A DNA stretch of 64,000 nt, from assembly GCF_947500995.1 (NCBI RefSeq), contig NZ_CANMUA010000003.1, positions 1 through 64,000 on the forward strand, read 5' to 3'. Position numbers and translations under genes: made by a program. Position 1 is the first letter of the stretch. Each line of letters opens with the position of its first letter. Positions 1 to 64,000 of the stretch are shown here, in pieces. This DNA comes from an uncultured Serinicoccus sp. (GTDB lineage: Bacteria; Actinomycetota; Actinomycetes; Actinomycetales; Dermatophilaceae). Under the pieces are notes generated by a model. The model was given only the letters and a program-made list of their open reading frames with translations. It had not been told where the DNA came from and did no database searches.

Positions 1-182
1 GCCGCGTCCTCGTCCGGCACACACGCCGGAGACGACGACCTCAGCTACCGCGCTACACCACTATGCGGGACTCAACTTGAGCCTGTTGGTCCGGAGGGAG
101 TCCATGCGGCCGCTGAGGCGTCCATGCAGTCAGGAGTACTGAGCCACACTCGCGAGCTCGCCAGGGTGACAGGATGAGGCCC
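1..182. other. Left-edge intergenic region, no gene seen
   Basis: No convincing coding frame, RNA gene or repeat is visible before the first gene. The purine stretch AGGATGAGG at 171-179 is the likely ribosome binding site of the SDR gene that follows. Confidence 0.5.
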
Positions 183-989
183 ATGAGTTCCCACCCCTCG
201 CGCGGCGTCCTCGTCACCGGCTCTTCTCGAGGAGTGGGGGCGGCGGTGGCCCGCGCCTTCGCCGCGCGAGGCGACCGGGTCGTCGTCCACTACCTGGGCA
301 GCGAGTCGGCTGCGCAAGAGGTATGTCGTTCCCTCCCGGGCGACGGGCATGCCGTCGTCCAGGCCGACCTCGCCGACCCGGACGCCGTCGAGCGGCTGGC
401 AGCCGAGGCGACAGGGGCCCTGGGCCGGGTCGACGTCCTGGTCAACAACGCGGCGATGCTCGCCGCCCCGTCGGAGGGCGGGAGCCGGCGCGGCGACCAC
501 CCGCTGGAGGAGACGTCCTACCCCGAGTGGGTGGAGATCTGGCGGCGGACCCTCGAGACCAACCTGCTCGGCCCGGCCCACCTGACCTGGCAGGTGGCCC
601 GCCACATGATCGACGTGCCGCCCGCCGACGGTGTCCCTGTCGGACGGATCGTCAACGTCGGCAGCCGCGGCGCCTACCGGGGGGAGCCGGACATCCCGGC
701 CTATGGCGCGAGCAAGGCCGGCCTGCACTCCTTCGGCCAGTCGATGGCGGTGCGGCTGGGTCGGCACGGCATCGCGGTGACCTCGGTGGCACCGGGGTTC
801 ATCGAGACCGAGATGGCCGGCTACGCGCTGACCGGGGACCAGGGGGCGGCCACCCGCGCGCAGAGCCCCTTCGGCCGGGTCGCGCAGCCCCGCGAGGTCG
901 CCGATGCCGTGCTCGCGCTGGCCGATCCGCGGGCGGAGTGGGCCTCGGGGGCGGTCCTCGACCTCAACGGGGCCAGCCACCTGCGCTGA
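183..989 (+). CDS. SDR-family NAD(P)-dependent oxidoreductase
   Basis: A 268-residue classical short-chain dehydrogenase/reductase, predicted cytosolic. The nucleotide-binding TGSSRGVG is at residues 12-19, NNAA at 88-91, and the catalytic Ser161, Tyr174 and Lys178 lie in VGSRGAY and YGASKAG with the spacing normal for the family. Length matches FabG-like reductases, but nothing visible fixes the substrate. The ATG at 183 is preferred over the ATG at 174 because AGGATGAGG lies just upstream of it. It stands alone on the plus strand, with about 150 bases before the next gene, so no operon context helps. Confidence 0.85.
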   Translation: MSSHPSRGVLVTGSSRGVGAAVARAFAARGDRVVVHYLGSESAAQEVCRSLPGDGHAVVQADLADPDAVERLAAEATGALGRVDVLVNNAAMLAAPSEGGSRRGDHPLEETSYPEWVEIWRRTLETNLLGPAHLTWQVARHMIDVPPADGVPVGRIVNVGSRGAYRGEPDIPAYGASKAGLHSFGQSMAVRLGRHGIAVTSVAPGFIETEMAGYALTGDQGAATRAQSPFGRVAQPREVADAVLALADPRAEWASGAVLDLNGASHLR

Positions 990-1143
990 CACAGAGCCGG
1001 GGCGGTCGTGCTGCGTCTCCGGCCGTGGACGCCTCGGGACGACGAGAGGGCCGGCGCACAAGGCCCTACCCCTGGGGCGCGCGCAGTGCCACACTGAGGA
1101 GATCGGCGACCTGGTGGGCCGCCGGGAGGACAAGGAGTCCGTG

Positions 1144-3426
1144 ATGCTCCTTCGACGGTTCTCGACAGCCGTGGTGGTGGCTGGCTGCACGCTGGCCCTC
1201 GCGCTGGGGACGGTCCCCGCCCAGGGCGACAGCGCCCGTGCTGAGGTGTCGCCGACGCCCGCCGCGGCACCGGTCCTGTCACAGCTGCCCCCTCCCCAGC
1301 CAGGGGCCGAGGTCTACCGCCGCCCCGTGGACGGGTCCTACACGATCAGCGGACGCGGCTTCGGCCACGGCATCGGCATGTCCCAGTACGGCGCCCACGG
1401 CGCCGGGCTCGCCGGGCTCACCCACGCCCAGATCCTCGCCTACTACTACCCGGGCACCCGCCTGGACACCCTCACCTTCGGGCCCATCCGCGTCGGCATC
1501 ACGGTCGACGACGACGGGGGAACCCGGGTCGCCCACCGCTCCGGCCTCCGGGTCGGCAACGCCGCCACCAGCACCACGACGTATGCGCTGCCCTCCGGTC
1601 GCGACCAGTGGAGGGTGCGGGCCACCGGCGGCTCCCCCAGCAGCTGCGAGCTGCAGGGACGGGTCGACGGGGTGTGGTCGACGACCTGGCCGGCGGGCCT
1701 CACCCGCGCCTGCCCGGTGACCTTCAGCTCGCCCACCGACGGAAGCGTCGACCTCGTCCTGCCCGACGGCTCGCGGCGGGTCTACCGCGGCGCACTCACG
1801 GCGATGCACACCGGCACGTCCACCCTCCAGACGGTCAACCGGTTGCCGATGCAGTCCTACCTGCGCTCGGTCGTCCCCTCCGAGATGCCGATCTCCTTCC
1901 ATGCCGCCGCCCTGCGCAGCCAGGCCGTGAGCGCGCGCACCTACGCCGCCCGTGGCGTGGGCGGGACGGCGGTCTACGACACCTGCGACACGGTGGCCTG
2001 CCAGGTGTACCGGGGCAGGGGGGTGCGCACCAGCGGTGGCGGGATCACCTCCTACGAGCACCCTGACACCGACGCCGCGGTGTCGGCGACGTCGGGGCAG
2101 GTCCTCACCTACGCCTTCGGCACCGGCCGGGCGCTGGCCACGACGATGTTCTCCTCGTCTTCGGGCGGGCACACGGCCCCTGGGTCCGCCGAGCACCCCT
2201 ACCTGCGTGCCCACCCGGACGCGTACGACGGCGTCGCCGGCAACTCACGCCACACCTGGACCGCGGAGCTGCCCGTGAGCACCCTGGAGTCGACCTTCGG
2301 GATCGCGTGGGTGGAGCGGCTGCAGGTGCTCAGACGAGACGGCTTCGGGTCGTACGGCGGGCGCATCGTGCGCGCCCGCGTCGAGGGCTACGACGCGGCG
2401 GGGCGCTACACCTACCGGGACGTCACCGGACCGGACCTCCGCTTCGCCCGGCCCTACCCGACGCACCGCGACGGGCTGTCCTCCCACTACTTCACCTTCG
2501 TCGCCGAGCCCACGGTCAGTCCGGCCACCCGGATCGCCGGCGCCGACCGGTATGCCACGAGCGCCGCCGTGGCGCGCGCCTGGCCGGCGGGGGTCTCCAC
2601 CGCGTACATCGCCTCCGGTCGCGACTTCCCTGACGCCCTCACCGCGGGAGCCCGCAGCGGGGTCCGCGACGCGCCCCTGCTCATCACCGACCCGGCGTCG
2701 CTGTCGTCGTCGACCGCCCAGGCGCTGGCCCGACTGCAGCCGGGGCGCATCGTCGTCGTCGGGGGCTCGGCGGCCGTCTCCGACACGGTCGTCTCCCAGC
2801 TGGCGGCATACTCCTCGAGCGGGGAGGTGCAGCGGCTGGGTGGCGCCGACCGCTACCACGTGGCGGCCACCGTCGCCGCGCACTACCCGCCGGACGTCGC
2901 CCGGGTCTACCTGGCCAGCGGGCAGGACTACCCCGACGCGCTCTCCGGCGCCGCCCTGGCCGCCCGCCAGGGAGCACCGCTGCTGCTCACCCGCCCGACG
3001 TCGCTCCCACCCGTGGTCGCCGAGCAGCTGCGACGCCTGTCCCCAGGCCAGGTCATCGTGCTGGGCGGCGACGCGGCGGTGTCGGGGGCGACGGCACGGG
3101 CTGCCGGCAGCTTCAGCGACACCGGCGGGTTCACCCGGGTGTCCGGCACCGACCGTTACGCCACCGCCCAGGCCGTCGCCCAGCTCTACCCAGCCGGCAC
3201 CAGCCGCGCCTACGTGACCTCGGGCAGCGCCTACCCCGACGCGCTGGTGGCCGCCGCACGGGCGGGGCGCCAGGATGCTCCCCTGCTGCTCACCCGGGAG
3301 ACCGCGGTGCCCGGACGCACCGCCGCAGCCCTGGACCGGCTCACCCTCTCGGCGATCTACGTCGTGGGAGGGTCCGCGGTGGTCAGCGACCGGGTGCTCG
3401 CCGAGCTGGGTCTGTCACTGGAGTGA
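1144..3426 (+). CDS. Secreted SpoIID/LytB-domain protein with three cell wall-binding repeats
   Basis: A 760-residue exported protein. Residues 1-35 form a signal peptide (MLLRRF, then a hydrophobic stretch ending in alanines). The SpoIID/LytB domain follows, with FGHGIGMSQYGAHG, YYPGT and the VVPSEMP...ALRSQAVSARTYA block; this family cleaves or remodels peptidoglycan glycan strands. The C-terminal third has three cell wall-binding type 2 repeats, beginning RIAGADRY, RLGGADRY and RVSGTDRY, predicted to anchor the enzyme to the wall. AAGGAG at 1132-1137 is six bases before the ATG. It shares the repeat architecture with the amidase at 8688, so the window encodes two wall enzymes with the same anchor. 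Catalytic activity is inferred from the family only. Confidence 0.88.
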   Translation: MLLRRFSTAVVVAGCTLALALGTVPAQGDSARAEVSPTPAAAPVLSQLPPPQPGAEVYRRPVDGSYTISGRGFGHGIGMSQYGAHGAGLAGLTHAQILAYYYPGTRLDTLTFGPIRVGITVDDDGGTRVAHRSGLRVGNAATSTTTYALPSGRDQWRVRATGGSPSSCELQGRVDGVWSTTWPAGLTRACPVTFSSPTDGSVDLVLPDGSRRVYRGALTAMHTGTSTLQTVNRLPMQSYLRSVVPSEMPISFHAAALRSQAVSARTYAARGVGGTAVYDTCDTVACQVYRGRGVRTSGGGITSYEHPDTDAAVSATSGQVLTYAFGTGRALATTMFSSSSGGHTAPGSAEHPYLRAHPDAYDGVAGNSRHTWTAELPVSTLESTFGIAWVERLQVLRRDGFGSYGGRIVRARVEGYDAAGRYTYRDVTGPDLRFARPYPTHRDGLSSHYFTFVAEPTVSPATRIAGADRYATSAAVARAWPAGVSTAYIASGRDFPDALTAGARSGVRDAPLLITDPASLSSSTAQALARLQPGRIVVVGGSAAVSDTVVSQLAAYSSSGEVQRLGGADRYHVAATVAAHYPPDVARVYLASGQDYPDALSGAALAARQGAPLLLTRPTSLPPVVAEQLRRLSPGQVIVLGGDAAVSGATARAAGSFSDTGGFTRVSGTDRYATAQAVAQLYPAGTSRAYVTSGSAYPDALVAAARAGRQDAPLLLTRETAVPGRTAAALDRLTLSAIYVVGGSAVVSDRVLAELGLSLE

Positions 3427-3435
3427 CCGACCCGC

Positions 3436-4773
3436 CTACAGCCCCAGGACCAGCCCGGCGACCAGGAAGTAGACGACGAGCCCGGTGGCGTCCACGAACG
3501 TGGTGATGAAGGGCGCGCTGATCACCGCCGGGTCGACCCCCAGGCGACGGGTGACGATGGGGATGACGCCGCCGGCGGCCGCGGCCAGCGCGCACACCGC
3601 CACGAGCGAGAGGCTGAGCACGACGGCGATGTCAATCCCGGCCACCCAGGCCGCGGGCAGGAACGCGAGCAGGGCAAGCGAGCAACCCAGCAGGAGTCCG
3701 ACGGCCGTCTCGCGAGCCAGGACCCGGCCGACGTCCCGGGTGCGCACCTCGTCCAGCGCCAGGGCGCGGATCACGGTGGTCGCGGACTGGGCGCCGACAT
3801 TGCCGCCCGTGCCGATGAGCAGCGGGACGAAGAGCGCCAGGGCGACGACCTGCGCGAGGGTGTCCTCGAAGTGGTCGAGGACGTTGACGGTCAGCGCCGC
3901 GGCGACGATGAGGGTCAGCAGCCAGGCGACGCGGCTGCGGACCAGGCGCCACACGGACGTGGACAGGTAGGGACGGCCCGTGGGCACCGTGCCGCCCGAG
4001 CGGGCGACGTCCTCGGACTCCTCCAGCTCCAGGATGCGCATGGCGTCGTCCACGGTGAGCACCCCCAGGAGTCAGTCCTCCGCGTCGACGACCGGCACGG
4101 CGAGCGCGCCGTGGTCACGGACCGACCGGGCGGCGACCTCCTGGTCCTGGGTCGCGGCGACCGAGATGGGCGCCGACATGAGGGCGTCGACCGAGGTGGC
4201 TGGGTCGGTGACCAGCAGGCGCCGCAGCGAGACGACGCCGACGACCACTCGCCCCGGATCGACCACAGGCAGCATGTAGATCGTCTCGGCGGCGTCCGCG
4301 CCCTCCCGGACCCGCACCAGGGCGTCGGCCACGGTGGTGCCGGCCGGCAGGGAGAGCACTTCCGGGGTCATCCGACGACCCACCGACCCCGGCGGGTAAC
4401 CGAGCACGGTGAGCGTCATCCGGCGCTCCTCGGGCTCGAGGTCCCTCAGCAGCTCCCGGGCGACCGACGTGGGCAGCTCGTCCAGCAGCGAGACCCGGTC
4501 GTCCGGGTCCAGCTCGGCCACGATGCGCCCGACGTCCTGGGAGCGCAGCTGCGTCAGGAGCTCGCTCTGGAGCGCGGGCGCGAGCAGCTCGAAGATGCGC
4601 ACCGACGCCGGCCTGGGCAGCACCCGGTATGCCACGGCGCGGGATCGGGCGTCGAGGCGTTCCAGCTCGTCGAGGAGCGCGGGGAGGTCGAGCTCGAGCA
4701 GCCGCTCCTGCACCGCCCGCAGGTCCTGCTCGCGCACGAGTGCGGCCAGGTCGGTCTGGTCCGTCCTCGGCAT
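3436..4773 (-). pseudogene. mgtE: MgtE magnesium transporter interrupted by one in-frame TGA
   Basis: Read through, this is a complete 445-codon MgtE-type Mg2+ channel: an N-terminal superhelical domain, a CBS-domain region, then a five-helix membrane domain with GTGGNVGAQ and the FVDATG aspartate expected in the ion pore. The frame is continuous, but codon 4074-4072 is TGA, splitting it after VVDAED and before LLGVLTVDDAM, inside a CBS domain. Homologues normally have a sense codon here, and CGA (Arg) to TGA is one transition. The halves are 233 residues (4072-4773) and about 208 residues if a GTG at 4062 is used. Nothing else is damaged, so the mutation is recent, a sequencing error, or suppressed. 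GGAGGAGC precedes the ATG at 4773. Confidence 0.85.
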
Positions 4774-4796
4774 CGGCGCTCCTCCGCTCCTCGTCG

Positions 4797-4825
4797 GCCG
4801 GCCGGGGCGTCAGCCTCCGGCCGGC
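4797..4825 (-). terminator. Hairpin terminator after the flotillin gene
   Basis: GCCGGCCGG (4797-4805) and CCGGCCGGC (4817-4825) form a perfect 9-bp stem with an 11-base loop, about 30 bases past the flotillin stop on the minus strand. There is no U-tract, as is common at this GC content. Confidence 0.5.
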
Positions 4826-4856
4826 GTGGTCGCGGCCCGGCAGGTCGGGCCGGGGG

Positions 4857-6413
4857 TCAGCCCTCGACGGTCTCCTCCGCCGCGACGACCTCCGCCGGCC
4901 GGTCGTCCCCCGGCCGGTCGTCCGCCGTCCGCCCGCTGCGCAGCATCTGCAGCAGGTCGATGCCGGTCTGGGACTTGAGCTGCTTGGCGAGCTCCTGCAC
5001 CCCGGTCGACACCTGGCCGGACAGCCGGGAGGCGCCGTCGCGGTCGATGACGGTGATGTCGTCGATGCTGCCGAGGGCGTCGGCGTAGGGCTGGGCCATC
5101 TTGGGCAGCGCGTCGAGCACCATCTGCAGGCGCGCCGACTCCGGGAAGGTCTGGTAGGCGTCGGCCTCCGCCTTGATCGCGGCACCGCGCGCCTCGCCCT
5201 TGGCCCGCTCGGCGGCGGCCTCGGCCTCACCGCGCGCCTGCACGCCGTCGGCCTCGGCACGCGCCCGGGCGAGGGCACCCTCGGCGTTCCGCTGCTGCTC
5301 CACCAGCGCGGCCTCGGCGCGCGCCCGCAGGGCCGCGGCCTCCGCGTCGGCCTGCGCGGTCGTGCGCTGGGCCTCGGCCTCCGCCTTGCGGATCGCGGTG
5401 GTCTTGGCGGCCTCCGCCTCCTGCTCCGCGGCGTACTTGCGGGCGTCCGCCTCCTGGGCCGCCTCGTACTTGCGGGCCTCCGCCGGCTTGCGCACCTCGG
5501 TCTGCAGCTCCTGCTCGCGCAGCGCCGCCCGGCGCTGGGCCACCTGCTCCTGCTCGACCAGCACCGACTGCTGCGCCTCGGCCTCGGCGCGCTCCTTCGC
5601 CGCCCCCGCCTCGGCCTCCGCCGTGGCGGTCTCCCGGGCGATCTGCGCGTTGCGCAGGGCCAGCGCCTTGTCGGACTCAGCGATCTGCACGGCGGCCTCG
5701 TTGGAGCGCTCGGTGCTCTCCTGCCGGGCCTGCGCCTCGGCGATCTCGGCGTCCCGGGCGACCGCGGCGGCGCGCGGCCGGCCGAGGTTGCGGATGTAGT
5801 CACCGGAGTCCTCGACGGTCTGGATCTCGAAGTTCTCCAGGATGAGGCCGCGCTCGGCCAGCATCGGCACCGCGATGTCCTTGACCTCCTTGGAGAAGTC
5901 CTGCCGCTCGTAGAGGATCGACTCCACCGTCAGCGTGCCCGCGATCGTGCGCAGCACACCCACGAGCACCTCGCTGGTCTGCTGCTCGATGACCTGCTCC
6001 TGGCTGCGGCCGGCGAAGCGCTGCGCCGCCGCGCGCACCATCCGCTCGGTGCCGCCCACCTTGACGACGGCGATGCTGCGCAGGGTGACGCCGACACCGC
6101 TCTTGGTCGTGGCGTCCTCGGCCGTGACCGGGAAGCTCTGCGAGGCCAGCGACAGCCGCGCCACCTGCTCGAAGATGGGCTTGACGAAGGTGCCGCCGCC
6201 GATGACCACCCGCTGACCGGACAGGTCGGTGGTCTCGTCGCCGGTCTCGGGGTTGATGACGGGGGTGCCGCTCTTGCGGCCGGTGATGATGAGCGCCTCG
6301 TCCGGGGTGGCGATCTTGAACCGCACCTTGGCGTAGACGAACGCGACCACCCCCAGGACGACCAGGACGATGACGACGAGCGCGACGATCAGGACGGGAC
6401 CGGCGAGATCCAT
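4857..6413 (-). CDS. Flotillin/SPFH-domain membrane scaffold protein
   Basis: A 518-residue flotillin-like protein. One N-terminal membrane segment (residues 5-28, LIVALVVIVLVVLGVVAFV) is followed by an SPFH/band-7 domain, then about 200 residues of alanine/glutamate-rich coiled coil (repeated AEAEA and ARAEAE), and a C-terminal tail typical of flotillins and YqiK. Flotillins organise membrane microdomains and affect fluidity and protein sorting. The ATG at 6413 is chosen because GAGGAG lies four bases upstream and the membrane segment then starts at once; the frame stays open further upstream without a signal. It is transcribed alone, upstream of the interrupted mgtE gene. The family assignment is firm; cellular partners are unknown. 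Confidence 0.9.
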   Translation of the reverse strand: MDLAGPVLIVALVVIVLVVLGVVAFVYAKVRFKIATPDEALIITGRKSGTPVINPETGDETTDLSGQRVVIGGGTFVKPIFEQVARLSLASQSFPVTAEDATTKSGVGVTLRSIAVVKVGGTERMVRAAAQRFAGRSQEQVIEQQTSEVLVGVLRTIAGTLTVESILYERQDFSKEVKDIAVPMLAERGLILENFEIQTVEDSGDYIRNLGRPRAAAVARDAEIAEAQARQESTERSNEAAVQIAESDKALALRNAQIARETATAEAEAGAAKERAEAEAQQSVLVEQEQVAQRRAALREQELQTEVRKPAEARKYEAAQEADARKYAAEQEAEAAKTTAIRKAEAEAQRTTAQADAEAAALRARAEAALVEQQRNAEGALARARAEADGVQARGEAEAAAERAKGEARGAAIKAEADAYQTFPESARLQMVLDALPKMAQPYADALGSIDDITVIDRDGASRLSGQVSTGVQELAKQLKSQTGIDLLQMLRSGRTADDRPGDDRPAEVVAAEETVEG

Positions 6414-6580
6414 GGGACTCCTCAGGTATGACGTGTGGTCCGGCACGGAGGGCGGTCGGCCCCTCACGGACGGAGCCCCCCGGTCGACCGTCCCGTCAGC
6501 CTGCACGACGTCGGGCGGTCGCCTCCACCTTATCCAGGCGCAGCGGCGCGACGGGGCAGGTCAGCGGGCCAGTCGCCCGG

Positions 6581-7579
6581 TCACGGCGCGGCCGCAGCCT
6601 CCAGCAGGGCCAGGCTGGCCTCGACGATCTGCGCCTGCGCCTCGGCCCGGCTCGTCCCGGGGGTGCCGTCGCCCGGCTGCTCGCCGTAGTCCCCGAAGAA
6701 GGCGTGCACCGCGCCGGCGACCTGCACCACCTGGGTGTCCGGTGGCAGGTCGGCCAGGCTGGCCTCGATGTCGGCCGGGGTGGCGAGGCCGTCCTCGCTG
6801 CCGGACACCGTCGCGACCGCCAGGTCCTCGCGCCCGCTGAGGTCGTCCAGCGGGTAGGACGCCCAGAGCAGCAGGCCGGCGACCTCGTCGGGGTGGTCGG
6901 CGGCATACGTCGAGGCGACGACGCCGCCCAGGCTGTGGCCGCCGGTCACCCAGGTCACGATCTCGGGATGGTCCTCGATGACGTCCCCCGGAGCCCCCGC
7001 CGCGGTGAAGCCGATGTCGAAGGGCTGCTTGACGACGACGACCAGGTGGCCGTCCGCGGCGACCTCGGTGAGCAGCGAGAGGTAGGCCCGGGGGTCGACC
7101 CGCGCGCCCGGCTGGAAGACGAGCCCGTCCGTCGGTTCCTGCGCCGTCGGGGTGAGCGTGATCCGGGACGCGGAGTCGGTGACCGCCACCTCGGACGTGC
7201 CGTCCACCAGGGCGATCGCCGGCGGGCTGGCGGCGAAGGGCCGCAGCCAGGCGAGGACGCCCAGCACGAGGACGCTCAGGACGACCGCCACCGCGCCGCC
7301 CACGACCCGCAGCCAGCCGGACCGTCGTCCAGCGTCCGCGCGCGAGGGGGCGTCGCGCGCGGTCTCGGTCCTGCCCCGTGCCCCGCGCCGACGGAGCCCG
7401 GCGGCGAGCAGCAGGACGCCGACGACCGCGGCGAGCGAGACCGCGACCGCGTAGGCCGGGTGGCCGGCCAGCAGGACCCCCGCCCGGGTGAGCCAGATCC
7501 ACCCGGGCACCAGGACCCACAGCGCGCCCAGGACGAGCAGCAGCCAGGGCGTGCGGCGCGAGCGGGTCATGCGGGTCAC
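6581..7579 (-). CDS. Membrane-anchored alpha/beta hydrolase
   Basis: A 332-residue protein with two N-terminal membrane segments, a basic loop, a third hydrophobic segment, then an extracytoplasmic alpha/beta-hydrolase domain of the Abhydrolase_5 type. The nucleophile elbow is GHSLGG, the acid may lie in GSEDG, and the catalytic histidine is probably in GAVHAFFGDYG. The GTG at 7579 overlaps the azlD stop by four bases (GTGA), so translation is probably coupled to azlD; an ATG at 7570 is an alternative. It is the last gene of the azlC-azlD-hydrolase unit. Substrate unknown. Confidence 0.82.
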   Translation of the reverse strand: MTRMTRSRRTPWLLLVLGALWVLVPGWIWLTRAGVLLAGHPAYAVAVSLAAVVGVLLLAAGLRRRGARGRTETARDAPSRADAGRRSGWLRVVGGAVAVVLSVLVLGVLAWLRPFAASPPAIALVDGTSEVAVTDSASRITLTPTAQEPTDGLVFQPGARVDPRAYLSLLTEVAADGHLVVVVKQPFDIGFTAAGAPGDVIEDHPEIVTWVTGGHSLGGVVASTYAADHPDEVAGLLLWASYPLDDLSGREDLAVATVSGSEDGLATPADIEASLADLPPDTQVVQVAGAVHAFFGDYGEQPGDGTPGTSRAEAQAQIVEASLALLEAAAAP

Positions 7580-7887
7580 GGTAGACCCACGAGCCGGCCG
7601 AGCGCGGCGGCCGTCGCGCCCACCACGACGACGAGGAGGAAGGGGGCGCGCAGGAGCAGCGCCACCACGGCCGCGCCCAGGGCCAGCAGCCGGGAGTCGA
7701 GGGCCAGCGCCTGGCCGTCCGCCACGGCGTTCATCGTCACCAGGGAGGCCAGCAGCCCGATGGTCATGCACCCCGAGACCCGGACGACAGCGGGCGAGCC
7801 GAGCAGCCGTCGCGGCACGAGGTAGCCGCTGAGCTTGGTGAGGAAGGCGAGCCCGCACGCGGCGAGCAGCCACAGCCATACCGTCAT
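7576..7887 (-). CDS. azlD: AzlD family small subunit of a branched-chain amino acid exporter
   Basis: A 103-residue hydrophobic protein with four predicted membrane helices, matching AzlD in length and in the conserved LTKLSGYLVPRRLL region. AzlD works with AzlC to export branched-chain amino acids and analogues such as azaleucine. Its ATG at 7887 overlaps the azlC stop by four bases (ATGA), the usual coupled arrangement. A longer reading from 7929 would run inside azlC and is rejected. Confidence 0.88.
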   Translation of the reverse strand: MTVWLWLLAACGLAFLTKLSGYLVPRRLLGSPAVVRVSGCMTIGLLASLVTMNAVADGQALALDSRLLALGAAVVALLLRAPFLLVVVVGATAAALGRLVGLP

Positions 7888-8588
7888 CGCGCGGCCACCT
7901 CCTCGGCCGCCCGGTCGCGCCCCCACCACCCGACGAGGGCGGCGACGGCGGCCGCGACGAGGATGGGGATGCCCGGCGGCACGAGAGGTATGGCCAGCAC
8001 GGTCACCACCGCGCAGACCGTGGCGATCGCCCAGGGCTCACGTCCGCGCAGGCGCGGCCACAGCAGACCGAGGAAGGCCGCCACCGCGGCGCCGTCCAAC
8101 CCCCACTGACGGGGATCGCCGAGCGCGTCCCCGGCCAGTGCACCGAGGAGGGTCATGAGGTTCCACAGGACGAAGACCCCGATGCCGGCGGTCCAGAAGC
8201 CCCGGCCCTGCTCGACCCGGTCGGTCTGCCCCAGCGCGATGGCCGTCGACTCGTCGATGGTGACCTGCGCGGCCGCGAGCCGGCGCCAGCCCCGGGGCTG
8301 CAGCAGGGTGTTGACCTGCATGCCGTAGACGCCGTTGCGCAGCCCCAGCAGCGTGGCCGCGCCGGCGGCCGAGGCGGGGCTCCCGCCCCCGGCCAGCACC
8401 CCGATGAAGGCGAACTGCGACCCCCCGGAGAAGAGCAGCAGGCTGAGCAGGCAGACCTCGAGCACCCCCAGGCCGCTGGCCGTGCCGAGGGCGCCGAAGG
8501 ACACCCCGTAGGCCCCGGTGGCCACCGCGATGGACAGCCCCGCCCGGGTGGCCGGGCTCGTCCGGACCAGCTCGCGCACGTTCACCAC
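7884..8588 (-). CDS. azlC: AzlC family branched-chain amino acid exporter
   Basis: A 234-residue multi-pass membrane protein of the AzlC family, with the conserved GVSFGALGTASGL, FSGGSQFAF and LLGLRNGVYG blocks. With AzlD it forms an exporter for branched-chain amino acids. The GTG at 8588 is used; GGAGGAGG lies nine bases upstream, and an ATG five bases further upstream is out of frame and closes at once. It is the first gene of a three-gene minus-strand operon with four-base overlaps. Confidence 0.9.
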   Translation of the reverse strand: MVNVRELVRTSPATRAGLSIAVATGAYGVSFGALGTASGLGVLEVCLLSLLLFSGGSQFAFIGVLAGGGSPASAAGAATLLGLRNGVYGMQVNTLLQPRGWRRLAAAQVTIDESTAIALGQTDRVEQGRGFWTAGIGVFVLWNLMTLLGALAGDALGDPRQWGLDGAAVAAFLGLLWPRLRGREPWAIATVCAVVTVLAIPLVPPGIPILVAAAVAALVGWWGRDRAAEEVAAR

Positions 8589-8687
8589 GCCATGGTGCCT
8601 CCTCCGTCGGGCGCGGGAGGAAGGGACCTGGGATGGAGAGGCGGCGCCTGGGGCGGATCCGGGTGCCGTCTCTCCACCCCGGGAGTC

Positions 8688-10676
8688 TCAGCAGGTGGTG
8701 GAGCCGGCGTCCCAGGAGAGGACGCCCGACCCACCGGCGAGCCGGGAGAGGCGGATGTCGAGGGCGTCGTAGACCTCGTCCACCGAGTTCGTGCGGCAGC
8801 CCTTGCGCACCAGCAGCAGCGGGGCGGAGCGGTCGGCCGCCAGCTGGGTGCCGGCCATCGCGTCCACCGCGGCGTCCCCGGCGGCGAGGACCGCCGTGGT
8901 CGACTGCTCGAAGGCGTCCATGGCGATGATCGCGCTCGTCTGGTAGCGGTTGCCGCCGCCGAGCCGTTCGATGCTGGCCTCGGGGAGCAGCCGCTGCGCC
9001 TGCCGGACCACCGACTCGGCGACCGCGCCCGTCCCGCCCAGGACGACGACGCGCGAGGGCGCGAGCTCGGCGAGCCGGGCCGCGGTGACCGGCGGCAGGT
9101 TCGCCGTCCGGGTGAGCAGCATCGGTGCCTCGACGTGGGCGGCGGCCGCGCCGCCACCCAGGGCGTCGGTGAGGTTGCTGCCGCTCGCGAGGTAGACGGT
9201 GCCGCTGTCCCACTCCTGCTCGTAGCTCAGCTGCACCGCGGTGTCGTAGCGGTCCGTGCCCGACACGCGGCGCACGGCGTACCCCTGCCGCTCGAACGCC
9301 CGCCCGACGGCGGGGGTGACGGCCTTCTCGCCGCCGACGAGGACGACCTCCAGGGCGCCCATGTCCTCCAGCACGCCCATCGTGGACGGCGGCACTGCCT
9401 CGGGCCGGGTCAGCAGGACGGCGGCGTGCCCCTTGCTGGCGACCGGGCCGACGCCCAGCGCGTCGGCGATCTCCTGGCCCTGCGTGACGTAGGCCGTGTC
9501 CACGCCGTAGGCGGCGCCCTCGTGGGCGAGACCGGCGGCGACGTCGTACCGGGTGGAGCCACCGATCCGCTGCACCGCGGTGCGGTCCAGGCGCTGCTCG
9601 GCGGCCACCATGGTGCGCAGCGCGCCGAGCATCTGGTACATCTGCCAGCCGGGGCAGCTGGTCGCGTAGACGTCGCGGTGACCGTGCAGCGTGGACAGGG
9701 TGCGGGTCCAGCCGAGGTAGGCGTTGGTGTAGCGCTTCTGCTGGGTCACGTCGACCCCGTGCAGGTTGAGCACCCACCCGGCGGTGCGCGCGAGACCGGC
9801 GAGCTCGGCCTGCGGCACCGGGCTGATCTCGTGGTTGCCGAGCGAGCTGAGGCCGAACCAGTCGTAGTTCATGCCGTAGGAGTGCGCGCCCTGGACGTTG
9901 TTCTCCAGCCCGCCGGAGCGGCCCTCCCAGACCCGCCCGTAGCGGTCGACGATGACGTTGTAGCCCACGTCGCGCCAGTCGAGGGTGTGCGCGTGGTAGC
10001 GGTAGACCGCGCGCAGCATCGCCGGCACGTCCTCGGCGGCGTAGTAGGCGTCGGTCGCGGTGTGGTGCAGGGTGATGCCCATCTTGGCCGAGGGGCGGAT
10101 GGGGCCGGCGCTGGGGATGAGGTCCATGCCCTGGGCCCAGTCCTTGCGCCGGGCGACGACCAGGCCGTCCGGCTCGGCGTCGGGGACCGGCAGCTCGGCC
10201 ACGGTCGCGGCGTCCTGCTCGGTGACGTAGGTGGTCCAGCTCTCGATGCGCGCGTCCGCGGTGTCGCCGGAGAGCTCCACCTGGACCCGGTCGGCGTCGA
10301 GCAGCACGGTGCCCTCGGTGCCCCAGTCGCCCTCGCCGGCGCCCTCCTCGGGGCCGGTGGCGAGACCGTCCTCGAGGGAGGTCCACTCACCCCAGGCGCC
10401 CTCCTGCTCCACCCGCATGCGGGCCCCGCCGTCCTGCGGGCCCGACCAGCGCACCCCCACGACGGTCACGGCCCGCTCGTCGACGTCCAGCGTCCCCCGC
10501 AGGACGTCGGCACCCTCGGCGGACGTGGTCTGCGGCACCGGGTCGAGGGCCACCGAGCGGTGCTGGGGGTCGGCGGGGGACTCGTCGGTGGCGAGGGCGG
10601 TCGGAACGCCGATCCCGGGCACCACCAGGGCCATCGCGGTGAGCGCGGACAGCACGAAGCGACGGGCAGAGGACAT
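8688..10676 (-). CDS. Secreted PGRP-type N-acetylmuramoyl-L-alanine amidase with three cell wall-binding repeats
   Basis: A 662-residue exported protein. A signal peptide (residues 1-30) leads into a beta-rich region and then an amidase/peptidoglycan-recognition domain. Zinc ligands are visible as the histidines of ITLHHTAT, the histidine of LHGHRDVY and the cysteine of YATSCPGW, so an active zinc amidase is predicted. Three cell wall-binding type 2 repeats follow, beginning RIGGSTRY, RVSGTDRY and RLGGGNRY. The mature enzyme should act on stem peptides in the wall. AAGGAG lies seven bases before the ATG at 10676. Direct repeats upstream at 10752-10766 suggest envelope-stress regulation. Confidence 0.9.
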   Translation of the reverse strand: MSSARRFVLSALTAMALVVPGIGVPTALATDESPADPQHRSVALDPVPQTTSAEGADVLRGTLDVDERAVTVVGVRWSGPQDGGARMRVEQEGAWGEWTSLEDGLATGPEEGAGEGDWGTEGTVLLDADRVQVELSGDTADARIESWTTYVTEQDAATVAELPVPDAEPDGLVVARRKDWAQGMDLIPSAGPIRPSAKMGITLHHTATDAYYAAEDVPAMLRAVYRYHAHTLDWRDVGYNVIVDRYGRVWEGRSGGLENNVQGAHSYGMNYDWFGLSSLGNHEISPVPQAELAGLARTAGWVLNLHGVDVTQQKRYTNAYLGWTRTLSTLHGHRDVYATSCPGWQMYQMLGALRTMVAAEQRLDRTAVQRIGGSTRYDVAAGLAHEGAAYGVDTAYVTQGQEIADALGVGPVASKGHAAVLLTRPEAVPPSTMGVLEDMGALEVVLVGGEKAVTPAVGRAFERQGYAVRRVSGTDRYDTAVQLSYEQEWDSGTVYLASGSNLTDALGGGAAAAHVEAPMLLTRTANLPPVTAARLAELAPSRVVVLGGTGAVAESVVRQAQRLLPEASIERLGGGNRYQTSAIIAMDAFEQSTTAVLAAGDAAVDAMAGTQLAADRSAPLLLVRKGCRTNSVDEVYDALDIRLSRLAGGSGVLSWDAGSTTC

Positions 10677-10732
10677 GGCGGATCTCCTTGACCGGAGACG
10701 TCCGGCCGCGGCTGACTGCATCAGAGGGACGC

Positions 10733-10766
10733 AGTGACACTAACCTCAGGCGTCACTGATGTCACT
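10733..10766. promoter_or_regulatory. GTCACT direct repeats, candidate MtrA-type operator
   Basis: GTCACT occurs at 10752-10757 and again at 10761-10766, a nine-base period, and AGTGACACT lies at 10733-10741. The response regulator MtrA of mycobacteria binds paired GTCACA motifs with this same period. The site is 60-90 bases upstream of the wall amidase start, a plausible MtrA target. No protein binding has been shown; the match is by eye. Confidence 0.4.
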
Positions 10767-10808
10767 ACTCTTTACCCAATGCATACCAACTGATCTGCGG
10801 CGATGTCG

Positions 10809-11372
10809 TTACTGCAGGAACTGCGCCGGGTCGAACTCCGCGATCGGGATGATCCGCAGGCGCGGCAGCGGGGCGTTGAAGGCCCGGGTGTCGTGCTCGA
10901 GGTCGAAGAACTCCATGCCCTGGTGCACGAGCTGCTGGAAGCCGGCGTTGCGGAACTCCTCGAAGGCGATGAGCCCGACGCGGCGGGTGCCGTCGAGGAG
11001 GGGGGACACCGTCTCCAGGAAGTCGCCGTCGTGGCTGACGAGCATGACGTCGTCGGTGCGGGCGTGCAGCGCCTCCAGGGTGCGCTGGATGGCGATGTCG
11101 ACGACCTTCTCCTCGGCCGTCCCGGACAGCGGTACCGGCGTGTAGCCCAGGGCGCGCAGCGCCTGGACGAAGGACATCGGCAGTCCGCTGCTGGCGTTGA
11201 GGAAGAACAGCCCCTTGGCGCCCTGCCCCCACGTCTCCTGCGTGAAGGTGAGCAGGCGGTCCCACCGGGGACGCTCGTCCGGGTGGGGGCGCCGCCCGAG
11301 GATGGAGTTGCCTAGGGTGGCGTCGATGTTCTCCCCGTCGACGAGGAGATAGGTGATGCGGTCAGCGGTCAT
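10809..11372 (-). CDS. NYN-domain ribonuclease-like protein
   Basis: A 187-residue protein of the LabA/DUF88 NYN (PIN-like) family. The acidic metal-binding residues are visible in YLLVDGENID near the N-terminus, EKVVDIAI in the middle, and VSHDGDFLE, matching the usual four-acid pocket. Such proteins are single-domain RNases. It lies 33 bases after the esterase gene on the same strand, so it may be the last member of the ATP-grasp cluster. GAAGG about six bases upstream of the ATG is a moderate ribosome binding site. Confidence 0.83.
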   Translation of the reverse strand: MTADRITYLLVDGENIDATLGNSILGRRPHPDERPRWDRLLTFTQETWGQGAKGLFFLNASSGLPMSFVQALRALGYTPVPLSGTAEEKVVDIAIQRTLEALHARTDDVMLVSHDGDFLETVSPLLDGTRRVGLIAFEEFRNAGFQQLVHQGMEFFDLEHDTRAFNAPLPRLRIIPIAEFDPAQFLQ

Positions 11373-11405
11373 GACGAACCTTCGTCTCTCTTGTTATGTA
11401 TCGAT

Positions 11406-12596
11406 CTATTCGTAGACGAGCTTCTGCGGGCCCGGGAAGATCCACGACAAGCCGTCGCGCAGCCGGTCCCGCCAGTTCTCCCAGGAGTGGCCGTCCCGGG
11501 ACTCGACGTACTGCACCCGCGCCCCGGTGGACTCGAAGACCGGCACCATCGAGCGGTTCGGCACGATGAGCGGCTCGTAGACGCCACAGGTGATGAACAT
11601 CCGCTCGGCCACCCGACGGGGACGCTCGCGGTAGCGGTTCATGAAGGTCACCACGGGGTCGAAGGCCGGCCCGCCGCCGTGGTCGGAGCCGATGTCGGTG
11701 AAGACGAAGGACCCGGACTGCAGGAAGAGGTTGCCCCAGACGCCGGGGTTGCGGGCGGCGGTGGACAACGAGGCGACCGCGCCGAAGCTGGCACCCATGA
11801 GGCAGCGGGCGTCCGAGCGCCGGATGAGCGGCAGCTGCTCCTCCAGGGCCGGCAGCAGCTCGGTCGTGAGGTGGCGCGCGTGCGGGGCGGAGTTGGGGTA
11901 CTCGCGCAGCCGGTCCCCGGGGTTGGTGAAGACGACGACGGTCTCGGCCATGTCGAGGTCGTGGATGAGGTTGTCGAGCACCGTGCGCATGGCGGCGTAG
12001 TCGAGGTAGTCGTCACCGTCGTGCACGACGAGCAGCGGGTAGCGGCTGCTGCGGCGGAACCGCGCCGGGAGGTAGACGCGGGGGTGGGTCGCACGCCGCA
12101 GCGCCGTGCTCTGGACGGTGAGGTCGACGAGCTCGCCGGGCCGGGCGTCCGGCTGCGGCACGACCCACTCGGGGGTCTGGTAGCCGGCGGCCTGGCACAC
12201 GCTCGAGGACCCGACGGGGCTGTGCGCCACGTACGGGTTGAGCGGGTCGTTGAAGGTCTCCACGGCCTCGCCCTGGCGGACCTCGATCTGGTACTCCACC
12301 CGCGACGCCGCCGGCAGCTCGATGGTGACGTACCAGAGCGGGGTGGTGCCCTCGGGCACCTCCAGCCGCTTCATCGGCACGTGCTGCGGCTGGTTGACGA
12401 TGCGGTGCCGCACGGCGACGCCGTCGGCGTGGCCGCGGTAGAGGAAGGTGCACTTCGGCCCCTCCACGATCGGCACCTCGCGCTCGGCCAGGAAGCGCTC
12501 GATGACCTGGTCGTCCAGCCGGCGGGCGCGCAGCGCGTTGATCGCGAGCTTGCCCTTGTGCCGAGGGGGCAGCGGGTATGCCGTCTGCTGGCTCAC
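11406..12596 (-). CDS. Enterochelin esterase-like alpha/beta hydrolase
   Basis: A 396-residue protein with an N-terminal Fes-like beta-sandwich (about residues 30-170) followed by an esterase-D/Fes catalytic domain. The nucleophile elbow is GASFGA, preceded by LLVVHDGDDY, and the catalytic histidine is in RDGHSWENW near the C-terminus. The family hydrolyses esters, including siderophore trilactones, but there is no siderophore biosynthesis gene here. No signal peptide is seen, so it is cytosolic. The GTG at 12596 overlaps the preceding gene by four bases (GTGA). It appears to form one functional unit with the ATP-grasp and S51-like proteins. Confidence 0.82.
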   Translation of the reverse strand: MSQQTAYPLPPRHKGKLAINALRARRLDDQVIERFLAEREVPIVEGPKCTFLYRGHADGVAVRHRIVNQPQHVPMKRLEVPEGTTPLWYVTIELPAASRVEYQIEVRQGEAVETFNDPLNPYVAHSPVGSSSVCQAAGYQTPEWVVPQPDARPGELVDLTVQSTALRRATHPRVYLPARFRRSSRYPLLVVHDGDDYLDYAAMRTVLDNLIHDLDMAETVVVFTNPGDRLREYPNSAPHARHLTTELLPALEEQLPLIRRSDARCLMGASFGAVASLSTAARNPGVWGNLFLQSGSFVFTDIGSDHGGGPAFDPVVTFMNRYRERPRRVAERMFITCGVYEPLIVPNRSMVPVFESTGARVQYVESRDGHSWENWRDRLRDGLSWIFPGPQKLVYE

Positions 12597-13687
12597 GCGT
12601 CCTCCTCCCCCGGGGTGGTGGACGGGTCGGCGGACGTGGCGGCGGTGGAGGGGGCTGCGACGGGCGCGGCATACCTCGTCACCGTGCCGTCGGGTCCGAA
12701 GACCCGGGTGCCCTCGGGCACCCGCCCGTCCGCGGTGAGGGTGACCCGGTCGCCGGGGTCCAGCGGCAGCGCCACCCTCGGCTGGCACCGGTGGGTGAGG
12801 GTGCGCATGCGGTCCGGGTCCTTGATGTCGAGCCGGTCGGTCGCGGAGGGCAGGGCGACCAGGCCGCGGGTCAGACCGAGCCCGTCCATGAGCACCTCGG
12901 CCACCCCGGGGGCCACGACGGAGTCGTCGTAGAACAGCACGACCCGCTCGGTGATCGCCATCGCGCCGGCACCCCAGGCGAGGACCGGGCGGTCGACGCG
13001 GGCGTGGACCCCCCGGGGGTCGCGCGGGTCCGGCACGGCCGTGGCGAGCACCGGGGCGAGGTCGAACATGTGCAGGGTGCCGAGCAGCACGCCGACGTGC
13101 CCGCCGGCGATGACGACGGCCTCGCACTCGCCGACGAGGTGGCCCACCTCGTGCCGGCCCCGCACGACGGGGTCCCGGTGCTGCGGCTCGTGGGTGGCGA
13201 AGAACTCCTCGTTCACCTCGCCGACCCGCTGGACGTGCCGTTCGTCCAGCTCGCGGATGATCTCCAGGACGTCCTCCACGGCCATCCGGTGCACCCGGGC
13301 GTCGCGCGGCTGGTGGCCCCGGATCCGGGTGCAGGCCTCGACCGCCTTCTGGAGGCCGATGAGGTAGAGCTCCTGCATCTCGGTGAGGACCTGCCGACGC
13401 CGCCGGTCGGCGCGCTCCAGCTCGGGGTCCTCCTCCCAGATCTGCTGCATCCGCTGCCACAGGTGGAGGTTGACGCACCGACCGCCGAGCTGGTCCACGA
13501 GCACCGTGTCGTCGCGCTCCCGGTCCCGCCACCCGGCGGTGATGGTCGCCACCCGGGCACCCTCGAGCCCGAGGGAGCGCATGACCTCGTCGACGACGGG
13601 CTCGCGCTGGGGGCCCAGCAGGGTGATCCGGTGGTCGGGCGCCCCGTGGCCGTCCCCGTCGGTGGAGCCCTCAGCGGGCATGGACAT
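12593..13687 (-). CDS. Dipeptidase E/S51-like class I glutaminase-fold protein lacking the nucleophile serine
   Basis: A 364-residue protein resembling the peptidase S51/cyanophycinase superfamily: ITLLGPQ and ATITAGWRDRE at the N-terminus, AVVIAGGHVGVLL in the middle, and the elbow region LAWGAGAMAI. In active S51 enzymes this elbow reads GxSAGA; here the serine position is glycine, so ordinary serine hydrolysis is unlikely. A helical insert of about 110 residues rich in Arg and Glu separates the first strand from the core. It overlaps the ATP-grasp gene by 17 bases (or 11 if the ATG at 13681 is used) and the esterase gene by four. It may be a non-hydrolytic partner of the ligase. Fold assignment is moderate; function unknown. 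Confidence 0.68.
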   Translation of the reverse strand: MSMPAEGSTDGDGHGAPDHRITLLGPQREPVVDEVMRSLGLEGARVATITAGWRDRERDDTVLVDQLGGRCVNLHLWQRMQQIWEEDPELERADRRRRQVLTEMQELYLIGLQKAVEACTRIRGHQPRDARVHRMAVEDVLEIIRELDERHVQRVGEVNEEFFATHEPQHRDPVVRGRHEVGHLVGECEAVVIAGGHVGVLLGTLHMFDLAPVLATAVPDPRDPRGVHARVDRPVLAWGAGAMAITERVVLFYDDSVVAPGVAEVLMDGLGLTRGLVALPSATDRLDIKDPDRMRTLTHRCQPRVALPLDPGDRVTLTADGRVPEGTRVFGPDGTVTRYAAPVAAPSTAATSADPSTTPGEEDA

Positions 13688-14888
13688 GCACCGTGCGCCC
13701 CACGTCGTCGAGCATGTCCCGCAGCACGTCGAAGTCCGGGTGCCGCATCCGGATCCACGCGTTGGCCATGAAGCCGGCCTCGACCGGCTGGGTGCCGGTG
13801 CCCGCGACCGGGACGTGCGCGTCGATGATCCACCGGCCGTAGCGGTTCTCCACGTCCTCCAGCCCGCTGTAGCCGCTGATGACGCCGTCCCGGTCCGGGC
13901 GCAGCGCGACGATGCCCGCGCTGTGGCTGCGGCTGGGGCGCTCGCGCACCTCGCCGTGAACGACGGACTGGGCCCACGCGGCATACACGTCCATGTCGTT
14001 GGCCGCGCAGTAGAGGTCCCAGCACCCGACCCCGGGCGGCCGGCAGCCGATCTCGGAGAAGGTCAGCCCGCGCGGCCCGTGGAACCACTCCATGTGGGTC
14101 GCGGACGTGCCGATCCCCAGCGCCTCGTTGACCCGGTGCCCCATGGCACGGATCTCGTCGTAGAGCCCGCCGTCGTCGATGCGGTTGGTGGCGATGAACT
14201 GCGGGGAGATCCACCGCGAGCGCATCCCCTCCAGCACCCCGGGGAAGTAGTGGCAGGCGAAGTCCAGCTCGATGCGGCCGTCGACGGAGACGGTGTCGTA
14301 GAACCCCTCGTGGCCCTCGATGAACTCCTCGACCGCGATGGAGCTGTAGCGGCCCATCCGCTCCAGCGCCGCGGAGAGCTCGGTGTCGGAGCCCACGCGC
14401 ACCGTGTCCGCGGCGCCGGCGGCGTCCCGGGGCTTGAGGATGAGCGGGTAGCCGACGGCGGCGGCGAAGTCCCACACCTGCGCGGCGTCGTCGGCCCCGG
14501 TGGACCGGGCGGTCGGCACGCCGGCGGCGCGCAGCGCCTCCTTCATCGAGGGCTTGTCGCGGCACAGCCAGGTGGTGCGCACCGAGGTGCCGGGTATGCC
14601 GAGGTCCTCGCGGACCTGGGCGGCCACCATCTGGTGGGACTCGATGGTCGACTCCATCCGGTCCACCCACACCATGCCCTGGACGCGGCGTACGGCGTCG
14701 GTCATCTGGGCCCGGTCGGTCACCGACCCGACCTGCTCGTAGTGGACCATCCAGGACGTCAGCTGGTCGTCCAGGTAGTCCAGCGGGGTCTCGCCGATGC
14801 CGATGACGTTGGCGCCGGCCTCCGCCAGGGCCCGGGCGAACTCGCGCTGGTTCTTCGGGAAGTGCGGCTCCACGAGGACGATGTTCAC
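13671..14888 (-). CDS. ATP-grasp domain ligase
   Basis: A 405-residue ATP-grasp protein of the carboxylate-amine ligase/biotin carboxylase type. The pre-ATP-grasp region starts MNIVLVEPHFPKNQ; the ATP-binding lysine is in YPLILKPRDAAGA; SIAVEEFIEGHEG holds the hinge acids; and FSEIGCRPPG carries the metal-binding Glu with its Asn-like partner region. Such enzymes form amide or peptide-like bonds through acyl phosphates. Start is GTG at 14888. It leads a cluster with 17-base and four-base overlaps to the S51-like and esterase genes, implying joint action on one small molecule. Substrates are unknown. Confidence 0.82.
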   Translation of the reverse strand: MNIVLVEPHFPKNQREFARALAEAGANVIGIGETPLDYLDDQLTSWMVHYEQVGSVTDRAQMTDAVRRVQGMVWVDRMESTIESHQMVAAQVREDLGIPGTSVRTTWLCRDKPSMKEALRAAGVPTARSTGADDAAQVWDFAAAVGYPLILKPRDAAGAADTVRVGSDTELSAALERMGRYSSIAVEEFIEGHEGFYDTVSVDGRIELDFACHYFPGVLEGMRSRWISPQFIATNRIDDGGLYDEIRAMGHRVNEALGIGTSATHMEWFHGPRGLTFSEIGCRPPGVGCWDLYCAANDMDVYAAWAQSVVHGEVRERPSRSHSAGIVALRPDRDGVISGYSGLEDVENRYGRWIIDAHVPVAGTGTQPVEAGFMANAWIRMRHPDFDVLRDMLDDVGRTVHVHAR

Positions 14889-14960
14889 GACCCTGAGCCT
14901 GCCACATCCGGGCGGCGGGCGGGAGTGCTGACCGGGGAGGACGCCTCGGCCCGGGCGACC

Positions 14961-17162
14961 TCAGCCGCGGCGGGCGAGCTCGTCGAAGGCACGGGCGACG
15001 ACCCCGGCGTAGACGTGCATCCCGTCGATGTCGGGGTGGACGTTGTCGCTCTGCAGCGTCTCCGGCTGCTGGCTGATCGTCGCGTTCCACTCCCCGACGA
15101 CGGCGTTGGGGTAGTCCGCGACGACCTCGCCGATGGTCTGGTTGGAGGACTCGGTGAAGGAGGCCTGCACGTAGAGGTCCATGACCACGACGTTGCGCTC
15201 CGGTCCGAGCGCGTCCAGCACCGCCCGCAGCGCCTCCTCGTCGACGCCGGCGTTGGTGCCGAGGTGGAGGACGACGTTGTCGCGCACCGTCCCGGCCTCG
15301 ATCGCCTCGTCCACGCGCTGCGTCGCGTCGCCCCACTGGCGGTTGGACTCGGCGACGAAGGCGATGTCCGGGAAGCGGTAGGTCAGGCCGTCGGCGCTGG
15401 TGACGACGAGCGAGTCGCCGATGGCGGTGAGGTCGGACCCGGCAGGCACCAGCAGCCCGTCGGCGTCCTCGCGGAAGGTGCTGCCGTTGACGTCCACCTC
15501 ACCGGGGGAGGGTGCGGCCTCCGCCTCGGTGGTGCCCTCCTCGCCCTCGTCGCCCGGGGCGTCCTCGTCGCTCCCCCCGTCCTCGGCGGTGCCCTCCTCG
15601 GACCGCTCGGCGCCCGCGCCGAGGGCCGCCCCGAGCCCGGTGCCCCGGCGCACGGCCTCGGACGGGCCCTCCTGGGTCGAGGCGGGAGCCGGCGTGCCGT
15701 TGTCGATGCGGGTCTGCGACTGCTCGATCTGCCGCTGGGTCGCGGACTTCTCGGGGGCGGTCACGAGGGCGATGACGGTGGCCAGGAGCAGCAGCACCAG
15801 GCCCGCCGCGACGATGCGCGGGCGCGTGCTGCGGTGCCACCCCTGGGTGAACCAGCCGGCGGCGGCCCGGATGCTGGCCCGGATGCCCCGCCGTCGGACC
15901 GGCACCTCGAGGAACCGCCAGGACAGCTCGGCCAGGACCAGGGTGACGACCAGGGCGCTGAGCAGGACGGCGGTCCCGCGGGCGGTACCGACGGCATACG
16001 GGACGAGCGCCCCGGCGATGACGAGCACCGGCCAGTGCCAGAGGTAGATGCCGTAGGAGCGCTGCCCCAGCCAGGCCAGCGGCCGCAGCGACATGACGCG
16101 CCGCCACGGAGAGGGGGCCTCGAGCAGCCCGGCGACGAGCACGACGGTCGCCAGCGACGCGAGGGCGATGCCACCACGGAAGGTCAGCGCCGAGTCCTCC
16201 CCGGACCAGCGCATGAGGCCGCCCAGGACCAGCAGTGCCGCGATGACCGCGGGACCACGAGCCCGTCGCCAGGTGCGGGTGCGCAGACCGGCCCGGTGCC
16301 CGGGGTCGGCCCAGGCGAGGGCCAGGGCCGCCCCGCCCATGAGCCCCATGAGGTGGGTGTCGGTGCCGTAGTAGACGCGGGTGGCGTCCGCGCCGGTGGT
16401 GACGAGGGTGGCCATGAGCACGGTCGAGGCGAGCCCGAGCAACGCGACCGCTGTCACCCGGTGCCGGGTGGTGGGGGCGAGGGCGAGCAGGACGACCAGC
16501 GCCAGCGGCCACAGGAGGTAGAACTGCTCCTCGACCGCCAGGCTCCAGAAGTTGACGAAGAGGATGGGGCTGGTGCTGTGGAAGTAGCTCGCGCCGGCCG
16601 CGATCTCCAGCCAGTTGCTGGTGAAGGTCAGGGCGCCGATGGTCTGCCGGCCGATGCCGACGAGCAGGTCGCCGCCGACCAGCCGGGCGGTGGCGACGCT
16701 GACCAGCACGACCACGGCCAGCGGGGGCAGCAGCCGGCGCGCCCGTCGGCGCCAGAAGGTCGGGAGGTCGACCCGTCCGCGGTGGTCGACCTCGCGCAGC
16801 AGCAGGGTGGTGATGAGGAAGCCGCTGACGACGAAGAAGACGTCGACCCCGAGGAACCCGCCGGGCAGGGCCGTCGGGACGAAGTGGAAGGTCAGGACCG
16901 CGAGGATGGCGATGGCCCGCAGGCCGTCCAGGCCCGGGATGTGGCCGGGTCGCGGGTCGACGTCGCGGGGGCCGCGACCTCCCCGGCGCGGGGGCCGTCG
17001 CGGGGCGGGGGTGGCCTCGAGCACGGCGCCCGGTGCCGCGGTGTGCCGCGGGGGCAGGGACGCCCGGGTGCGGTGCTCACCGGGGTCGACCAGGGCCCGC
17101 TCACCGCCGGGGGTGGCGCCGCGGTCCTCCGCGGGGGTCGGGGACGAGGCGGGCAGAGACAT
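14961..17162 (-). CDS. OatA-like membrane O-acyltransferase with SGNH domain
   Basis: A 733-residue protein. Residues 1-75 are a basic cytoplasmic tail; an acyltransferase-3 domain with about ten membrane helices follows (GLDGLRAIAILAVLTFHF with the catalytic His, FFVVSGFLI, FWSLAVEEQFYLLWP). After an acidic linker rich in Glu, Asp and Gly, the extracellular SGNH domain shows AIGDSLVV (Ser) and SDNVHPD (Asp/His). OatA-type enzymes acetylate cell wall or extracellular glycans. The ATG at 17162 is chosen because AAGGAGG lies 11 bases upstream; the GTG at 17174 would abut that site. It is monocistronic. Confidence 0.88.
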   Translation of the reverse strand: MSLPASSPTPAEDRGATPGGERALVDPGEHRTRASLPPRHTAAPGAVLEATPAPRRPPRRGGRGPRDVDPRPGHIPGLDGLRAIAILAVLTFHFVPTALPGGFLGVDVFFVVSGFLITTLLLREVDHRGRVDLPTFWRRRARRLLPPLAVVVLVSVATARLVGGDLLVGIGRQTIGALTFTSNWLEIAAGASYFHSTSPILFVNFWSLAVEEQFYLLWPLALVVLLALAPTTRHRVTAVALLGLASTVLMATLVTTGADATRVYYGTDTHLMGLMGGAALALAWADPGHRAGLRTRTWRRARGPAVIAALLVLGGLMRWSGEDSALTFRGGIALASLATVVLVAGLLEAPSPWRRVMSLRPLAWLGQRSYGIYLWHWPVLVIAGALVPYAVGTARGTAVLLSALVVTLVLAELSWRFLEVPVRRRGIRASIRAAAGWFTQGWHRSTRPRIVAAGLVLLLLATVIALVTAPEKSATQRQIEQSQTRIDNGTPAPASTQEGPSEAVRRGTGLGAALGAGAERSEEGTAEDGGSDEDAPGDEGEEGTTEAEAAPSPGEVDVNGSTFREDADGLLVPAGSDLTAIGDSLVVTSADGLTYRFPDIAFVAESNRQWGDATQRVDEAIEAGTVRDNVVLHLGTNAGVDEEALRAVLDALGPERNVVVMDLYVQASFTESSNQTIGEVVADYPNAVVGEWNATISQQPETLQSDNVHPDIDGMHVYAGVVARAFDELARRG

Positions 17163-17270
17163 CTGCCGTGCCACCTCCTTCGTCGACCGACCCGGGAACC
17201 GCTGGCGACCAATCTAGGCGCGCCGTCGGCGCAGGTCGGGGAGGTGGAGGGTGTGTCGCCGGACGTGCGA

Positions 17271-17301
17271 CGAGGCGCCCACCGCGGTGGTGGGCGCCTC
17301 G
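17271..17301 (-). terminator. Strong hairpin terminator after the LEA-like gene
   Basis: A perfect 13-bp stem, CGAGGCGCCCACC (17271-17283) with its complement at 17289-17301, and a five-base loop, lies 35 bases downstream of the minus-strand stop at 17336. Confidence 0.75.
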
Positions 17302-17335
17302 TGCGGGCCGGGTGCGGCCGGGGTGGCTCGGTGCC

Positions 17336-17665
17336 TCAGACCCGGGAGGGGGTGTCCCCGTCCTCGTCACCGTCGGAGGCGTGCGGCAGGGCGTCGCCCT
17401 GACGCGCCTGGGCCTCGCGGATCTCCTCGGTGGGGGCCTCGCCCTCACCCTGCTCCTCGACGGGGGCGGCGTGGTCGCTGCCGAGCTCGTCGATCTGCTC
17501 GGTGTCGAGCATCTTCGGGGAGCCGTCGTCGTTGAGCGAGGGCGCTGCCACGCCCGCGTCCGCGCCGTCGGCGGCGTCGCCGTCGCCCACCCGGCCGTGG
17601 TCCTCGCCGATGCCGTCGTCGGCCACCGGGTGGTCGCCCTGCGTCTCCTGAGCGTCGTTGCTCAT
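17336..17665 (-). CDS. Possible internal-start product: acidic 109-residue protein
   Basis: Within the same frame as the LEA-like gene, ATG at 17665 is preceded by GAGAAGGAGAGCACC, an excellent ribosome binding site with ideal spacing. Translation from it would give an acidic, soluble protein starting MSNDAQETQ. Either two genes fused after loss of a stop codon, or one gene makes two products. It is listed separately because the site is stronger than that of the full-length start. Confidence 0.4.
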   Translation of the reverse strand: MSNDAQETQGDHPVADDGIGEDHGRVGDGDAADGADAGVAAPSLNDDGSPKMLDTEQIDELGSDHAAPVEEQGEGEAPTEEIREAQARQGDALPHASDGDEDGDTPSRV

Positions 17666-18850
17666 GGTGCTCTCCTTCTCTGTGGTGGACCCGACCGCCC
17701 CCGCCGTCGCGGCGGTGGTCGTCGCCGGAGCGGCGGTCGCCGAGGAGGTGGAGGTGGTCGAGGTGCTCGCGGCCCACGGGTCGCGCGTCTCCTTGGCGGC
17801 CCACGGGTCGGCGGCGGGCTGCCGCTGCTGCTGGGCGAGCCACCAGGCGAGGCCGGCGCCGGCGGCGGCCAGCAGGCCCAGGGTGATGAGGGCCCCGCCC
17901 CGGCGCTTCCTGGGCTTGGGCGTCCCGGTCACCGCGGCCACGACGCCCTCGTCCTGCGCCAGCAGCCGGTCCTTGCCGACCTGCATGTCCGCGAGCATCT
18001 GCTGGATCTTCGGGAGCAGCTCGTCGTTGATGAGGTCGCGGACGTGGTCGACCGCGGGTGCGACGCCGGCGATGGACTCCTGGGCGCGGGGCACGGCGAC
18101 GTCGATGCCGTGGTCCACGCCGGAGACCGCGCGGTCGCGGGTGGCGGCCGCCAGTCCGGCGAGCGCGGCGGCTCCCGCGCCGGCCCGGGCGACGGCGGCC
18201 TCGCCGACGGGGCCGGCCTGGTCCAGGGCGGCGGCGGAGCGGTCGCGCAGCACGTCCACGGCGTGGAGGCCCTGCTCGCGCAGGACCTCGCCCTGGTGGC
18301 GGGCGTCCTTCACCGCCTGCGTGCCGTGCTTGCGGGCGTCCTTGGCGGTCTGCTTGCCCTGCTTGCGGGCGTTCTTGGCCGCCTTCTCGCCGTGCTTGCG
18401 GGCGTCCTTGGCGGTCTGCTTGCCCTGCTTGCGGGCCTTCTTGGCCGCCTCCTCGCCCTGGCTGCGCAGGTCCTCGGCGAGGCGGGAGGCGCGGTCGGCC
18501 CCGACGGCACTGACGGCCGCGGCGCGGCCACCGGCCTTCTTGCTCTGCTTCTCCAGCGCCGACCGGCTGTGCTGGCGCGCCTGTCCGGCGGCCGCACGGG
18601 CCTTGCCTGCCGCCTTGGCGGCCGACTCGCGGTCCTGCTGAGCGGCCTTGAGCGCCTTGGCGCGGGCCTTCTGGGCGTGCTTGCGCCCGGATGTGTCGTC
18701 CTGCGGGGCGGTCACCTCGGCGAGGGTGGCCAGGACTGCGGCTCCCAGGTTGCGGGCGCCGGACGCGGCGCTCGCACCGGCCTCGGAGGCGTCCTGCCGG
18801 GCGCGGCTGGCCTCGGCCGCGGCTCGCTCGGCATCGGTCTTGAAGAACAC
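17336..18850 (-). CDS. Lysine/alanine-rich LEA-like membrane-anchored protein (DUF5324-like)
   Basis: A 504-residue hypothetical protein. Residues about 1-130 are alanine- and lysine-rich helix; then come 11-residue repeats of the form KxARKxGxxAxKDARK, encoded by two almost identical 66-base units. The 11-mer amphipathic pattern resembles LEA group 3 proteins. A single membrane segment (RRGGALITLGLLAAAGAGLAWWLA) is near residue 340, followed by a Thr/Ser/Ala linker and a very acidic tail. Streptomyces DUF5324 proteins have a similar plan. The GTG at 18850 has AGGAGGG eight bases upstream. Inside the frame, an ATG at 17665 has its own AAGGAG site and could make a separate 109-residue acidic protein. 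Function unknown. Confidence 0.7.
   Translation of the reverse strand: MFFKTDAERAAAEASRARQDASEAGASAASGARNLGAAVLATLAEVTAPQDDTSGRKHAQKARAKALKAAQQDRESAAKAAGKARAAAGQARQHSRSALEKQSKKAGGRAAAVSAVGADRASRLAEDLRSQGEEAAKKARKQGKQTAKDARKHGEKAAKNARKQGKQTAKDARKHGTQAVKDARHQGEVLREQGLHAVDVLRDRSAAALDQAGPVGEAAVARAGAGAAALAGLAAATRDRAVSGVDHGIDVAVPRAQESIAGVAPAVDHVRDLINDELLPKIQQMLADMQVGKDRLLAQDEGVVAAVTGTPKPRKRRGGALITLGLLAAAGAGLAWWLAQQQRQPAADPWAAKETRDPWAASTSTTSTSSATAAPATTTAATAGAVGSTTEKESTMSNDAQETQGDHPVADDGIGEDHGRVGDGDAADGADAGVAAPSLNDDGSPKMLDTEQIDELGSDHAAPVEEQGEGEAPTEEIREAQARQGDALPHASDGDEDGDTPSRV
18323..18454. repeat. Two tandem 66-bp coding repeats
   Basis: 18323-18388 and 18389-18454 are nearly identical 66-base units (six turns of an 11-residue period over two units) inside the LEA-like gene. 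They are good substrates for slippage, so copy number may vary between strains. Confidence 0.8.
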
Positions 18851-18959
18851 GTGCTGTCCCTCCTGTTGTCGGTCTCGGCCCATCCTGCCCTGTCGCGCTT
18901 CCGAACTCCACCTCACCCGCCAGGCACGCGGCCTCGGAGGGCCGTGCGAAACTGGGGCC

Positions 18960-19478
18960 ATGAACGTCACGCTGCACACCAACCACGGCGACATCGCGCT
19001 GGTGCTCTTCGAGCACGCGGCCCCCAAGACGGTCGCCAACTTCACGGGCCTCGCCACGGGGGAGAAGGAGTACTCCGACGACGCCGGCCGGAGCAACCCG
19101 CAGCCGTTCTACGACGGCCTGTCCTTCCACCGCATCATCCCGGGGTTCATGATCCAGGGGGGTTGCCCGATGGGCGAGGGCTTCGGCGGCCCGGGCTTCA
19201 CCTTCGACGACGAGATCAGCCCCGACCACACCTTCACCCAGCCCTACATGCTCGCCATGGCCAACGCCGGCAAGCGCATGGGCAAGGGCACCAACGGCTC
19301 GCAGTTCTTCATCACCGTGGAGCCGACCCCGTGGCTGCAGGGCAAGCACACCATCTTCGGCGAGGTGGCCGACCAGGCCTCCCGCGACGTCGTCGACGCG
19401 ATCGCCGCGGTGCCGACCGGTGCCGGTGACAAGCCGGCCGAGCCGGTCGTCATCGAGCGGGTCAGCGTCGACGGCTGA
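18960..19478 (+). CDS. ppiA: Cyclophilin-type peptidyl-prolyl cis-trans isomerase
   Basis: A 172-residue cytosolic cyclophilin with the full catalytic core: FHRIIPGFMIQGG (Arg, Phe, Gln), MANAGKRMGKGTNGSQFFIT, and TPWLQGKHTIFGEV. It accelerates proline isomerisation during folding. In actinobacteria this gene sits upstream of the rhomboid and crgA genes near the origin, as here. There is no Shine-Dalgarno sequence; GAAACT lies six bases before the ATG and may be the -10 of a leaderless transcript. Confidence 0.93.
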   Translation: MNVTLHTNHGDIALVLFEHAAPKTVANFTGLATGEKEYSDDAGRSNPQPFYDGLSFHRIIPGFMIQGGCPMGEGFGGPGFTFDDEISPDHTFTQPYMLAMANAGKRMGKGTNGSQFFITVEPTPWLQGKHTIFGEVADQASRDVVDAIAAVPTGAGDKPAEPVVIERVSVDG

Positions 19479-19493
19479 GCCCCGGGCGAGCCG

Positions 19494-20420
19494 GTGAGCG
19501 GATCTGCTGCCGACGCCCCGGGGGTCCCGCCCGGTGGGGGCGGCGCGCCGGAGGGCCCGCCCGTGTGCCCGCGGCACCCGGACCGGACGTCCTACATCCG
19601 GTGCCAGCGCTGCGAGCGCCCGACCTGCCCTGACTGCCAGCGTCCCGCGGCGGTGGGGGTCCAGTGCGTGGACTGCGTGTCGGAGGGTGCTCGCTCGGCG
19701 CCGGTCGCCCGGACCCGTTTCGGTGCGCCAGTGCGCCAGGGTCGGCCGGTCGTCACCTGGACGCTCATGGGGCTGTGCCTGGTGGTGTACGTCGCGCAGC
19801 TCGCCAACCCCGCGGTCACCCGCGAGCTGGCCTTCGTCGGCGTGCTCGCCGGGGCCGAGCCGTGGCGGCTCGTGACGTCGGCCTTCGTCCACTCCCCCCA
19901 GAGCCTGCTGCACATCGCCTTCAACCTCTACATCCTCTTCGCCGTCGGCCCGGTCCTCGAGGAGGCCCTCGGGCGCGCGCGCTTCGCCGTGGCCTACCTC
20001 ATCTGCGCCGTCGGCGGCTCGGTCGGGGTGCTCGTGCTGGCGGCCCCCGACCCCGGGTGGGTGCGCCCCGTCGTGGGCGCCTCCGGCGCCATCTTCGGCC
20101 TGCTGTTCCTCTACATCGTGCTGGCCTCGCGCCGGGGCGGGGTGTCGACGGGCCTGCTGGTGATGATCGGCATCAACCTGGCCCTGCCGTTCTTCGTCGG
20201 CGGCATCGCCTGGCAGGCCCACATCGGTGGCGCCGTGACCGGCGCGGCCATCGGGGGTCTCATGCTGCTGACCTCGGCGCCCGGCCGGTCCCCGGAGGCC
20301 GTGCGGCGACGGGCGCTGGCCTGGCCGGCGCTGACCGGCGTGCTGGTCGTGCTCCTGCTGCTGGCCGGGCTCCGGCTGTGGCAGGTCCTGGGCCCCGCGG
20401 CCCTCGGGCTGCCCGGCTGA
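19494..20420 (+). CDS. Rhomboid family intramembrane serine protease with N-terminal zinc finger
   Basis: A 308-residue protein. Residues 25-61 contain a B-box-like cysteine/histidine cluster (CPRHPDRTSYIRCQRC, CPDC, CVDC). The rhomboid membrane domain has HIAFN (His140, Asn144), the catalytic Ser197 in GASGAIFG and His243 in AHIGG, so an active Ser-His dyad is present. It cleaves membrane protein helices within the bilayer. GTG at 19494 follows ppiA by 15 bases, so the two are probably co-transcribed. An AlphaFold-style seven-helix arrangement is expected but cannot be confirmed here. Confidence 0.92.
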   Translation: MSGSAADAPGVPPGGGGAPEGPPVCPRHPDRTSYIRCQRCERPTCPDCQRPAAVGVQCVDCVSEGARSAPVARTRFGAPVRQGRPVVTWTLMGLCLVVYVAQLANPAVTRELAFVGVLAGAEPWRLVTSAFVHSPQSLLHIAFNLYILFAVGPVLEEALGRARFAVAYLICAVGGSVGVLVLAAPDPGWVRPVVGASGAIFGLLFLYIVLASRRGGVSTGLLVMIGINLALPFFVGGIAWQAHIGGAVTGAAIGGLMLLTSAPGRSPEAVRRRALAWPALTGVLVVLLLLAGLRLWQVLGPAALGLPG

Positions 20421-20460
20421 GCGGCCGCCCGACGGTGCGCCGGCCGAGTTACACGGGTGT

Positions 20461-20494
20461 GGTTATCCCCACCGTGGGGACAACCTGTGGATGA
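20461..20494. other. Three DnaA box-like 9-mers within an inverted repeat
   Basis: TTATCCCCA (20463-20471, plus), TTGTCCCCA (minus strand of 20475-20483) and TCATCCACA (minus strand of 20486-20494) are packed into 32 bases. Each differs from the actinobacterial consensus TTGTCCACA or TTATCCACA by one or two bases. The first two also form an inverted repeat with a stem of about 12 bp, so a bidirectional terminator between the convergent rhomboid and crgA genes is an equally good reading. Confidence 0.4.
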
Positions 20495-20758
20495 CTACCG
20501 CCACTGGGTCGCCATACCGAAGCCGATCATGATGAGACCCATGCCGATCCCGAGGTTCCAGTAGCGGATCGACTCGATGGGCCACAGGCCGCCGGTGATG
20601 TAGAAGATGGCCACCCACAGCACGCCGACGATCATCAACGCACACATCACCGGCACGAACCAGTTGGGGTTGCTCGGCAGGCTCTGGGTCCTGGGCTCCG
20701 TCTGGCTGGTGCGCTGGGCGCGCTTGCGGGCGCCTTCTCGGCCTCGGGACTCGGGCAC
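20495..20758 (-). CDS. crgA: Cell division protein CrgA
   Basis: An 87-residue protein: a basic N-terminal tail (MPESRGREGARKRAQR), then NPNWFVPVMCALM leading into two membrane helices, and the YWNLGIGMGLIMIGFGMATQWR C-terminus. CrgA is an actinobacterial divisome protein that coordinates FtsZ and peptidoglycan synthesis at the septum. GTG at 20758 has AAGGAG five bases upstream. It is divergent from the DUF881 gene and convergent with the rhomboid gene. Confidence is high because the signature and position both match. Confidence 0.93.
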   Translation of the reverse strand: MPESRGREGARKRAQRTSQTEPRTQSLPSNPNWFVPVMCALMIVGVLWVAIFYITGGLWPIESIRYWNLGIGMGLIMIGFGMATQWR

Positions 20759-20800
20759 GTCGACTCCTTCGTGGTGGGAGCCGCCAGGATATACGCCGGA

Positions 20801-20812
20801 TACCCTGGGGCC
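20801..20812 (+). promoter_or_regulatory. Leaderless -10 element of the DUF881 gene
   Basis: TACCCT at 20801-20806 is followed by exactly six bases and the ATG at 20813, with no Shine-Dalgarno sequence. This spacing places transcription start at the initiation codon. Confidence 0.45.
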
Positions 20813-21574
20813 ATGACCGATCAGCGCAGCGGGGGGCCGGGGTCCGCGGTGACGCCGCGCCGGGCCCGGAGCAGGACGGTCGGGGTCACCCTGGTCTGCC
20901 TGGCGGCGGGGCTGCTCTTCGGCACCAGCGCCTCGCTCGCCCGGGACGCGCGGCCGGAGCCGGGCGACCTGGTCGGTCTCATCACCCAGCGCGACCTCGA
21001 GGTGCGCGAGCTGAGCGCCCGGGCCGACGATCTGCGCGAGGACGTGGACCGGCTGCGGGCCGAGCAGGCGACCAGCGCCGCGGCGGTGGACCAGCAGCGG
21101 GCGGAGGAGCTGGCGGTGGGCGTCGGCGCCACCGCCGTCTCCGGACCGGCGGTGAGCGTGACCCTGGACGATGCCGGCTACAGCCTGGACACCCTGCCCG
21201 AGGGGTACTCGGTCGACGACGTCGTCGTGCACCAGCAGGACCTCCAGGGCGTGGTCAACGCCCTGTGGACGGGCGGCGCCGAGGCGATCATGGTCCAGGA
21301 CCAGCGCATCGTCGCGACCAGCTCGGTCCAGTGCGTGGGCAACACCCTCTACCTCCAGGGCCGGGTCTACTCCCCGCCCTTCACCGTGACCGCCGTCGGG
21401 GATCCCGAGGCGCTCACCGCGGCGCTCGCGGCCGACCCCGTCGTCGCGACCTACCGCGACTGGGCCGACGCCGTCGGACTGGGGTATGCCGTCGCCGACC
21501 TCGGGGAGACCGAGCTCCCGGCCTACGCCGGTCAGGTCCGACCGAGCCACGCGCAGGTCGTCGACTCCCGCTGA
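20813..21574 (+). CDS. DUF881 family membrane-anchored protein
   Basis: A 253-residue protein with one N-terminal membrane helix (residues 22-42), a short coiled coil (DLEVRELSARADDLREDVDRL region) and a C-terminal DUF881 domain with VQDQRIVATSSVQCVGNTL. DUF881 proteins lie near the pknB/division block in many actinobacteria and resemble bacillus YlxW/YlxX; function is unproven. The usual downstream sortase and trpG/pabA genes are missing: the next gene is pknB on the opposite strand. Confidence 0.82.
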   Translation: MTDQRSGGPGSAVTPRRARSRTVGVTLVCLAAGLLFGTSASLARDARPEPGDLVGLITQRDLEVRELSARADDLREDVDRLRAEQATSAAAVDQQRAEELAVGVGATAVSGPAVSVTLDDAGYSLDTLPEGYSVDDVVVHQQDLQGVVNALWTGGAEAIMVQDQRIVATSSVQCVGNTLYLQGRVYSPPFTVTAVGDPEALTAALAADPVVATYRDWADAVGLGYAVADLGETELPAYAGQVRPSHAQVVDSR

Positions 21575-21586
21575 CGCGGGCGCCGG

Positions 21587-23653
21587 TCAGTCGGTCGGCT
21601 CCTCCGTGGGGGGCGGGTCCTCCGGCGGCCCCGGCTCCGTGGGCTCCGGCGGCTCGGTCGGCTCCGGGGGGACCGTGGGCTCCTCGGTCGGCTCCTCCGT
21701 GGGCTCCTCCGTGGGCTCCTCCGTGGTCGGGTCCTCGGTCGGCTCCGGGGTGGGTGTCACCGTCACCGACTCCGTCACGACCTCGGTGGCGGTCTGGACG
21801 GGCTCGGCGGCGACGACGAGCTCGACCGTGGTGCCCTGCTCGACGGTGTCCCCGGGGTCGACCGACTGCTCGAGCACGGTGCCGGCGTCCTCCTCACCGG
21901 TGCGCCGCGTCGTGACCTCCCACTGCAGGGTCTGCTCGTCGAGGAGCAGCACCGCCTCGTTCTGGTCGAGCCCGACGACGTCCGGCACCTCGACCTCACC
22001 GCTGGACACGGTGAGCACGATGAGCTCGTCGGGGGCTACCTCCTCGCCGTCGCCCGGGTCGCTGGAGACGACCTGCCCCTCCTCCCAGTCGGGGTCGTCG
22101 GTCTCCTCGGACTCGCCCCGCACGTTGCTGAAGCCCTCGCGCTCGAGCAGGTCCCTGGCCGCCTGCTCCTCCAGACCCTGGAGCCGCGGGATGGTCCGGG
22201 CCTGCGGTCCGGCGGACACGGTGAGCTCCACCTCCTCGCCCCGGGGCGCCTCGCCGCCGGGCGGGTCCTGCTCGATGACGATGCCGGGCTCCTCGTCGCT
22301 GTTGCGCTGCACGACGTCCTCGGCCACGGTGAACCCGGCCGCGACGAGGGTGGTCCGCGCCTGCGCCTCCGTGCTGCCCACGGTGCTCGGCACGACGAGC
22401 ATCTCGGGCCCGTCGTCGCCACCCGGCCCCAGCACCTGCACCAGGACCCAGGCGACCCCGGCCAGCGCCACGAGGGCGAGCGCCCCCAGCATCAGCGCCG
22501 CACCGGGGTGGCGGCGCTCGCGCACCGGCAGCTCGTCGGTCCGCTCGTAGCGGTCGTCCTCGGCGGAGCTGAAGAGCCCCGTGGGCTCCTCGGCATAGGC
22601 CGGTGCCCGCTGCCCGTCCGTGCCGGCGGTGGGCACCGCCTGGGTGGCGGCACCCGCCCGGCTCGCCGCAGCGGCGGCAGCGGCGGCCGCCCCCGCCCCG
22701 GCGACGCCGAACCCGAGGACCCGGTCGTAGGTGGAGCGGGCGGCCGCGGAGACCGGCTCACCCGCGCGCGCGGCGTTGAGGTCGGCGCGGAAGGCCGCCG
22801 CGTCCTGGTAGCGCTCCTCCGGCTTCTTCTCCAGCGCGTGCAGGGTGACCGCGTCCAGGGCCTGCGGCAGCCGGGCCGCGTGGGTGGACGGCGCCTTGGG
22901 CGCCTCGCCCAGGTGCTGGTAGACCAGCGAGACGGGATCCCCCTGGAACGGGGTGCGCCCGGCGAGGAGCTCGTAGAGCAGGCACCCGACGGAGTACAGG
23001 TCCGAGCGCCCGTCGACGTCCAGGCCCTGGGCCTGCTCGGGGGAGAGGTAGCGCGCCGTGCCCATGACGGCCTGCGTCTGCGTCATCGTGGCGGCGGTGT
23101 CGGCGATGGCCCGGGCGATGCCGAAGTCCATGACCTTCACCGCGCCCGCCTCGGTCACCATCACGTTGGCGGGCTTGATGTCGCGGTGCACGAGGCCGCG
23201 CTCGTGGGCGTACTCCAGCGCCGCGAGCACCGCCGCGGTGATGCGCGCGGCCTCGTCGGGGTCGAGGGTGCGCTGCTCGTTGAGCAGCTCGCGCAGCGTC
23301 TTGCCCTCGACGAGCTCCATGACGATGTAGGGCACCTGCACCGTGGCGCCCCCGGACTCGGACACCGGCTCCTCGCCCGAGTCGAAGACGCCCACGATCG
23401 CGGGGTGCGACAGCCCGGCGGCCGACTGCGCCTCGCGCCGAAAGCGGGCCAGGAAGGAGGAGTCCCGGGCCAGGTCGGTGCGCAGCACCTTGATGGCCAC
23501 CGGGCGCCCCAGCCGCAGGTCGTGGCCGAGGTGCACGTCGGCCATGCCGCCGCGGCCGATGAGGTCGCCCAGCTCGTAGCGTCCGCCGAGGACCCGCTGC
23601 GGCGACGGGGGGTCCTCGGGCCGCGGGGTGGCCTCCGTGGGGTCCTCGCTCAT
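21587..23653 (-). CDS. pknB: PASTA-domain serine/threonine protein kinase PknB
   Basis: A 688-residue receptor kinase. The kinase domain (26-290) is intact: glycine loop GRGGMADVHLG, Lys55 in VAIKVL, HRDIKPAN with Asp158, DFG at 176-178. An alanine-rich juxtamembrane segment precedes the membrane helix (about 384-410). Three extracellular PASTA repeats begin VPSTVG, IPRLQG and VPDVVG, followed by a Pro/Glu/Thr tail built of PTEE units. PknB senses muropeptides and controls wall synthesis and division. It is the last gene of the fhaA-pknB operon and overlaps pbpA by four bases (ATGA). No pknA homologue is present. Confidence 0.95.
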   Translation of the reverse strand: MSEDPTEATPRPEDPPSPQRVLGGRYELGDLIGRGGMADVHLGHDLRLGRPVAIKVLRTDLARDSSFLARFRREAQSAAGLSHPAIVGVFDSGEEPVSESGGATVQVPYIVMELVEGKTLRELLNEQRTLDPDEAARITAAVLAALEYAHERGLVHRDIKPANVMVTEAGAVKVMDFGIARAIADTAATMTQTQAVMGTARYLSPEQAQGLDVDGRSDLYSVGCLLYELLAGRTPFQGDPVSLVYQHLGEAPKAPSTHAARLPQALDAVTLHALEKKPEERYQDAAAFRADLNAARAGEPVSAAARSTYDRVLGFGVAGAGAAAAAAAAASRAGAATQAVPTAGTDGQRAPAYAEEPTGLFSSAEDDRYERTDELPVRERRHPGAALMLGALALVALAGVAWVLVQVLGPGGDDGPEMLVVPSTVGSTEAQARTTLVAAGFTVAEDVVQRNSDEEPGIVIEQDPPGGEAPRGEEVELTVSAGPQARTIPRLQGLEEQAARDLLEREGFSNVRGESEETDDPDWEEGQVVSSDPGDGEEVAPDELIVLTVSSGEVEVPDVVGLDQNEAVLLLDEQTLQWEVTTRRTGEEDAGTVLEQSVDPGDTVEQGTTVELVVAAEPVQTATEVVTESVTVTPTPEPTEDPTTEEPTEEPTEEPTEEPTVPPEPTEPPEPTEPGPPEDPPPTEEPTD

Positions 23654-25107
23654 CGTTCCACTCCTGCGTCGAGCATGGCCCGGGCGACCGGCGCCGCCAC
23701 CTGGCCGCCGGTCTCCCCGGCCCAGTTGTCGGTCGCCGACTCGACGATGACGGCGACCGCGATCTGCGGGTCGTCGGCCGGTGCGAACCCGGTGAACCAG
23801 GCGTGCGCGGCGCCGCTGTCGCCGTACTCCGCGGTGCCCGTCTTGCCCGCGACCTGGACGTCCGGCAGCGCGGCCGACTGGCCCGACCCCTGCTCGACCA
23901 CGAGCTCCATCATGTCGGTGAGCTCCTGGGCCGTCTGGCTGGAGACGGCCCGGGAACGGGTGCGCGGCTCGGCGGACTCGATGACCTCCAGGTCTGAGTT
24001 GCGCACCTCCTCCACGAGGTACGGCGTCATCGTCACCCCGCCGTTGGCGATGGCGGCGGAGATCATCGCCACCTGCATAGGCGTCTCCCGGACCTCGAAC
24101 TGGCCGATGCCGGTGAGCGCCAGCTGGGCGTCGTCGAGCTCGTCCGGGTAGATGGACGGGGTGACGCTCATGGGCACCTCGAGGGGCTCGCCGAAACCGA
24201 AGGCCTCCGACTGCTGCCGGAGGGCGTCGTCGCCGAGCTCACCGGCCAGCCAGGCGAAGGAGGTGTTGCACGAGACCTGCACCGACTCGGCGAGGGTGGG
24301 GCGGTCCTCGGGATCGCAGGCCGCGCCGCCGAAGTTGGGCAGCGTGGTCTCGGTCCCGGGGAGGGTGTAGGTGAGCCCGCCCTCCAGCTCGGTGTCCGGC
24401 TCGTACTCCCCCGACTCCAGCGCCGCCGCGGCGACGACGAGCTTGAAGGTCGAGCCGGGTGGGTAGAGGTCGCCCCCGATCGCGCGGTTGGTCAGCGGTG
24501 CCGCCGGGTCCTCGATGAGGGCCGTGTAGGCCTCGTCGACCGCGCTGAGGCGGTGGCTGGACAGCGCGTTGGGGTCGAAGCTGGGGCGGCTGACCATCGC
24601 CAGGATCTCCCCGGTCCGGGGGTCCAGGGCGACCGCCGCCCCGCGCCGGTCGCCCAGCGCCTCGACGGCCGCCGCCTGCACGTCGGGGTCGATGGTGAGC
24701 TCGAGGCTCGCGCCCGAGGCCGGCCTGCCGGTGACCACGTCGGACAGCCGCTGGTAGAAGAGGCTGTCGTCGGTGCCCGCGAGCAGCGAGTCCTCGGCGC
24801 GCTCCAGACCGAGCCCCGCGCCGTAGGTGAAGGAGTAGTAGCCGGTGACGTGGGCATACCGGGACGGCTGCTGGTAGCGGCGCAACCACTCCAGCTCGTC
24901 GTCGGTCGGCTCGGAGGAGGCGATGGGGTTGCCGTCGACGAGGATGGCCCCGCGGTCGCGGCTGTAGTTCTCGATGAGGGTGCGCCGGTTGCCGGCGCGG
25001 TCCCGCAGGTCGTCGGCCTGGACGAACTGGATCCACGTGGTCGAGAGCAGCAGGGCGGTGAACATCGCGAAGACGACGAGCGCCAGCCGGCGGACAGGGG
25101 TGTTCAT
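23650..25107 (-). CDS. pbpA: Class B penicillin-binding protein PbpA
   Basis: A 485-residue transpeptidase that partners RodA in cross-linking new peptidoglycan. One N-terminal membrane anchor (residues 8-25) precedes the extracytoplasmic domain. Catalytic motifs are complete: STFK (Ser219, Lys222), SCN (279-281) and KTG at 421-423. ATG at 25107 overlaps the rodA stop and its own stop overlaps pknB, each by four bases, so translation of the three is coupled. Length and context match M. tuberculosis PbpA. Confidence 0.94.
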   Translation of the reverse strand: MNTPVRRLALVVFAMFTALLLSTTWIQFVQADDLRDRAGNRRTLIENYSRDRGAILVDGNPIASSEPTDDELEWLRRYQQPSRYAHVTGYYSFTYGAGLGLERAEDSLLAGTDDSLFYQRLSDVVTGRPASGASLELTIDPDVQAAAVEALGDRRGAAVALDPRTGEILAMVSRPSFDPNALSSHRLSAVDEAYTALIEDPAAPLTNRAIGGDLYPPGSTFKLVVAAAALESGEYEPDTELEGGLTYTLPGTETTLPNFGGAACDPEDRPTLAESVQVSCNTSFAWLAGELGDDALRQQSEAFGFGEPLEVPMSVTPSIYPDELDDAQLALTGIGQFEVRETPMQVAMISAAIANGGVTMTPYLVEEVRNSDLEVIESAEPRTRSRAVSSQTAQELTDMMELVVEQGSGQSAALPDVQVAGKTGTAEYGDSGAAHAWFTGFAPADDPQIAVAVIVESATDNWAGETGGQVAAPVARAMLDAGVER

Positions 25108-26495
25108 CGGGGTGCCTCCGCCCGCTCGGCGGCGTCGATGCTCGGGTCCTGGCGACGCTCGGAGATGGGGCGCCGGGCGGCGTCGCTGATCCGCAGCAGC
25201 AGCGCCACGATGATCCAGTTGGCCAGCAGCGAGGAGCCGCCGGCGGAGAGGAAGGGGGTGGTCAGCCCGGTCAGCGGGATGACCCGGGTGATGCCGCCCA
25301 CGATGACGAAGACCTGCAGCGCCACGGTGAAGGACAACCCCACGGCGAGCAGCTTGCCGAAGCCGTCGCGCGAGCCGATCGCCGTGCGCAGCCCCCGCTC
25401 CACGAGCAGGGCGTAGAGCATGAGCAGGGCGAAGAGCCCCACCATGCCCAGCTCCTCCCCGAAGCTGGCGACGATGTAGTCGCTGTTGGCGTAGTAGGTG
25501 ATGTAGGGGTAGCCGTTGCCCAGACCTGCTCCGAAGATGCCGCCGTGGGCCAGCCCCATCAACCCCTTGGCCACCTGGTCGGACTGGTCCGGCGCGAACG
25601 GGTCCAGCCACAGCGTGACCCGGCTCTGGACGTGGCTGAACAGCCGCCAGGCCAGCACGGCGCCGGAGGCGAAGAGCGCCAGGCCGATGACGATCCAGCT
25701 GGTGCGCTCGGTCGCGACGTAGAGCATCGCGACGAACAGCCCGAAGAAGAGCAGCGAGGAGCCGAGGTCGCGCTGCAGCACGAGGATGAGCACGGAGAGG
25801 GACCAGGCGACGAGGATGGGCCCGAGGTCCCGGGCGCGCGGGAGCTGGAGGCCGAGGACCCGGCGGCCGACGAGCGACAGCGCGTCCCGGGTGGACACGA
25901 GGTAGCCGGCGAAGAACACGGCCACCGCGATCTTGGCGAGCTCGCCGGGCTGGAAGCTGAACGGCCCGATGCGGATCCACAGGCGTGAGCCGTTCACCGT
26001 CTCCCCGATGAAGGGCAGCATCGGCAGGAGCAGGAGGACGAACCCGAGCGCCATGGCGATGTAGGTGTAGCGGCGCAGCACCCGGTGGTCCCGCAGCAGG
26101 ACGAGCACGGCCGCCGCCATCGCCATCGCCAGCCCGGTCCACAGCAGCTGCCGGCTGGCGACCCCCGAGGTCCCGAGCTGGCCCGGGACGAGGTCGATGC
26201 GGTGGATCATCACCAGACCCAGCCCGTTGAGCAGCGTCGCGAGCGGGAGGAGGAGGGGGTCGGCATACCTCGCGCGCAGCCGGAGCACGACGTGCAGCCC
26301 CGCCGCGAGCGCGGCGTAGATGCCCACGTGCCACCAGACGTCGGCGGGCAGCTCACCGGTGACGGTGAGGTTGACGGCGACGTAGGCCAGGGTGACGATC
26401 CCCACGGCGAGCACGAGCAGGAGCAGCTCGATGGTGCGGCCGCTGCGGACCGCGAGGCTGGTGACCGTCGAGGGGGTGGGGGTCGTGGTGCTCAC
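25104..26495 (-). CDS. rodA: RodA/FtsW family peptidoglycan glycosyltransferase
   Basis: A 463-residue SEDS protein with about 11-12 membrane helices. Characteristic blocks are IGPFSFQPGELAKIAVAVFFA, LQRDLGSSLLFFGLF, and GLTTPFLSAGGSSLLANW near the C-terminus. It polymerises lipid II with PbpA. The GTG at 26495 is preferred over the ATG at 26501: GGAGGG lies six bases before the GTG but abuts the ATG, and the GTG gives the same four-base overlap with the preceding gene seen elsewhere in this operon. Confidence 0.94.
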   Translation of the reverse strand: MSTTTPTPSTVTSLAVRSGRTIELLLLVLAVGIVTLAYVAVNLTVTGELPADVWWHVGIYAALAAGLHVVLRLRARYADPLLLPLATLLNGLGLVMIHRIDLVPGQLGTSGVASRQLLWTGLAMAMAAAVLVLLRDHRVLRRYTYIAMALGFVLLLLPMLPFIGETVNGSRLWIRIGPFSFQPGELAKIAVAVFFAGYLVSTRDALSLVGRRVLGLQLPRARDLGPILVAWSLSVLILVLQRDLGSSLLFFGLFVAMLYVATERTSWIVIGLALFASGAVLAWRLFSHVQSRVTLWLDPFAPDQSDQVAKGLMGLAHGGIFGAGLGNGYPYITYYANSDYIVASFGEELGMVGLFALLMLYALLVERGLRTAIGSRDGFGKLLAVGLSFTVALQVFVIVGGITRVIPLTGLTTPFLSAGGSSLLANWIIVALLLRISDAARRPISERRQDPSIDAAERAEAPR

Positions 26496-27973
26496 GGACA
26501 TCCCTCCGGCCAGACGACCGTCGCGGTGGGGCGGGCGTCGTCCTCGGCGCCGGTGGGCGTGACGCCGGAGGTGGTGCCCCCCGGGCCCGCGAGGGCGCCG
26601 GTGCCCAGGTCCAGCGACTCGCGCAGCAGGTCGTCGACGGGTGAGCCGCTGCCCGGGGCGCCGCCGGCGTCGGGGAGGCTGTCGGCGGTGGTCGTGTCCA
26701 TGTCGTCCGGGATCTGGGTGGCGGTCGTCCCGTCGGGCAGCAGCACGGTCGGGACGCAGGCCGCCGGCGTGAGGGCCCGCAGGTCGGCGACGACGCGGTC
26801 GGCCCCCGCGCGCCCGTCCGCGGACAGGGTGTCCTGGACCCGCTCCTGGTAGTAGTCCGGCAGGTCCTCGACGAGCACGTCGGTCTGCTCCTCGGCGGTG
26901 GACAACCGCACGGGCCCGAGGTCCTGGGAGATCCCGCGGTAGATCGTCACCCGCCCGTCCTGCTCGCCGACGAAGTACTGCTGCTGGCTCCACGTCCAGG
27001 CCGCCCAGCCGCCGGCGACGAGCACCGCGGCGAGGGCGACACCGACCCCGACCAGCCGCAGCCAGCGCACCCAGGGCCGGGACTGCTCCTCGGCCAGCAG
27101 CGGCGCCTCGGCGATCTCGGAGGTGCCCGCGGCCTCCCGGGACAGGGCGGCGGCCTTCTCGGCGGGGCTGAGGTGGCTGAGCGGGCGGGTGCCGCGGCGC
27201 TCGCTGGCGGCCCCGACCACCTGCGGCTTGCTCGTGCCCTCCCCGGGCGAGACGGCGTCGGCGACGATGACGCTGACGTTGTCGCGCGTCGAGGCGCGCA
27301 GCGCCGTGTGGACCAGCGCGTCGGCGACCTGGCCGGGGGTGCGGCCGGGTTCGGCGAGGATCTCGGTGACGACCTCGGTGGAGACGTAGTCGGTGAGCCC
27401 GTCGCTGCACAGCAGCACCCGGTCGCCCTCGCGCAGCTCGCGCAGCGACAGGTCCGGGTGGTCCTCCGGGCGGCCGGTGAAGACGCGGGTCACGAGGGAG
27501 CGCTGGGGGTGGTGCTGGGCCTCCTCCTGGCTGATCCGGCCCTCGTCCAGCAGCTTCTGCACGAACGAGTGGTCGGTGGTGATCTGGGTGAGGCGCCCAC
27601 CGCGCAGGAGGTAGGCCCGGGAGTCGCCGATGTTGGCGACCGCGAGCTTGCTGTCGACCCGGAGCATGGCGATGCAGGTGGTGCCCATGCCGTCGGAGTC
27701 CGGGTAGACCTCCATGACGTCGGCCAGCCGGTTGTTGGCCTCCTCGAGGGCGTGCTCGAGGATGTCCAGGGCGTCGTCGGCGCCGTGCGACTCCCCGTCG
27801 AGGTGCACGAGCTCGCCCACGACGAGGGAGGAGGCGACGTCACCCGCGGCGTGCCCGCCCATCCCGTCGCACAGCACCAGGAGCTCGGGGCCGGCATACG
27901 CAGAGTCCTCGTTGCGGGACTTGCTGCCGAGGCCGATGTTGGTGCGCGCGGCGTAGCGGAGGGCGAGGGCCAT
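26492..27973 (-). CDS. pstP: PP2C-type serine/threonine phosphatase PstP
   Basis: A 493-residue protein phosphatase opposing PknB. The PP2C domain (5-235) has metal-binding motifs RNEDSAY, LLVLCDGMGGHAAGDVAS, GMGTTCIA, SDGLTDYV and STRDNVSVIVAD. A juxtamembrane segment leads to one membrane helix (LVGVGVALAAVLVAGGWAAW) and an extracellular tail. ATG at 27973 is two bases after the fhaB stop. It should dephosphorylate PknB, FhaA and wall enzymes. Confidence 0.94.
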   Translation of the reverse strand: MALALRYAARTNIGLGSKSRNEDSAYAGPELLVLCDGMGGHAAGDVASSLVVGELVHLDGESHGADDALDILEHALEEANNRLADVMEVYPDSDGMGTTCIAMLRVDSKLAVANIGDSRAYLLRGGRLTQITTDHSFVQKLLDEGRISQEEAQHHPQRSLVTRVFTGRPEDHPDLSLRELREGDRVLLCSDGLTDYVSTEVVTEILAEPGRTPGQVADALVHTALRASTRDNVSVIVADAVSPGEGTSKPQVVGAASERRGTRPLSHLSPAEKAAALSREAAGTSEIAEAPLLAEEQSRPWVRWLRLVGVGVALAAVLVAGGWAAWTWSQQQYFVGEQDGRVTIYRGISQDLGPVRLSTAEEQTDVLVEDLPDYYQERVQDTLSADGRAGADRVVADLRALTPAACVPTVLLPDGTTATQIPDDMDTTTADSLPDAGGAPGSGSPVDDLLRESLDLGTGALAGPGGTTSGVTPTGAEDDARPTATVVWPEGCP

Positions 27974-27975
27974 GC

Positions 27976-28443
27976 TCAACGACGCAGCTCGAGGACGGTC
28001 TGACCGATCCGGATCTGCGCGCCCGGGTCGAGCCGGGCACCGGTCGCGATCCGCTGCCCGTTGACCTCGGTGCCGTTGGTGGAGCCGAGGTCGTCGGCGT
28101 ACCACGCGTCAGCGCCGGGGTAGATGCGCAGGTGCCGGCCGGAGGCGTAGTCGTCGGTGAGGACGAGCGAGCACTCGGGGTTGCGCCCGACGAGGACTCC
28201 GGCGTCGTGCAGCGGCACCGAGGTGCCGCGCAGCCGGCCCTCGGTGACGACGAGGTGGGTGGGGGTGTTGCGCCGCTGCTTGCGGTCCGAGCGTGACTCC
28301 GGCTTGCGGGTCGGCCCGGCGTTGCGGGTGAGGACCCGGGTGCCGTAGAGGTCGCCGCGCAGCGCGCCCACCACGGCGACGACGAAGGCCCAGAGGAGCA
28401 CGACGACCCCGAGGCGGAGCAGGTTGAGGGTCAGCTCACCCAT
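27976..28443 (-). CDS. fhaB: FHA-domain protein FhaB (FipA)
   Basis: A 155-residue protein with an N-terminal membrane helix (residues 5-27) and a C-terminal FHA domain that binds phosphothreonine: GRNPECSLVL, SGRHLRIY and LGSTNGTEVNG carry the conserved Gly, Ser, His and Asn. The ATG at 28443 shares its A with the fhaA stop (TGATG). FhaB/FipA links PknB signalling to the divisome. Confidence 0.93.
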   Translation of the reverse strand: MGELTLNLLRLGVVVLLWAFVVAVVGALRGDLYGTRVLTRNAGPTRKPESRSDRKQRRNTPTHLVVTEGRLRGTSVPLHDAGVLVGRNPECSLVLTDDYASGRHLRIYPGADAWYADDLGSTNGTEVNGQRIATGARLDPGAQIRIGQTVLELRR

Positions 28444-29330
28444 CAACCCTCCAGGTGGACCGTGATGTGGGTGCGTCCCAGGGTGATGCGGTCGCCGGAG
28501 CGCAGCTCCTCGCTGCCGACCTGCTCACCGTTGAGGTAGGTGCCGTTGGTGGAGTTGAGGTCCCGCAGGATCACCTGCAGGTGGGGCCCGTCGTGGCTGA
28601 TGCGGATCTCGGCGTGCCGGCGGGAGGCGCCCGGGTCGTCGACGACGAGCGTGCAGTCCTCGCCGCGCCCGAGGGTGGTGACGGCCGCGGTCAGCGGCAC
28701 CTGCCGGCCGTCGATGGTGAGGGCGGGGCCGGAGCGGCGCGGGCGCGGGCGTTCTGCGGCGGGTCGGCGGTATGCCGACTCCTCGTACGCGTCGGCGGCG
28801 TGGTCGACGTCGTGGTCGCGGTCCCCGTCGCGCGCCTCGGCGGCGGCCCGACGGGCGTCCGCCTCGCGCTGCTCGCGCTCCTGCGCCTCGCGTCGCTCGT
28901 CGCGGGCGCGCTGGGCCTGGGCGAACTCGCGGGCGCCACCGCGCTGGCCGCCCTGCCGGCCGTCCTTGGCCGTGGGGCGGACCCGGAAGATGCCGGTCTC
29001 CAGCTCCTCGCCGGAGACGAGGCGGACCTCGAACGGGCCGGGAGCGACATACCTCTGCGCGTCGGCGTGGTCCTCGGCCGCGGCGACGAGTTCGTCGGTG
29101 AGGGCGTGCTCGTAGGACGCGAGCCGCTCGTAGTCGGACTCGGCCAGCTCGACGGTGAAGACGTTGGGGACCATGGTCCGCCCGGGGCCCAGGACGGCGG
29201 CGCGGTCGTCCATGGCGCCGCGCATCGCCGAGGCGATCTCGACCGGCTGCACCTCGGCCTTGAAGACCTTGGCGAAGGGTTGCTTGACGGCTCGCTCGAG
29301 ACCCCGCTCGAGCCTGTCGAACACACCCAC
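28443..29330 (-). CDS. fhaA: FHA-domain protein FhaA with DUF3662 domain
   Basis: A 295-residue cytosolic protein: an N-terminal DUF3662 domain (GVFDRLERGLERAV at the start), a charged Arg/Glu-rich linker with repeated REQRE-like stretches, and a C-terminal FHA domain with LGRGEDC, GASRRHAEI and LNSTNGTYLNG. In mycobacteria FhaA binds phosphorylated MviN and regulates lipid II supply. GTG at 29330 has GAGGAG six bases upstream; the open frame beyond it runs antisense through the tRNA gene and is not coding. It is the first gene of the operon through pknB. Confidence 0.93.
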   Translation of the reverse strand: MGVFDRLERGLERAVKQPFAKVFKAEVQPVEIASAMRGAMDDRAAVLGPGRTMVPNVFTVELAESDYERLASYEHALTDELVAAAEDHADAQRYVAPGPFEVRLVSGEELETGIFRVRPTAKDGRQGGQRGGAREFAQAQRARDERREAQEREQREADARRAAAEARDGDRDHDVDHAADAYEESAYRRPAAERPRPRRSGPALTIDGRQVPLTAAVTTLGRGEDCTLVVDDPGASRRHAEIRISHDGPHLQVILRDLNSTNGTYLNGEQVGSEELRSGDRITLGRTHITVHLEG

Positions 29331-29491
29331 GTCCTGCTCCTCGGTCTCGTCACGGCACTGGCTGGCGCCTCGATGGTATCTGCCGACCGTGGGAGGAGCC
29401 TGGAGGCTGGGGGGTGCGGTGACGGCACGGCGGAGGCGCCCGGTGCGCGCCCGGGGGCATCGACGATTCGGGGCGGACGCTGCCACCGTGC

Positions 29492-29497
29492 TAATCT
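29492..29497 (+). promoter_or_regulatory. Extended -10 promoter of tRNA-Leu
   Basis: TGCTAATCT supplies a TAATCT hexamer with the extended -10 TG, 13 bases before the mature tRNA 5' end. No good -35 is visible. Confidence 0.5.
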
Positions 29498-29509
29498 TGC
29501 TCGGCACTC

Positions 29510-29593
29510 GCGCGAGTGGCGGAATAGGCAGACGCGCACGGTTCAGGTCCGTGTGCCCGCAAGGGCGTGGGGGTTCAACTCCCCCCTCGCGCA
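29510..29593 (+). tRNA. tRNA-Leu (CAG anticodon)
   Basis: An 84-base class II tRNA. The acceptor stem GCGCGAG (29510-29516) pairs with CTCGCGC (29586-29592); the anticodon arm holds CAG at 29544-29546; a long variable arm (CCCGCAAGGGCG region) and a TTCAACT T-loop closed by GGGGG/CCCCC follow. The discriminator is A29593 and CCA is not encoded. The long variable arm and CAG anticodon identify leucine (CUG codons, the main Leu codon at this GC). Confidence 0.95.
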
Positions 29594-29599
29594 CACCGG

Positions 29600-29635
29600 A
29601 AGAGCCCCAGGGATCATCGATCACCTGGGGCTCTT
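29600..29635 (+). terminator. Terminator of tRNA-Leu
   Basis: AAGAGCCCCAGG (29600-29611) and its exact complement at 29624-29635 form a 12-bp stem with a 12-base loop, seven bases after the tRNA. Confidence 0.8.
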
Positions 29636-29986
29636 CGCTGTTCCCGGGCCGCCGCCGTGCCGTGTCGGCCCGCCCCTCTCCAGCCCCCGGGGCCGTGCTG
29701 GCCCGTCCTTGTCCAGCGGGGGCTGTGCGGCCCCGTCCCTCTTCAGCCCCCGGGGCCGTGCTGGCCCGTTCCTCTCCAGCCGCCGTTGCCGTGCTGGCCC
29801 GTTCCTCTCCAGCCCCCGGGGCCGCCGATTCCTGATCAGTCCTCACGGACCCCAGCAGTCACAGCAGTCACACGATGCGGGGACATGCCCCGATGACACA
29901 GGTATATCCCCGTCCGCCGCGAACTTCTCCGCACCATGGTGCTCGCCGGGCTCGTGAGACTCGTGGGGCGTGCAGGAACCGTGCGG
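29636..29986. other. Intergenic gap holding the minisatellite and a GTCACA pair
   Basis: Besides the tandem repeat, this gap has GTCACA twice with a nine-base period (29858-29863 and 29867-29872) and a small inverted repeat CGGGG/CCCCG near 29878-29893. It sits between a plus-strand tRNA and the 3' end of a minus-strand gene, so no gene start explains the motifs. No coding frame is supported. Confidence 0.5.
29668..29823. repeat. 33-bp GC-rich tandem repeat (minisatellite)
   Basis: About four and a half imperfect units built on CTCCAGCCCCCGGGGCCGTG plus CTGGCCCGTTC, with the CAG phase at 29681, 29714, 29744, 29777 and 29810, giving a period of 33 with one unit of 30. It lies in the non-coding gap after the tRNA terminator. 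The period keeps frames open on both strands as 11-residue repeats, but neither has a start signal, so coding is doubtful. It could serve as a variable-number locus. Confidence 0.75.
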
Positions 29987-31213
29987 TCAGGCCTCGTGCG
30001 CCACGACGCCGCCCTGGAGCACCATCCGCAGCTGGGCCGCGGGGTCGGCGAGCACCTGGGCGTCCTCCACGGGGTTGCTGCGCCAGAGCGCGAGGTCGGC
30101 CGTCGCGCCCTCCGCGACCGTGCCCAGCCGGCCAGGCTGCCCCACGAGGTCGGCACCGACGAGGGTCGCCGAGCGCAGGATGTCCACGGGAGTCTGGACC
30201 TGGGCCCGGATCGTGAACTCGTGGCTCTGGTGGCGGTGCATGGCGCCCAGCAGGTCGGTCCCGAGGGCGATCTTGACCCCGCCCTTGCTCGCGAGGTCCA
30301 GGGCGTGCAGCCCGGCCTCGAGCACGTCGCCCACCTTGGCCTGGCTCGCCGCGGGCAGACCGGCCTCCGCGCCCTCCTTGCTCAGGTAGTCGTAGGTCAC
30401 CAGGGTCGGCACGAGGAAGGCGTCGTGCTCGCGGAAGAGCGCGACGCTGGAGGCGTCGATGAGGTTGCCGTGCTCGATGCACCGCAGACCCAGCTGCAGC
30501 CCGCGGTTGACGGCGCGCGCGGTGTAGGCGTGCCCGGTGACGTAGCGGTTGGCGTTGGACGCCTCCTCGACGACGGCCTCGATCTCGTCGACCGAGAACT
30601 GCAGCGAGTCGACCCGGTCGGTCGGGGAGGCGACGCCTCCGGAGAGCATGATCTTGACGTGGTCGGCGCCGGTGCGCAGCTGGTTGCGGGCGGCCCGGCG
30701 GACCTCGTCGACCCCGTCGCAGAGGGTGCCGATGTTGGGGCAGCAGACGTGGTTGTCGACGACCTGCCGACCGGCGCTGCGCAGGTCGGCGTGCCCGCCG
30801 CTGGGTGACAGCGCCTTGCCCCCGAAGAAGACCGTGGGTCCGGCCCACAGCCCGTCCGCGACCGCGGCCGCCACCCCGTGGTCCGCACCGCCGACGTCGC
30901 GCACCGAGGTGAAGCCGCGCTCGAGCATCCCCCGCAGGATCCCCTGGGTCTGGGCCGCGACGTAGAAGGGGGAGAACTCCGCCTGCGCCGCCAGGTCCGC
31001 GGTCCCGGCGGTGACGTGGACGTGCGCGTCGATGAGGCCCGGGCTCACGAACAGGCCCGTGGCGTCGATCGTGGTGGCGGACCGCGGTGGCGTGACGTCG
31101 GGGCCCACCTCCTGGATCACCCCGTCGCTGATGACGATGTCGGCGCGGACGGCCTCCCCGGCCGTGACGTCGCAGACGCTGCCTCCCTGCAGGACGACGG
31201 TGTCGGCTTCCAC
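29987..31213 (-). CDS. Amidohydrolase family metal-dependent hydrolase
   Basis: A 408-residue enzyme of the imidazolonepropionase-like amidohydrolase group. Metal ligands are visible: HVHV near residue 63, the carboxylated lysine in HVKIMLSGG, the histidines of GHAYTARA and CIEHGNLI, and the aspartate of ALGTDLLG. Related proteins hydrolyse cyclic amides or dipeptides with bulky acyl groups; the substrate here is not known. GTG at 31213 has AGGAG seven bases upstream. It is divergent from the rpiR-type regulator and is likely co-regulated with the symporter and dehalogenase beyond it. Confidence 0.87.
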   Translation of the reverse strand: MEADTVVLQGGSVCDVTAGEAVRADIVISDGVIQEVGPDVTPPRSATTIDATGLFVSPGLIDAHVHVTAGTADLAAQAEFSPFYVAAQTQGILRGMLERGFTSVRDVGGADHGVAAAVADGLWAGPTVFFGGKALSPSGGHADLRSAGRQVVDNHVCCPNIGTLCDGVDEVRRAARNQLRTGADHVKIMLSGGVASPTDRVDSLQFSVDEIEAVVEEASNANRYVTGHAYTARAVNRGLQLGLRCIEHGNLIDASSVALFREHDAFLVPTLVTYDYLSKEGAEAGLPAASQAKVGDVLEAGLHALDLASKGGVKIALGTDLLGAMHRHQSHEFTIRAQVQTPVDILRSATLVGADLVGQPGRLGTVAEGATADLALWRSNPVEDAQVLADPAAQLRMVLQGGVVAHEA

Positions 31214-31268
31214 TGCTGATCTCCTCTCGCGGGCTTCGCGCCTCACCCTGCCACAGTCCCGCAAGAAA

Positions 31269-31279
31269 TGTTGCACAAT
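31269..31279. promoter_or_regulatory. Candidate RpiR operator overlapping the regulator's -10
   Basis: TGTTGCACAAT lies between the divergent amidohydrolase and regulator genes. TGTTGCA recurs at 32169-32175 before the symporter, and CGTTGCAC occurs on the minus strand near 32202-32209. CACAAT, the end of this motif, is six bases before the regulator ATG, so binding would block its own transcription. Confidence 0.45.
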
Positions 31280-31285
31280 GTCACC

Positions 31286-32167
31286 ATGTCCGTCAGCGAG
31301 GTGCCGCCGTGGGTGGCGGCGCGCCTGGGAGCACGTGCACCGGGGCGGGGGGTGCAGGAGGTGCTGAGGACGTTGGGCTCGCACCCGCGCCAGATGTCGT
31401 ACGCCTCGGTCCAGGAGGCGGCGGGCCTCGCCGAGGTGAACCCCGCCACGGTCGTGCGCGCGGCCCAGCTCATCGGGTTCACCGGCTGGCCGCAGCTGCG
31501 GGCGGAGGTCCGGTCCCGCTACCTGTCGCTGCTCTCGGCGTCCGAGGTGCTGCAGGAGCACGGGGAGGCGCAGGGGGCCGGGGAGTCCGCCGTGCGGCAG
31601 GACCTGCACAACCTGCGGGACCTGGGGACCCTCCTCGACGAGGACCAGCTCGCCCGGGTGGCGGCCATCATCATGGCCGCCCGCACCACCCTCGTCCTCG
31701 GGTCGGGCAGCTTCGCGGCTCCCGGCCTGCAGCTGGCCCACCTGACGCAGACCCTGGGGCACGACGTCCGGCTGGAGCGCGCGGGCGGCACGGCGCTGCT
31801 CAACGCCTTCGCGATGCTCCGCGAGGGGGACGCGCTGGTGATCTTCCACCTGTGGCGGACGCCCGGGGACCTGCTGCAGATCGCGGGTCTCGCCCGTGAC
31901 CGGGGGGTGAGGCTGGTCGTCGTCGGCGACCACGCCCGCCCGGGCATCACGGCGCTCGCCGACGAGTTCGTCATGGTCCCGAGCGAGGGGGCCAGCATGT
32001 TCCCCTCGCTGGTGCCGACGGTGACGGTGGTCCAGGCGGTCGTGGCCGCGATCGTGGCGGCCGACCCGGGGGCGGCGACCCGGGCCACCGACGCCGCCGA
32101 CGAGCTCTGGCGCGACTTCGGTCTCTTCCCCCGCGACAAGGACGGACTGCTGCCCGAGGTGCAATAG
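31286..32167 (+). CDS. MurR/RpiR family transcriptional regulator
   Basis: A 293-residue regulator with an N-terminal HTH_6 winged helix (about 20-95, with NPATVVRAAQLIGFTGWPQLR) and a C-terminal SIS sugar-phosphate-type domain (about 125-255, VLGSGSFAAPGLQLA and ALVIFHLWRTPGD). In this family the SIS domain senses a pathway intermediate. ATG at 31286 has no Shine-Dalgarno site; CACAAT six bases upstream suggests a leaderless message. An ATG at 31268 would lengthen it by six residues. It sits between an amidohydrolase and a symporter, its likely targets. Confidence 0.85.
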   Translation: MSVSEVPPWVAARLGARAPGRGVQEVLRTLGSHPRQMSYASVQEAAGLAEVNPATVVRAAQLIGFTGWPQLRAEVRSRYLSLLSASEVLQEHGEAQGAGESAVRQDLHNLRDLGTLLDEDQLARVAAIIMAARTTLVLGSGSFAAPGLQLAHLTQTLGHDVRLERAGGTALLNAFAMLREGDALVIFHLWRTPGDLLQIAGLARDRGVRLVVVGDHARPGITALADEFVMVPSEGASMFPSLVPTVTVVQAVVAAIVAADPGAATRATDAADELWRDFGLFPRDKDGLLPEVQ

Positions 32168-32168
32168 T

Positions 32169-32209
32169 TGTTGCAATCTGGTGGCTCTCGCGGTTGGATG
32201 GCGTGCAAC
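32169..32209. promoter_or_regulatory. Second and third candidate RpiR sites before the symporter
   Basis: TGTTGCAAT (32169-32177) repeats the core of the element at 31269, and GTGCAACG (32202-32209) carries the inverted core. Both lie within 90 bases upstream of the symporter ATG. Confidence 0.4.
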
Positions 32210-32256
32210 GTCCGCCGGGCCCGGCGGTCCCATCCCGTCCCTGTGGGAGGTCTGTC

Positions 32257-33687
32257 ATGCAGCCCGTGCACGTCACCACCCTGGTGCTCTACCTGGCCCT
32301 GATGGTCGGGATCGGCGTCTGGTTCAGCCGGCGCAAGTACACCGCGACCGCTGACGACTTCCTCTTCGCCGGCCGCAGCCTGCCCAAGCCGGTGATGATC
32401 GGGACCCTGCTGGCCACGTGGGTCGGGTCCGGGACGATCATCGGCGGGGCGAGCTTCGCCTACACCTACGGACCCCTGGCCTCGATCTTCTTCATGGCAG
32501 GGACCCCGGTCGGCATCGTCGTCCTCTACTTCATCGCCAAACGGGTCCGGCGCTCGGCCGCCCACACCGTGCCCGAGCTGCTCGAGCGGCGCTACGGCGT
32601 CGCGGTGCGGATCATCGCGGCCCTCATCACGATCCTCGCCTACACCGGCATCACCGCCTACCAGTTCACCGGCGGCGGCTACATCATCAGCGTCATCACG
32701 CCGCTGTCCCCGCAGGGCGGCGCGATCCTCGTGGCCGTCATCATCACCCTCCTCGCGGTGGGCGGCGGGCTGCGGTCGGTCGCCTGGAGCGACTTCGTCT
32801 CGGCCATGGTCATCGTGGTCAGCCTGCTCGTGGCGCTCCCGATCATCCTGGGTCGGGACATCGGCGGGTGGGACGCCTACTGGCAGGGGATGCCGGACAC
32901 CCACACCACCCTCTCCGGTGGCCTCCCGACCCTGGCCCTGCTGGGCTACTTCCTCCCGCTCTTCCTGCTCATCCTGGCCGACCAGAACATGTACCAGCGG
33001 CTCGGCGCGGCGCGCAGCGAGGACGAGGCCAAGCAGGCGACCGCCGGGTTCTTCTTCACCAGCTTCCTCGTGACCGTGCCGGTGGCGCTGCTCGGCTCGG
33101 CGGCCGTGGTGCTCATGCCCGACATCGCGCCGGACACCGCCATCCTCTCCCTCGCCGGCGAGGGCTACCTGCCGGTGGTCCTCGGCGGCCTGCTGCTCGG
33201 CGGGGCCCTGGCCTTCATCATCACCACCGGGTCCTCGTTCCTGCTCTCCGGCGCCGGCAACGTCGTCTACGACGCCGTGCAGCGGATGATGGGCGTACAG
33301 CTCGACGACGCCGGGCGCCTCAAGGTGCACCGCCTCGCGGTGCTCGCCATCGCCGCGGTCGCCTACGTGCTGGGGCGCTTCTTCCCCACCGTGCTCGAGC
33401 TGCAACTCTACTCCTACACCGTCTATGGCGTGGCCCTGGCGCCGCCGGTGCTCGCCATCTTCTTCTGGCAGCGGGCGACCAAGTGGGGAGCGATCGCCTC
33501 GATGAGCGTCGCGGTCGTCCTCACCATCACCTGGGAGCAGCTGGGTCAGCCCGGTGACATCAACTCGGTGCTGGTGTCCCTGCCCGCGACCCTGGTCACG
33601 CTCGTGGTCGTCAGCCTGCTCACCCCCGGGTCCCGGCGCAGCGTCGAGGACCAGCCGCTCGAGGCCGCCGAGGGTGAGGCGCGGTGA
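32257..33687 (+). CDS. Sodium:solute symporter (SSS) family transporter
   Basis: A 476-residue membrane protein with about 13 helices. SSS features include the first helix LVLYLALMVGIGVWFSRRK, DDFLFAGRSLPKP, ATWVGSGTIIGGASFAY, and LILADQNMYQRLGAARSE. It probably imports the substrate of the neighbouring amidohydrolase using the sodium gradient. GGGAGG lies six bases before the ATG. The stop overlaps the haloacid dehalogenase start, so the two are translationally coupled. Confidence 0.9.
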   Translation: MQPVHVTTLVLYLALMVGIGVWFSRRKYTATADDFLFAGRSLPKPVMIGTLLATWVGSGTIIGGASFAYTYGPLASIFFMAGTPVGIVVLYFIAKRVRRSAAHTVPELLERRYGVAVRIIAALITILAYTGITAYQFTGGGYIISVITPLSPQGGAILVAVIITLLAVGGGLRSVAWSDFVSAMVIVVSLLVALPIILGRDIGGWDAYWQGMPDTHTTLSGGLPTLALLGYFLPLFLLILADQNMYQRLGAARSEDEAKQATAGFFFTSFLVTVPVALLGSAAVVLMPDIAPDTAILSLAGEGYLPVVLGGLLLGGALAFIITTGSSFLLSGAGNVVYDAVQRMMGVQLDDAGRLKVHRLAVLAIAAVAYVLGRFFPTVLELQLYSYTVYGVALAPPVLAIFFWQRATKWGAIASMSVAVVLTITWEQLGQPGDINSVLVSLPATLVTLVVVSLLTPGSRRSVEDQPLEAAEGEAR

Positions 33688-34409
33688 TGCGGCTCCAGGA
33701 CTACCGCGCGCTGAGCTTCGACGTCTACGGCACGCTCATCGACTGGGAGGCCGGGATCGGCGGCGTCCTCGTCCCCTGGGCCGCGCAGGTGGGTCTGGGC
33801 CTGAGCGAGGAGGAACTGCTGCGCGAGTATGCCCGGGACGAGGCCGACGTGGCGCGCGAGCACCCGCGCACGCTCTACCCGGAGGTGCTCGCCCGGGCGT
33901 TCGCGCGCACGGGTCGGGCGCTCGGCGTCGAGGTCGACGAGGGGTGGAGGCAGCGGCTGGGCTCCTCGGTGCCCGACTGGCCGGCGTTCGAGGACTCCGC
34001 CGAGGCGCTCGCCTCGCTGGCGGAGCGGTTCTCGCTCATCATCCTGTCCAACGTGCACCGTGAGGGCTTCGCCGGCAGCAACCGCCACCTCGGCATGACG
34101 CCGTCCGCGGTCGTCACGGCGCAGGACGTCGGGGCGTACAAGCCCGCCGACCCGCACTTCCTGGCGCTGGACGCCACCCTGCGGGACCTCGGGATCGCCC
34201 GGGAGGAGCACCTGCACGTCGCGCAGAGCCTCTTCCACGACCACGTCCCGGCCGCCCGGCGCGGGCTCGACTCGGTCTGGATCAACCGCCGTCACGCCCG
34301 CCCCGGCTGGGGCGCGACGCCCGAGCCGCGCGGTCAGTGGTCCTACCTGGCGGAGTACCCCTCGATGGCCGCCTTCGCGCAGGCCGTCCAGGACGGCGAG
34401 GAGATCTGA
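33687..34409 (+). CDS. Haloacid dehalogenase type II (HAD superfamily)
   Basis: A 240-residue HAD hydrolase. Motif I is SFDVYGTLIDW with the nucleophile Asp; motif II LSNVHREGF; motif III lysine in YKPADPHF; motif IV acids in SLFHDHVPA. WINRR and the overall pattern are typical of type II 2-haloacid dehalogenases. The ATG at 33687 shares a base with the symporter stop (TGATG); a GTG at 33684 is an alternative. Whether it truly dehalogenates or acts on a phosphate or hydroxyl product of this pathway is undecided. Confidence 0.85.
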   Translation: MRLQDYRALSFDVYGTLIDWEAGIGGVLVPWAAQVGLGLSEEELLREYARDEADVAREHPRTLYPEVLARAFARTGRALGVEVDEGWRQRLGSSVPDWPAFEDSAEALASLAERFSLIILSNVHREGFAGSNRHLGMTPSAVVTAQDVGAYKPADPHFLALDATLRDLGIAREEHLHVAQSLFHDHVPAARRGLDSVWINRRHARPGWGATPEPRGQWSYLAEYPSMAAFAQAVQDGEEI

Positions 34410-34479
34410 GCGTCCCGAGGTCTGCGCGCCCCCAGGCCTGAGCGCCGTCGGGCGCGCGGCCCGCACGGGTGCGCGTCGC

Positions 34480-35004
34480 TCAGCCGGGCAGCCCCGGCTC
34501 GCGGTGCTCGCCGAAGCGGTCCCCGTCGCCGAAGGTGATCATGGGCACCCAGTGGGCCGAGACGTCGACACCCGTGAACTCCTCGACCTTGGCCGCCGGC
34601 TCACCTGTGACGGCGAGGTAGGAACGGGCCCACCCGTCGGGCTTGAACGTGAAGGCGGTGTGCGCCGTGGAGTCCCTGAGGGACAACCACGTCGTCTGGT
34701 CGTCCTGGTAGACGTGCACCGTGACGCCGCTGAGGAACAGCTCCCCGGGACGATCGGCCTGCTCGTAGAAGTGGTAGTGCTTCACCTGCGAGCCGAACGA
34801 GTCGTAGAACACGGTCCCGACATACATCCCCTCGGGGTTGATCGTGAGCGTGTAGTCCGGCACCACGCCACCGGAGGGATCGGTGACCCTGCTCACCGAG
34901 AGACTCGGGCCGTCGGTGAAACGCTTCCGGGCCTGCGCCTCGCTGATCTCCTGGATCGGCTTGCGCAGCACGGGGTGCCAGTCGCGCCCGTACCGGTAGG
35001 TCAT
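34480..35004 (-). CDS. Probable immunity protein, copy 2
   Basis: A 174-residue protein of unrecognised family. It is a paralogue of the gene at 35015: the first about 38 residues (MTYRYGRDWHPVLRKPIQEI and on) and the last about 47 are virtually identical, while the middle, which includes VYQDDQTTWLSLRDS, has diverged strongly. It lies downstream of a WXG-type toxin gene and separated from copy 1 by exactly ten bases, so immunity to a related toxin variant is inferred. No signal peptide or membrane segment. It ends convergent with the dehalogenase gene. Confidence 0.65.
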   Translation of the reverse strand: MTYRYGRDWHPVLRKPIQEISEAQARKRFTDGPSLSVSRVTDPSGGVVPDYTLTINPEGMYVGTVFYDSFGSQVKHYHFYEQADRPGELFLSGVTVHVYQDDQTTWLSLRDSTAHTAFTFKPDGWARSYLAVTGEPAAKVEEFTGVDVSAHWVPMITFGDGDRFGEHREPGLPG

Positions 35005-35160
35005 CGTGTCCCGCTCAGCCGGGCAGCCCCGGCTCGCGGTGCTCGCCGAAGCGGTCCCAGTCGCCGAAGGTGATCATGGGCACCCAGTGGGCCGAGACGT
35101 CGACACCCGTGAACTCCTCGACCTTGGCCGCCGGCTCACCCGTGACGGCGAGGTAGGAAC
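34480..35160. repeat. Near-identical 146-bp direct repeats at the immunity gene 3' ends
   Basis: 34480-34625 and 35015-35160 differ at only about two bases by eye, one giving a Gly/Trp change. Synonymous sites are also conserved, pointing to gene conversion or very recent duplication of this segment while the intervening middle segment is mosaic. Confidence 0.85.
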
Positions 35161-35539
35161 TCGCCCGCCCGTCGGGTTGGAAGAGCAGGGACCGGTGGGC
35201 TTTGGAGTCGCGGAGCGACAGCCACTTGTCCTGACCGTCAGGATAGACCGTCAGGACGACCTCTCGGAGGAACAGGTCCCCGGGACGGGCACCGTCCTCG
35301 TCGAAGTGGTAGCTCTTCACCTCCGAGCCGAACTCGTCGTAGAATACGGCGCCGACGTACATCCCAGCCGGGTTGATCTTGAGGGTGTAGAGGGGAACTA
35401 CGCCCCCGGAGGGATTGCCGACCTTGCTCACCGAGAGGCTCGGGCCGTCCGTGAAGCGCTTCCGGGCCTGCGCCTCACTGATCTCCTGGATCGGTTTGCG
35501 CAGCACGGGGTGCCAATCACGTCCGTAGCGGTAGGTCAT
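35015..35539 (-). CDS. Probable immunity protein, copy 1
   Basis: A 174-residue protein of unrecognised family, first of two tandem paralogues, starting ten bases after the toxin stop codon. AGAAGAGAG before the ATG is a modest ribosome binding site. Its conserved ends match copy 2, and its variable middle (VSKVGNPSGG through LRDSKAHRSL) would be the toxin-recognition part under this model. Cytosolic prediction fits an immunity role against an intracellular nuclease. Function is inferred only from position and duplication. Confidence 0.68.
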   Translation of the reverse strand: MTYRYGRDWHPVLRKPIQEISEAQARKRFTDGPSLSVSKVGNPSGGVVPLYTLKINPAGMYVGAVFYDEFGSEVKSYHFDEDGARPGDLFLREVVLTVYPDGQDKWLSLRDSKAHRSLLFQPDGRASSYLAVTGEPAAKVEEFTGVDVSAHWVPMITFGDWDRFGEHREPGLPG

Positions 35540-35549
35540 CGCTCTCTTC

Positions 35550-37514
35550 TCAGGGGTAGAGGTGGGCGGTGTAGTCGAAGCCGTTGATGTCGATGATATG
35601 GACGCCGTTCTCGAACGCGTACTCGGCGACCTCGTCAGGAATAGTGCCGCCCGCCTGGGGTGGGACTTGCAACACCATGTCGCCCCGCAGCTGACGACCC
35701 GCGAGCCCAGACATCTGCGTCGAGGGCACGTCGGCGACCATCGCGCCGTCGGGGTACTTCGTGACCAGCTCGTCGATGTAGCTGAACGCCGTGGTCGGCT
35801 GCACGTCGCCGAGCTGGGTGAGCTTGCGGGAGATGATCTCCTGGCCGGGGACGTAGCTGTCCAGCCGCACGTATCCCGACCCGCCGGGCGCCTGGAGGTA
35901 GACCTGGTTGTGCGGGTAGTTCGGGGTCATGTAGGTGTCGAACCTGTTGCCCGCCACCATGTTCTGCAACCACGGCCGGTCCCCGAAACGGCGCAGCTCG
36001 GCCGGGGTGAGGAAGGCGTCGGTGGTGAAGTTCGCGGCGTCGGCCAGCTCGTCGGCGGAGGCAGCCAGCCGACCACCCGGGAGCAAGCGTCCGACGTCGG
36101 TGCCGCTGGCGGCCAGCCGCTCGATGGAGGCGAGCTCCTCGACCGTCAGCGCGCGCTTGACCCACTTGCCGCCGACCGCGAACCACCCGACGACCGGCAC
36201 CGCCCCGGCGTAGGACAGCCCGGCGTCGACGTAGTTGCCCTCGGCGGTGTACCAGAGGCCGTTGAGCACGTCCGCCGGCTCGCCGACCAGCGGCAGCATC
36301 CCCAGGACGTCGAGGACGATGTGGCCGGCCTGGGCGTACCACGGCGGCCGGTTCTCCTCGGCGATCCGCGCCTCCCGCTCGATCGCCGCGATCGACCCCT
36401 CGAGGTCCTCGACCAGCCCCGGCTGCCAGGCGTCGGCGCCCTCCACCGGCGGCGCCGCCAGCCCCGTCTGGAGCCCGGCGACCAGCTGGGACACGGCATA
36501 CTCGTCCATCCCGCGGAAGCGCATCGTCTCCCACAGCCGGGCGTTCACCTCGACCGGGCCGTCGTCGGTCTCGACCGTGATGGTCCCGCCCTCGGCGAAG
36601 ACCTGGCGCAGGGCCTCGGGGTTGTTGCCCATCCCCTGGTAGAGCCCGCCGAACGGGTCCGTCACCAGGTTGGTGGCGGGGCTCTTGCTCGGGTCGGGGT
36701 CGAAGACGAACCCCATGGAGGTCCAGTACTCCGCCCCGTCGTCGCCCTCCAGGTCGACCATCCGGTCGTGGACCGTCGTGAGCAGCTCGGTGGAGAAGGT
36801 GCCCCGGGAGATGACCAGGGACAGGCGCTGCGCCCGGCCGCTGATCGGCGGGACGTCCTCGATGGCGTCCGCCCACGCCTCGCTCATCCCGGGGACCTCG
36901 AGGTCGCCCTCCCCCTGCGAGGCGAGCCCGTAGGTCATCCCCAGGCCGTTGAGCAGGGCGTCGTAGCGGCCGTCGAAGTCGGTGGCCTCCTCCGGGGTCC
37001 GCGCGTGGAACTCGCGGTAGGAGGAGATGCTCTGGAGGTACTGGTCCAGCGTCGATGGCGAGACCCGCCCCGCGACGGCGGAGGCGAAGTAGGGGTCGTG
37101 GGCGTGCTCGGCGAGGATCTCCAGCAGCCGCGGGTCGATGTCCTGGGGGTCGGCGAACTCCGCCGGCGTCATGAGCACCTCGACCTCGTCGGCCAGGGCG
37201 TCGACCTCCGCCTGCGACAGGTCGCTGACGTAGCTCTCGTCGATCTCGACGACGCCCACGCCCGGTATGCCCGGGGTGCTGGCGGCGATGAGGCGCGCCA
37301 GGGCGAGACGCCGGTTGAGGTCGCGGATGCGGTCACCCATCCAGGTCCAGATGGCCGACCCGAAGTCGACCTGGGCCACCGACCCGGTGCCGATGAACAC
37401 GTGGTCGAGCCGGCCGCGGATGGTGCTGACGTCGGAGGGGAGCTCGTCGTGGGCCGACGTCATGTCGGTGACGAGCTCCTCCATGGCCCCGATGTCGATG
37501 CTGACGAGTGCCAT
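35550..37514 (-). CDS. WXG-type polymorphic toxin with C-terminal nuclease-like domain
   Basis: A 654-residue protein. The N-terminal about 95 residues form a WXG100-like helical hairpin (MALVSIDIGAMEELVTDM; WMG as the WXG turn). A long helical middle follows, with a hydrophobic stretch near IVLDVLGMLPLVGEPADVL typical of pre-toxin regions. The C-terminal about 135 residues (GNRFDTYMTPNYPHNQVYL, YVRLDSYVPGQEIISRKLTQL, GAMVADVPSTQMSGLAGRQL) resemble a restriction-endonuclease-like toxin domain seen in several polymorphic toxins. It would be exported by a type VII-like system with the WXG partner upstream. The secretion machinery is not in the window. Target is inferred. Confidence 0.75.
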   Translation of the reverse strand: MALVSIDIGAMEELVTDMTSAHDELPSDVSTIRGRLDHVFIGTGSVAQVDFGSAIWTWMGDRIRDLNRRLALARLIAASTPGIPGVGVVEIDESYVSDLSQAEVDALADEVEVLMTPAEFADPQDIDPRLLEILAEHAHDPYFASAVAGRVSPSTLDQYLQSISSYREFHARTPEEATDFDGRYDALLNGLGMTYGLASQGEGDLEVPGMSEAWADAIEDVPPISGRAQRLSLVISRGTFSTELLTTVHDRMVDLEGDDGAEYWTSMGFVFDPDPSKSPATNLVTDPFGGLYQGMGNNPEALRQVFAEGGTITVETDDGPVEVNARLWETMRFRGMDEYAVSQLVAGLQTGLAAPPVEGADAWQPGLVEDLEGSIAAIEREARIAEENRPPWYAQAGHIVLDVLGMLPLVGEPADVLNGLWYTAEGNYVDAGLSYAGAVPVVGWFAVGGKWVKRALTVEELASIERLAASGTDVGRLLPGGRLAASADELADAANFTTDAFLTPAELRRFGDRPWLQNMVAGNRFDTYMTPNYPHNQVYLQAPGGSGYVRLDSYVPGQEIISRKLTQLGDVQPTTAFSYIDELVTKYPDGAMVADVPSTQMSGLAGRQLRGDMVLQVPPQAGGTIPDEVAEYAFENGVHIIDINGFDYTAHLYP

Positions 37515-37521
37515 GCCGACC

Positions 37522-37836
37522 TCAGCGAGGTCCCATGCGCTGCCAGCGCACCTGCCAGGCCGTCGACGGCACCTGCTCCGGCTGACCGGAGATGACCCGG
37601 TCGAAGTCGTCCAGCGCCGCCGGCCCGGCCTCGTTGAGCTTGCTCCGGTAGGTGTTGAGCTCCCCGGAGAAGTCCTCGCCCATGGGGCCCTGCCAGGCCC
37701 CGGCATCCATGGCGCGCCGGGCCGCACGCAGGGCGTCCTCCAGCCGTGCCGCCGGGCTCACGCACGCCGACCGGGCGCTGCGGACAGCGTCCTTGTAGGT
37801 GTTGTTCACCATGACGACCTCGTCGTCCCCCGCCAT
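37522..37836 (-). CDS. WXG100-like small partner of the toxin
   Basis: A 104-residue helical protein with AWQG as the WXG turn between two predicted helices (NTYKDAVRSARSAC... and NTYRSKLNEAGPAALDDFDR). Size and position, seven bases upstream of the toxin gene, fit an ESAT-6-like export partner or chaperone. GAGGTGGGG precedes the ATG at 37836. It begins the likely toxin-immunity operon. Confidence 0.72.
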   Translation of the reverse strand: MAGDDEVVMVNNTYKDAVRSARSACVSPAARLEDALRAARRAMDAGAWQGPMGEDFSGELNTYRSKLNEAGPAALDDFDRVISGQPEQVPSTAWQVRWQRMGPR

Positions 37837-37942
37837 CGCCCCACCTCTCTCGCGCAGCAGGAGACACGGTAGCAGCGGTGCCCGACATGCCGGGGTCGGC
37901 GGACGATCCCCGCACGCCGGGCGCCACCGCCCCCGGCCGGGC

Positions 37943-38197
37943 TCAGGCCGCCAGGAACCCGTCGATCTGGTTGATCGACCCGGTGGCGCCCTCCTCGACG
38001 CCCATGTCCAGCACCTGCTGGAGGCCCTCGGCCGAGTCGTAGACCGAGGTGAAGGTCGCGCGGGTGCCGCCGTCGACCTGCTCCAGCTGGCGGGGGTCGG
38101 CATACATCTCCCACACGCGCTCGACCGGTGCCGCGAACTCCGCGGTGATCGTGATGGTGCGGCGGGCGGTGTCGGTGGTCACGTCGGTGACGGGCAT
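37943..38197 (-). pseudogene. SRPBCC/AHSA1-domain protein with large internal deletion
   Basis: Only 84 residues remain of a family that is normally about 150-160. The N-terminal ITITAEFAAPVERVWEMYADPRQLEQV and the C-terminal DGGTRATFTSVYDSAEGLQQVLDMGVEEG are both well preserved, but the central sheet normally found between LEQV and DGGT is missing without a frameshift. The remaining frame is intact and one base from the ArsR fragment. A folded SRPBCC pocket is impossible with this deletion, so it is called a pseudogene. Confidence 0.7.
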
Positions 38198-38198
38198 G

Positions 38199-38429
38199 TC
38201 AGTGCTCCTCGAGAAAGGTGTCGATGCGGTCGATGCGCCCGCGCCAGAGGTGCTCCAGCTCGGTGAGCATCGAGGAGACCGAGCGGACGGCCTCCACGTC
38301 GCCGCTGGCCAGCTGCTCCCGGCCCCGGCGACGCTTGGTGAGCAGGCCGGCGCGCTCCAGCACGGCGACATGCTTCTGGACGGCGGCGAAGCTCATGTCG
38401 TAGCTCGACGCCAGGGCCGACACCGACAC
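38199..38429 (-). pseudogene. N-terminally truncated ArsR-family regulator
   Basis: A 76-residue remnant: SVSALASSYDMSFAAVQKHVAVLERAGLLTKRRRG is the DNA-recognition half of an ArsR winged helix, and the rest is the usual C-terminal helix. The first about 35 residues of the domain (the LADPTRRAIL region) are absent; upstream the frame runs into the stop region of the acetyltransferase gene 20 bases away. No ribosome binding site precedes the GTG at 38429. ArsR-SRPBCC pairs are common two-gene operons; here both members are damaged. Confidence 0.68.
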
Positions 38430-38448
38430 CGGGGGGGCGCGGCGGACC

Positions 38449-38748
38449 TCAGGCCTGGCGGCCGGAGTAGAGCAGGTCGGCGTAGTCGGGGTGCCGGTCG
38501 ATCCAGGCCTTGATGAACGGGCAGATCGGCAGCACCGTCCGGGTCCCCTGGGCGCGGACGTCGTCCAGGGCCCACCGCGCCAGGGCGCTACCCACCCCCT
38601 GGCCCTCGGCGGCCGGCTCGACCTCGGTGTGCGTGAAGACCACGAGGATGTCGGTCAGCTGGTACTCGGCGAACCCCACCAGCGCGCCGTCGACGTGCGC
38701 CTCGTACCTCGTCAGGTCGTCGTTCCGGGTCACCTGGACATCGGCCAT
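38449..38748 (-). CDS. GNAT-like N-acetyltransferase (YjdJ type)
   Basis: A 99-residue minimal GNAT domain: RYEAHVDGALVGFAEYQ, the acetyl-CoA loop EGQGVGSALARWAL, and PICPFIKAWIDRHPDYADLL, typical of the short YjdJ/NATD1 family (PF14542). Substrates of this family are unknown. GAGAGG about ten bases upstream of the ATG at 38748 is a weak ribosome binding site. Confidence 0.83.
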   Translation of the reverse strand: MADVQVTRNDDLTRYEAHVDGALVGFAEYQLTDILVVFTHTEVEPAAEGQGVGSALARWALDDVRAQGTRTVLPICPFIKAWIDRHPDYADLLYSGRQA

Positions 38749-38841
38749 GCCCCCAGCCTCTCGCGACGGCCGCCCGACGTCCACACGGCCACGGGGGCCA
38801 GAACCCTGCGGTGCGTCGGAGGCTTGTGCTTGCATGTGCTC

Positions 38842-39891
38842 ATGTCAACGACGACACGGACCCTCCTGGCCTCGACCTGCACCCTCGCCCTGGGCGCCAC
38901 CCTCGCCGCCGCGCCCGCGCAGGCCGCGAGCTCCGACGGCGACTACGTCGCCCTCGGCGACAGCTTCTCCGCCGGGACGGGCACCTACGCCCGCACCGAC
39001 TCCTGCTACCGCTCGCCCTTGGGCTACCCCGCGCTCCTCGCCGGTCAGCGGGGCCTCGACCTCGACTACCAGGCCTGCTCGGGGGCCGACACGACCGACG
39101 TGCTGGCCGACCAGCTGGGCACCCTGGACGCGCACACGGCCCTGGTGTCGATGACGATCGGCGGCAACGACGTCGGCTTCGCCGACGTGCTGACCGAGTG
39201 CGCGCTGCCCGGGTGGATCAGCGACTGCGACGGCGAGATCGACGACAGCCTGACCACCCTGCGCACGGTGCTGCCCGGGCGCCTCGACCAGGTCTACGGT
39301 GAGATCGCCGGGCGCGCGCCCAACGCGGAGGTGGCCGTCGCGGGCTACCCCTACCTCTTCAACGGCCAGGACTGCTCCTGGGCCACCTTCTTCTCCGGCC
39401 GGGAGATGGCGAGGCTCAACTCCGGCACGGCCGAGCTCGACCGGCTCATCGACGCCCGCTCGAGCGCGGCCGGCTTCACCTACGTGGAGGTCCGGGACGA
39501 CTTCGCCGGCCACGCCGTGTGCGACCGGCAGGCGTGGATCAACAACCTCACGCTCCCGATCGACGAGTCCTTCCACCCCAACCGGGCGGGCAACCGGGCC
39601 TACGCCTCGGCGGTCGCCCCGGCGCTGGGCCTCACCTCGGTGGCGGCCCGCAGCCTGCCGGGGGCGCAGGCGCAGCCGGCGCCCGCACCGAGCGTCCGCT
39701 CGCAGGCCTCGGCGGTGCTGGACATGGACCTGACCAGCGCCGAGCACCTGCGGGAGGCCCGCGCCGCGGGCATCACGCCGGGCGAGGTCAGGAAGGCGGT
39801 GGCCAAACTGCGCAGCGGCAACGAGCAGGTCGTCCGGGCGGGTCTGCGGGAGCTGCAGCAGCTGGACGCCCAGGTCTCCTCCCGCGGCTGA
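38842..39891 (+). CDS. Secreted SGNH/GDSL lipase-esterase
   Basis: A 349-residue exported hydrolase. A signal peptide ends at AAPAQAA (about residue 29). The SGNH blocks are ALGDSFSAG (nucleophile Ser), the glycine region around CSGADTTD, IGGNDVGF (Asn), and DESFHPNRAG (Asp and His). It resembles the secreted Streptomyces SGNH esterases. After about residue 275 a Pro/Ala linker and a helical tail of unknown role follow. Six cysteines in the catalytic domain suggest disulfides. No Shine-Dalgarno is evident; TTGCAT lies six bases before the ATG. Confidence 0.87.
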   Translation: MSTTTRTLLASTCTLALGATLAAAPAQAASSDGDYVALGDSFSAGTGTYARTDSCYRSPLGYPALLAGQRGLDLDYQACSGADTTDVLADQLGTLDAHTALVSMTIGGNDVGFADVLTECALPGWISDCDGEIDDSLTTLRTVLPGRLDQVYGEIAGRAPNAEVAVAGYPYLFNGQDCSWATFFSGREMARLNSGTAELDRLIDARSSAAGFTYVEVRDDFAGHAVCDRQAWINNLTLPIDESFHPNRAGNRAYASAVAPALGLTSVAARSLPGAQAQPAPAPSVRSQASAVLDMDLTSAEHLREARAAGITPGEVRKAVAKLRSGNEQVVRAGLRELQQLDAQVSSRG

Positions 39892-39957
39892 GGCAGCACG
39901 CCGTCCGCGGCGTGGACCTGCGGTCGGAAGGTCCGCGTCGCCTGACATGCTGGCCTT

Positions 39958-40338
39958 ATGCGCAACGTGCTGGGTTCCCCGCTCGAGGAGTGTGGCCGCG
40001 ATCCGGTCACCGGCTTCACCCGGTCGGGCTCCTGCGAGGTGACCTCGGAGGACGCCGGCGTCCACGGGGTCTGCGCGGTCATGACCGAGGAGTTCCTCAC
40101 CCACGAGTTCTCGGTCGGCAACGACCTGCTGACCCCCCGGCCCTCCTGGGGCTTCCCCGGCCTGCGGCCCGGCGACCGCTGGTGCGTCGTCGCGGCGCGC
40201 TGGCTGCAGGCCGAGCAGGACGGTCACGCCGCACCGGTGGTGCTCGCCAGCACCCACGAGCAGGTGCTCGAGGTCGTCCCCCTGGACCTCCTGCGCAGGT
40301 ATGCCGTGGACGTCCCCGACGACCTGTCGGGGCTGTGA
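39958..40338 (+). CDS. DUF2237 family protein
   Basis: A 126-residue cytosolic protein with the family's hallmarks: NVLGSPLEECGRDPVTGFTRSG, GVHGVCAVMTEEFL, NDLLTPRPSWGFPGLRPGDRWC and the ending VPLDLLRRYAVD. DUF2237 proteins are conserved across bacteria and have no assigned function. The ATG at 39958 lacks a Shine-Dalgarno sequence; CATGCT six bases upstream may be a leaderless -10. Confidence 0.85.
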   Translation: MRNVLGSPLEECGRDPVTGFTRSGSCEVTSEDAGVHGVCAVMTEEFLTHEFSVGNDLLTPRPSWGFPGLRPGDRWCVVAARWLQAEQDGHAAPVVLASTHEQVLEVVPLDLLRRYAVDVPDDLSGL

Positions 40339-40341
40339 GGC

Positions 40342-41085
40342 TCAGTCCGTCGTCGGCTCGTCGGCCGCAGGGCGCTGCGACACCGCCACCAGGAGGGCGC
40401 CCCCGAGCAGGTCGAGGACGCCGATGACCAGCAGGATGATGGTGAGCGCGCCCGTGTCGCCAGAGCCCAGACGCTGGATGGCCAGGATGGTGATGACGAT
40501 GCCGAGGACGAGGTAGATCCAGCCGCGTCGACGCAGGCTGGCGGGGTTCCGGCGGGCGGCGTCCGCGGCGGCGCGCCGCCCCGGTCCCCCGGCCTCGGCG
40601 CCCGCGGCGGCCCCCTCAGCACCCTCGGACGCCCCGGCCGTCTCCACGGTGGCGGGGGCGGCGGGTGCCGCGACCGTGCCGTCGAAGGTCTCGCCACGAT
40701 GGTGGTCGTAGGCCTCGTAGCCGGTCTCCTGCCGGACCGCCTCCACCGCCCCGCGCACCTGGGCGTCGAGCGTCGCAGCGTCCCCGGGTGCGTCCTCGGG
40801 GACGGTCACGGACGCCGAGCGGTCGAAGAGCTCGACCTGGAGGCCGGTATCGAGGGCCCGCAGCTCGCCGTAGACGTCGCCCCCGGTCTCCTCGGCCACC
40901 CAGGTCTCGACCTCCCCGTCGACCACCTCGCGCAGGCGTGCCTCGATGCGGCGGAAGGTCTCGACCCCGGCGGCGAGCGCCTGCTCGTCCGTCTCGACGG
41001 CGGTGTCCTCGGCGTCGGCGGTGGCCAGCGCCTCCTCCCAGTCCTGTCCGGGACGACGCGGGCACAACGTGATGTCGTAGCTCAT
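40342..41085 (-). CDS. Hypothetical C-terminally membrane-anchored protein
   Basis: A 247-residue protein. The N-terminal soluble part (MSYDITLCPRRPGQDWEEAL) is acidic and resembles uncharacterised actinobacterial proteins with an MxYDIxLxPR start. A Pro/Ala/Gly linker leads to two C-terminal hydrophobic segments (GWIYLVLGIVITILAI and IILLVIGVLDLLGGALLVAV). ATG at 41085 is used; one nine bases upstream is possible. It is convergent with DUF2237, three bases from its stop. Function unknown. Confidence 0.65.
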   Translation of the reverse strand: MSYDITLCPRRPGQDWEEALATADAEDTAVETDEQALAAGVETFRRIEARLREVVDGEVETWVAEETGGDVYGELRALDTGLQVELFDRSASVTVPEDAPGDAATLDAQVRGAVEAVRQETGYEAYDHHRGETFDGTVAAPAAPATVETAGASEGAEGAAAGAEAGGPGRRAAADAARRNPASLRRRGWIYLVLGIVITILAIQRLGSGDTGALTIILLVIGVLDLLGGALLVAVSQRPAADEPTTD

Positions 41086-41251
41086 GGCCCCCATCTTGCC
41101 CTGTGCCGCACCGTCGCAGCGCCAGCCCGGCAGGACCTTCCCGGAATTGCGCAACACCGAGGGTGCGCATTCCTGCTGAGCCTGTGGTGAGAATGCTGTC
41201 CGAGAAATAGGAGAAAGGATTCGTCACATACTCTGATCAGGCACGATGATC

Positions 41252-41280
41252 TTGTGGCGCACCCGGGGGGCTCCTATTCT
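41252..41280 (+). promoter_or_regulatory. Sigma-70-like promoter of the DUF1540 gene
   Basis: TTGTGG (41252-41257) and TATTCT (41275-41280) are separated by 17 bases, ending 44 bases before the ATG. The surrounding 240-base gap is unusually AT-rich for this genome and also holds an imperfect inverted repeat around 41141-41172. Confidence 0.55.
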
Positions 41281-41324
41281 CGATGGATAGTTCCATCCGG
41301 GAACCAGACGAAAGGACGACCCTC

Positions 41325-41600
41325 ATGGCCACCATGACCGCCATCAGTTCCTGTGCCGCGACCAGCTGCGCCTACAACAAGGGCGGCTGCAGCGCCGAGG
41401 CCGTGACCATCGGCGGCGACGGCGCGTCCTGCGGCACGTTCGTAGAGCTCGACGTCCGCGGCGGCCTGCCCGTCGCCGAGGGGCACGTCGGGGCCTGCCA
41501 GCGACTGGAGTGCGCCCACAACAAGGACCTCCTGTGCACCGCCGACGCCATCACCGTCGGGGGCGACACGGCGCGCTGCCTGAGCTACACCGCCGGCTGA
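41325..41600 (+). CDS. DUF1540 cysteine-rich double-repeat protein
   Basis: A 91-residue protein made of two DUF1540-type units, each with the order C-x4-C-x-YN/HN, C, A-(V/I)-TIGG or TVGG, and a final C: CAATSCAYNKGGCSAEAVTIGG and CQRLECAHNKDLLCTADAITVGG (shown split). Eight cysteines suggest metal binding; DUF1540 proteins are otherwise uncharacterised. The ATG at 41325 has AAAGGA eight bases upstream and its own promoter, so it is transcribed alone. Confidence 0.82.
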   Translation: MATMTAISSCAATSCAYNKGGCSAEAVTIGGDGASCGTFVELDVRGGLPVAEGHVGACQRLECAHNKDLLCTADAITVGGDTARCLSYTAG

Positions 41601-42388
41601 GCGAGCAGGCCCACCGCTGCCTGGAGGTCGTCCAGGCAGCGCACGGGCTCCCCGAACGGCACGAACACCGTGCGGGTGCTCCCGGGCCCGACCTCCAGCC
41701 AGGTGCACCCGGTGCTGTCGACGTCGGCCAGCACCCGTTCCCCCACGACCGGGGCCATCGAGGCAGGCGTGGGGTGGCCCGGGCCGACCAGCCCCTCCCG
41801 CGCACCGCAGACGACCTCCTCGACGATCTGCCCGATGCGTCCGGACCCCAGCTCCTCGACGGCGTCCCGGCAGAGCCACTCCTGGTCGCGAGCCGGGAAG
41901 CACGGCGGGTGCACGACCTCGGAGAACGACATCGGCGTCACCCCCGCCTGGTCGTGCAGCAGCAGCCGGTCCAGGCAGAGCAGGGCCACCTGGGCCCCCG
42001 TGGTCGCCGGCCAGTCCACCTCCGGCGGCAGCAGCCCCAGGCTGCTCATGGCCCGCGTCTCGGCCTCGTCCATGATCCGCAGGTGGGCGAGGGCGTGCAG
42101 GCTGGCCACCGAGACCCGCGTGCGCGGGTCCGCCCCGTGCTGGTCGACCTTGAATCGGACCTCGCGGCACGTCTGCGACGGGTCCAGGGTGTCGGCCGGC
42201 AGGGCCACCACCGGCACGTCCGCCGCCGTGAGCCCGTGGGCCAGCACGTGCAGGGCGCGGTCGGGGTCGTCCCGGTAGGCGACGACGGACGCCCGCCCGG
42301 CGCCGCGCAGCAGCCGCGCCGCCGTCGAGCGGGTGGTCCCCTCCCGCATCCGGTTGGTCACCGTCGGGGTGGGCTGGGCTGGCGTCAT
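41585..42388 (-). CDS. Iron-regulated FMN-binding split-barrel/DUF2470-type protein
   Basis: A 267-residue protein. The N-terminus (ARLLRGAGRASVVAYRDDP through DVPVVALPADTL) resembles a pyridoxamine-oxidase-like split barrel and the C-terminal half matches DUF2470-type heme-utilisation proteins. Such proteins are found in haem or iron uptake clusters. An iron box covers its start, so the Fe-bound regulator would repress it in iron-replete cells. The 16-base 3' overlap with DUF1540 on the opposite strand is real. The exact chemistry is not resolved. Confidence 0.62.
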   Translation of the reverse strand: MTPAQPTPTVTNRMREGTTRSTAARLLRGAGRASVVAYRDDPDRALHVLAHGLTAADVPVVALPADTLDPSQTCREVRFKVDQHGADPRTRVSVASLHALAHLRIMDEAETRAMSSLGLLPPEVDWPATTGAQVALLCLDRLLLHDQAGVTPMSFSEVVHPPCFPARDQEWLCRDAVEELGSGRIGQIVEEVVCGAREGLVGPGHPTPASMAPVVGERVLADVDSTGCTWLEVGPGSTRTVFVPFGEPVRCLDDLQAAVGLLAQPAV

Positions 42389-42406
42389 GAGGTAAGGATA
42401 ACCTCA
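42388..42406 (-). promoter_or_regulatory. IdeR/DtxR-type iron box
   Basis: TGAGGTAAGGATAACCTCA matches the 19-base DtxR/IdeR consensus TTAGGTTAGGCTAACCTAA at 15 positions and is an almost perfect palindrome. It overlaps the start codon region. Inside it, on the minus strand, TATCCT is exactly six bases before the ATG, with TTGCTT upstream as a possible -35. Confidence 0.8.
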
Positions 42407-42451
42407 CCTCTTTAGCGAAAAGCAAGTGCGCGCATACCTGCAGGTGGAGGC

Positions 42452-43477
42452 TCAGGCGGGTGCGTGGCGGAAGCGGACGAGGACGACGCCGTGGTCGGTG
42501 CTGCCGTCGGCGCGGTGGTCCGCGGTGTGCAGGTGGTCGTTGTCGATGGTCAGCCCGTCGAAGAGCCAGCGCCGCCGCCGCGAGTGGTCGTAGAACTGCT
42601 CCGACACCAGCACGTGGTCCAGCGACTCGCGCAGGTCCTGGAAGACGTGCGTGTAGTAGACATCGCGGGTGTCGCGGTACTGCTGCAGCGTCTGGGCGGT
42701 GTAGAGCGCGTTGTCGCCCCCTCCCCGGGAGTCGCCGACGAGGTAGCGCGGTTGCTCGGTCAGCAGGTTGAGGGTGTTGGAGTGCTGGCCGTCGTTGAGG
42801 TCGCCGAGCACCATGACGGGGGTGACGGTGCCCTTGAGCTGGGCCGTCAGGACCACCCGCAGGGCGGCGGCCTCGGCGGTCCGGCGGATGGTGGACAGGG
42901 CCGACCCGATGGCGGTGGTATGCGGCTTGTACCGGTCGCGGTCGGCGTCGTACCACCCTTCACGCCAGACCTGCGTCGGTGCCTTGGACTTCAGGTGGCA
43001 CACGTAGACGGTGGTGGCGGGCTCGTCCTGGCGCGGTGCGATGTCGAAGCGGAGCACGGGCCGGGAGAAACCGCGGATGCGCACCGACACGTCAGGGGTC
43101 TGCGGGTCCTCGCCTCCCGACTCCAGCCTCAGGTCCTCGGGGAAGTCCTCGATCCAGGTGGCGGTGCCGGGCACGAGGAGGTCGCGCCGCACCAGCGCCG
43201 CACACACGATCCGGGCGCCGGTCGCCGGGTCGGCGAGCAGGGCGTACTCCTCCTCGAGCCCGGCCTGGACGAGCACGTCACGCAGGGCGTCGACGTGCCA
43301 GAGCTCCTGCAGCCCCACCACGTCGGGGGCGAGCCGGGCGAGGACGCCGGCGGACCAGGCGACCTTGGCGGCGTACTCCTGGGGGCTCCAGCCCTCCTCG
43401 TCGCGGTACATCGGGCCACCGGGCAGGTTGAGGTTGTAGAGGTTGAAGGTCACCACGCTCAGCGTCGTCCGGTCCAC
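42452..43477 (-). CDS. Endonuclease/exonuclease/phosphatase family protein
   Basis: A 341-residue EEP-fold hydrolase. Motifs are VVTFNLYNLN near the start, VGLQELWHVDAL (metal-binding Glu), VCHLKSKAP, MVLGDLNDG (Asp-x-Asn) and DHVLVSEQF with a terminal DHGVVLVRF (His). The family includes phosphodiesterases and DNases; no signal peptide is seen. GTG at 43477 has AGGAGG six bases upstream. It is last before the galactoside locus, on the same strand as the LacI regulator but about 100 bases from it. Confidence 0.85.
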   Translation of the reverse strand: MDRTTLSVVTFNLYNLNLPGGPMYRDEEGWSPQEYAAKVAWSAGVLARLAPDVVGLQELWHVDALRDVLVQAGLEEEYALLADPATGARIVCAALVRRDLLVPGTATWIEDFPEDLRLESGGEDPQTPDVSVRIRGFSRPVLRFDIAPRQDEPATTVYVCHLKSKAPTQVWREGWYDADRDRYKPHTTAIGSALSTIRRTAEAAALRVVLTAQLKGTVTPVMVLGDLNDGQHSNTLNLLTEQPRYLVGDSRGGGDNALYTAQTLQQYRDTRDVYYTHVFQDLRESLDHVLVSEQFYDHSRRRRWLFDGLTIDNDHLHTADHRADGSTDHGVVLVRFRHAPA

Positions 43478-43573
43478 CGCTGTCCTCCTCGGGTCGTGGG
43501 CCACCGGGTGCCACGCTCTCAGAGGGGCGCGGACCGCCGCAGATACGAGCCCACCCGGCGCCGGACGGTGCCG

Positions 43574-44587
43574 TCAGGCCGAGTCGCGGGCGACGACCTC
43601 GGTGGGCAGCAGTCGACCCTCCGGCCCGGCCGGTATGCCGGAGAGCTGGTCGAGCACCAGCCGAGCCGCGGCGGCGCCCAGGTCGCGCGCGGGCTGGCGC
43701 ACCGTCGTCAGGGCGGGCCGGCACCGTCGGGCCCAGCTGGAGTCGTCGAAGCCGACCAGGGCGACGTCCTCCGGCACCCGCCGACCGGCGGCCAGCAGCG
43801 CCTCCAGGGCGCCGGCGGCCACGGCGTCCGAGGTGGCGAAGACCCCGTCGACGTCGGGAGCGCGGTCCAGCAGCTCGCGCATCGCGTCCCGACCCGCGGC
43901 GTACTCGTAGAGCGGGCGCTCCACGACCAGCCCCGGGTCGAAGGCCGGGCCCAGCGCCGCGCGGAAGCCGGCGAGCCGGTCCGCACCCGAGTCGCGGTCG
44001 AGACCCACGGCGATGATGCCGACTCGCCGCCGGCCCCGGTCCACCAGGAGCTGGGTCACCGCCGCCGCGGCGCCGGCGTTGTCGATGCCCACCCAGGGCA
44101 TCTCGACCCCCTGCGGCGGCCGGCCGACCAGCGCCGTCGGCAGGGTGGTCCGCTGCATCGCCTCGAGGAGGGCGTCGTGCTCCCGCGCGGAGACGACCAC
44201 CGCACCGTCGACGAACCCGCCCCGCAGGTAGCGCACGACCCGCTCGGTGTCGCGCTCGGAGTCGATGACCAGGCTGACCAGCTGCTGGTCGGCGGTCGAG
44301 AGCACCTCGTTGGCCCCGAGCAGGATGGCGCCGATGTTGGGGTCCTCCAGGAAGAGCTCGTGCGGCTCGTGGACGACGAGCCCCACGGCACCGGACCGGT
44401 TGAGGGCGAGGTTGCGCGCCGCGGTGTTGGGCACGTAGCCCACCGTGCGGACCGCTCGCTCGATCGCCTCCCGGGCGTGGTCGGAGACGTACCCCTCTCC
44501 GTTGAGCACCCGGCTCACGGTGCCCCGGGACACGCCGGCAGCCGCCGCGACATCGCGGATCGTCACGCGTCCGGCAGAGGGGGGCAT
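43574..44587 (-). CDS. LacI-family transcriptional regulator of the galactoside operon
   Basis: A 337-residue repressor: an N-terminal LacI helix-turn-helix (VTIRDVAAAAGVSRGTVSRVLN) and a periplasmic-binding-like effector domain (about 65-330). It is divergent from the GH42-ABC operon, with two identical operators in the gap. TAGGAT exactly six bases before the ATG at 44587 implies a leaderless transcript. It most likely responds to a galactoside. Confidence 0.9.
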   Translation of the reverse strand: MPPSAGRVTIRDVAAAAGVSRGTVSRVLNGEGYVSDHAREAIERAVRTVGYVPNTAARNLALNRSGAVGLVVHEPHELFLEDPNIGAILLGANEVLSTADQQLVSLVIDSERDTERVVRYLRGGFVDGAVVVSAREHDALLEAMQRTTLPTALVGRPPQGVEMPWVGIDNAGAAAAVTQLLVDRGRRRVGIIAVGLDRDSGADRLAGFRAALGPAFDPGLVVERPLYEYAAGRDAMRELLDRAPDVDGVFATSDAVAAGALEALLAAGRRVPEDVALVGFDDSSWARRCRPALTTVRQPARDLGAAAARLVLDQLSGIPAGPEGRLLPTEVVARDSA

Positions 44588-44593
44588 ACCCCG

Positions 44594-44599
44594 ATCCTA
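44594..44599 (-). promoter_or_regulatory. Leaderless -10 of the LacI-family gene
   Basis: TAGGAT on the minus strand lies six bases before the ATG at 44587, with no Shine-Dalgarno sequence. Confidence 0.45.
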
Positions 44600-44608
44600 C
44601 CCAGGGGG

Positions 44609-44638
44609 TTGACAGCCACGGGTGCTGACGGGCAGTCT
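44609..44638 (+). promoter_or_regulatory. Promoter of the galactoside operon
   Basis: A perfect -35 TTGACA (44609-44614) is followed 17-18 bases later by a weak -10 near 44632-44638. The first operator begins at once after it, so repressor binding would block transcription start or escape. Confidence 0.5.
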
Positions 44639-44700
44639 CTGTGCACGGTCACAGAAACGCGCATCCGCTTCGCCGGTGCTGGTTCTGTGCACGGTCACAG
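44639..44700. promoter_or_regulatory. Two identical LacI-type operators
   Basis: CTGTGCACGGTCACAG occurs at 44639-44654 and again at 44685-44700, 46 bases apart. Its ends (CTGTG and CACAG) are palindromic as expected for a LacI-family dimer site. The spacing is about four and a half helical turns. Both copies are between the divergent regulator and beta-galactosidase genes. Confidence 0.8.
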
Positions 44701-44736
44701 GCGACCGACCCGGTCGCCCTGCGCGAAGGAGCGGCG

Positions 44737-46821
44737 ATGGTCCAGGTCGGCACCCCACCGGTGTGGTCGCACCGTCGCGTCGACCCCGCAGAGGCGCCCG
44801 GGCGCACCCCGTGGCGCACCGACCACCCGCTGCTGGGCTGCGACTACAACCCCGAGCAGTGGCCTCGGGAGGTGTGGCACGAGGACGTCCGGCTCATGCG
44901 CGAGGCCGGCGTCGAGCTGGTGGCGGTCAACATCTTCGGCTGGGCCGAGGTCCAGCCCGCCGCCGACCGCTTCGCCTTCGACCGCCTGGACGAGGTGCTG
45001 GACCTGCTCCACGAGCACCGCATCGGGGTCAACCTCGGCACCGGGACGGCGTCCCCGCCGCCCTGGCTGACCACGGCATACCCGCAGGTCCTCCCGGTCG
45101 CCGAGGACGGCACCACCCGCTGGCCGGGGGGCCGGCAGGCGTGGTGCCCCAGCTCGCCGGTCTTCCGCGAGCTCTCCCTGGCGCTCGTGGACCGGGTGGC
45201 CTCCCGCTACGGCCGGCACCCGGCCCTGCGCCTGTGGCACGTGAGCAACGAGCTCGGTGGGCACAACTCGCTGTGCTACTGCGATGTCAGTGCCGAGGCC
45301 TTCCGCCGGTGGCTGCGCGAGCGCTACGGCCGGATCGAGGCGGTGAACGAGGCCTGGGGCACCTCGTTCTGGTCCCAGCGCTACGGCACCTTCGAGGAGA
45401 TCCTGCCCCCGCGCCTGACGCTGTCCACCCCGAACCCCGGCCAGGCCCTGGACTTCCACCGCTTCAGCTCCGACGAGCTGCTCGCCCAGCACCGCGCGGA
45501 GGCCGAGGTGATCCGGACCCGCAGCCCCCTGCCGGTCACCACCAACCTCATGGTCACGGCGCACCAGCGCGACATGGATTACTGGGACTGGGCGCCGCAC
45601 CTCGACGTCGTCGCCAACGACCACTACCTCGACCACCGGCTCGCCGACCCGGCCGCCGAGCTCGCCTTCTGCGCCGACCTCACCCGCGGGCTGGCGCAGG
45701 GCCGGCCCTGGATCCTCATGGAGCACGCCACCGGTGCGGTCAACTGGCAGCCGGTCAACATCGCCAAGCAGCCGGGCGAGCTGCTGCGCGGCTCGGTGGC
45801 GCACCTCGCGCGCGGCGCCGACGCGCTCTGCTTCTTCCAGTGGCGGGCCTCGCGCCAGGGCGCGGAGAAGTTCCACTCGGCGATGCTGCCGCACGCCGGC
45901 ACGGACTCGGCGACGTGGCGCGAGGTGCTCGAGCTCGGCCGGATCCTGCGTGCCCTGCCCGACCTCGCCGGGACCCGGGTGTCCGCCGAGGTCGCCCTCG
46001 TCTTCTCCTACGAGAACTGGTGGGCGGCCGACGCCCCCAACCGGCCCAGCGAGCTGGTCGTCCACCTCGAGCAGGTCCACCAGGCCTATGCCGCGTTGCG
46101 GGCGGCCGGCGTCGGTGTCGACATCGTGCCCCCGGGTGCCGCGCTCCAGGGCTACCGGGTCGTGGTCGTGCCCCACCTCTACCTCGTCCGTGACGCCGAG
46201 GCCGCCGTCCTGGAGGACTTCGTCGCCGGCGGCGGGCACGCGCTCGTGACCTTCTTCTCCGGCATCGTCGACGAGGACGACCGGGTGCGCCCCGGCGGCT
46301 ACCCCGGTGCCTTCCGCGACCTGCTCGGCGTCACCGTCGAGGAGGTCCACCCGCTGCCGGAGGGGGTCGCCCTGGCCCTGGAGGGCGCCCCGGGCGGGAC
46401 GGTGCGCCGCTGGACCGAGCGAGTCCGGCTCGACGGGGCGCGGGCCCACCGCCGCCTGGGGGCGGGCCCGCTCGCGGGGCACCCGGCGGTCACCGTCCAC
46501 GAGCACGGCACGGGACGCGCCTGGTACGCCGCGGCGGACCTCGACCCCGACGCCCAGCGAGCGCTGGTCGAGGAGGTGCTCGCCGGGGCGGGCGTGCAGC
46601 CCGAGCCGGGTGCCGGCCCGCAGGTCGAGGTCGTGCGCCGGCGCGCCGAGCCCGTGGGCTCGGGCCCGGACTTCCTCTTCGTCCTCAACCACGGCCCCGA
46701 CACCGTGCTGGTCCCCGCCCGGGGCAGCGAGGTGTGCACGGGCGAGGACGTCGACCCCACGCTCGAGGTGCCGGCCGGCGCCGTCCGCATCGTCCGACTC
46801 TCAGCGCAGGAGCAGTCATGA
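44737..46821 (+). CDS. GH42 family beta-galactosidase
   Basis: A 694-residue intracellular glycoside hydrolase. The TIM barrel begins LGCDYNPEQWP; the acid/base is Glu172 in HVSNELGG and the nucleophile is Glu329 in ILMEHATG, followed by the trimerisation and beta-sandwich domains usual in GH42. No signal peptide, so it acts after import by the ABC transporter encoded immediately downstream. GAAGGAG seven bases before the ATG at 44737 sets the start. Likely substrates are beta-galactosides such as lactose or arabinogalactan oligomers. Confidence 0.92.
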   Translation: MVQVGTPPVWSHRRVDPAEAPGRTPWRTDHPLLGCDYNPEQWPREVWHEDVRLMREAGVELVAVNIFGWAEVQPAADRFAFDRLDEVLDLLHEHRIGVNLGTGTASPPPWLTTAYPQVLPVAEDGTTRWPGGRQAWCPSSPVFRELSLALVDRVASRYGRHPALRLWHVSNELGGHNSLCYCDVSAEAFRRWLRERYGRIEAVNEAWGTSFWSQRYGTFEEILPPRLTLSTPNPGQALDFHRFSSDELLAQHRAEAEVIRTRSPLPVTTNLMVTAHQRDMDYWDWAPHLDVVANDHYLDHRLADPAAELAFCADLTRGLAQGRPWILMEHATGAVNWQPVNIAKQPGELLRGSVAHLARGADALCFFQWRASRQGAEKFHSAMLPHAGTDSATWREVLELGRILRALPDLAGTRVSAEVALVFSYENWWAADAPNRPSELVVHLEQVHQAYAALRAAGVGVDIVPPGAALQGYRVVVVPHLYLVRDAEAAVLEDFVAGGGHALVTFFSGIVDEDDRVRPGGYPGAFRDLLGVTVEEVHPLPEGVALALEGAPGGTVRRWTERVRLDGARAHRRLGAGPLAGHPAVTVHEHGTGRAWYAAADLDPDAQRALVEEVLAGAGVQPEPGAGPQVEVVRRRAEPVGSGPDFLFVLNHGPDTVLVPARGSEVCTGEDVDPTLEVPAGAVRIVRLSAQEQS

Positions 46822-47702
46822 GCCGCCCGACCCGACCACGGGTGCAGCACCCCGGCGCGATCGCGATCTTCATCGGTCCGTTCGCGGTGCTGTTCACCCT
46901 CTTCTACCTGCTGCCGGTGGCCTACGCCGTCTGGCAGTCGACGCGCACGGTCGAGCGCACGGGCACCTTCGGCCCGGCCGAGGAGGTCTTCGGCGGGCTG
47001 ACGCAGTACCGCGAGGTCATCGCCGACGAGGCCTTCTGGGACTCCGTCGGCCGGGTGCTGCTCTTCGGGGCGGTGCAGGTCCCGATCATGCTGGGCGTGG
47101 CGCTGCTGCTGGCCCTGCTGCTCGACTCACCGGTCGTCAAGGGAGCGCGCTTCTTCCGGCTCGCCTTCTTCGCCCCGTACGCCGTCCCCGGCGTCATCGC
47201 GGCGATCATGTGGGGCTTCCTCTACTCGCCCAACCTGTCACCGTTCACCGGCGTCACCCGCGAGGTCGACCTCCTCGGCAGCGGGCTGGTGCTGTGGTCC
47301 ATCGCCAACGTCGTGACCTGGGTCTACGTCGGCTACAACATGCTCATCATCTACTCCTCGCTGCTGGCGATCCCGGGCGAGGTCTACGAGGCGGCCCTGC
47401 TCGACGGGGCCGGCCAGTGGCGCATCGCGTGGTCGGTCAAGATCCCGCTCGTGCTGCCGGCGATCATTCTCACCGGCGTCTTCTCCATCATCGGCACCCT
47501 GCAGCTGCTCGCCGAGCCGCAGGTCTTCCGCACCTTCTCCACCGCGGTGACCAGCGACTACACCCCGAACCTGCTGGTCTACACGACGGCCGCCGTGCCC
47601 AACCAGCCGCTCGCCGCGGCGTTCTCGGTGGTGCTCGCGCTGGCGACCTTCGTGCTCTCCTTCACCTTCCTCAAGCTGACCCAACGGAGGGCCTTCTCGT
47701 GA
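46818..47702 (+). CDS. Sugar ABC transporter permease (first)
   Basis: A 294-residue membrane protein of the MalF/UgpA type with six helices and the EAA loop (EVYEAALLDGAGQWRIAW). ATG overlaps the beta-galactosidase stop by four bases. With the second permease and the binding protein it forms an importer; no ATPase gene is present, so a shared MsiK-like ATPase probably energises it. Confidence 0.92.
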   Translation: MSRPTRPRVQHPGAIAIFIGPFAVLFTLFYLLPVAYAVWQSTRTVERTGTFGPAEEVFGGLTQYREVIADEAFWDSVGRVLLFGAVQVPIMLGVALLLALLLDSPVVKGARFFRLAFFAPYAVPGVIAAIMWGFLYSPNLSPFTGVTREVDLLGSGLVLWSIANVVTWVYVGYNMLIIYSSLLAIPGEVYEAALLDGAGQWRIAWSVKIPLVLPAIILTGVFSIIGTLQLLAEPQVFRTFSTAVTSDYTPNLLVYTTAAVPNQPLAAAFSVVLALATFVLSFTFLKLTQRRAFS

Positions 47703-48565
47703 GCGCGACACCCAGCAGCACGGCATACCGGCAGAGCCCGGTCTCCCGGACGGTCGCGATGCTCGTCCTGGGCGTGTTCACCCTCTACTTCCTCACGCCC
47801 ATCTGGTGGCTGTTCATCGCCGCCACCAAGGAGCGCGGCGACCTCACGACGACCAACCCGCTGTGGTTCTCCGACCTCAACCTCGTGGAGAACCTGCAGG
47901 GCGTCTTCTCCTACGGCGACGCGATCCTGCCGCGCTGGCTGCTCAACTCGGTGCTCTACGCCGGGGTCGGCTCGCTGGTCGCGACGGTGCTGGCGGGGAT
48001 GTGCGGGTACGCCCTCGCGAAGTACGCCTTCCCCGGCCGGGAGGTCATCTTCAACGTCGTCCTCGGCGGGGTGCTCGTGCCGGCGACCGCGCTGGCGCTG
48101 CCGCTGTTCCTCATCTTCGCCCAGGTGGGCGCGACCAACACCTTCTGGTCGGTCTTCCTGCCGAGCATCGTCAGCCCGTTCGGCGTCTACCTCGCGCGGA
48201 TCTACGCCGCCTCGTCGGTGCCCGACGAGCTGCTTGAGGCGGCCCGGCTCGACGGCGCCGGCGAGGTCCGCACCTTCTTCTCGGTCTCGGTGCGGCTCAT
48301 GGTGCCCGCGCTGGTGACCGTCTACCTCTTCCAGTTCGTGGCGATCTGGAACAACTTCTTCCTGCCGCTCATCATGCTGCGCGACGAGCGCCTCTTCCCG
48401 GTGACGCTGGGCCTCTACAACTGGAACACCGTCGTCAACCAGGTCCCCGAGCTGCGCCTCTACGTCCTCACCGGCTCCCTGGTCTCCATCGTGCCGCTCA
48501 TCGTCGTCTTCCTGCTCCTCCAACGCTTCTGGCGCTCCGGTCTGGGCACCGGTTCGGTGAAGTAG
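47699..48565 (+). CDS. Sugar ABC transporter permease (second)
   Basis: A 288-residue MalG/UgpE-type permease with six helices and the EAA loop (DELLEAARLDGAGEVRTFF). GTG at 47699 overlaps the first permease by four bases (GTGA). The pair should form the heterodimeric channel. Confidence 0.92.
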   Translation: MSATPSSTAYRQSPVSRTVAMLVLGVFTLYFLTPIWWLFIAATKERGDLTTTNPLWFSDLNLVENLQGVFSYGDAILPRWLLNSVLYAGVGSLVATVLAGMCGYALAKYAFPGREVIFNVVLGGVLVPATALALPLFLIFAQVGATNTFWSVFLPSIVSPFGVYLARIYAASSVPDELLEAARLDGAGEVRTFFSVSVRLMVPALVTVYLFQFVAIWNNFFLPLIMLRDERLFPVTLGLYNWNTVVNQVPELRLYVLTGSLVSIVPLIVVFLLLQRFWRSGLGTGSVK

Positions 48566-48597
48566 CTCCACCCACCCCTGAAGAAAGAGTGACACCC

Positions 48598-49941
48598 ATG
48601 AAGATCACATCACCACTGCTGGGGGCCGCCTCGGTGGCCCTGCTGCTCACCCTGGCCGCGTGCGGCGGCGGCGACTCCGGCTCCGAGGGTGCCGCCGAGG
48701 GTGATGGCGCCGCAGCTGCCGACTGCGAGCCCAGCGACGGGGAGGTCAGCCTGACCTTCTTCTCCTGGGTTCCCGGCATCGAGGGCGTCGTCGACATCTG
48801 GAACGAGCAGAACCCGGACGTCCAGGTCGAGGTGCAGACCGGCCCCAACGGCAACTCCGGCACCTACCAGAACTTCTTCAACCAGCTCGAGGCCGGCAAT
48901 CCCCCCGACCTGGGCCAGATCGAGTTCGACGCGCTGCCCAACTTCCGGGTGCAGGACGGGCTGACCGACATCGGTGGGTGCGAGGGCGTCATGGACTCCC
49001 AGGAGCAGTTCGTCGACTGGACCTGGAGCCAGGTGCAGCTCGGCGAGGAGGACGCGGTCTACGCGATCCCGCAGGACACCGGCCCGATGGCGATGTTCTA
49101 CCGCGAGGACCTCTTCACCGAGGCCGGCATCGAGGTGCCGACGACGTGGGAGGAGTATGCCGCCGCCGCCGAGCAGGTGCGCGAGAACGACGCCTACATC
49201 ACCAACTTCTCGACCAGCGACATCAACCAGTTCGCCGGCTTCGTCTGGCAGGCCGGCGGCTCGTGGTTCGGCAACGAGGGCGACACCTGGCAGGTCGGGC
49301 TCGACAGCGAGGAGTCGGTGCAGGTCGCCGACTACTGGAACGGGCTCATCCAGGATGACCTCGTCTCCACCCTCCCGCCGTGGACCACCGAGTGGGACAA
49401 CGCCTACAACAGCGGCGACGCGTGGACCTGGATCTCGGCGGTCTGGGGTGCGAACTCCATCATGTCCGGTGCCCCCGACACCGAGGGCAGCTGGCGGGTC
49501 GCCCCCATGCCGACCTGGGGCGACGAGCAGGCGGCCGGCAACTGGGGCGGCTCGACCACGGCCGTCTTCAAGGGCAGCGAGCACCCGCACGAGGCCGCGC
49601 AGTTCGCCCTGTGGCTCAACACCTCCGAGGAGGCCCACGAGGCGCTCATCGAGGCGGCGAACCTCTACCCGGCCACCACCGAGGGCCAGCAGCTGCCGGC
49701 CCTCTCCGAGGGCGTGCCGTTCTACGGCGACCAGGAGATCTACCAGGTCTTCACCGAGGCCGGGGCCACCGTGCCCACCGAGTGGACCTGGGGCCCGACG
49801 ATGACGCAGGTCTACAACGACGTGTCCGACGGCTTCTCCGCCGCGGCGAGCGGCAACGGCAGCCTCGCCGAGGCGCTGACCTCGACGCAGGAGTCGACGA
49901 CGAGCGCGCTGGAGAGCCAGGGCATACCGGTCGGGGAGTGA
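48598..49941 (+). CDS. Sugar-binding lipoprotein of the ABC importer
   Basis: A 447-residue extracellular solute-binding protein (family 1). The lipobox LTLAACGG marks lipoprotein processing at Cys22. The mature protein shows the typical FFSWVPGIEGVVDIWNEQNPDV start and aromatic-rich ligand region (WTWSQVQL, WGGSTTAVFKGSEHP). AAAGAG eight bases before the ATG at 48598. It delivers a galactoside to the two permeases. It is the last gene before a strong terminator. Confidence 0.92.
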   Translation: MKITSPLLGAASVALLLTLAACGGGDSGSEGAAEGDGAAAADCEPSDGEVSLTFFSWVPGIEGVVDIWNEQNPDVQVEVQTGPNGNSGTYQNFFNQLEAGNPPDLGQIEFDALPNFRVQDGLTDIGGCEGVMDSQEQFVDWTWSQVQLGEEDAVYAIPQDTGPMAMFYREDLFTEAGIEVPTTWEEYAAAAEQVRENDAYITNFSTSDINQFAGFVWQAGGSWFGNEGDTWQVGLDSEESVQVADYWNGLIQDDLVSTLPPWTTEWDNAYNSGDAWTWISAVWGANSIMSGAPDTEGSWRVAPMPTWGDEQAAGNWGGSTTAVFKGSEHPHEAAQFALWLNTSEEAHEALIEAANLYPATTEGQQLPALSEGVPFYGDQEIYQVFTEAGATVPTEWTWGPTMTQVYNDVSDGFSAAASGNGSLAEALTSTQESTTSALESQGIPVGE

Positions 49942-50016
49942 GCCGGTGGGGGCGGGCCGGCACCGTCCGCACCGCCCGCTGCCACCTCGCCCTCAGCGCC
50001 CGTCCTGAGTCCTCGT

Positions 50017-50054
50017 GACCGTGGTTCTGCCGCCGGGGCAGCAGGACCACGGTC
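50017..50054 (+). terminator. Terminator of the galactoside operon
   Basis: GACCGTGGTTCTGC (50017-50030) pairs with GCAGGACCACGGTC (50041-50054), 13 Watson-Crick pairs plus one G-U, with a ten-base loop, 75 bases after the binding-protein stop. Confidence 0.7.
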
Positions 50055-50146
50055 GGGCCGGGTGACGGACAGCGCCTGACCGTCGTCCTCCTGCCCCGGC
50101 AAGAATTTCCCGGTCGTGCGGGCCCACCCCGTGGCACGATCGGCCC

Positions 50147-52498
50147 ATGCACCCCGCGGACAGCCACGACGTCATCCGGGTGCGCGGCGCCCGGGTCAAC
50201 AACCTGCGCGACGTCGACGTCGACATCCCCAAGCGCCGGCTCACCGTCTTCTCCGGGGTGTCCGGCTCCGGCAAGTCCAGCCTGGTCTTCGGCACCGTCG
50301 CCGCCGAGAGCCAACGGCTCATCAACGAGACCTACTCGGCCTTCCTCCAGTCCTTCATGCCGGTGACGAGCCGGCCGGAGGTCGAGGAGCTCGACGGGCT
50401 GTCGGCGGCGATCGTCGTCGACCAGGAGCGGCTCGGTGCCAACGCGCGCTCGACCGTGGGGACCGCGACCGACGCCTACGCCCTGCTGCGCATCCTCTTC
50501 AGCCGGCTGTCCGAGCCGCACGTCGGGCCCAGCTCGGCCTTCTCGTTCAACCTCGCCAGCGCCAGCGGCAGCGGACGGCTGGTCGTCGAGAAGGACGGCA
50601 AGGCACCCAAGGGCGAGGTCGCGACCTTCGAGTTCATCGGGGGCATGTGCCCCGTGTGCGAGGGCCTCGGCACGCGGGCCGCGATCGACGAGGACGTCGT
50701 GGTCGACCGCGGCAAGAGCCTCAACGAGGGCGCCATCCTCGTCCCGGGGTATGGCGTGGGCACCTGGGGCTGGAAGATGTACGGCGACGAGGGGGCGGCG
50801 GCCGACGGCAAGCTCGACATGGACAAGAAGCTCGCCGACTACTCCGAGCGCGAGTGGCACTGGTTGATGTACCAGGAGCCGACGAAGGTGAAGTTCGCGG
50901 GGATCAACCTGACCTACGAGGGTCTGGTGGTGCGCATCCGACGCACCCTCTTCGGCGACAAGGAGCCCAAGCAGAAGCACATGATCGAGTTCAAGGAGCG
51001 GGTCGCGACGACCGGCCCGTGCAGCGAGTGCGGCGGCACCCGGCTCAACGAGGCGGCGCGGACCGCGACGGTGCACGGCACGACGATCAGCGAGTGCACG
51101 GCCATGCAGGTCAGCGACCTGGTCGGGTGGGTCCGCGGCATCGACGACCCCTCGGTGCGGCCGCTGGTCGCCAACCTGGCCGCGATGCTCGACGCGTTCA
51201 CCGAGATCGGTCTGGGATACCTCTCCCTCGACCGGGAGGCGGGGAGCCTGTCCGGGGGCGAGGCGCAGCGGGTGAAGATGATCCGTCAGCTCGGCAGCGC
51301 GCTCACCGACGTGACCTACGTCTTCGACGAGCCGACGGTGGGGCTGCACCCGCACGACATCCGCCGGATGATCGCGCTGCTGACCTCCCTGCGCGACAAG
51401 GGCAACACCATCCTCGTGGTCGAGCACAAGCCCGAGGTCATCGAGGCGGCCGACCACGTCATCGACATCGGCCCGGGAGCCGGTGGCGACGGGGGCACGA
51501 TCACCTTCGAGGGGGAGGTCGCCGGGCTGCGCGCCTCGGACACGGTCACCGGCCACTACCTGGACCACCGCATGCCGTTGCGCGAGGAGGTGCGGACGCC
51601 CACCGGGGCGATCGAGATCCGGGGTGCCTCGACCCACAACCTGCGCGACGTCGACGTCGACCTGCCGACGGGGGTGCTCGTCGCGGTCACCGGGGTGGCC
51701 GGGTCGGGCAAGAGCTCGCTCGTCCACGGCTCGCTCGGCGGCCACGAGGACGTGCTCATCGTCGACCAGTCCGCGATCCGGGGCTCCCGCCGGTCCAACC
51801 CGGCGACGTACTCCGGGCTGCTCGACCCGATCCGCACCGCCTTCGCCAAGGAGAACGACGTCTCCGCCTCGCTCTTCTCGCCCAACTCCGAGGGCGCCTG
51901 CCCGGCCTGCAACGGCCAGGGCGTGATCTACCCCGAGCAGGGCATGCTCGTCGGCGGACCGTCCCGGTGCGAGACCTGCGGGGGTCAGCGCTTCCGCGAC
52001 GACGTCCTCGAGCACACCCTGCACGGGCTGACCATCGCGGAAGTCTTCGAGCTGTCCATCGCGCGGGCCGCCGAGGTCTTCAGCACCGGCAAGGCCCGGG
52101 GCATCCTGGCCCGTCTGGTCGACGTCGGCCTGGGGTACCTCCGGCTGGGTCAGCCGCTCACGACGCTCTCCGGCGGGGAGCGTCAACGGCTCAAGCTCGC
52201 CGCCCAGCTCGGCGGCAAGGGCACCACCATCGTCCTCGACGAGCCCACCGCCGGGCTGCACCTCGCCGACACCGAGCGCCTCGTCGCGATGCTGCACACG
52301 CTGGTGGACCAGGGTCACAGCCTCGTCGTCATCGAGCACAACCTGGCGGTCGTCGCGAACGCCGACTGGGTGGTGGACATCGGCCCGGGCGCCGGGCACG
52401 ACGGGGGCCGGGTCGTCTTCAAGGGCACGCCCGCGCAGATGGTCGCGGACGGCGACACCCTGACCGCCGAGCACCTCAGGGAGTGGGTCGGCGCCTGA
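50147..52498 (+). CDS. UvrA-like ABC ATPase (DrrC type)
   Basis: A 783-residue double ABC-ATPase related to UvrA but about 170 residues shorter, lacking the UvrB-interaction domain, as in DrrC-type drug-resistance UvrA paralogues. Both nucleotide sites are complete: Walker A GVSGSGKSS (37-45) and GVAGSGKSS; ABC signatures LSGGEAQRVK and LSGGERQRLK; Walker B VFDEPTVGLHP and VLDEPTAGLHL. Zinc cysteines are in CPVC, CSEC, CPAC and CETC. It should bind damaged or drug-modified DNA without acting in standard excision repair. No Shine-Dalgarno; CACGAT lies six bases before the ATG. Confidence 0.9.
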   Translation: MHPADSHDVIRVRGARVNNLRDVDVDIPKRRLTVFSGVSGSGKSSLVFGTVAAESQRLINETYSAFLQSFMPVTSRPEVEELDGLSAAIVVDQERLGANARSTVGTATDAYALLRILFSRLSEPHVGPSSAFSFNLASASGSGRLVVEKDGKAPKGEVATFEFIGGMCPVCEGLGTRAAIDEDVVVDRGKSLNEGAILVPGYGVGTWGWKMYGDEGAAADGKLDMDKKLADYSEREWHWLMYQEPTKVKFAGINLTYEGLVVRIRRTLFGDKEPKQKHMIEFKERVATTGPCSECGGTRLNEAARTATVHGTTISECTAMQVSDLVGWVRGIDDPSVRPLVANLAAMLDAFTEIGLGYLSLDREAGSLSGGEAQRVKMIRQLGSALTDVTYVFDEPTVGLHPHDIRRMIALLTSLRDKGNTILVVEHKPEVIEAADHVIDIGPGAGGDGGTITFEGEVAGLRASDTVTGHYLDHRMPLREEVRTPTGAIEIRGASTHNLRDVDVDLPTGVLVAVTGVAGSGKSSLVHGSLGGHEDVLIVDQSAIRGSRRSNPATYSGLLDPIRTAFAKENDVSASLFSPNSEGACPACNGQGVIYPEQGMLVGGPSRCETCGGQRFRDDVLEHTLHGLTIAEVFELSIARAAEVFSTGKARGILARLVDVGLGYLRLGQPLTTLSGGERQRLKLAAQLGGKGTTIVLDEPTAGLHLADTERLVAMLHTLVDQGHSLVVIEHNLAVVANADWVVDIGPGAGHDGGRVVFKGTPAQMVADGDTLTAEHLREWVGA

Positions 52499-52661
52499 CC
52501 ACACGGGCGGTGCGAGGGCTGCCATGGCCCCACCCGGCCGACCGCCCCGTGGCGGTCTCATCCTCGCGGCGGAGCCGATATCAGGCCCCAGGCGGATGTG
52601 CTGGCCCCGGGGCGGGGCGAGGCTGGGGTCATCGGTCATCGACACCTGGGAGGGCACGACC

Positions 52662-53975
52662 ATGCACCGTCGCACCACCGCCACCGCCACCGCGCTCGCA
52701 CTGAGCCTGGCCGCGATCCCGGCCGCCGTCGCCGCACCGGACGCGCCGCCGCCCGCGCCGGTGGGCGCCGTCGGCACGGCCGGCGACCCCGCCGACCAGG
52801 AAGCCGTCCGAGAGGCGCTGCGGGAGGCCGCGGCGCAGGCGGCGACGCAGGTCGCCGTGCAGCGCTCGTCCCCGTCGGCCACCGCGCTGGACGTGCCCGG
52901 CCCCGCCCGGCTGCCCAGCTTCCCCCGCCCCGACCTCGACGCCGCCCTCGACCAGCTGGCCGCCGACGGCGCCATCGGCGTCACGGCGACGGTCGAGACC
53001 TCCACGCTGCGCTGGTCGGACGCGGCCGGCACCCGCGACCTCGCCGGGCAGGCGCCGGCGCTCGAGCGCAGCCCGCTGCGCGTCGCCAGCAACACCAAGA
53101 TGATGGTCGCCACCCTCGTCATGCAGGAGGTGGAGGCCGGGACCTGGACGCTCGACACCCGGGTGGACGACGTCATACCGGGCCTCTTCCCGGACCACCC
53201 CGAGGTGACGATCCGCCACCTGCTCAGCCACACCTCCGGTATGCCGTTGGGCACCTACGAGCTCATCACCCCCTACGCGGGGACGGACCCGGAGGACTGG
53301 GACGCGTTCGTGTCGGCGATCGGCCGCGACTACAGCGACGCCGAGCACATCGCCGCCGTCAACGCCGCGCCGTGGGTCGGGGAGCCGGGTGCGCAGTTCA
53401 GCTACTCCAACGCCGGCTACGTCGCACTCGGCATGCTGCTCGAGGAGGTCACCGGTGAGCAGGTCGAGGCGCTGGTGGACGAGCGCATCCGCAGGCCCGC
53501 CGGCATGGGGCAGACCCGGGTGCTCGACGAGCCGGGGCTGCGTGGCCCGGCCCTGCACGAGGCGATGTACGTCGACGGACGGGGCTGGATCGGGCTGGAC
53601 GGCTTCGACCCGGACGTCTTCTCGCACAGCGGGTCCGCCCTCAGCACGGTCGAGGACCTCGACGACCTCACCCGGGCGCTCATGTCCGGCGACCTGGTCT
53701 CGGAGGAGTCGGTCGAGCAGATGGTGACGCCGTCCTCGGAGAACCCCCTGGGCTACGGGCTGGGCACCTACGCCATCCCCGACCCGTGCCGACCGGGCGA
53801 GTTCCTGCACGGTCACGACGGGGCGAGCTTCGGCTCGCTCAGCCTGGCGCTCAGCTCGCGCGACGGCACCCGCCAGCTGGCCCTGGGGGTGACCGGACGC
53901 GACCTGACGGTCGCCCAGGACGCGCTCTACGACCTCAACGACCTGCTGGTCCCGATGCTCGTCGCCACCTGCTGA
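52662..53975 (+). CDS. Secreted serine hydrolase of the class C beta-lactamase family
   Basis: A 437-residue exported protein: signal peptide to about residue 28, a Pro/Ala/Gln-rich spacer, then the beta-lactamase/D-Ala-D-Ala carboxypeptidase fold. SxxK is SNTK (in LRVASNTKMMVA), the Tyr-Ser-Asn is in FSYSNAGY, and the third motif is GHDGASFG. This could be a D,D-peptidase, an esterase or a true beta-lactamase; sequence does not decide. GGAGG eight bases before the ATG at 52662. Convergent with DUF5709. Confidence 0.86.
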   Translation: MHRRTTATATALALSLAAIPAAVAAPDAPPPAPVGAVGTAGDPADQEAVREALREAAAQAATQVAVQRSSPSATALDVPGPARLPSFPRPDLDAALDQLAADGAIGVTATVETSTLRWSDAAGTRDLAGQAPALERSPLRVASNTKMMVATLVMQEVEAGTWTLDTRVDDVIPGLFPDHPEVTIRHLLSHTSGMPLGTYELITPYAGTDPEDWDAFVSAIGRDYSDAEHIAAVNAAPWVGEPGAQFSYSNAGYVALGMLLEEVTGEQVEALVDERIRRPAGMGQTRVLDEPGLRGPALHEAMYVDGRGWIGLDGFDPDVFSHSGSALSTVEDLDDLTRALMSGDLVSEESVEQMVTPSSENPLGYGLGTYAIPDPCRPGEFLHGHDGASFGSLSLALSSRDGTRQLALGVTGRDLTVAQDALYDLNDLLVPMLVATC

Positions 53976-53983
53976 CCGCGACG

Positions 53984-54016
53984 ACGCCCGCGCCGGACCA
54001 CGGCCGGCGCGGGCGT
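53984..54016. terminator. Bidirectional hairpin terminator
   Basis: ACGCCCGCGCCGG (53984-53996) and CCGGCGCGGGCGT (54004-54016) form a perfect 13-bp stem with a seven-base loop between the convergent serine hydrolase and DUF5709 genes. Confidence 0.75.
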
Positions 54017-54026
54017 GACGGTGCGG

Positions 54027-54464
54027 TCAGGGGCGCTCGTCGGTGCTGTCCCACTCACCCTCGGTGACGTGCATGGCGGCCTCCTCGGCCGCGTCGCCGG
54101 CACCGGCCTCGGGCTGGTCGACGTCCTCACCGGCGTCGCCGCCGAGGATGTCCTGGTCGGCCGGGATGGCGTCCGGGTCGTCACCACCGAGCAGCTCGGG
54201 CTCGCGCGCGGTGTCCTCGCCGCCGTGCTCGGGACGGCCGTAGGAGGTGCCCTCCTCGGGCAGCTCCTGCGCGATCCGCTGGTCGATGGTCTCCTCGCTC
54301 GCGTCGTCGTCGGCGAACTCCGAGCTGACCGGGCGCCGGTCCGGCGGGCTCCAGGCCACGTCGGCGGTCGAGCTCGGCTCGTCCAGGTTGACCTCGGCCT
54401 CGGCCTCCTGCTCGGGGCTGTAGTCGGGGATGCCGCTCTCGTCCTCGTACGGGTTCTCGCTCAT
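54027..54464 (-). CDS. DUF5709 family acidic protein
   Basis: A 145-residue, highly acidic, probably disordered cytosolic protein with the DUF5709 pattern: the start MSENPYEDESGIPDY, TADVAWSPPDRRPVSSEF, DQRIAQELPEE, and ENxx-like stretches rich in Glu, Asp and Gly. The family is actinobacterial and of unknown function. CACTGT is six bases before the ATG at 54464, so it may be leaderless. Confidence 0.82.
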   Translation of the reverse strand: MSENPYEDESGIPDYSPEQEAEAEVNLDEPSSTADVAWSPPDRRPVSSEFADDDASEETIDQRIAQELPEEGTSYGRPEHGGEDTAREPELLGGDDPDAIPADQDILGGDAGEDVDQPEAGAGDAAEEAAMHVTEGEWDSTDERP

Positions 54465-54516
54465 GGCTCCACAGTGTGCCCTCCGCCCTCGTGCGGCAAC
54501 TCCGCAGGGCGGTCCG

Positions 54517-54528
54517 TAGCATCGCCGG
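54517..54528 (+). promoter_or_regulatory. Leaderless -10 of the exonuclease gene
   Basis: TAGCAT at 54517-54522, six bases before the GTG start at 54529; no Shine-Dalgarno sequence. Confidence 0.45.
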
Positions 54529-55443
54529 GTGCTCCGCATCGCCACCGTCAACATCAACGGCATCCGCGCGACCCTGCGTCGCGGCTTCGGGGAGTGGATG
54601 GCCGGCCGGGACGCCGACGTCGTGACCCTGCAGGAGGTCCGCTGCACCCTCGCCGACCTCCCCGAGGACGCCTTCGGCGGCTACCACGCCGTCTACGAGC
54701 CCGGCACCATCGCCGGTCGCAACGGCGTGGCCGTCCTCGCCCGGCGGCCACCGGCGGCGGTGCGCACCTGGGGTGCCGAGGTGCTGCTGCGGGGGCCGGG
54801 AGAACGGCATACCTCGACCGTGCCGGCGCAGACCCCCACCCTCGCGCGCGGGATCTCGAGGTATGCCGCGGAGGGCCGCTACGTCGAGGTGGACCTGGCC
54901 GACGCGCCCCTGACGGTGGCCTCGCTCTACCTGCCCAAGGGCGGTCTGCCGGCCCACCTGCAGCGGCCCGGCCGGATGCGGGAGGCGCCGGACGGGGGCG
55001 CGAAGTACCAGCGCAAGATGCACTTCCTCGACGCCTTCGCCCGTCAGCTGAGGCGGGCCCGGCGCGAGGCCCGGGCCCGCGGCCGCGATCTGCTCCTGAC
55101 CGGTGACCTCAACGTCGCGCACACCCAGCTGGACGTCGCGGCCTGGCGCCGCAGCCAGCAGGCCGAGGGATTCCTGCCCGAGGAGCGCGCGTGGCTGGAC
55201 GACCAGCTCTCCGCGCGCACCCTCGTCGACGTCGTCCGACGCCTGCACCCGGACACCGCCGGGCCCTACTCGTGGTGGTCCTGGCTGGGGCAGTCCTACG
55301 CCCTCGACGTCGGCTGGCGCATCGACTACCACCTGGCCACGCCGGGGCTGGCCCGGTGCGCGGTGCGCGCCGAGGTGGACCGGGCGCACGCCGGCACGCG
55401 GCTCTCCGACCACGCGCCGGTGGTCGTCGACTACGACGTCTGA
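54529..55443 (+). CDS. Exodeoxyribonuclease III family protein
   Basis: A 304-residue EEP-fold AP endonuclease/exonuclease. Metal and catalytic residues are visible in IATVNINGIRA, VTLQEVRC (Glu), SLYLPKGG, LLTGDLNVAHTQLDV (Asp, Asn), WRIDYHLATP and the final SDHAPVVVDYDV (His). It processes abasic sites in base-excision repair. GTG at 54529. It is divergent from DUF5709 and convergent with the antiporter gene, separated by seven bases. Confidence 0.9.
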   Translation: MLRIATVNINGIRATLRRGFGEWMAGRDADVVTLQEVRCTLADLPEDAFGGYHAVYEPGTIAGRNGVAVLARRPPAAVRTWGAEVLLRGPGERHTSTVPAQTPTLARGISRYAAEGRYVEVDLADAPLTVASLYLPKGGLPAHLQRPGRMREAPDGGAKYQRKMHFLDAFARQLRRARREARARGRDLLLTGDLNVAHTQLDVAAWRRSQQAEGFLPEERAWLDDQLSARTLVDVVRRLHPDTAGPYSWWSWLGQSYALDVGWRIDYHLATPGLARCAVRAEVDRAHAGTRLSDHAPVVVDYDV

Positions 55444-55450
55444 GGGCTGC

Positions 55451-57319
55451 TCAGTCCGCGAGGTGGTGCACGAAGCACCACCGCCAGCCCTCGCCGGGCT
55501 CGGCCGACTGCATGACCGGGTGCCCGGTCTCGTGGAAGTGCGCGCTCCCGTGCTGCCCCCGCGAGGAGTCGCAGCAGCCGACGTGACCGCACTCCAGGCA
55601 CTGCCGCAGGGCCACGACCTCCCAGCCCTCGCGCTCGCAGGCCTCGCAGACCGGGTTCTCCACCCGCGGGGCCCGGGGGTATGCCGTGAGCTCGGGGCAC
55701 TGGTGGCGACCCGTTCCCCCGGTCGCCCGGATGTCCTGCCGGGCGGCCCTGGAGGTGTCGATCATCGACTCCTCGAGGTCCAGCATCCCGAGCACCTGGC
55801 GCACCACGGTCGCCGGCACCTTGCCCTTGGCCCGGATGTGAAGGATGCGCTCGCGCTCCGCCGCGATCATCGCGAGCCGCAGCTCGGCGTAGGCCTCGGA
55901 GGGCGACTGCCGCCCCTCGGTGGTCGACAGCTGCTCCCAGGCCGCGAAGGTGCGTTGGTCCAGACGCTGGCGGATGGTGCGGGCGACCTCGGCGCTCTCG
56001 TCGGTCTCGAGCTCCTCCAGCCGCTCCAGCCCCGCGGTGGCCGCCTGCTGCAGGAGCGTGGCCCGGGCCAGCGCGTCGTCGGCCGGGTCAGGGGCGCGCA
56101 CCCGTAGCACCCGGGTGAGCGCGGGCAGGGTCAGGCCCTGGAGGAGCAGCGTGCCCGCGACGACGGTGAGGGCGACGAGCAGCAGCAGGTCGCGGTAGGG
56201 CACGTCGACGGGGAGGATGAACGCGGCGGCCAGGGTGACCACCCCCCGCATCCCCGCCCAGCCGATGAGCGTCGTCTCGGCCAGCCCGGCGGGCTCGCGG
56301 CGGTCCCCGAGGCGGCTGCCCAGCAGCGGCCGGGTGAGGTGCACCCAGGCCATCCGCACCGCGATCACCGTCACCAGCGTCCCCACGCACACGGTGACGA
56401 TCGTGCCCAGCGGGAGCTCGGACCCGGAGAGGTCCTCGACGATCCACCGCGCCTGCAGCCCGATGAGCAGGAAGACGACGTTCTCCAGCAGGAAGGAGAT
56501 GGTGCTCCACGTGGTGGTCTCCACGATCCGGGCGCGGGCCGTCTGGAGGGTGAGGGACCGGTGGCTCAGCAGCAGGCCGACGACGACGACGCCGAAGACC
56601 CCCGATGCGCCGACCGTCTCGGCGAGCAGGTATGCCGCGAAGGGCGTCACGAAGGAGACGGCGGTGTCCAGGAGCGGGTCGTGCACACGACGCCGGATCC
56701 AGGCCACGAGGCGGTAGAGGACGAGGCCGACGAGCACCCCACCCCCGGCGGCCAGCAGGAAGTCTCCGGCCACGCCGGTGGCCGTCACGCCGCCCGCCAT
56801 GGCGGCGATGGCGGTGCGCAGCGCGACGAGGGCGGTGGCGTCGTTGAGCAGCGACTCGCCCTCGAGCACGGACACGACCCGGCGGGGCAGCCCGATGCGG
56901 CGACCGACGGCGGTGGCCGCCACGGCGTCGGGCGGGGCGACGATCGCCCCGATGGCCAGCGCCACCGGCCAGCCGATGTCCGGCAGCAGCGCGACCATGA
57001 GCCCGGCGACGGCGACCATGGTCACGAGCACGGCTGCCACCGACAGCAGCAGGATGGGCCGCAGGTTGGCCTTGAGGTCCACGAGCGAGGTGGACAGCGC
57101 CGCGGTGTAGAGCAGCGGGGGCAGCAGGCCGATGAGCACGATCTCCGGCGAGAGGTGGACCTCCGGCACCCCCGGCACGAAGGACAGCCCGATGCCGACG
57201 ACGGTGAGCAGCAGGGGCGCCGGAGCCCCGAGGCGCTCGGACAGCGCCTCGCCCGCGATGACCACGACCGCGAGCAGCACCAGCAGGACGGCGATCTCCA
57301 CGAGGTGATTGTCCTCCAC
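55451..57319 (-). CDS. CPA1 Na+/H+ antiporter fused to a UBP-type zinc finger
   Basis: A 622-residue protein. Residues 1-405 are a 12-helix NhaP/CPA1 antiporter (AIGAIVAPPDAVAATAV, LEGESLLNDATALVAL with the ion-binding Asp pair). A helical cytoplasmic domain of about 130 residues follows, then a C-terminal zinc finger of the ubiquitin-protease (UBP) type: CEACEREGW, LRQCLECGHVGCCDSS, HGSAHFHETGHPVM, WRWCFVHH. In eukaryotes this finger binds the ubiquitin C-terminus; bacteria lack ubiquitin, so its role is unclear. GTG at 57319. Confidence 0.88.
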   Translation of the reverse strand: MEDNHLVEIAVLLVLLAVVVIAGEALSERLGAPAPLLLTVVGIGLSFVPGVPEVHLSPEIVLIGLLPPLLYTAALSTSLVDLKANLRPILLLSVAAVLVTMVAVAGLMVALLPDIGWPVALAIGAIVAPPDAVAATAVGRRIGLPRRVVSVLEGESLLNDATALVALRTAIAAMAGGVTATGVAGDFLLAAGGGVLVGLVLYRLVAWIRRRVHDPLLDTAVSFVTPFAAYLLAETVGASGVFGVVVVGLLLSHRSLTLQTARARIVETTTWSTISFLLENVVFLLIGLQARWIVEDLSGSELPLGTIVTVCVGTLVTVIAVRMAWVHLTRPLLGSRLGDRREPAGLAETTLIGWAGMRGVVTLAAAFILPVDVPYRDLLLLVALTVVAGTLLLQGLTLPALTRVLRVRAPDPADDALARATLLQQAATAGLERLEELETDESAEVARTIRQRLDQRTFAAWEQLSTTEGRQSPSEAYAELRLAMIAAERERILHIRAKGKVPATVVRQVLGMLDLEESMIDTSRAARQDIRATGGTGRHQCPELTAYPRAPRVENPVCEACEREGWEVVALRQCLECGHVGCCDSSRGQHGSAHFHETGHPVMQSAEPGEGWRWCFVHHLAD

Positions 57320-57497
57320 GCCCGCGCTGGGCGGGACGTCCGCGGCGGTGCCTGCCCCGAGGGCCGATCCGCGTCCGGCCGTCGAGTGGGCGCCCGGGCG
57401 CGGCGCACGTAGACTTGGTGGGACCTTCCTGGGCCGATCCTGGCGCCGGAGATGTCACCCTGCAGGAGGGCTCTTGCCCCAGAACGGACGAGGTCAG

Positions 57498-59147
57498 GTG
57501 CAGCAGAAGCCCGACGACGAGGTGGTGCTCCTGGACGAGCAGGCCCGGCCCGTGGGCACAGCGCAGCGCCTGACCGTGCACGACGAGAACACCCCGCTGC
57601 ACCTGGCGTTCTCCCTCTACCTCTTCGACGGGCAGGGCCAGGTCCTCCTGACCCGGCGGGCGCTGACCAAGAAGACGTGGCCGGGCGTGTGGACCAACGC
57701 GTGCTGCGGCCACCCCCGCCCCGGCGAGGACGACGTCGACGCGGTCCGGCGCCGGCTCGGCGAGGAGCTGGGCGTCACCGTGGAGCACCTCTCCGTCGCG
57801 CTCCCCGAGTTCCGCTACCGCGCGGTCGACGCGAGCGGCATCGTCGAGCACGAGATCTGCCCGGTGTTCGTCGGGACCGTCGCGGGTGAGCTCGACCCCG
57901 CCGCGGAGGAGGTCGCCGAACACCGCTGGGTGGACTGGGACGACCTCGTCGCCACGGCGCGTGCGACTCCGTCGCTCATCAGCCCGTGGGCGGCCGAGCA
58001 GATCCTGCTGCTGGACGCCGAGCGGAGCCGGCTCCCCCTCGCGGGGGCCGCGGCGGGCGAGGACCTCGCCGAGGCGGAGGTCGAGGACACCCTGGCCCGG
58101 GTCGGCGAGCTCATCGACCGCGAGTGCGCCTGGACCGAGCAGATGTGGTCGGGATTGTCCGCGGCCGGCCCGGTCGACCTGCTCTCCCCGGACCCGGGCG
58201 ACCTGCCGACCTGGTTGCGCGACGTGGTGCGGGCCGGTGGCAAGCGCCTGCGTCCGCGGATGTGCCACTGGGGCTTCGTCGCGGCCGGTGGCCGTGCCGA
58301 CACCCCCGCCCACGAGCACGTCGTCCGGGTGGGGGCGGCGCTGGAGATGCTCCATGCCTTCGCGCTCATCCACGACGACGTCATGGACGAGTCGCCGCTG
58401 CGCCGCGGCGCGCCCGCGGCCCACGTGGTGGCGGCCGACCGGCACCGCCGAGGGGGCGGGCACGGCGACGGGGCCCGGTTCGGCGACAACCTCGCGATCC
58501 TGCTCGGCGACCTGGCCCACTCGGTGGCCGACCGTCTGGTGGTGCCGCTGCCGGCCCTGCTGCGCGACTGCTGGTACGAGCTGAACCTCGAGCTCATCGC
58601 CGGGCAGCGGGCCGACCTCACCGGCGCCGCCGCCGGGCGTCGGGACGCGGCCCATGCCCACGAAGTCGCGGCGCTGAAGTCGGGTGCCTACACCATCGAG
58701 CGACCCCTCCAGCTGGGGGCGATGGCCGCGGCGGCCGACCCCGCGCAGCAGGAGATCCTCAGCTCCTACGGCTGGCACCTCGGCCGGGCCTTCGCCTGGC
58801 GGGACGACGTGCTCGGCGTGTGGGGCGACGACGCCGTGACCGGCAAGCCCTGCGACGACGACCTGCGTGAGGGCAAGGCCACCATGATCTGGGTGCTGGG
58901 AGCGCAGCGGCTCACCGGGGCCGCGGCGGAGACGATGACCCGGATCACCACGCCGCAGTCGCGGCCCGACGACGTGCGCGTGCTCCGGCAGGCGCTGGAG
59001 GAGGCAGGAGTGCGCGAGGAGATGGAGCGGAGGATCAGCGAGGAGGTCGAGGCGGCCAAGGCCGTCCTGGACACCGACCGGCTCAGCGAGGTCGGCCTGG
59101 CCGGGCTGCGCCACGAGGCCACCTCGATCGCCTGGAGGGACGCATGA
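57498..59147 (+). CDS. IPP isomerase-GGPP synthase fusion protein
   Basis: A 549-residue bifunctional enzyme. Residues 1-175 are type 1 isopentenyl-diphosphate isomerase (VVLLDEQARPVG, TWPGVWTNACCGHPRPGE with the catalytic Cys, FRYRAVDASGIVEHEICPVF with the catalytic Glu). After a short linker, residues 195-549 are an (E)-prenyl diphosphate synthase: VRAGGKRLRPRMC, first aspartate-rich motif HDDVMDES, second FAWRDDVLGVWGDD. It would isomerise IPP and extend it to GGPP for carotenoids. GTG at 57498 is preferred; a TTG at 57474 with AGGAGG is an alternative. It overlaps crtI by four bases. Confidence 0.9.
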   Translation: MQQKPDDEVVLLDEQARPVGTAQRLTVHDENTPLHLAFSLYLFDGQGQVLLTRRALTKKTWPGVWTNACCGHPRPGEDDVDAVRRRLGEELGVTVEHLSVALPEFRYRAVDASGIVEHEICPVFVGTVAGELDPAAEEVAEHRWVDWDDLVATARATPSLISPWAAEQILLLDAERSRLPLAGAAAGEDLAEAEVEDTLARVGELIDRECAWTEQMWSGLSAAGPVDLLSPDPGDLPTWLRDVVRAGGKRLRPRMCHWGFVAAGGRADTPAHEHVVRVGAALEMLHAFALIHDDVMDESPLRRGAPAAHVVAADRHRRGGGHGDGARFGDNLAILLGDLAHSVADRLVVPLPALLRDCWYELNLELIAGQRADLTGAAAGRRDAAHAHEVAALKSGAYTIERPLQLGAMAAAADPAQQEILSSYGWHLGRAFAWRDDVLGVWGDDAVTGKPCDDDLREGKATMIWVLGAQRLTGAAAETMTRITTPQSRPDDVRVLRQALEEAGVREEMERRISEEVEAAKAVLDTDRLSEVGLAGLRHEATSIAWRDA

Positions 59148-60637
59148 GCCACGTCGTCGTCGTCGGGGCGGGGCTGAGCGGGCTCGCCGCCGCCTGCCAC
59201 CTGGTCGGGGACGGCCACCGGGTGACCGTGGTCGAGCGGGAGGACGTGCCCGGCGGGCGCGCCGGCCGCCTCACCCGCGACGGCTTCACCTTCGACACCG
59301 GGCCGACGGTGCTCACCATGCCCGACCTCATCGACCGGCCGCTGCGGGCGGCGGGCTCCAGCCTCGCCGAGCGGCTGGACCTGAAGCTGCTCGACCCGGC
59401 ATACCGCGGGTTCTTCGCCGACGGCAGCACCCTGGAGGTGCGGCACGGGCACGAGGCGATGCGCGCCGAGATCCACCGCGAGTGCGGCAGCCTCGACGCC
59501 GCCGCCTTCGACGAGTTCGTCATCTGGCTGCGCCGGCTCTACCTCGCCGAGATGGGCTCGTTCATCGACCGCAACTTCGACCGGCCCACCGACCTGCTCG
59601 CCAACCCCCGGGCCGCCGCGCAGCTGCTGGCCATGGGCGGGTTCGGTCGGCTGGGCCCGATGATCCGGCGCCGATTCCGTGACGAGCGGCTGCACCGGCT
59701 CTTCTCCTTCCAGGCGATGTATGCCGGGCTGGCCCCGGACGAGGCGCTGTCCATCTACGCGGTCATCACCTACATGGACTCCATCGAGGGGGTCTACTTC
59801 CCCAAGGGCGGTATGCGTGCCGTCCCCGAGGCGCTCGCGGGCGCGGCCGCCGACGCCGGCGCCGAGTTCCGCTACGGGACGTCGGTGACCGAGCTCGTCC
59901 GGGACTTCTCGGGCCGGGTGCGGGGCGTGGCCACCGACGACGGCGAGCGGATCGCGGCCGACGCGGTGGTGTGCACCGTCGACCTGCCGACGGCATACCG
60001 GTGGTGGTTGCCGGACGTGCGCCCCCCGCGCGCGGTGAGCGGGCTGCTGGGCGGCAACTACTCACCCTCCTGCGTGGTCTGGCACGTCGGCGTCCGCGGG
60101 GTGGCGGACGGGAAGGCGCACCACAACATCCACTTCGGCCACCAGTGGTCCGAGGCGTTCGACGACCTGCTCAAGCGCGGGACCCTGATGAGCGACCCGT
60201 CGCGGCTCGTGACCATGCACTCCCTCGACGACGAGGAGGCGGCGCCGGAGGGTCACAGCACCCTCTACGTCCTGGAGCCGGTGCCCCACCTCGAGGTCGG
60301 CAGCATCGACTGGGAGGCGCAGTCGACCCGCGACATGATGCGCGAGCGCCTGCTCGGCTTCCTGCAGGAGAGCGGCTATCCGACCGACGTCGTCACCGAG
60401 GAGCTCGTCACCCCGGCCGACTGGCACGACCAGGGGATGGCGGCCGGCACCCCCTTCGCGCTGGCGCACACCTTCCCGCAGACGGGGCCGTTCCGCCCCA
60501 ACAACATCGACCGTCGGGTGCCGGGGCTGGTCTTCGCCGGTTCCGGGACGGTGCCCGGCGTCGGGGTCCCGATGGTGCTGCCCTCTGGGCGGCTGGCGGC
60601 CCAGCGGGTGGGCCAGATGCTCGGCCGCCCCGCCTGA
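59144..60637 (+). CDS. crtI: Phytoene desaturase
   Basis: A 497-residue FAD-dependent carotenoid oxidase: dinucleotide site VVVGAGLSGLAAACHL (residues 5-20), VPGGRAGRLTRDGFTFDTGPTV, and the C-terminal FAGSGTVPGVGVPMVL family signature. It desaturates phytoene toward lycopene. ATG overlaps the fusion gene (ATGA), giving a coupled two-gene unit. Phytoene synthase (crtB), normally adjacent, is not in the window. Confidence 0.93.
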   Translation: MSHVVVVGAGLSGLAAACHLVGDGHRVTVVEREDVPGGRAGRLTRDGFTFDTGPTVLTMPDLIDRPLRAAGSSLAERLDLKLLDPAYRGFFADGSTLEVRHGHEAMRAEIHRECGSLDAAAFDEFVIWLRRLYLAEMGSFIDRNFDRPTDLLANPRAAAQLLAMGGFGRLGPMIRRRFRDERLHRLFSFQAMYAGLAPDEALSIYAVITYMDSIEGVYFPKGGMRAVPEALAGAAADAGAEFRYGTSVTELVRDFSGRVRGVATDDGERIAADAVVCTVDLPTAYRWWLPDVRPPRAVSGLLGGNYSPSCVVWHVGVRGVADGKAHHNIHFGHQWSEAFDDLLKRGTLMSDPSRLVTMHSLDDEEAAPEGHSTLYVLEPVPHLEVGSIDWEAQSTRDMMRERLLGFLQESGYPTDVVTEELVTPADWHDQGMAAGTPFALAHTFPQTGPFRPNNIDRRVPGLVFAGSGTVPGVGVPMVLPSGRLAAQRVGQMLGRPA

Positions 60638-60773
60638 TCGCGCGGACAGCGGCGGCATACGGGCAGGTTGCGGAGGCGTCCTACGTCACCGTCGCGGGTG
60701 GGCTGACCTGGCTCGAGCGTCCTGTAGGGCCGCCTGAGCGGTCGGTCGGCTCCGGGCTGGCTAGGCGTGGGCG

Positions 60774-61232
60774 TCAGAGGGGCTTGACCATGAAGAGGCA
60801 AGGATTCGCTTGACCCCACAGGTTCGTCTCCTCAAGCGGGAGGAACCCGGCCCGCTCGTAGAAGTGACGGGTGCGCGCGTAACCGGGGTCCGGGTGTGAG
60901 CCGCCCAAGGTCTTCACCTCGAGCAACTGAACGCCTCGCTCGCGCGCGTCGTGCTCGATGGCCCGAACCATGGCGGTTCCGACTCCATGACCGTGATGGT
61001 CGCGGTCGACGACCATGAGGTGAAGCTCAGCTACGTGTGGGAAGTGTCGATCGACCAGGGTGAGACCGATGACGGTCCCGCCGTTATCGCGGACCGTCCA
61101 CGTCTCCTTCGTACACGCAGCCTCGATGTAGTCGACGTTCGCCTCCGGAAGGCCGAACCACTCAGGCACGCTCGCCAGCAGTCGCCTCGCTGCATCCGGC
61201 ACCTGAGAGTCCGGTCGACACATCCATGTCAT
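60774..61232 (-). CDS. GNAT family N-acetyltransferase
   Basis: A 152-residue GNAT protein with the acetyl-CoA loop DHHGHGVGTAMVRAIEHDA, a preceding AELHLMVVD strand, and YARTRHFYERAGFLPLEE at the C-terminus. Substrate unknown. ATG at 61232 is used, since an upstream ATG at 61256 adds only eight residues with no better signal. The gene starts a stretch with visibly lower GC and less regular codon use than the carotenoid genes. Confidence 0.82.
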   Translation of the reverse strand: MTWMCRPDSQVPDAARRLLASVPEWFGLPEANVDYIEAACTKETWTVRDNGGTVIGLTLVDRHFPHVAELHLMVVDRDHHGHGVGTAMVRAIEHDARERGVQLLEVKTLGGSHPDPGYARTRHFYERAGFLPLEETNLWGQANPCLFMVKPL

Positions 61233-61351
61233 GGGGTGGAGCCTGCCAGAACGCATCTGCGACTACACGCGACTAACCGCTCGCGCAGGAGTGTTCCTCG
61301 GGACACCTCATGCCAGTTTGAAACGACCCGACCCGCGGCATGTCCTGATGC

Positions 61352-61367
61352 TGCTACTGAGGTAGCA
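61352..61367. promoter_or_regulatory. Candidate operator of the toxin-antitoxin pair
   Basis: TGCTAC-TGAG-GTAGCA is a perfect 6-bp inverted repeat with a four-base centre, about 20 bases before the -10 element. Ribbon-helix-helix antitoxins usually autoregulate through such sites. Confidence 0.45.
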
Positions 61368-61385
61368 ATCATCGTCTTACCCGGG

Positions 61386-61397
61386 TAGTATCGATGT
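61386..61397 (+). promoter_or_regulatory. Leaderless -10 of the antitoxin gene
   Basis: TAGTAT at 61386-61391 is six bases before the ATG at 61398, the clearest example of this arrangement in the window. Confidence 0.55.
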
Positions 61398-61628
61398 ATG
61401 AAGGTGAGCGTGAGTCTGAGCGAGGAAGACCTCGCGGCCCTCGACCGATACGTCGAAGAAGCTGGCCTCGAGTCGAGGTCCGCTGCCGTCCAGCAGGCCA
61501 TCCGCCGCCTACAAGACCCGCAGCTGGAGGCGGCCTATGCCGCCGCCTGGGAGGAGTGGGCCGTCGCGGGGGACGAGGACGCCTGGGCATCAGCGTCCTC
61601 GGACGGGCTAACCGATGCTGCGCGGTGA
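61398..61628 (+). CDS. Ribbon-helix-helix antitoxin (MazE-like)
   Basis: A 76-residue protein: an RHH DNA-binding N-terminus (MKVSVSLSEEDLAALDRYVE, then SRSAAVQQAIRRL) and an acidic C-terminal tail (EEWAVAGDEDAWASASSDG) suited to wrapping a toxin. The downstream toxin start lies inside its last codons, a 14-base overlap. It should bind its own promoter and neutralise the MazF-like toxin. Confidence 0.88.
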   Translation: MKVSVSLSEEDLAALDRYVEEAGLESRSAAVQQAIRRLQDPQLEAAYAAAWEEWAVAGDEDAWASASSDGLTDAAR

Positions 61629-61962
61629 GATCCTTCTCGTCGATCTGGATCCAGTTCGCGGGAGCGAGGCCAACAAGCGGCGTCCCGCGGTGCTTGTCAG
61701 CAATGACCGGGCGAACACCATGGCTCAACGACTCGGTCGTGGAGTCGTCACCGTCCTGCCCGTGACCAGCAACGTGGAGCGGGTCTTCCCCTTCCAGGTG
61801 TTGCTGCCAGCTGACGAGACAGGACTGCGGGTGGACTCCAAGGCCCAGGCGGAGCAGGTGCGCTCGGTCGCAGTCGAAAGGGTCGGGCTTGCAGTAGGCC
61901 GGGTGCCGCCCCGCCTCATGGCTGCGGTCGACGAAGCGTTGCGCATCCATCTCCAACTATGA
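61615..61962 (+). CDS. MazF/PemK-family mRNA interferase toxin
   Basis: A 115-residue toxin with the family features: GEILLVDLDPVRGSEANKRRPAVLVSND at the start, VTVLPVTSNVERVFPFQVLLP in the middle, and RSVAVERVG toward the end, all in the MazF beta-barrel order, with Arg and Thr/Ser catalytic candidates present. It cleaves mRNA at short sequence motifs. Intact and coupled to the antitoxin by a 14-base overlap. Confidence 0.9.
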   Translation: MLRGEILLVDLDPVRGSEANKRRPAVLVSNDRANTMAQRLGRGVVTVLPVTSNVERVFPFQVLLPADETGLRVDSKAQAEQVRSVAVERVGLAVGRVPPRLMAAVDEALRIHLQL

Positions 61963-61981
61963 CCGCCCGAGGCGCGGCATG

Positions 61982-62185
61982 TCAGTGCGTCTGCTGGCTG
62001 TTCCCTTCAGCAGTCCCTTTAGCCCCTAACTGCTGCCTGGACATCAGCCCTGCCACGGAGCCCACAAGAAGCGCGCAGCCAAGGATGAGAAGGGCCGAAT
62101 GGCCGTCCAGCAAGTAGGCGACAACGCTCACCACCGTCGCCATGACCATGGCGACGATCATCACCGTGCTCGCACGCAAGCGCAT
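61982..62185 (-). CDS. Small two-helix membrane protein
   Basis: A 67-residue protein with two hydrophobic helices (STVMIVAMVMATVVSVVAYLL and LLILGCALLVGSVAGLM) and a short polar tail. GGGGAGG lies three bases before the ATG at 62185. No family is recognised. It is one of two similar small membrane proteins here, convergent with the toxin gene. Confidence 0.55.
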   Translation of the reverse strand: MRLRASTVMIVAMVMATVVSVVAYLLDGHSALLILGCALLVGSVAGLMSRQQLGAKGTAEGNSQQTH

Positions 62186-62328
62186 CTACCTCCCCGTCGT
62201 GGAGATGAACCTATCGTCTGAAAACCCGATGGTGGGTGCTCCAGGACACCCGGGTACAGCTCTACAGGATGGTCGAGTCGTCGCGTGACGCCTCCATCCT
62301 GATGGGGTTGCAGGGAGGCTGGCGCGCC

Positions 62329-62592
62329 TCAGCTCGAGGGCTCTTCCAGGGTGTGCCCTTCTTGCTTGGTGCGACGCGACTTTCGCTCACGCCCGTAGAC
62401 AAAGATCATCGTGCCGCCTTGAACGAGCAAGCAGGCTGCCACCAACCACACCCGCCAGTCGGCATCACCCCTAGCCATCCGGGGCCACTGGAGGGAACTG
62501 GCGAACATGAGGAAGATCGCAAGAATGAGCCCGAACGTCCCGACCAATGGACGCCTCGAGTCCTTCGTCGCGGGTGTGCGGTCCGGTGCCAC
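62329..62592 (-). CDS. Small two-helix membrane protein
   Basis: An 87-residue protein, if the GTG at 62592 is the start: two hydrophobic segments (VGTFGLILAIFLMFASSLQW and VWLVAACLLVQGGTMIFVYG) and a basic tail (GRERKSRRTK). The frame stays open to 62766 but overlaps the lipoprotein gene, and that part is unlikely to be translated. Family unknown; the start is uncertain. Confidence 0.5.
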   Translation of the reverse strand: MAPDRTPATKDSRRPLVGTFGLILAIFLMFASSLQWPRMARGDADWRVWLVAACLLVQGGTMIFVYGRERKSRRTKQEGHTLEEPSS

Positions 62593-62656
62593 GAGGGTGA
62601 GGCTACCAACGCCATGGGCTTCCGCGGCCGTGAAATCGGTGCCCGCCCCTGCTGGC

Positions 62657-63511
62657 TCATTCGCTGATCGGGCGGGCCGAATAGTCGTGGATGAAGTAGC
62701 AGGTCGCCGAGTCAGACTGGGCCAGGTCCCTCCCGAGAGAGACGTACCGTGGGGTGCCCTCGGCATCGAGGGCGACGCGCCGGGCGACCCCGCCGCGGTT
62801 GACCTCCTCCACGATGTCTCCCAACGTCATCGCCGAGTCCACAACCAGCTCGCTCATCGTGCTCTCGCCGAACCCGTCCCCGAGCGGCTCGATGCCGGTG
62901 ACCTCGCCACCGGAGACGTCAACCTCGAAGGTGCCCAGGAACGCCCGTTCCCCGCACATGCTCGTCACCTGGAAGGTGTAGGTGTCGGGGGCCGCCCAGT
63001 CGATGCGCCCGGCCCGTTCTGGGCTCGGCAGGTGCCACCGGGCAGGCCCGGGCGTGCAGGCGGCGGTCCCAGCGGCCTCGGCGCCGTCCAGGCAGGCAGC
63101 ATCGACCAAGTCCCGACCCAGGGCGTCCGGCCCGAGCCGCACCTCGAGAGGGACCGTGTCGTTCCCGAGGCAGTTGGCGGCGCCGGACCGGGCCTCCACC
63201 GGGGTGCTGATGACGACTCTGTCGGGCTCTACCTCGATCACGGGGTCGAGGACGGGGCCGGTGACACCGCCGGCACACCCCAACCGGGTGACCAAGAGAC
63301 TGACCACGGCGCCATCCTCTGTCGCTTCTGGTGCGCTGCCGATCTGCCACGTCGCCGTGTCGCCCTGACGAGCGTCGCCCTCCCCTGCTCCGGGGGCGGT
63401 GGCCGAGCCGGTTGCGCAGCCCGACAAGCTCAGCGACAGGACTGCGAGCACGACACCCCACAGGGAGCGCCGCACCCGATCACCCCGTCCAGCAACCCCG
63501 CCATGGTCCAT
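62657..63511 (-). CDS. DUF6174-like lipoprotein
   Basis: A 284-residue exported lipoprotein. The lipobox LSLSGC follows a hydrophobic segment (SLWGVVLAVLSL). A first soluble part has several cysteines; the C-terminal domain (TYTFQVTSMCGERAFLGTFE, VDVSGGEVTGIEPLG and TCYFIHDYS) resembles DUF6174, whose function is unknown. GGAGG lies five bases before the ATG at 63511. No neighbour explains it. Confidence 0.68.
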   Translation of the reverse strand: MDHGGVAGRGDRVRRSLWGVVLAVLSLSLSGCATGSATAPGAGEGDARQGDTATWQIGSAPEATEDGAVVSLLVTRLGCAGGVTGPVLDPVIEVEPDRVVISTPVEARSGAANCLGNDTVPLEVRLGPDALGRDLVDAACLDGAEAAGTAACTPGPARWHLPSPERAGRIDWAAPDTYTFQVTSMCGERAFLGTFEVDVSGGEVTGIEPLGDGFGESTMSELVVDSAMTLGDIVEEVNRGGVARRVALDAEGTPRYVSLGRDLAQSDSATCYFIHDYSARPISE

Positions 63512-63681
63512 GGCCACCTCCAGTCGTCGATGCACTTCGGACTCCCACCTCCCGGACGGGGTTCCCACACACGATCAAAGACCTACCACCTGGGAAGATG
63601 CCGCCCCGAAACGCCACCCGCACACAGGCCCCCGCTTCACACGCGCCACCACGGGTAACCAGCGGCAGAGTCGTACGCTTG

Positions 63682-63924
63682 TCAGGGCAGAAGGTCCCAG
63701 AACTGACGGCGGGCCGGCATTGCGTGAATCACCATCTCCTCGCCACTGGGGAAGACCAGCACGACCGTCTCCAGCAACCTCGCTTGAGTGTCAAAGCCCA
63801 GCCGCAGCTCGCGGTGGGGCCAGTCATCCTCCTCCAGTGGCTCGACCCACAACGACAGGTCCGCAGCCTGAACCGCATCCTTGGGAAGGACTCCATGCTT
63901 GAGAGCGCTGCGGTGGACCTTCAC
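63682..63924 (-). CDS. BrnT-like toxin
   Basis: An 80-residue protein of the actinobacterial BrnT-like toxin group: an N-terminal SALKHGV, an acidic centre, LLETVVLVFPSGEEMVIHAMPARRQFWDLLP at the C-terminus (shown as its parts LLETVVLVF and IHAMPARRQFWDLLP), close to the usual IHAMKxRxKYxDLLP ending. GTG at 63924 overlaps the stop of the preceding antitoxin by four bases, so this is a second toxin-antitoxin pair. Confidence 0.8.
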   Translation of the reverse strand: MKVHRSALKHGVLPKDAVQAADLSLWVEPLEEDDWPHRELRLGFDTQARLLETVVLVFPSGEEMVIHAMPARRQFWDLLP

Positions 63925-64000
63925 GCGGCGTAGCCGGCCAGCGCCCGTCGGATGGCCTCGGAGCGAGACAGGTGCTCCCGGGCGGCATACGCGTCGAGCG
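63921..64000 (-). CDS. Ribbon-helix-helix antitoxin, C-terminal part (runs off the window)
   Basis: The last 26 codons of an antitoxin are visible on the minus strand: LDAYAAREHLSRSEAIRRAL then AGYAA and TGA at 63923-63921. SRSEAIRRAL is the second helix of a ribbon-helix-helix DNA-binding domain. The stop overlaps the toxin GTG by four bases. The N-terminus lies beyond the right edge. Confidence 0.75.
   Translation of the reverse strand, partial: LDAYAAREHLSRSEAIRRALAGYAA

Follow-up and report, generated by a model that had tools for sequence, protein, structure and literature searches.

An ATP-grasp ligase, an S51-like protein and a Fes-like esterase form a co-inherited gene set with linkage to glycogen genes in relatives and lost active-site residues in Serinicoccus

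In an uncultured Serinicoccus sp. (GCF_947500995.1) three overlapping genes, coding for an ATP-grasp ligase (ATPgA), an S51-like protein (S51L) and an esterase (EST1), form a unit which we tentatively read, with a probability of about 0.4, as the local remnant of an ATP-grasp/esterase/S51 system tied to alpha-glucan (glycogen) metabolism, in which S51L would be non-cutting in this clade. The content and order of the genes, their co-inheritance, the glycogen linkage in relatives and the loss of Ser and His with dN/dS well below 1 are read from the sequences themselves.

Results

The window, that is the whole stretch of 64,000 nt that was analysed (contig NZ_CANMUA010000003.1), carries the cluster at positions 10,809-14,888 (Table 1). 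The preliminary description of this DNA had placed four minus-strand genes here, and all four coordinates were verified, as were an overlap of 4 bases between S51L and EST1 and a gap of 33 bases between EST1 and the NYN gene. The overlap of 17 bases given for ATPgA and S51L holds if S51L starts at its first in-frame ATG, but it shrinks to 11 bases from the second, at 13681; as the latter is present in 9/9 of the compared relatives with Gly at the nucleophile elbow (the Gly clade) and the former in some only, start-codon conservation makes the overlap of 11 bases more likely.

Table 1. Features of the cluster in the window
Feature	Coordinates	Strand	Details
ATPgA, ATP-grasp ligase, L-amino-acid-ligase-like	13671..14888	-	405 aa; PF02222 E 1.6e-6
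S51L, S51-like protein	12593..13687	-	364 aa counted from first ATG; pLDDT 90.4 model
Gly239 codon GGT, nucleophile-elbow position	12971..12973	-	codon mapping and alignment
Ser281 codon TCC, catalytic-His position	12845..12847	-	codon mapping and alignments
EST1, Fes/CE1-like two-domain esterase	11406..12596	-	396 aa; PF00756 E 1.2e-19; GASFG elbow and DGH motif retained
NYN-domain protein, not counted in system	10809..11372	-	187 aa; PF01936 E 7.1e-7

That ligase, S51-like protein and esterase make up a real conserved unit, as had been proposed, is borne out by comparison of gene sets within the window's family, where the identical 27/59 genomes carry all three, which appears to be more than chance in a count that, like those of glycogen linkage below, ignores the relatedness of the genomes. 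The trio was found in the window and in 30/32 fetched loci, the two without it (L050 and L051) being marginal matches. Gene order, as judged by tblastn, has EST1 after S51L, both on one strand, in all of the best 80 of 333 contig-search relatives; ATPgA lies on the opposite strand in L049. These best 80 of 333 loci contain ATPgA in 72 cases, ATPgB in 35, ATPgC in 29, RimKD in 31 and a second esterase, EST2, in 39; one of the 72 ATPgA (L082) is a weak partial match only, and its genome, G459, has S51L and EST1 and no ATPgA at E <= 1e-30. The full set in relatives comprises up to four ATP-grasp ligases (A, B, C and the RimK-like D) and two esterases, so that the gene set first described was right about the trio and missed these further members as well as the link to glycogen genes. 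RimKD, the fourth ligase, which in the window's family lies at a separate locus, is present in 27/27 cassette genomes versus 10/32 others. The gene set also occurs in MAGs of Eisenbacteria and Gammaproteobacteria.

Some candidate partners were rejected. The NYN gene, initially taken as a cluster member, adjoins the cluster only in the Gly clade and in G024, and is elsewhere distant or not found. It neighbours the cluster directly in the window, in L020 and L022, and in nine loci among the best 80 of 333 (L053, L058, L073, L077, L078, L087, L090, L091 and L094; L090 and L020 are one genome), is separated from it by about 3 kb in L024 and by about 6 kb in L064, and gave no match in the remaining mapped loci; we regard it as a clade-limited neighbour. 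The best PADLOC match on the cluster (E 0.036) was to this NYN protein. A GCS2-like ligase was discarded as a fixed partner, being present in 53/59 genomes regardless of the cassette and beside the cluster in 6/111 loci. Plasmid carriage was likewise dismissed, with no S51L match in the plasmid collection and 190 records matched by the ATPgA query, all at less than 60% identity.

The ATP-grasp domain of the window ATPgA scores above the Pfam cut-off, and the family profile finds as its best PDB sequence match the L-amino acid ligase 4wd3 (E 2.9e-24); as a CphA-type synthetase the protein reaches 33.8 bits in cya_phycin_syn against a cut-off of 850. EST1 consists of an N-terminal domain (PF11806, below cut-off in the window protein) and an esterase domain with a GxSxG motif, and residues S270, D368 and H370 are invariant in 16 aligned members. 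Its profile matches Fes (2b20, E 1e-20) and the CBM48-CE1 enzyme 7b5v (E 2.9e-12).

A PDB fold search with the window S51L model gave S51 proteins throughout its first 15 matches, including one "pseudo-CphB", and the match to dipeptidase E and cyanophycinase has a probability of 1.00. At the sequence level PF03575 is unmatched in the window S51L at E <= 1, the NYN, EST1 and ATPgA proteins all being above their Pfam cut-offs; the same model is matched by 26/31 members of the S51L alignment A1 at E <= 0.01. The elbow sequence LAWGAGAMAI was verified, and residue 239 in it is Gly. The earlier account of the active site had recognised this loss of Ser and overlooked the changed catalytic-His position, now Ser281, so that both residues are absent from the window protein. 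Residues were mapped onto the known enzymes by motifs and a sub-significant HMM alignment (E 0.19) rather than by superposed coordinates. Asp310, a candidate for the third (Glu/Asp) residue of the triad, is nearly invariant in alignment A1, and its spacing from the His position resembles that in MccG and Orf2, a likeness of spacing and not of mapped coordinates. The long helical insert reported for S51L does occur in the model, as helices 88-124 and 130-166, but is not peculiar to the window; all 31 aligned homologues contain this region, which makes it a trait of the family.

Loss of Ser as a property of the system, as had been implied, is not supported, with Ser retained in 96/111 homologue rows (nine of which are duplicates) and the Ser and His pair in 79/111. 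Ser-retaining homologues outside the cluster had been named as an observation that would speak against the original proposal; such homologues exist, but within the same cassette. In the S51L tree, built without nine duplicate genomes and with L050 and L051 dropped from the family alignment, the Gly proteins of Serinicoccus, Ornithinimicrobium and Ornithinicoccus form one clade (support 100/99) nested in a His-less clade (99/96), which places the change at the catalytic-His position first and that of Ser afterwards.

Linkage to glycogen genes was found in relatives in Planctomycetota, Myxococcota, Acidobacteriota and Actinomycetota. Among the best 80 of 333 loci GlgA is present in 8 and GlgC in 5, and L049, counted in addition to these, has both as tblastn matches; the GlgA proteins scanned (L097, L085 and L104) match GlgA models and the GlgC proteins scanned (L079, L098, L122, L131 and L049) match glucose-1-phosphate adenylyltransferase models. 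GlgA near an ATP-grasp gene was seen in only 14/34 non-Actinomycetota genomes, and neither GlgA nor GlgC lies beside the trio in any of the 46 loci among the best 80 of 333 that are Actinomycetota by their record titles. At separate ATPgA loci, GlgA adjoins ATPgA or lies within 1.5 kb of it in 6/8 cases versus 0/20 control regions, the latter having been taken at round-number positions of G451, G452 and G461 and not at random. Four of these GlgA genes were found in the gaps of G451, G452, G454 and G456, as had been informally expected before the regions were fetched, and the other two beside ATPgA in G453 and G455; the four of the six which were scanned all exceed the TIGR02095 cut-off. The 10 other regions of the 16 usable fetched ones are without GlgA, including two with ATPgA paralogues and also the regions of G457 and G458.

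Within the window's family the linkage is found at the RimKD locus. At 30 such loci, 29 of them with RimKD, Pgm was found in 19, GlgB in 17 and maltokinase in 14, compared with none of the three at 26 trio loci of the family. Ten of the 29 RimKD loci are without all three genes, although some of the contigs end nearby (G000, G047, G016, G056, G017, G045, G028, G026, G015 and G039). The 29 loci derive from 37 RimKD genomes, with eight omitted, including G006, for which another contig was used in its place as L204. GlgB is present in 27/28 RimKD genomes versus 171/368 others. In the 64 kb of the window, queries for GlgA, GlgB, GlgC, GlgX, MalQ, Pgm and maltokinase were all unmatched at E <= 1e-5, none of the glycogen queries matched in the 19 kb around the RimKD locus of the window genome (L175), and no ADP-glucose-type GlgA above cut-off was found in that genome, which has a GlgB elsewhere. 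By these sequence criteria the system is linked to glycogen genes in relatives and not in the window genome.

Discussion

We infer that the system makes and removes an amino-acyl or peptidyl adduct in alpha-glucan metabolism. ATPgA would convert an amino acid or a short peptide at its carboxylate to an acyl phosphate and couple it to an acceptor with an amine or hydroxyl group; together with ligases B, C and D it would assemble a short adduct of aminoacyl or peptidyl type, either on an alpha-glucan or ADP-glucose-derived acceptor or out of one. The Fes/CE1-like esterases would remove the adduct by ester hydrolysis, and in most lineages S51L would be a hydrolase of the Ser-His kind, trimming the peptide portion or recycling it. 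Amides are the usual products of ATP-grasp enzymes, and that the product here is an ester is assumed from the presence of the esterases. The widest form of this proposal, an undescribed pathway in several phyla which decorates glycogen or an ADP-glucose-derived alpha-glucan with amino acids or peptides by up to four ATP-grasp enzymes and removes them by two esterases and S51, the latter a non-catalytic subunit in Serinicoccus and its relatives, is speculative and in our view rather unlikely.

A serious competitor, which itself falls somewhat short of even odds, is that the ligases make a free dipeptide or peptide-like metabolite (an osmolyte, a signal or a storage compound, with a logic like that of cyanophycin) which S51 and the esterases recycle, the glycogen genes being neighbours that serve as a co-reserve or are co-induced. 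The closeness of the ATPgA profile to L-amino acid ligases favours it, as do the position of the window cassette away from glycogen genes and the known substrates of S51 enzymes, which according to PMC9239234 include Asp-X dipeptides and cyanophycin. On the other hand, two loci of the system lie in two glycogen contexts, GlgA/GlgC in other phyla and GlgB/Pgm/maltokinase in the window's family, and a pure peptide would leave the two esterases unexplained. It is very improbable that EST1 instead frees a catechol or hydroxy-acid ester built with the ligases, in a siderophore-like metabolism: although Fes is both the best profile match of EST1 and the best by TM-score (0.69-0.70), the top match by Foldseek E-value is the feruloyl esterase 8bf3, CBM48-CE1 enzymes rank beside Fes in the fold search, and the partner genes identified are ligases, esterases and glycogen genes.

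For the S51L of Serinicoccus, Ornithinimicrobium and Ornithinicoccus we propose a non-cutting role as a ligand-binding protein or a complex partner of ligase and esterase. Low dN/dS and the retention of conserved residues suggest a pseudoenzyme that has been maintained, which fits the earlier suggestion that S51L binds rather than cuts: dN/dS is 0.21-0.35 in four Gly pairs versus 0.08-0.39 in eight Ser and His pairs, and the residue is unchanged in the Gly clade at 39/45 conserved columns. Mere decay of a functionless gene could be argued from S51L being the least conserved of the trio between genomes, from the absence of both catalytic residues and from a dN/dS of 0.65 in one wider pair (the window and L077), for which the values of other genes are also raised (0.27-0.39). 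We consider it improbable, given that the eight remaining pairs of the Gly clade have values of 0.18-0.35, inside the range of the Ser and His proteins, that the reading frame stays open over 304-364 codons at each of the ten Gly-clade loci used, and that among 59 family genomes there is not one case of S51L being lost where ATPgA and EST1 are kept. Hydrolysis by another route is scarcely better placed; the site does look chemically flexible in the family, with Cys and Gln in L104 and L127 and Thr and His in L129 and L130, but the Gly clade is without both Ser and His, and changing either residue to Ala abolishes the activity of known S51 enzymes according to PMC9239234 and PMC11078827.

Several known systems share parts of this design. 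With S51 peptidases (dipeptidase E, CphB and MccG) S51L has the fold in common and, in most homologues, a WSAGAM-type elbow and PHAxxRL; it differs from them in an insert of about 80 residues forming two helices, in conserved LGPQR and GWxxRE motifs, in its pairing with a Fes/CE1-like esterase (80/80 in the best 80 of 333) and in the clade of the window having neither Ser nor His. The solved sequences closest to ATPgA are L-amino acid ligases (4wd3, 3vot BL00235 and BacD), whereas here up to three paralogues and a RimK-like ligase accompany S51 and two esterases, with glycogen genes nearby in relatives. EST1 shares its two-domain architecture and catalytic motifs with Fes and the CBM48-CE1 feruloyl and acetyl-xylan esterases, but its genomic context consists of ligases and glycogen genes. 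The cyanophycin system (CphA and the S51 enzyme CphB) follows a common logic of ATP-grasp synthesis and then S51 turnover, but the 405 aa of ATPgA compare with 879-929 aa in the cyanophycin synthases of the PDB, and we know of no counterpart of GlgA/GlgC or of the esterases in that system. The predicted amidoligase operons described by Iyer and colleagues in 2009 are said to bring together peptidases, hydrolases and several ATP-grasp ligases. By titles and the opening lines of abstracts, none of the papers among the search matches listed, including those on ATP-grasp enzymes with glycogen, describes the present set, although Iyer et al. (2009) may include it.

If the glycogen reading is true, the glycogen of many bacteria would not be a plain glucose polymer, or would have a peptide-type partner. 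To our knowledge nobody has looked for such a partner, and the co-inherited enzyme set allows the reading to be tested directly by genetic means. One clade, in which first His and then Ser was lost with the gene kept under selection, may provide a natural series leading from a hydrolase to a binding protein.

Gene Cluster and Identity of the S51-Like Protein

Gene mapping and translation of the window confirmed the four gene positions reported in the preliminary description (see the table). Pfam matches above cut-off were obtained for the ATP-grasp ligase ATPgA (PF02222), the esterase EST1 (PF00756), and the NYN protein (PF01936), while the Pfam scan of the S51-like protein (S51L) gave no credible match. 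The S51-like identity proposed for this protein is upheld by profile matches of its homologues, 26 of the 31 aligned reaching Peptidase_S51 at E <= 0.01, and by a fold search with an AlphaFold2 model (mean pLDDT 90.4), the first 15 PDB matches of which were all S51 proteins (dipeptidase E, cyanophycinase, and pseudo-CphB; probability 1.00), with modest TM-scores by query of 0.35-0.42. Glycine is indeed present at the elbow (WGAGAM, Gly239, codon 12971-12973). The overlap of ATPgA and S51L spans the 17 bases previously noted if the upstream ATG is used, and 11 bases if translation starts at an ATG six bases further in, which is present in 9/9 Gly-clade relatives compared. In S51L of the window and its congener, about 16 additional residues form a loop a short way ahead of the elbow strand; none of the remaining 29 aligned rows has it.

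Locations of the cassette, its neighbors, and related genes in other loci
Feature	Location	Strand	Remarks
Acyltransferase-3 protein, large	window 14961-17174	minus	PF01757; directly upstream of ATPgA; SGNH-like C-terminus, judged by eye
ATPgA	window 14888-13671	minus	
S51L	window 13687-12593	minus	
EST1	window 12596-11406	minus	
NYN-domain gene	window 11372-10809	minus	
Amidase-like secreted protein, cell-wall-binding-type repeats	window 8688-10721	minus	downstream of NYN; translation judged by eye
Further S51 protein, window genome	G000:C3:194194-194802		above PF03575 cut-off, E 1.1e-12
ATPgB-ATPgC pair, congener	G047:C11:342698-345079 (L150)		separate pair
Protein similar to the GCS2 ligase of L057	L104 12194-14227		directly after EST2; fused to CBS domains
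Protein similar to the GCS2 ligase of L057	L080 12193-14085		directly after EST2
Nannocystis pusilla esterase	L106 8948-10076		split into two segments, by a change of frame or an error in the assembly

Distribution of the Cassette

Matches to S51L were found in 28 of the 59 genomes searched in the window's family and in seven of 396 searched in its phylum, one in each set being marginal (G005 and G171). At high score, ATPgA (268 bits or more), EST1 (477 bits or more), and S51L occur in the identical 27 family genomes, the other 32 being without them. All three genes were present in 30 of the 32 loci fetched around S51L matches; L050 and L051, where the trio is not complete, derive from marginal matches, and in L049 ATPgA lies on the opposite strand. 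The neighborhood comparison proposed earlier showed the ATPgA-S51L-EST1 linkage to be kept. A wider scan of one genome per species (84,980 species), using an alignment of 21 homologues and two short patterns, identified at least 333 S51L relatives, the nearest to the window, also by the tree, being those of Serinicoccus species. In all of the best 80 of these 333, EST1 follows S51L on the same strand; going by record titles, they include Actinomycetota (46), Myxococcota (16), Planctomycetota (7), Acidobacteriota (3), Eisenbacteria (3), Deltaproteobacteria (2), one Riflebacteria, and one Gammaproteobacteria.

Mapping of queries over 111 loci showed that the trio belongs to a larger gene set. 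ATPgA was detected in 72 of the 80 best-relative loci (one of these, L082, by a weak partial match), the further ATP-grasp ligases ATPgB and ATPgC in 35 and 29, the RimK-like RimKD in 31, and the second esterase EST2 in 39; RimKD matches the ATP-grasp family PF07478 weakly (E 6e-4 and 1.2e-5). For the nine genomes whose S51L locus holds no complete ATPgA, whole-genome searches located the gene elsewhere in eight, which also carry further ATP-grasps at 31-44% identity, and found none at E <= 1e-30 in G459, the source of L082. The window genome showed no ATPgB-ATPgC pair. RimKD is present in 37 of the 59 family genomes, comprising 27/27 cassette genomes and 10 others, often in a second locus shared with a TPR-type gene (thioredoxin-like by eye) and with EST2-like and Fes-like paralogues.

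Loss of Catalytic Residues in S51L

The loss of serine in the window is not general among homologues: of 111 S51L rows (31 plus 80, nine duplicate genomes included), 96 have Ser at the nucleophile position, 11 have Gly, two Thr, and two Cys, and 81 keep the His of the PHAxxRL motif. These two positions probably represent the catalytic Ser and His, judging by the motifs, by an HMM alignment (E 0.19, not significant) in which WSAGAM falls at the elbow of Deinococcus peptidase E and PHA at that enzyme's own PHA, and by the triads given in PMC9239234 and PMC11078827 (PepE S120-H157-E192, MccG S133-H168-D196, Orf2 S134-H170-D198). A tree of 102 rows places the Gly rows in a single clade of 10 (support 100/99), nested together with 11 rows having Ser but no His in a clade of 21 (99/96), the sister of which, L029 (Segeticoccus), has both residues; four further Ser-but-no-His rows are placed elsewhere. 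On this tree, given the nesting and the intact sister, loss of His precedes that of Ser, which occurs a single time, on the branch leading to Serinicoccus, Ornithinimicrobium, and Ornithinicoccus. The pair is altered differently in other S51L of Myxococcota and relatives (Cys and Gln in L104 and L127, Thr and His in L129 and L130).

Pairwise dN/dS of S51L (Nei-Gojobori method) ranged from 0.21 to 0.35 among four Gly pairs, from 0.16 to 0.27 among three pairs with Ser but no His, and from 0.08 to 0.39 among eight pairs with both residues; in another comparison, eight Gly-clade pairs gave 0.18-0.35. The wider pair of the window and L077 gave 0.65, the other three genes being raised too (0.27-0.39). 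Across the 79 Ser-and-His rows, 45 columns are conserved at 93% or more; the Gly clade keeps the commonest residue in 39 of them, the changed columns being 62, 111, 239, 259, 281, and 301, and LGPQR, GWxxRE, GG, W-AGAM, D254, E264, P280, R285, and R300 are kept in 11/11 Gly rows. To judge by these sequence patterns, the S51L of this clade looks like a maintained pseudoenzyme. Inactive S51 members are already known, since several clade II proteins are stated in the MccG paper (PMC9239234) to be without peptidase activity, and a pseudo-CphB is a PDB entry.

Linkage to Glycogen Metabolism Genes

Inside the cluster, GlgA-type genes were found in eight and GlgC-type genes in five of the 80 loci, and L049, from the window's phylum, matched both. 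On NCBIfam scanning, the GlgA of L097, L085, and L104 and the GlgC of L079, L098, L122, L131, and L049 matched their models, the last four lying above the TIGR02091 cut-off and L079 just below its cut-offs (397 bits vs. 425 for TIGR02091; 534.7 vs. 537 for NF002772). At separate ATPgA loci GlgA was adjoining or at most 1.5 kb away in six of eight genomes (G451-G456; four of the six were scanned, all above the TIGR02095 cut-off), and was not found near ATPgA in G457, where the contig ends, or G458. Neither GlgA nor any cassette gene was present in 20 control regions, each 18 kb long, taken from three genomes (6/8 vs. 0/20, Fisher p 7e-5, kinship uncorrected). GlgA was absent from the other usable fetched regions, two with ATPgA paralogues and six with ATPgB or ATPgC. 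Near ATPgA or ATPgC, it occurs in at least 14 of 34 non-Actinomycetota genomes, a lower bound as many contigs end.

Within the window's family 30 second loci were fetched, with RimKD detected in 29 (from 29 of the 37 RimKD genomes). Phosphoglucomutase was present in 19 of the 30, GlgB in 17, and maltokinase in 14, against none of these in 26 trio loci of the same family, a contrast somewhat flattered by the shorter trio loci (about 13 kb vs. 18 kb). Reference genes scanned above cut-off with TIGR01515 (E 2.7e-265) and TIGR01132 (E 1.8e-275), and the maltokinase reference below that of TIGR02457 (E 6e-44). Among 396 Actinomycetota genomes GlgB was found in 27/28 with RimKD vs. 171/368 others, kinship uncorrected. 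No glycogen gene was present at the RimKD loci of G016, G056, G017, G045, G028, G026, G015, and G039, nor beside RimKD in the window genome (L175) and its congener (L176), and glycogen queries had no match within the 64-kb window. In the window genome GlgB is present, but no GlgA of the ADP-glucose type passes the cut-off. Glycogen linkage is a trait of the wider system and, because the window and the RimKD locus of its genome are without glycogen genes, extends to the window only by argument.

Proposed Function

A literature search on ATP-grasp with glgA found no paper on both, and other searches found none describing this gene set, judged by title and start of abstract and partly among first-listed matches. 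One likely prior source for the gene set is Iyer et al. 2009. The parts belong to known families; within the limits of these searches, the way they are combined and their association with glycogen seem novel.

L-amino acid ligases are the nearest match for ATPgA, among them 4wd3 (E 2.9e-24), 3vot, and BacD. EST1 is a two-domain esterase, best matched by Fes in profile and TM-score and by feruloyl esterase in Foldseek E-value, with CBM48-CE1 esterases alongside; in an alignment of 16 members its Ser270, Asp368, and His370 do not vary. The combination of ligases, esterases, an S51 hydrolase, and linkage to alpha-glucan genes agrees most closely with an adduct, aminoacyl or peptidyl, tied to alpha-glucan, where we infer the adduct, its acceptor, and the ester bond. 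The ligases would make this acyl adduct, the esterases would take it off, and the S51 hydrolase would cut Asp-type peptides. In the window's clade S51L may instead bind without cutting, plausibly in a complex with its neighbors.
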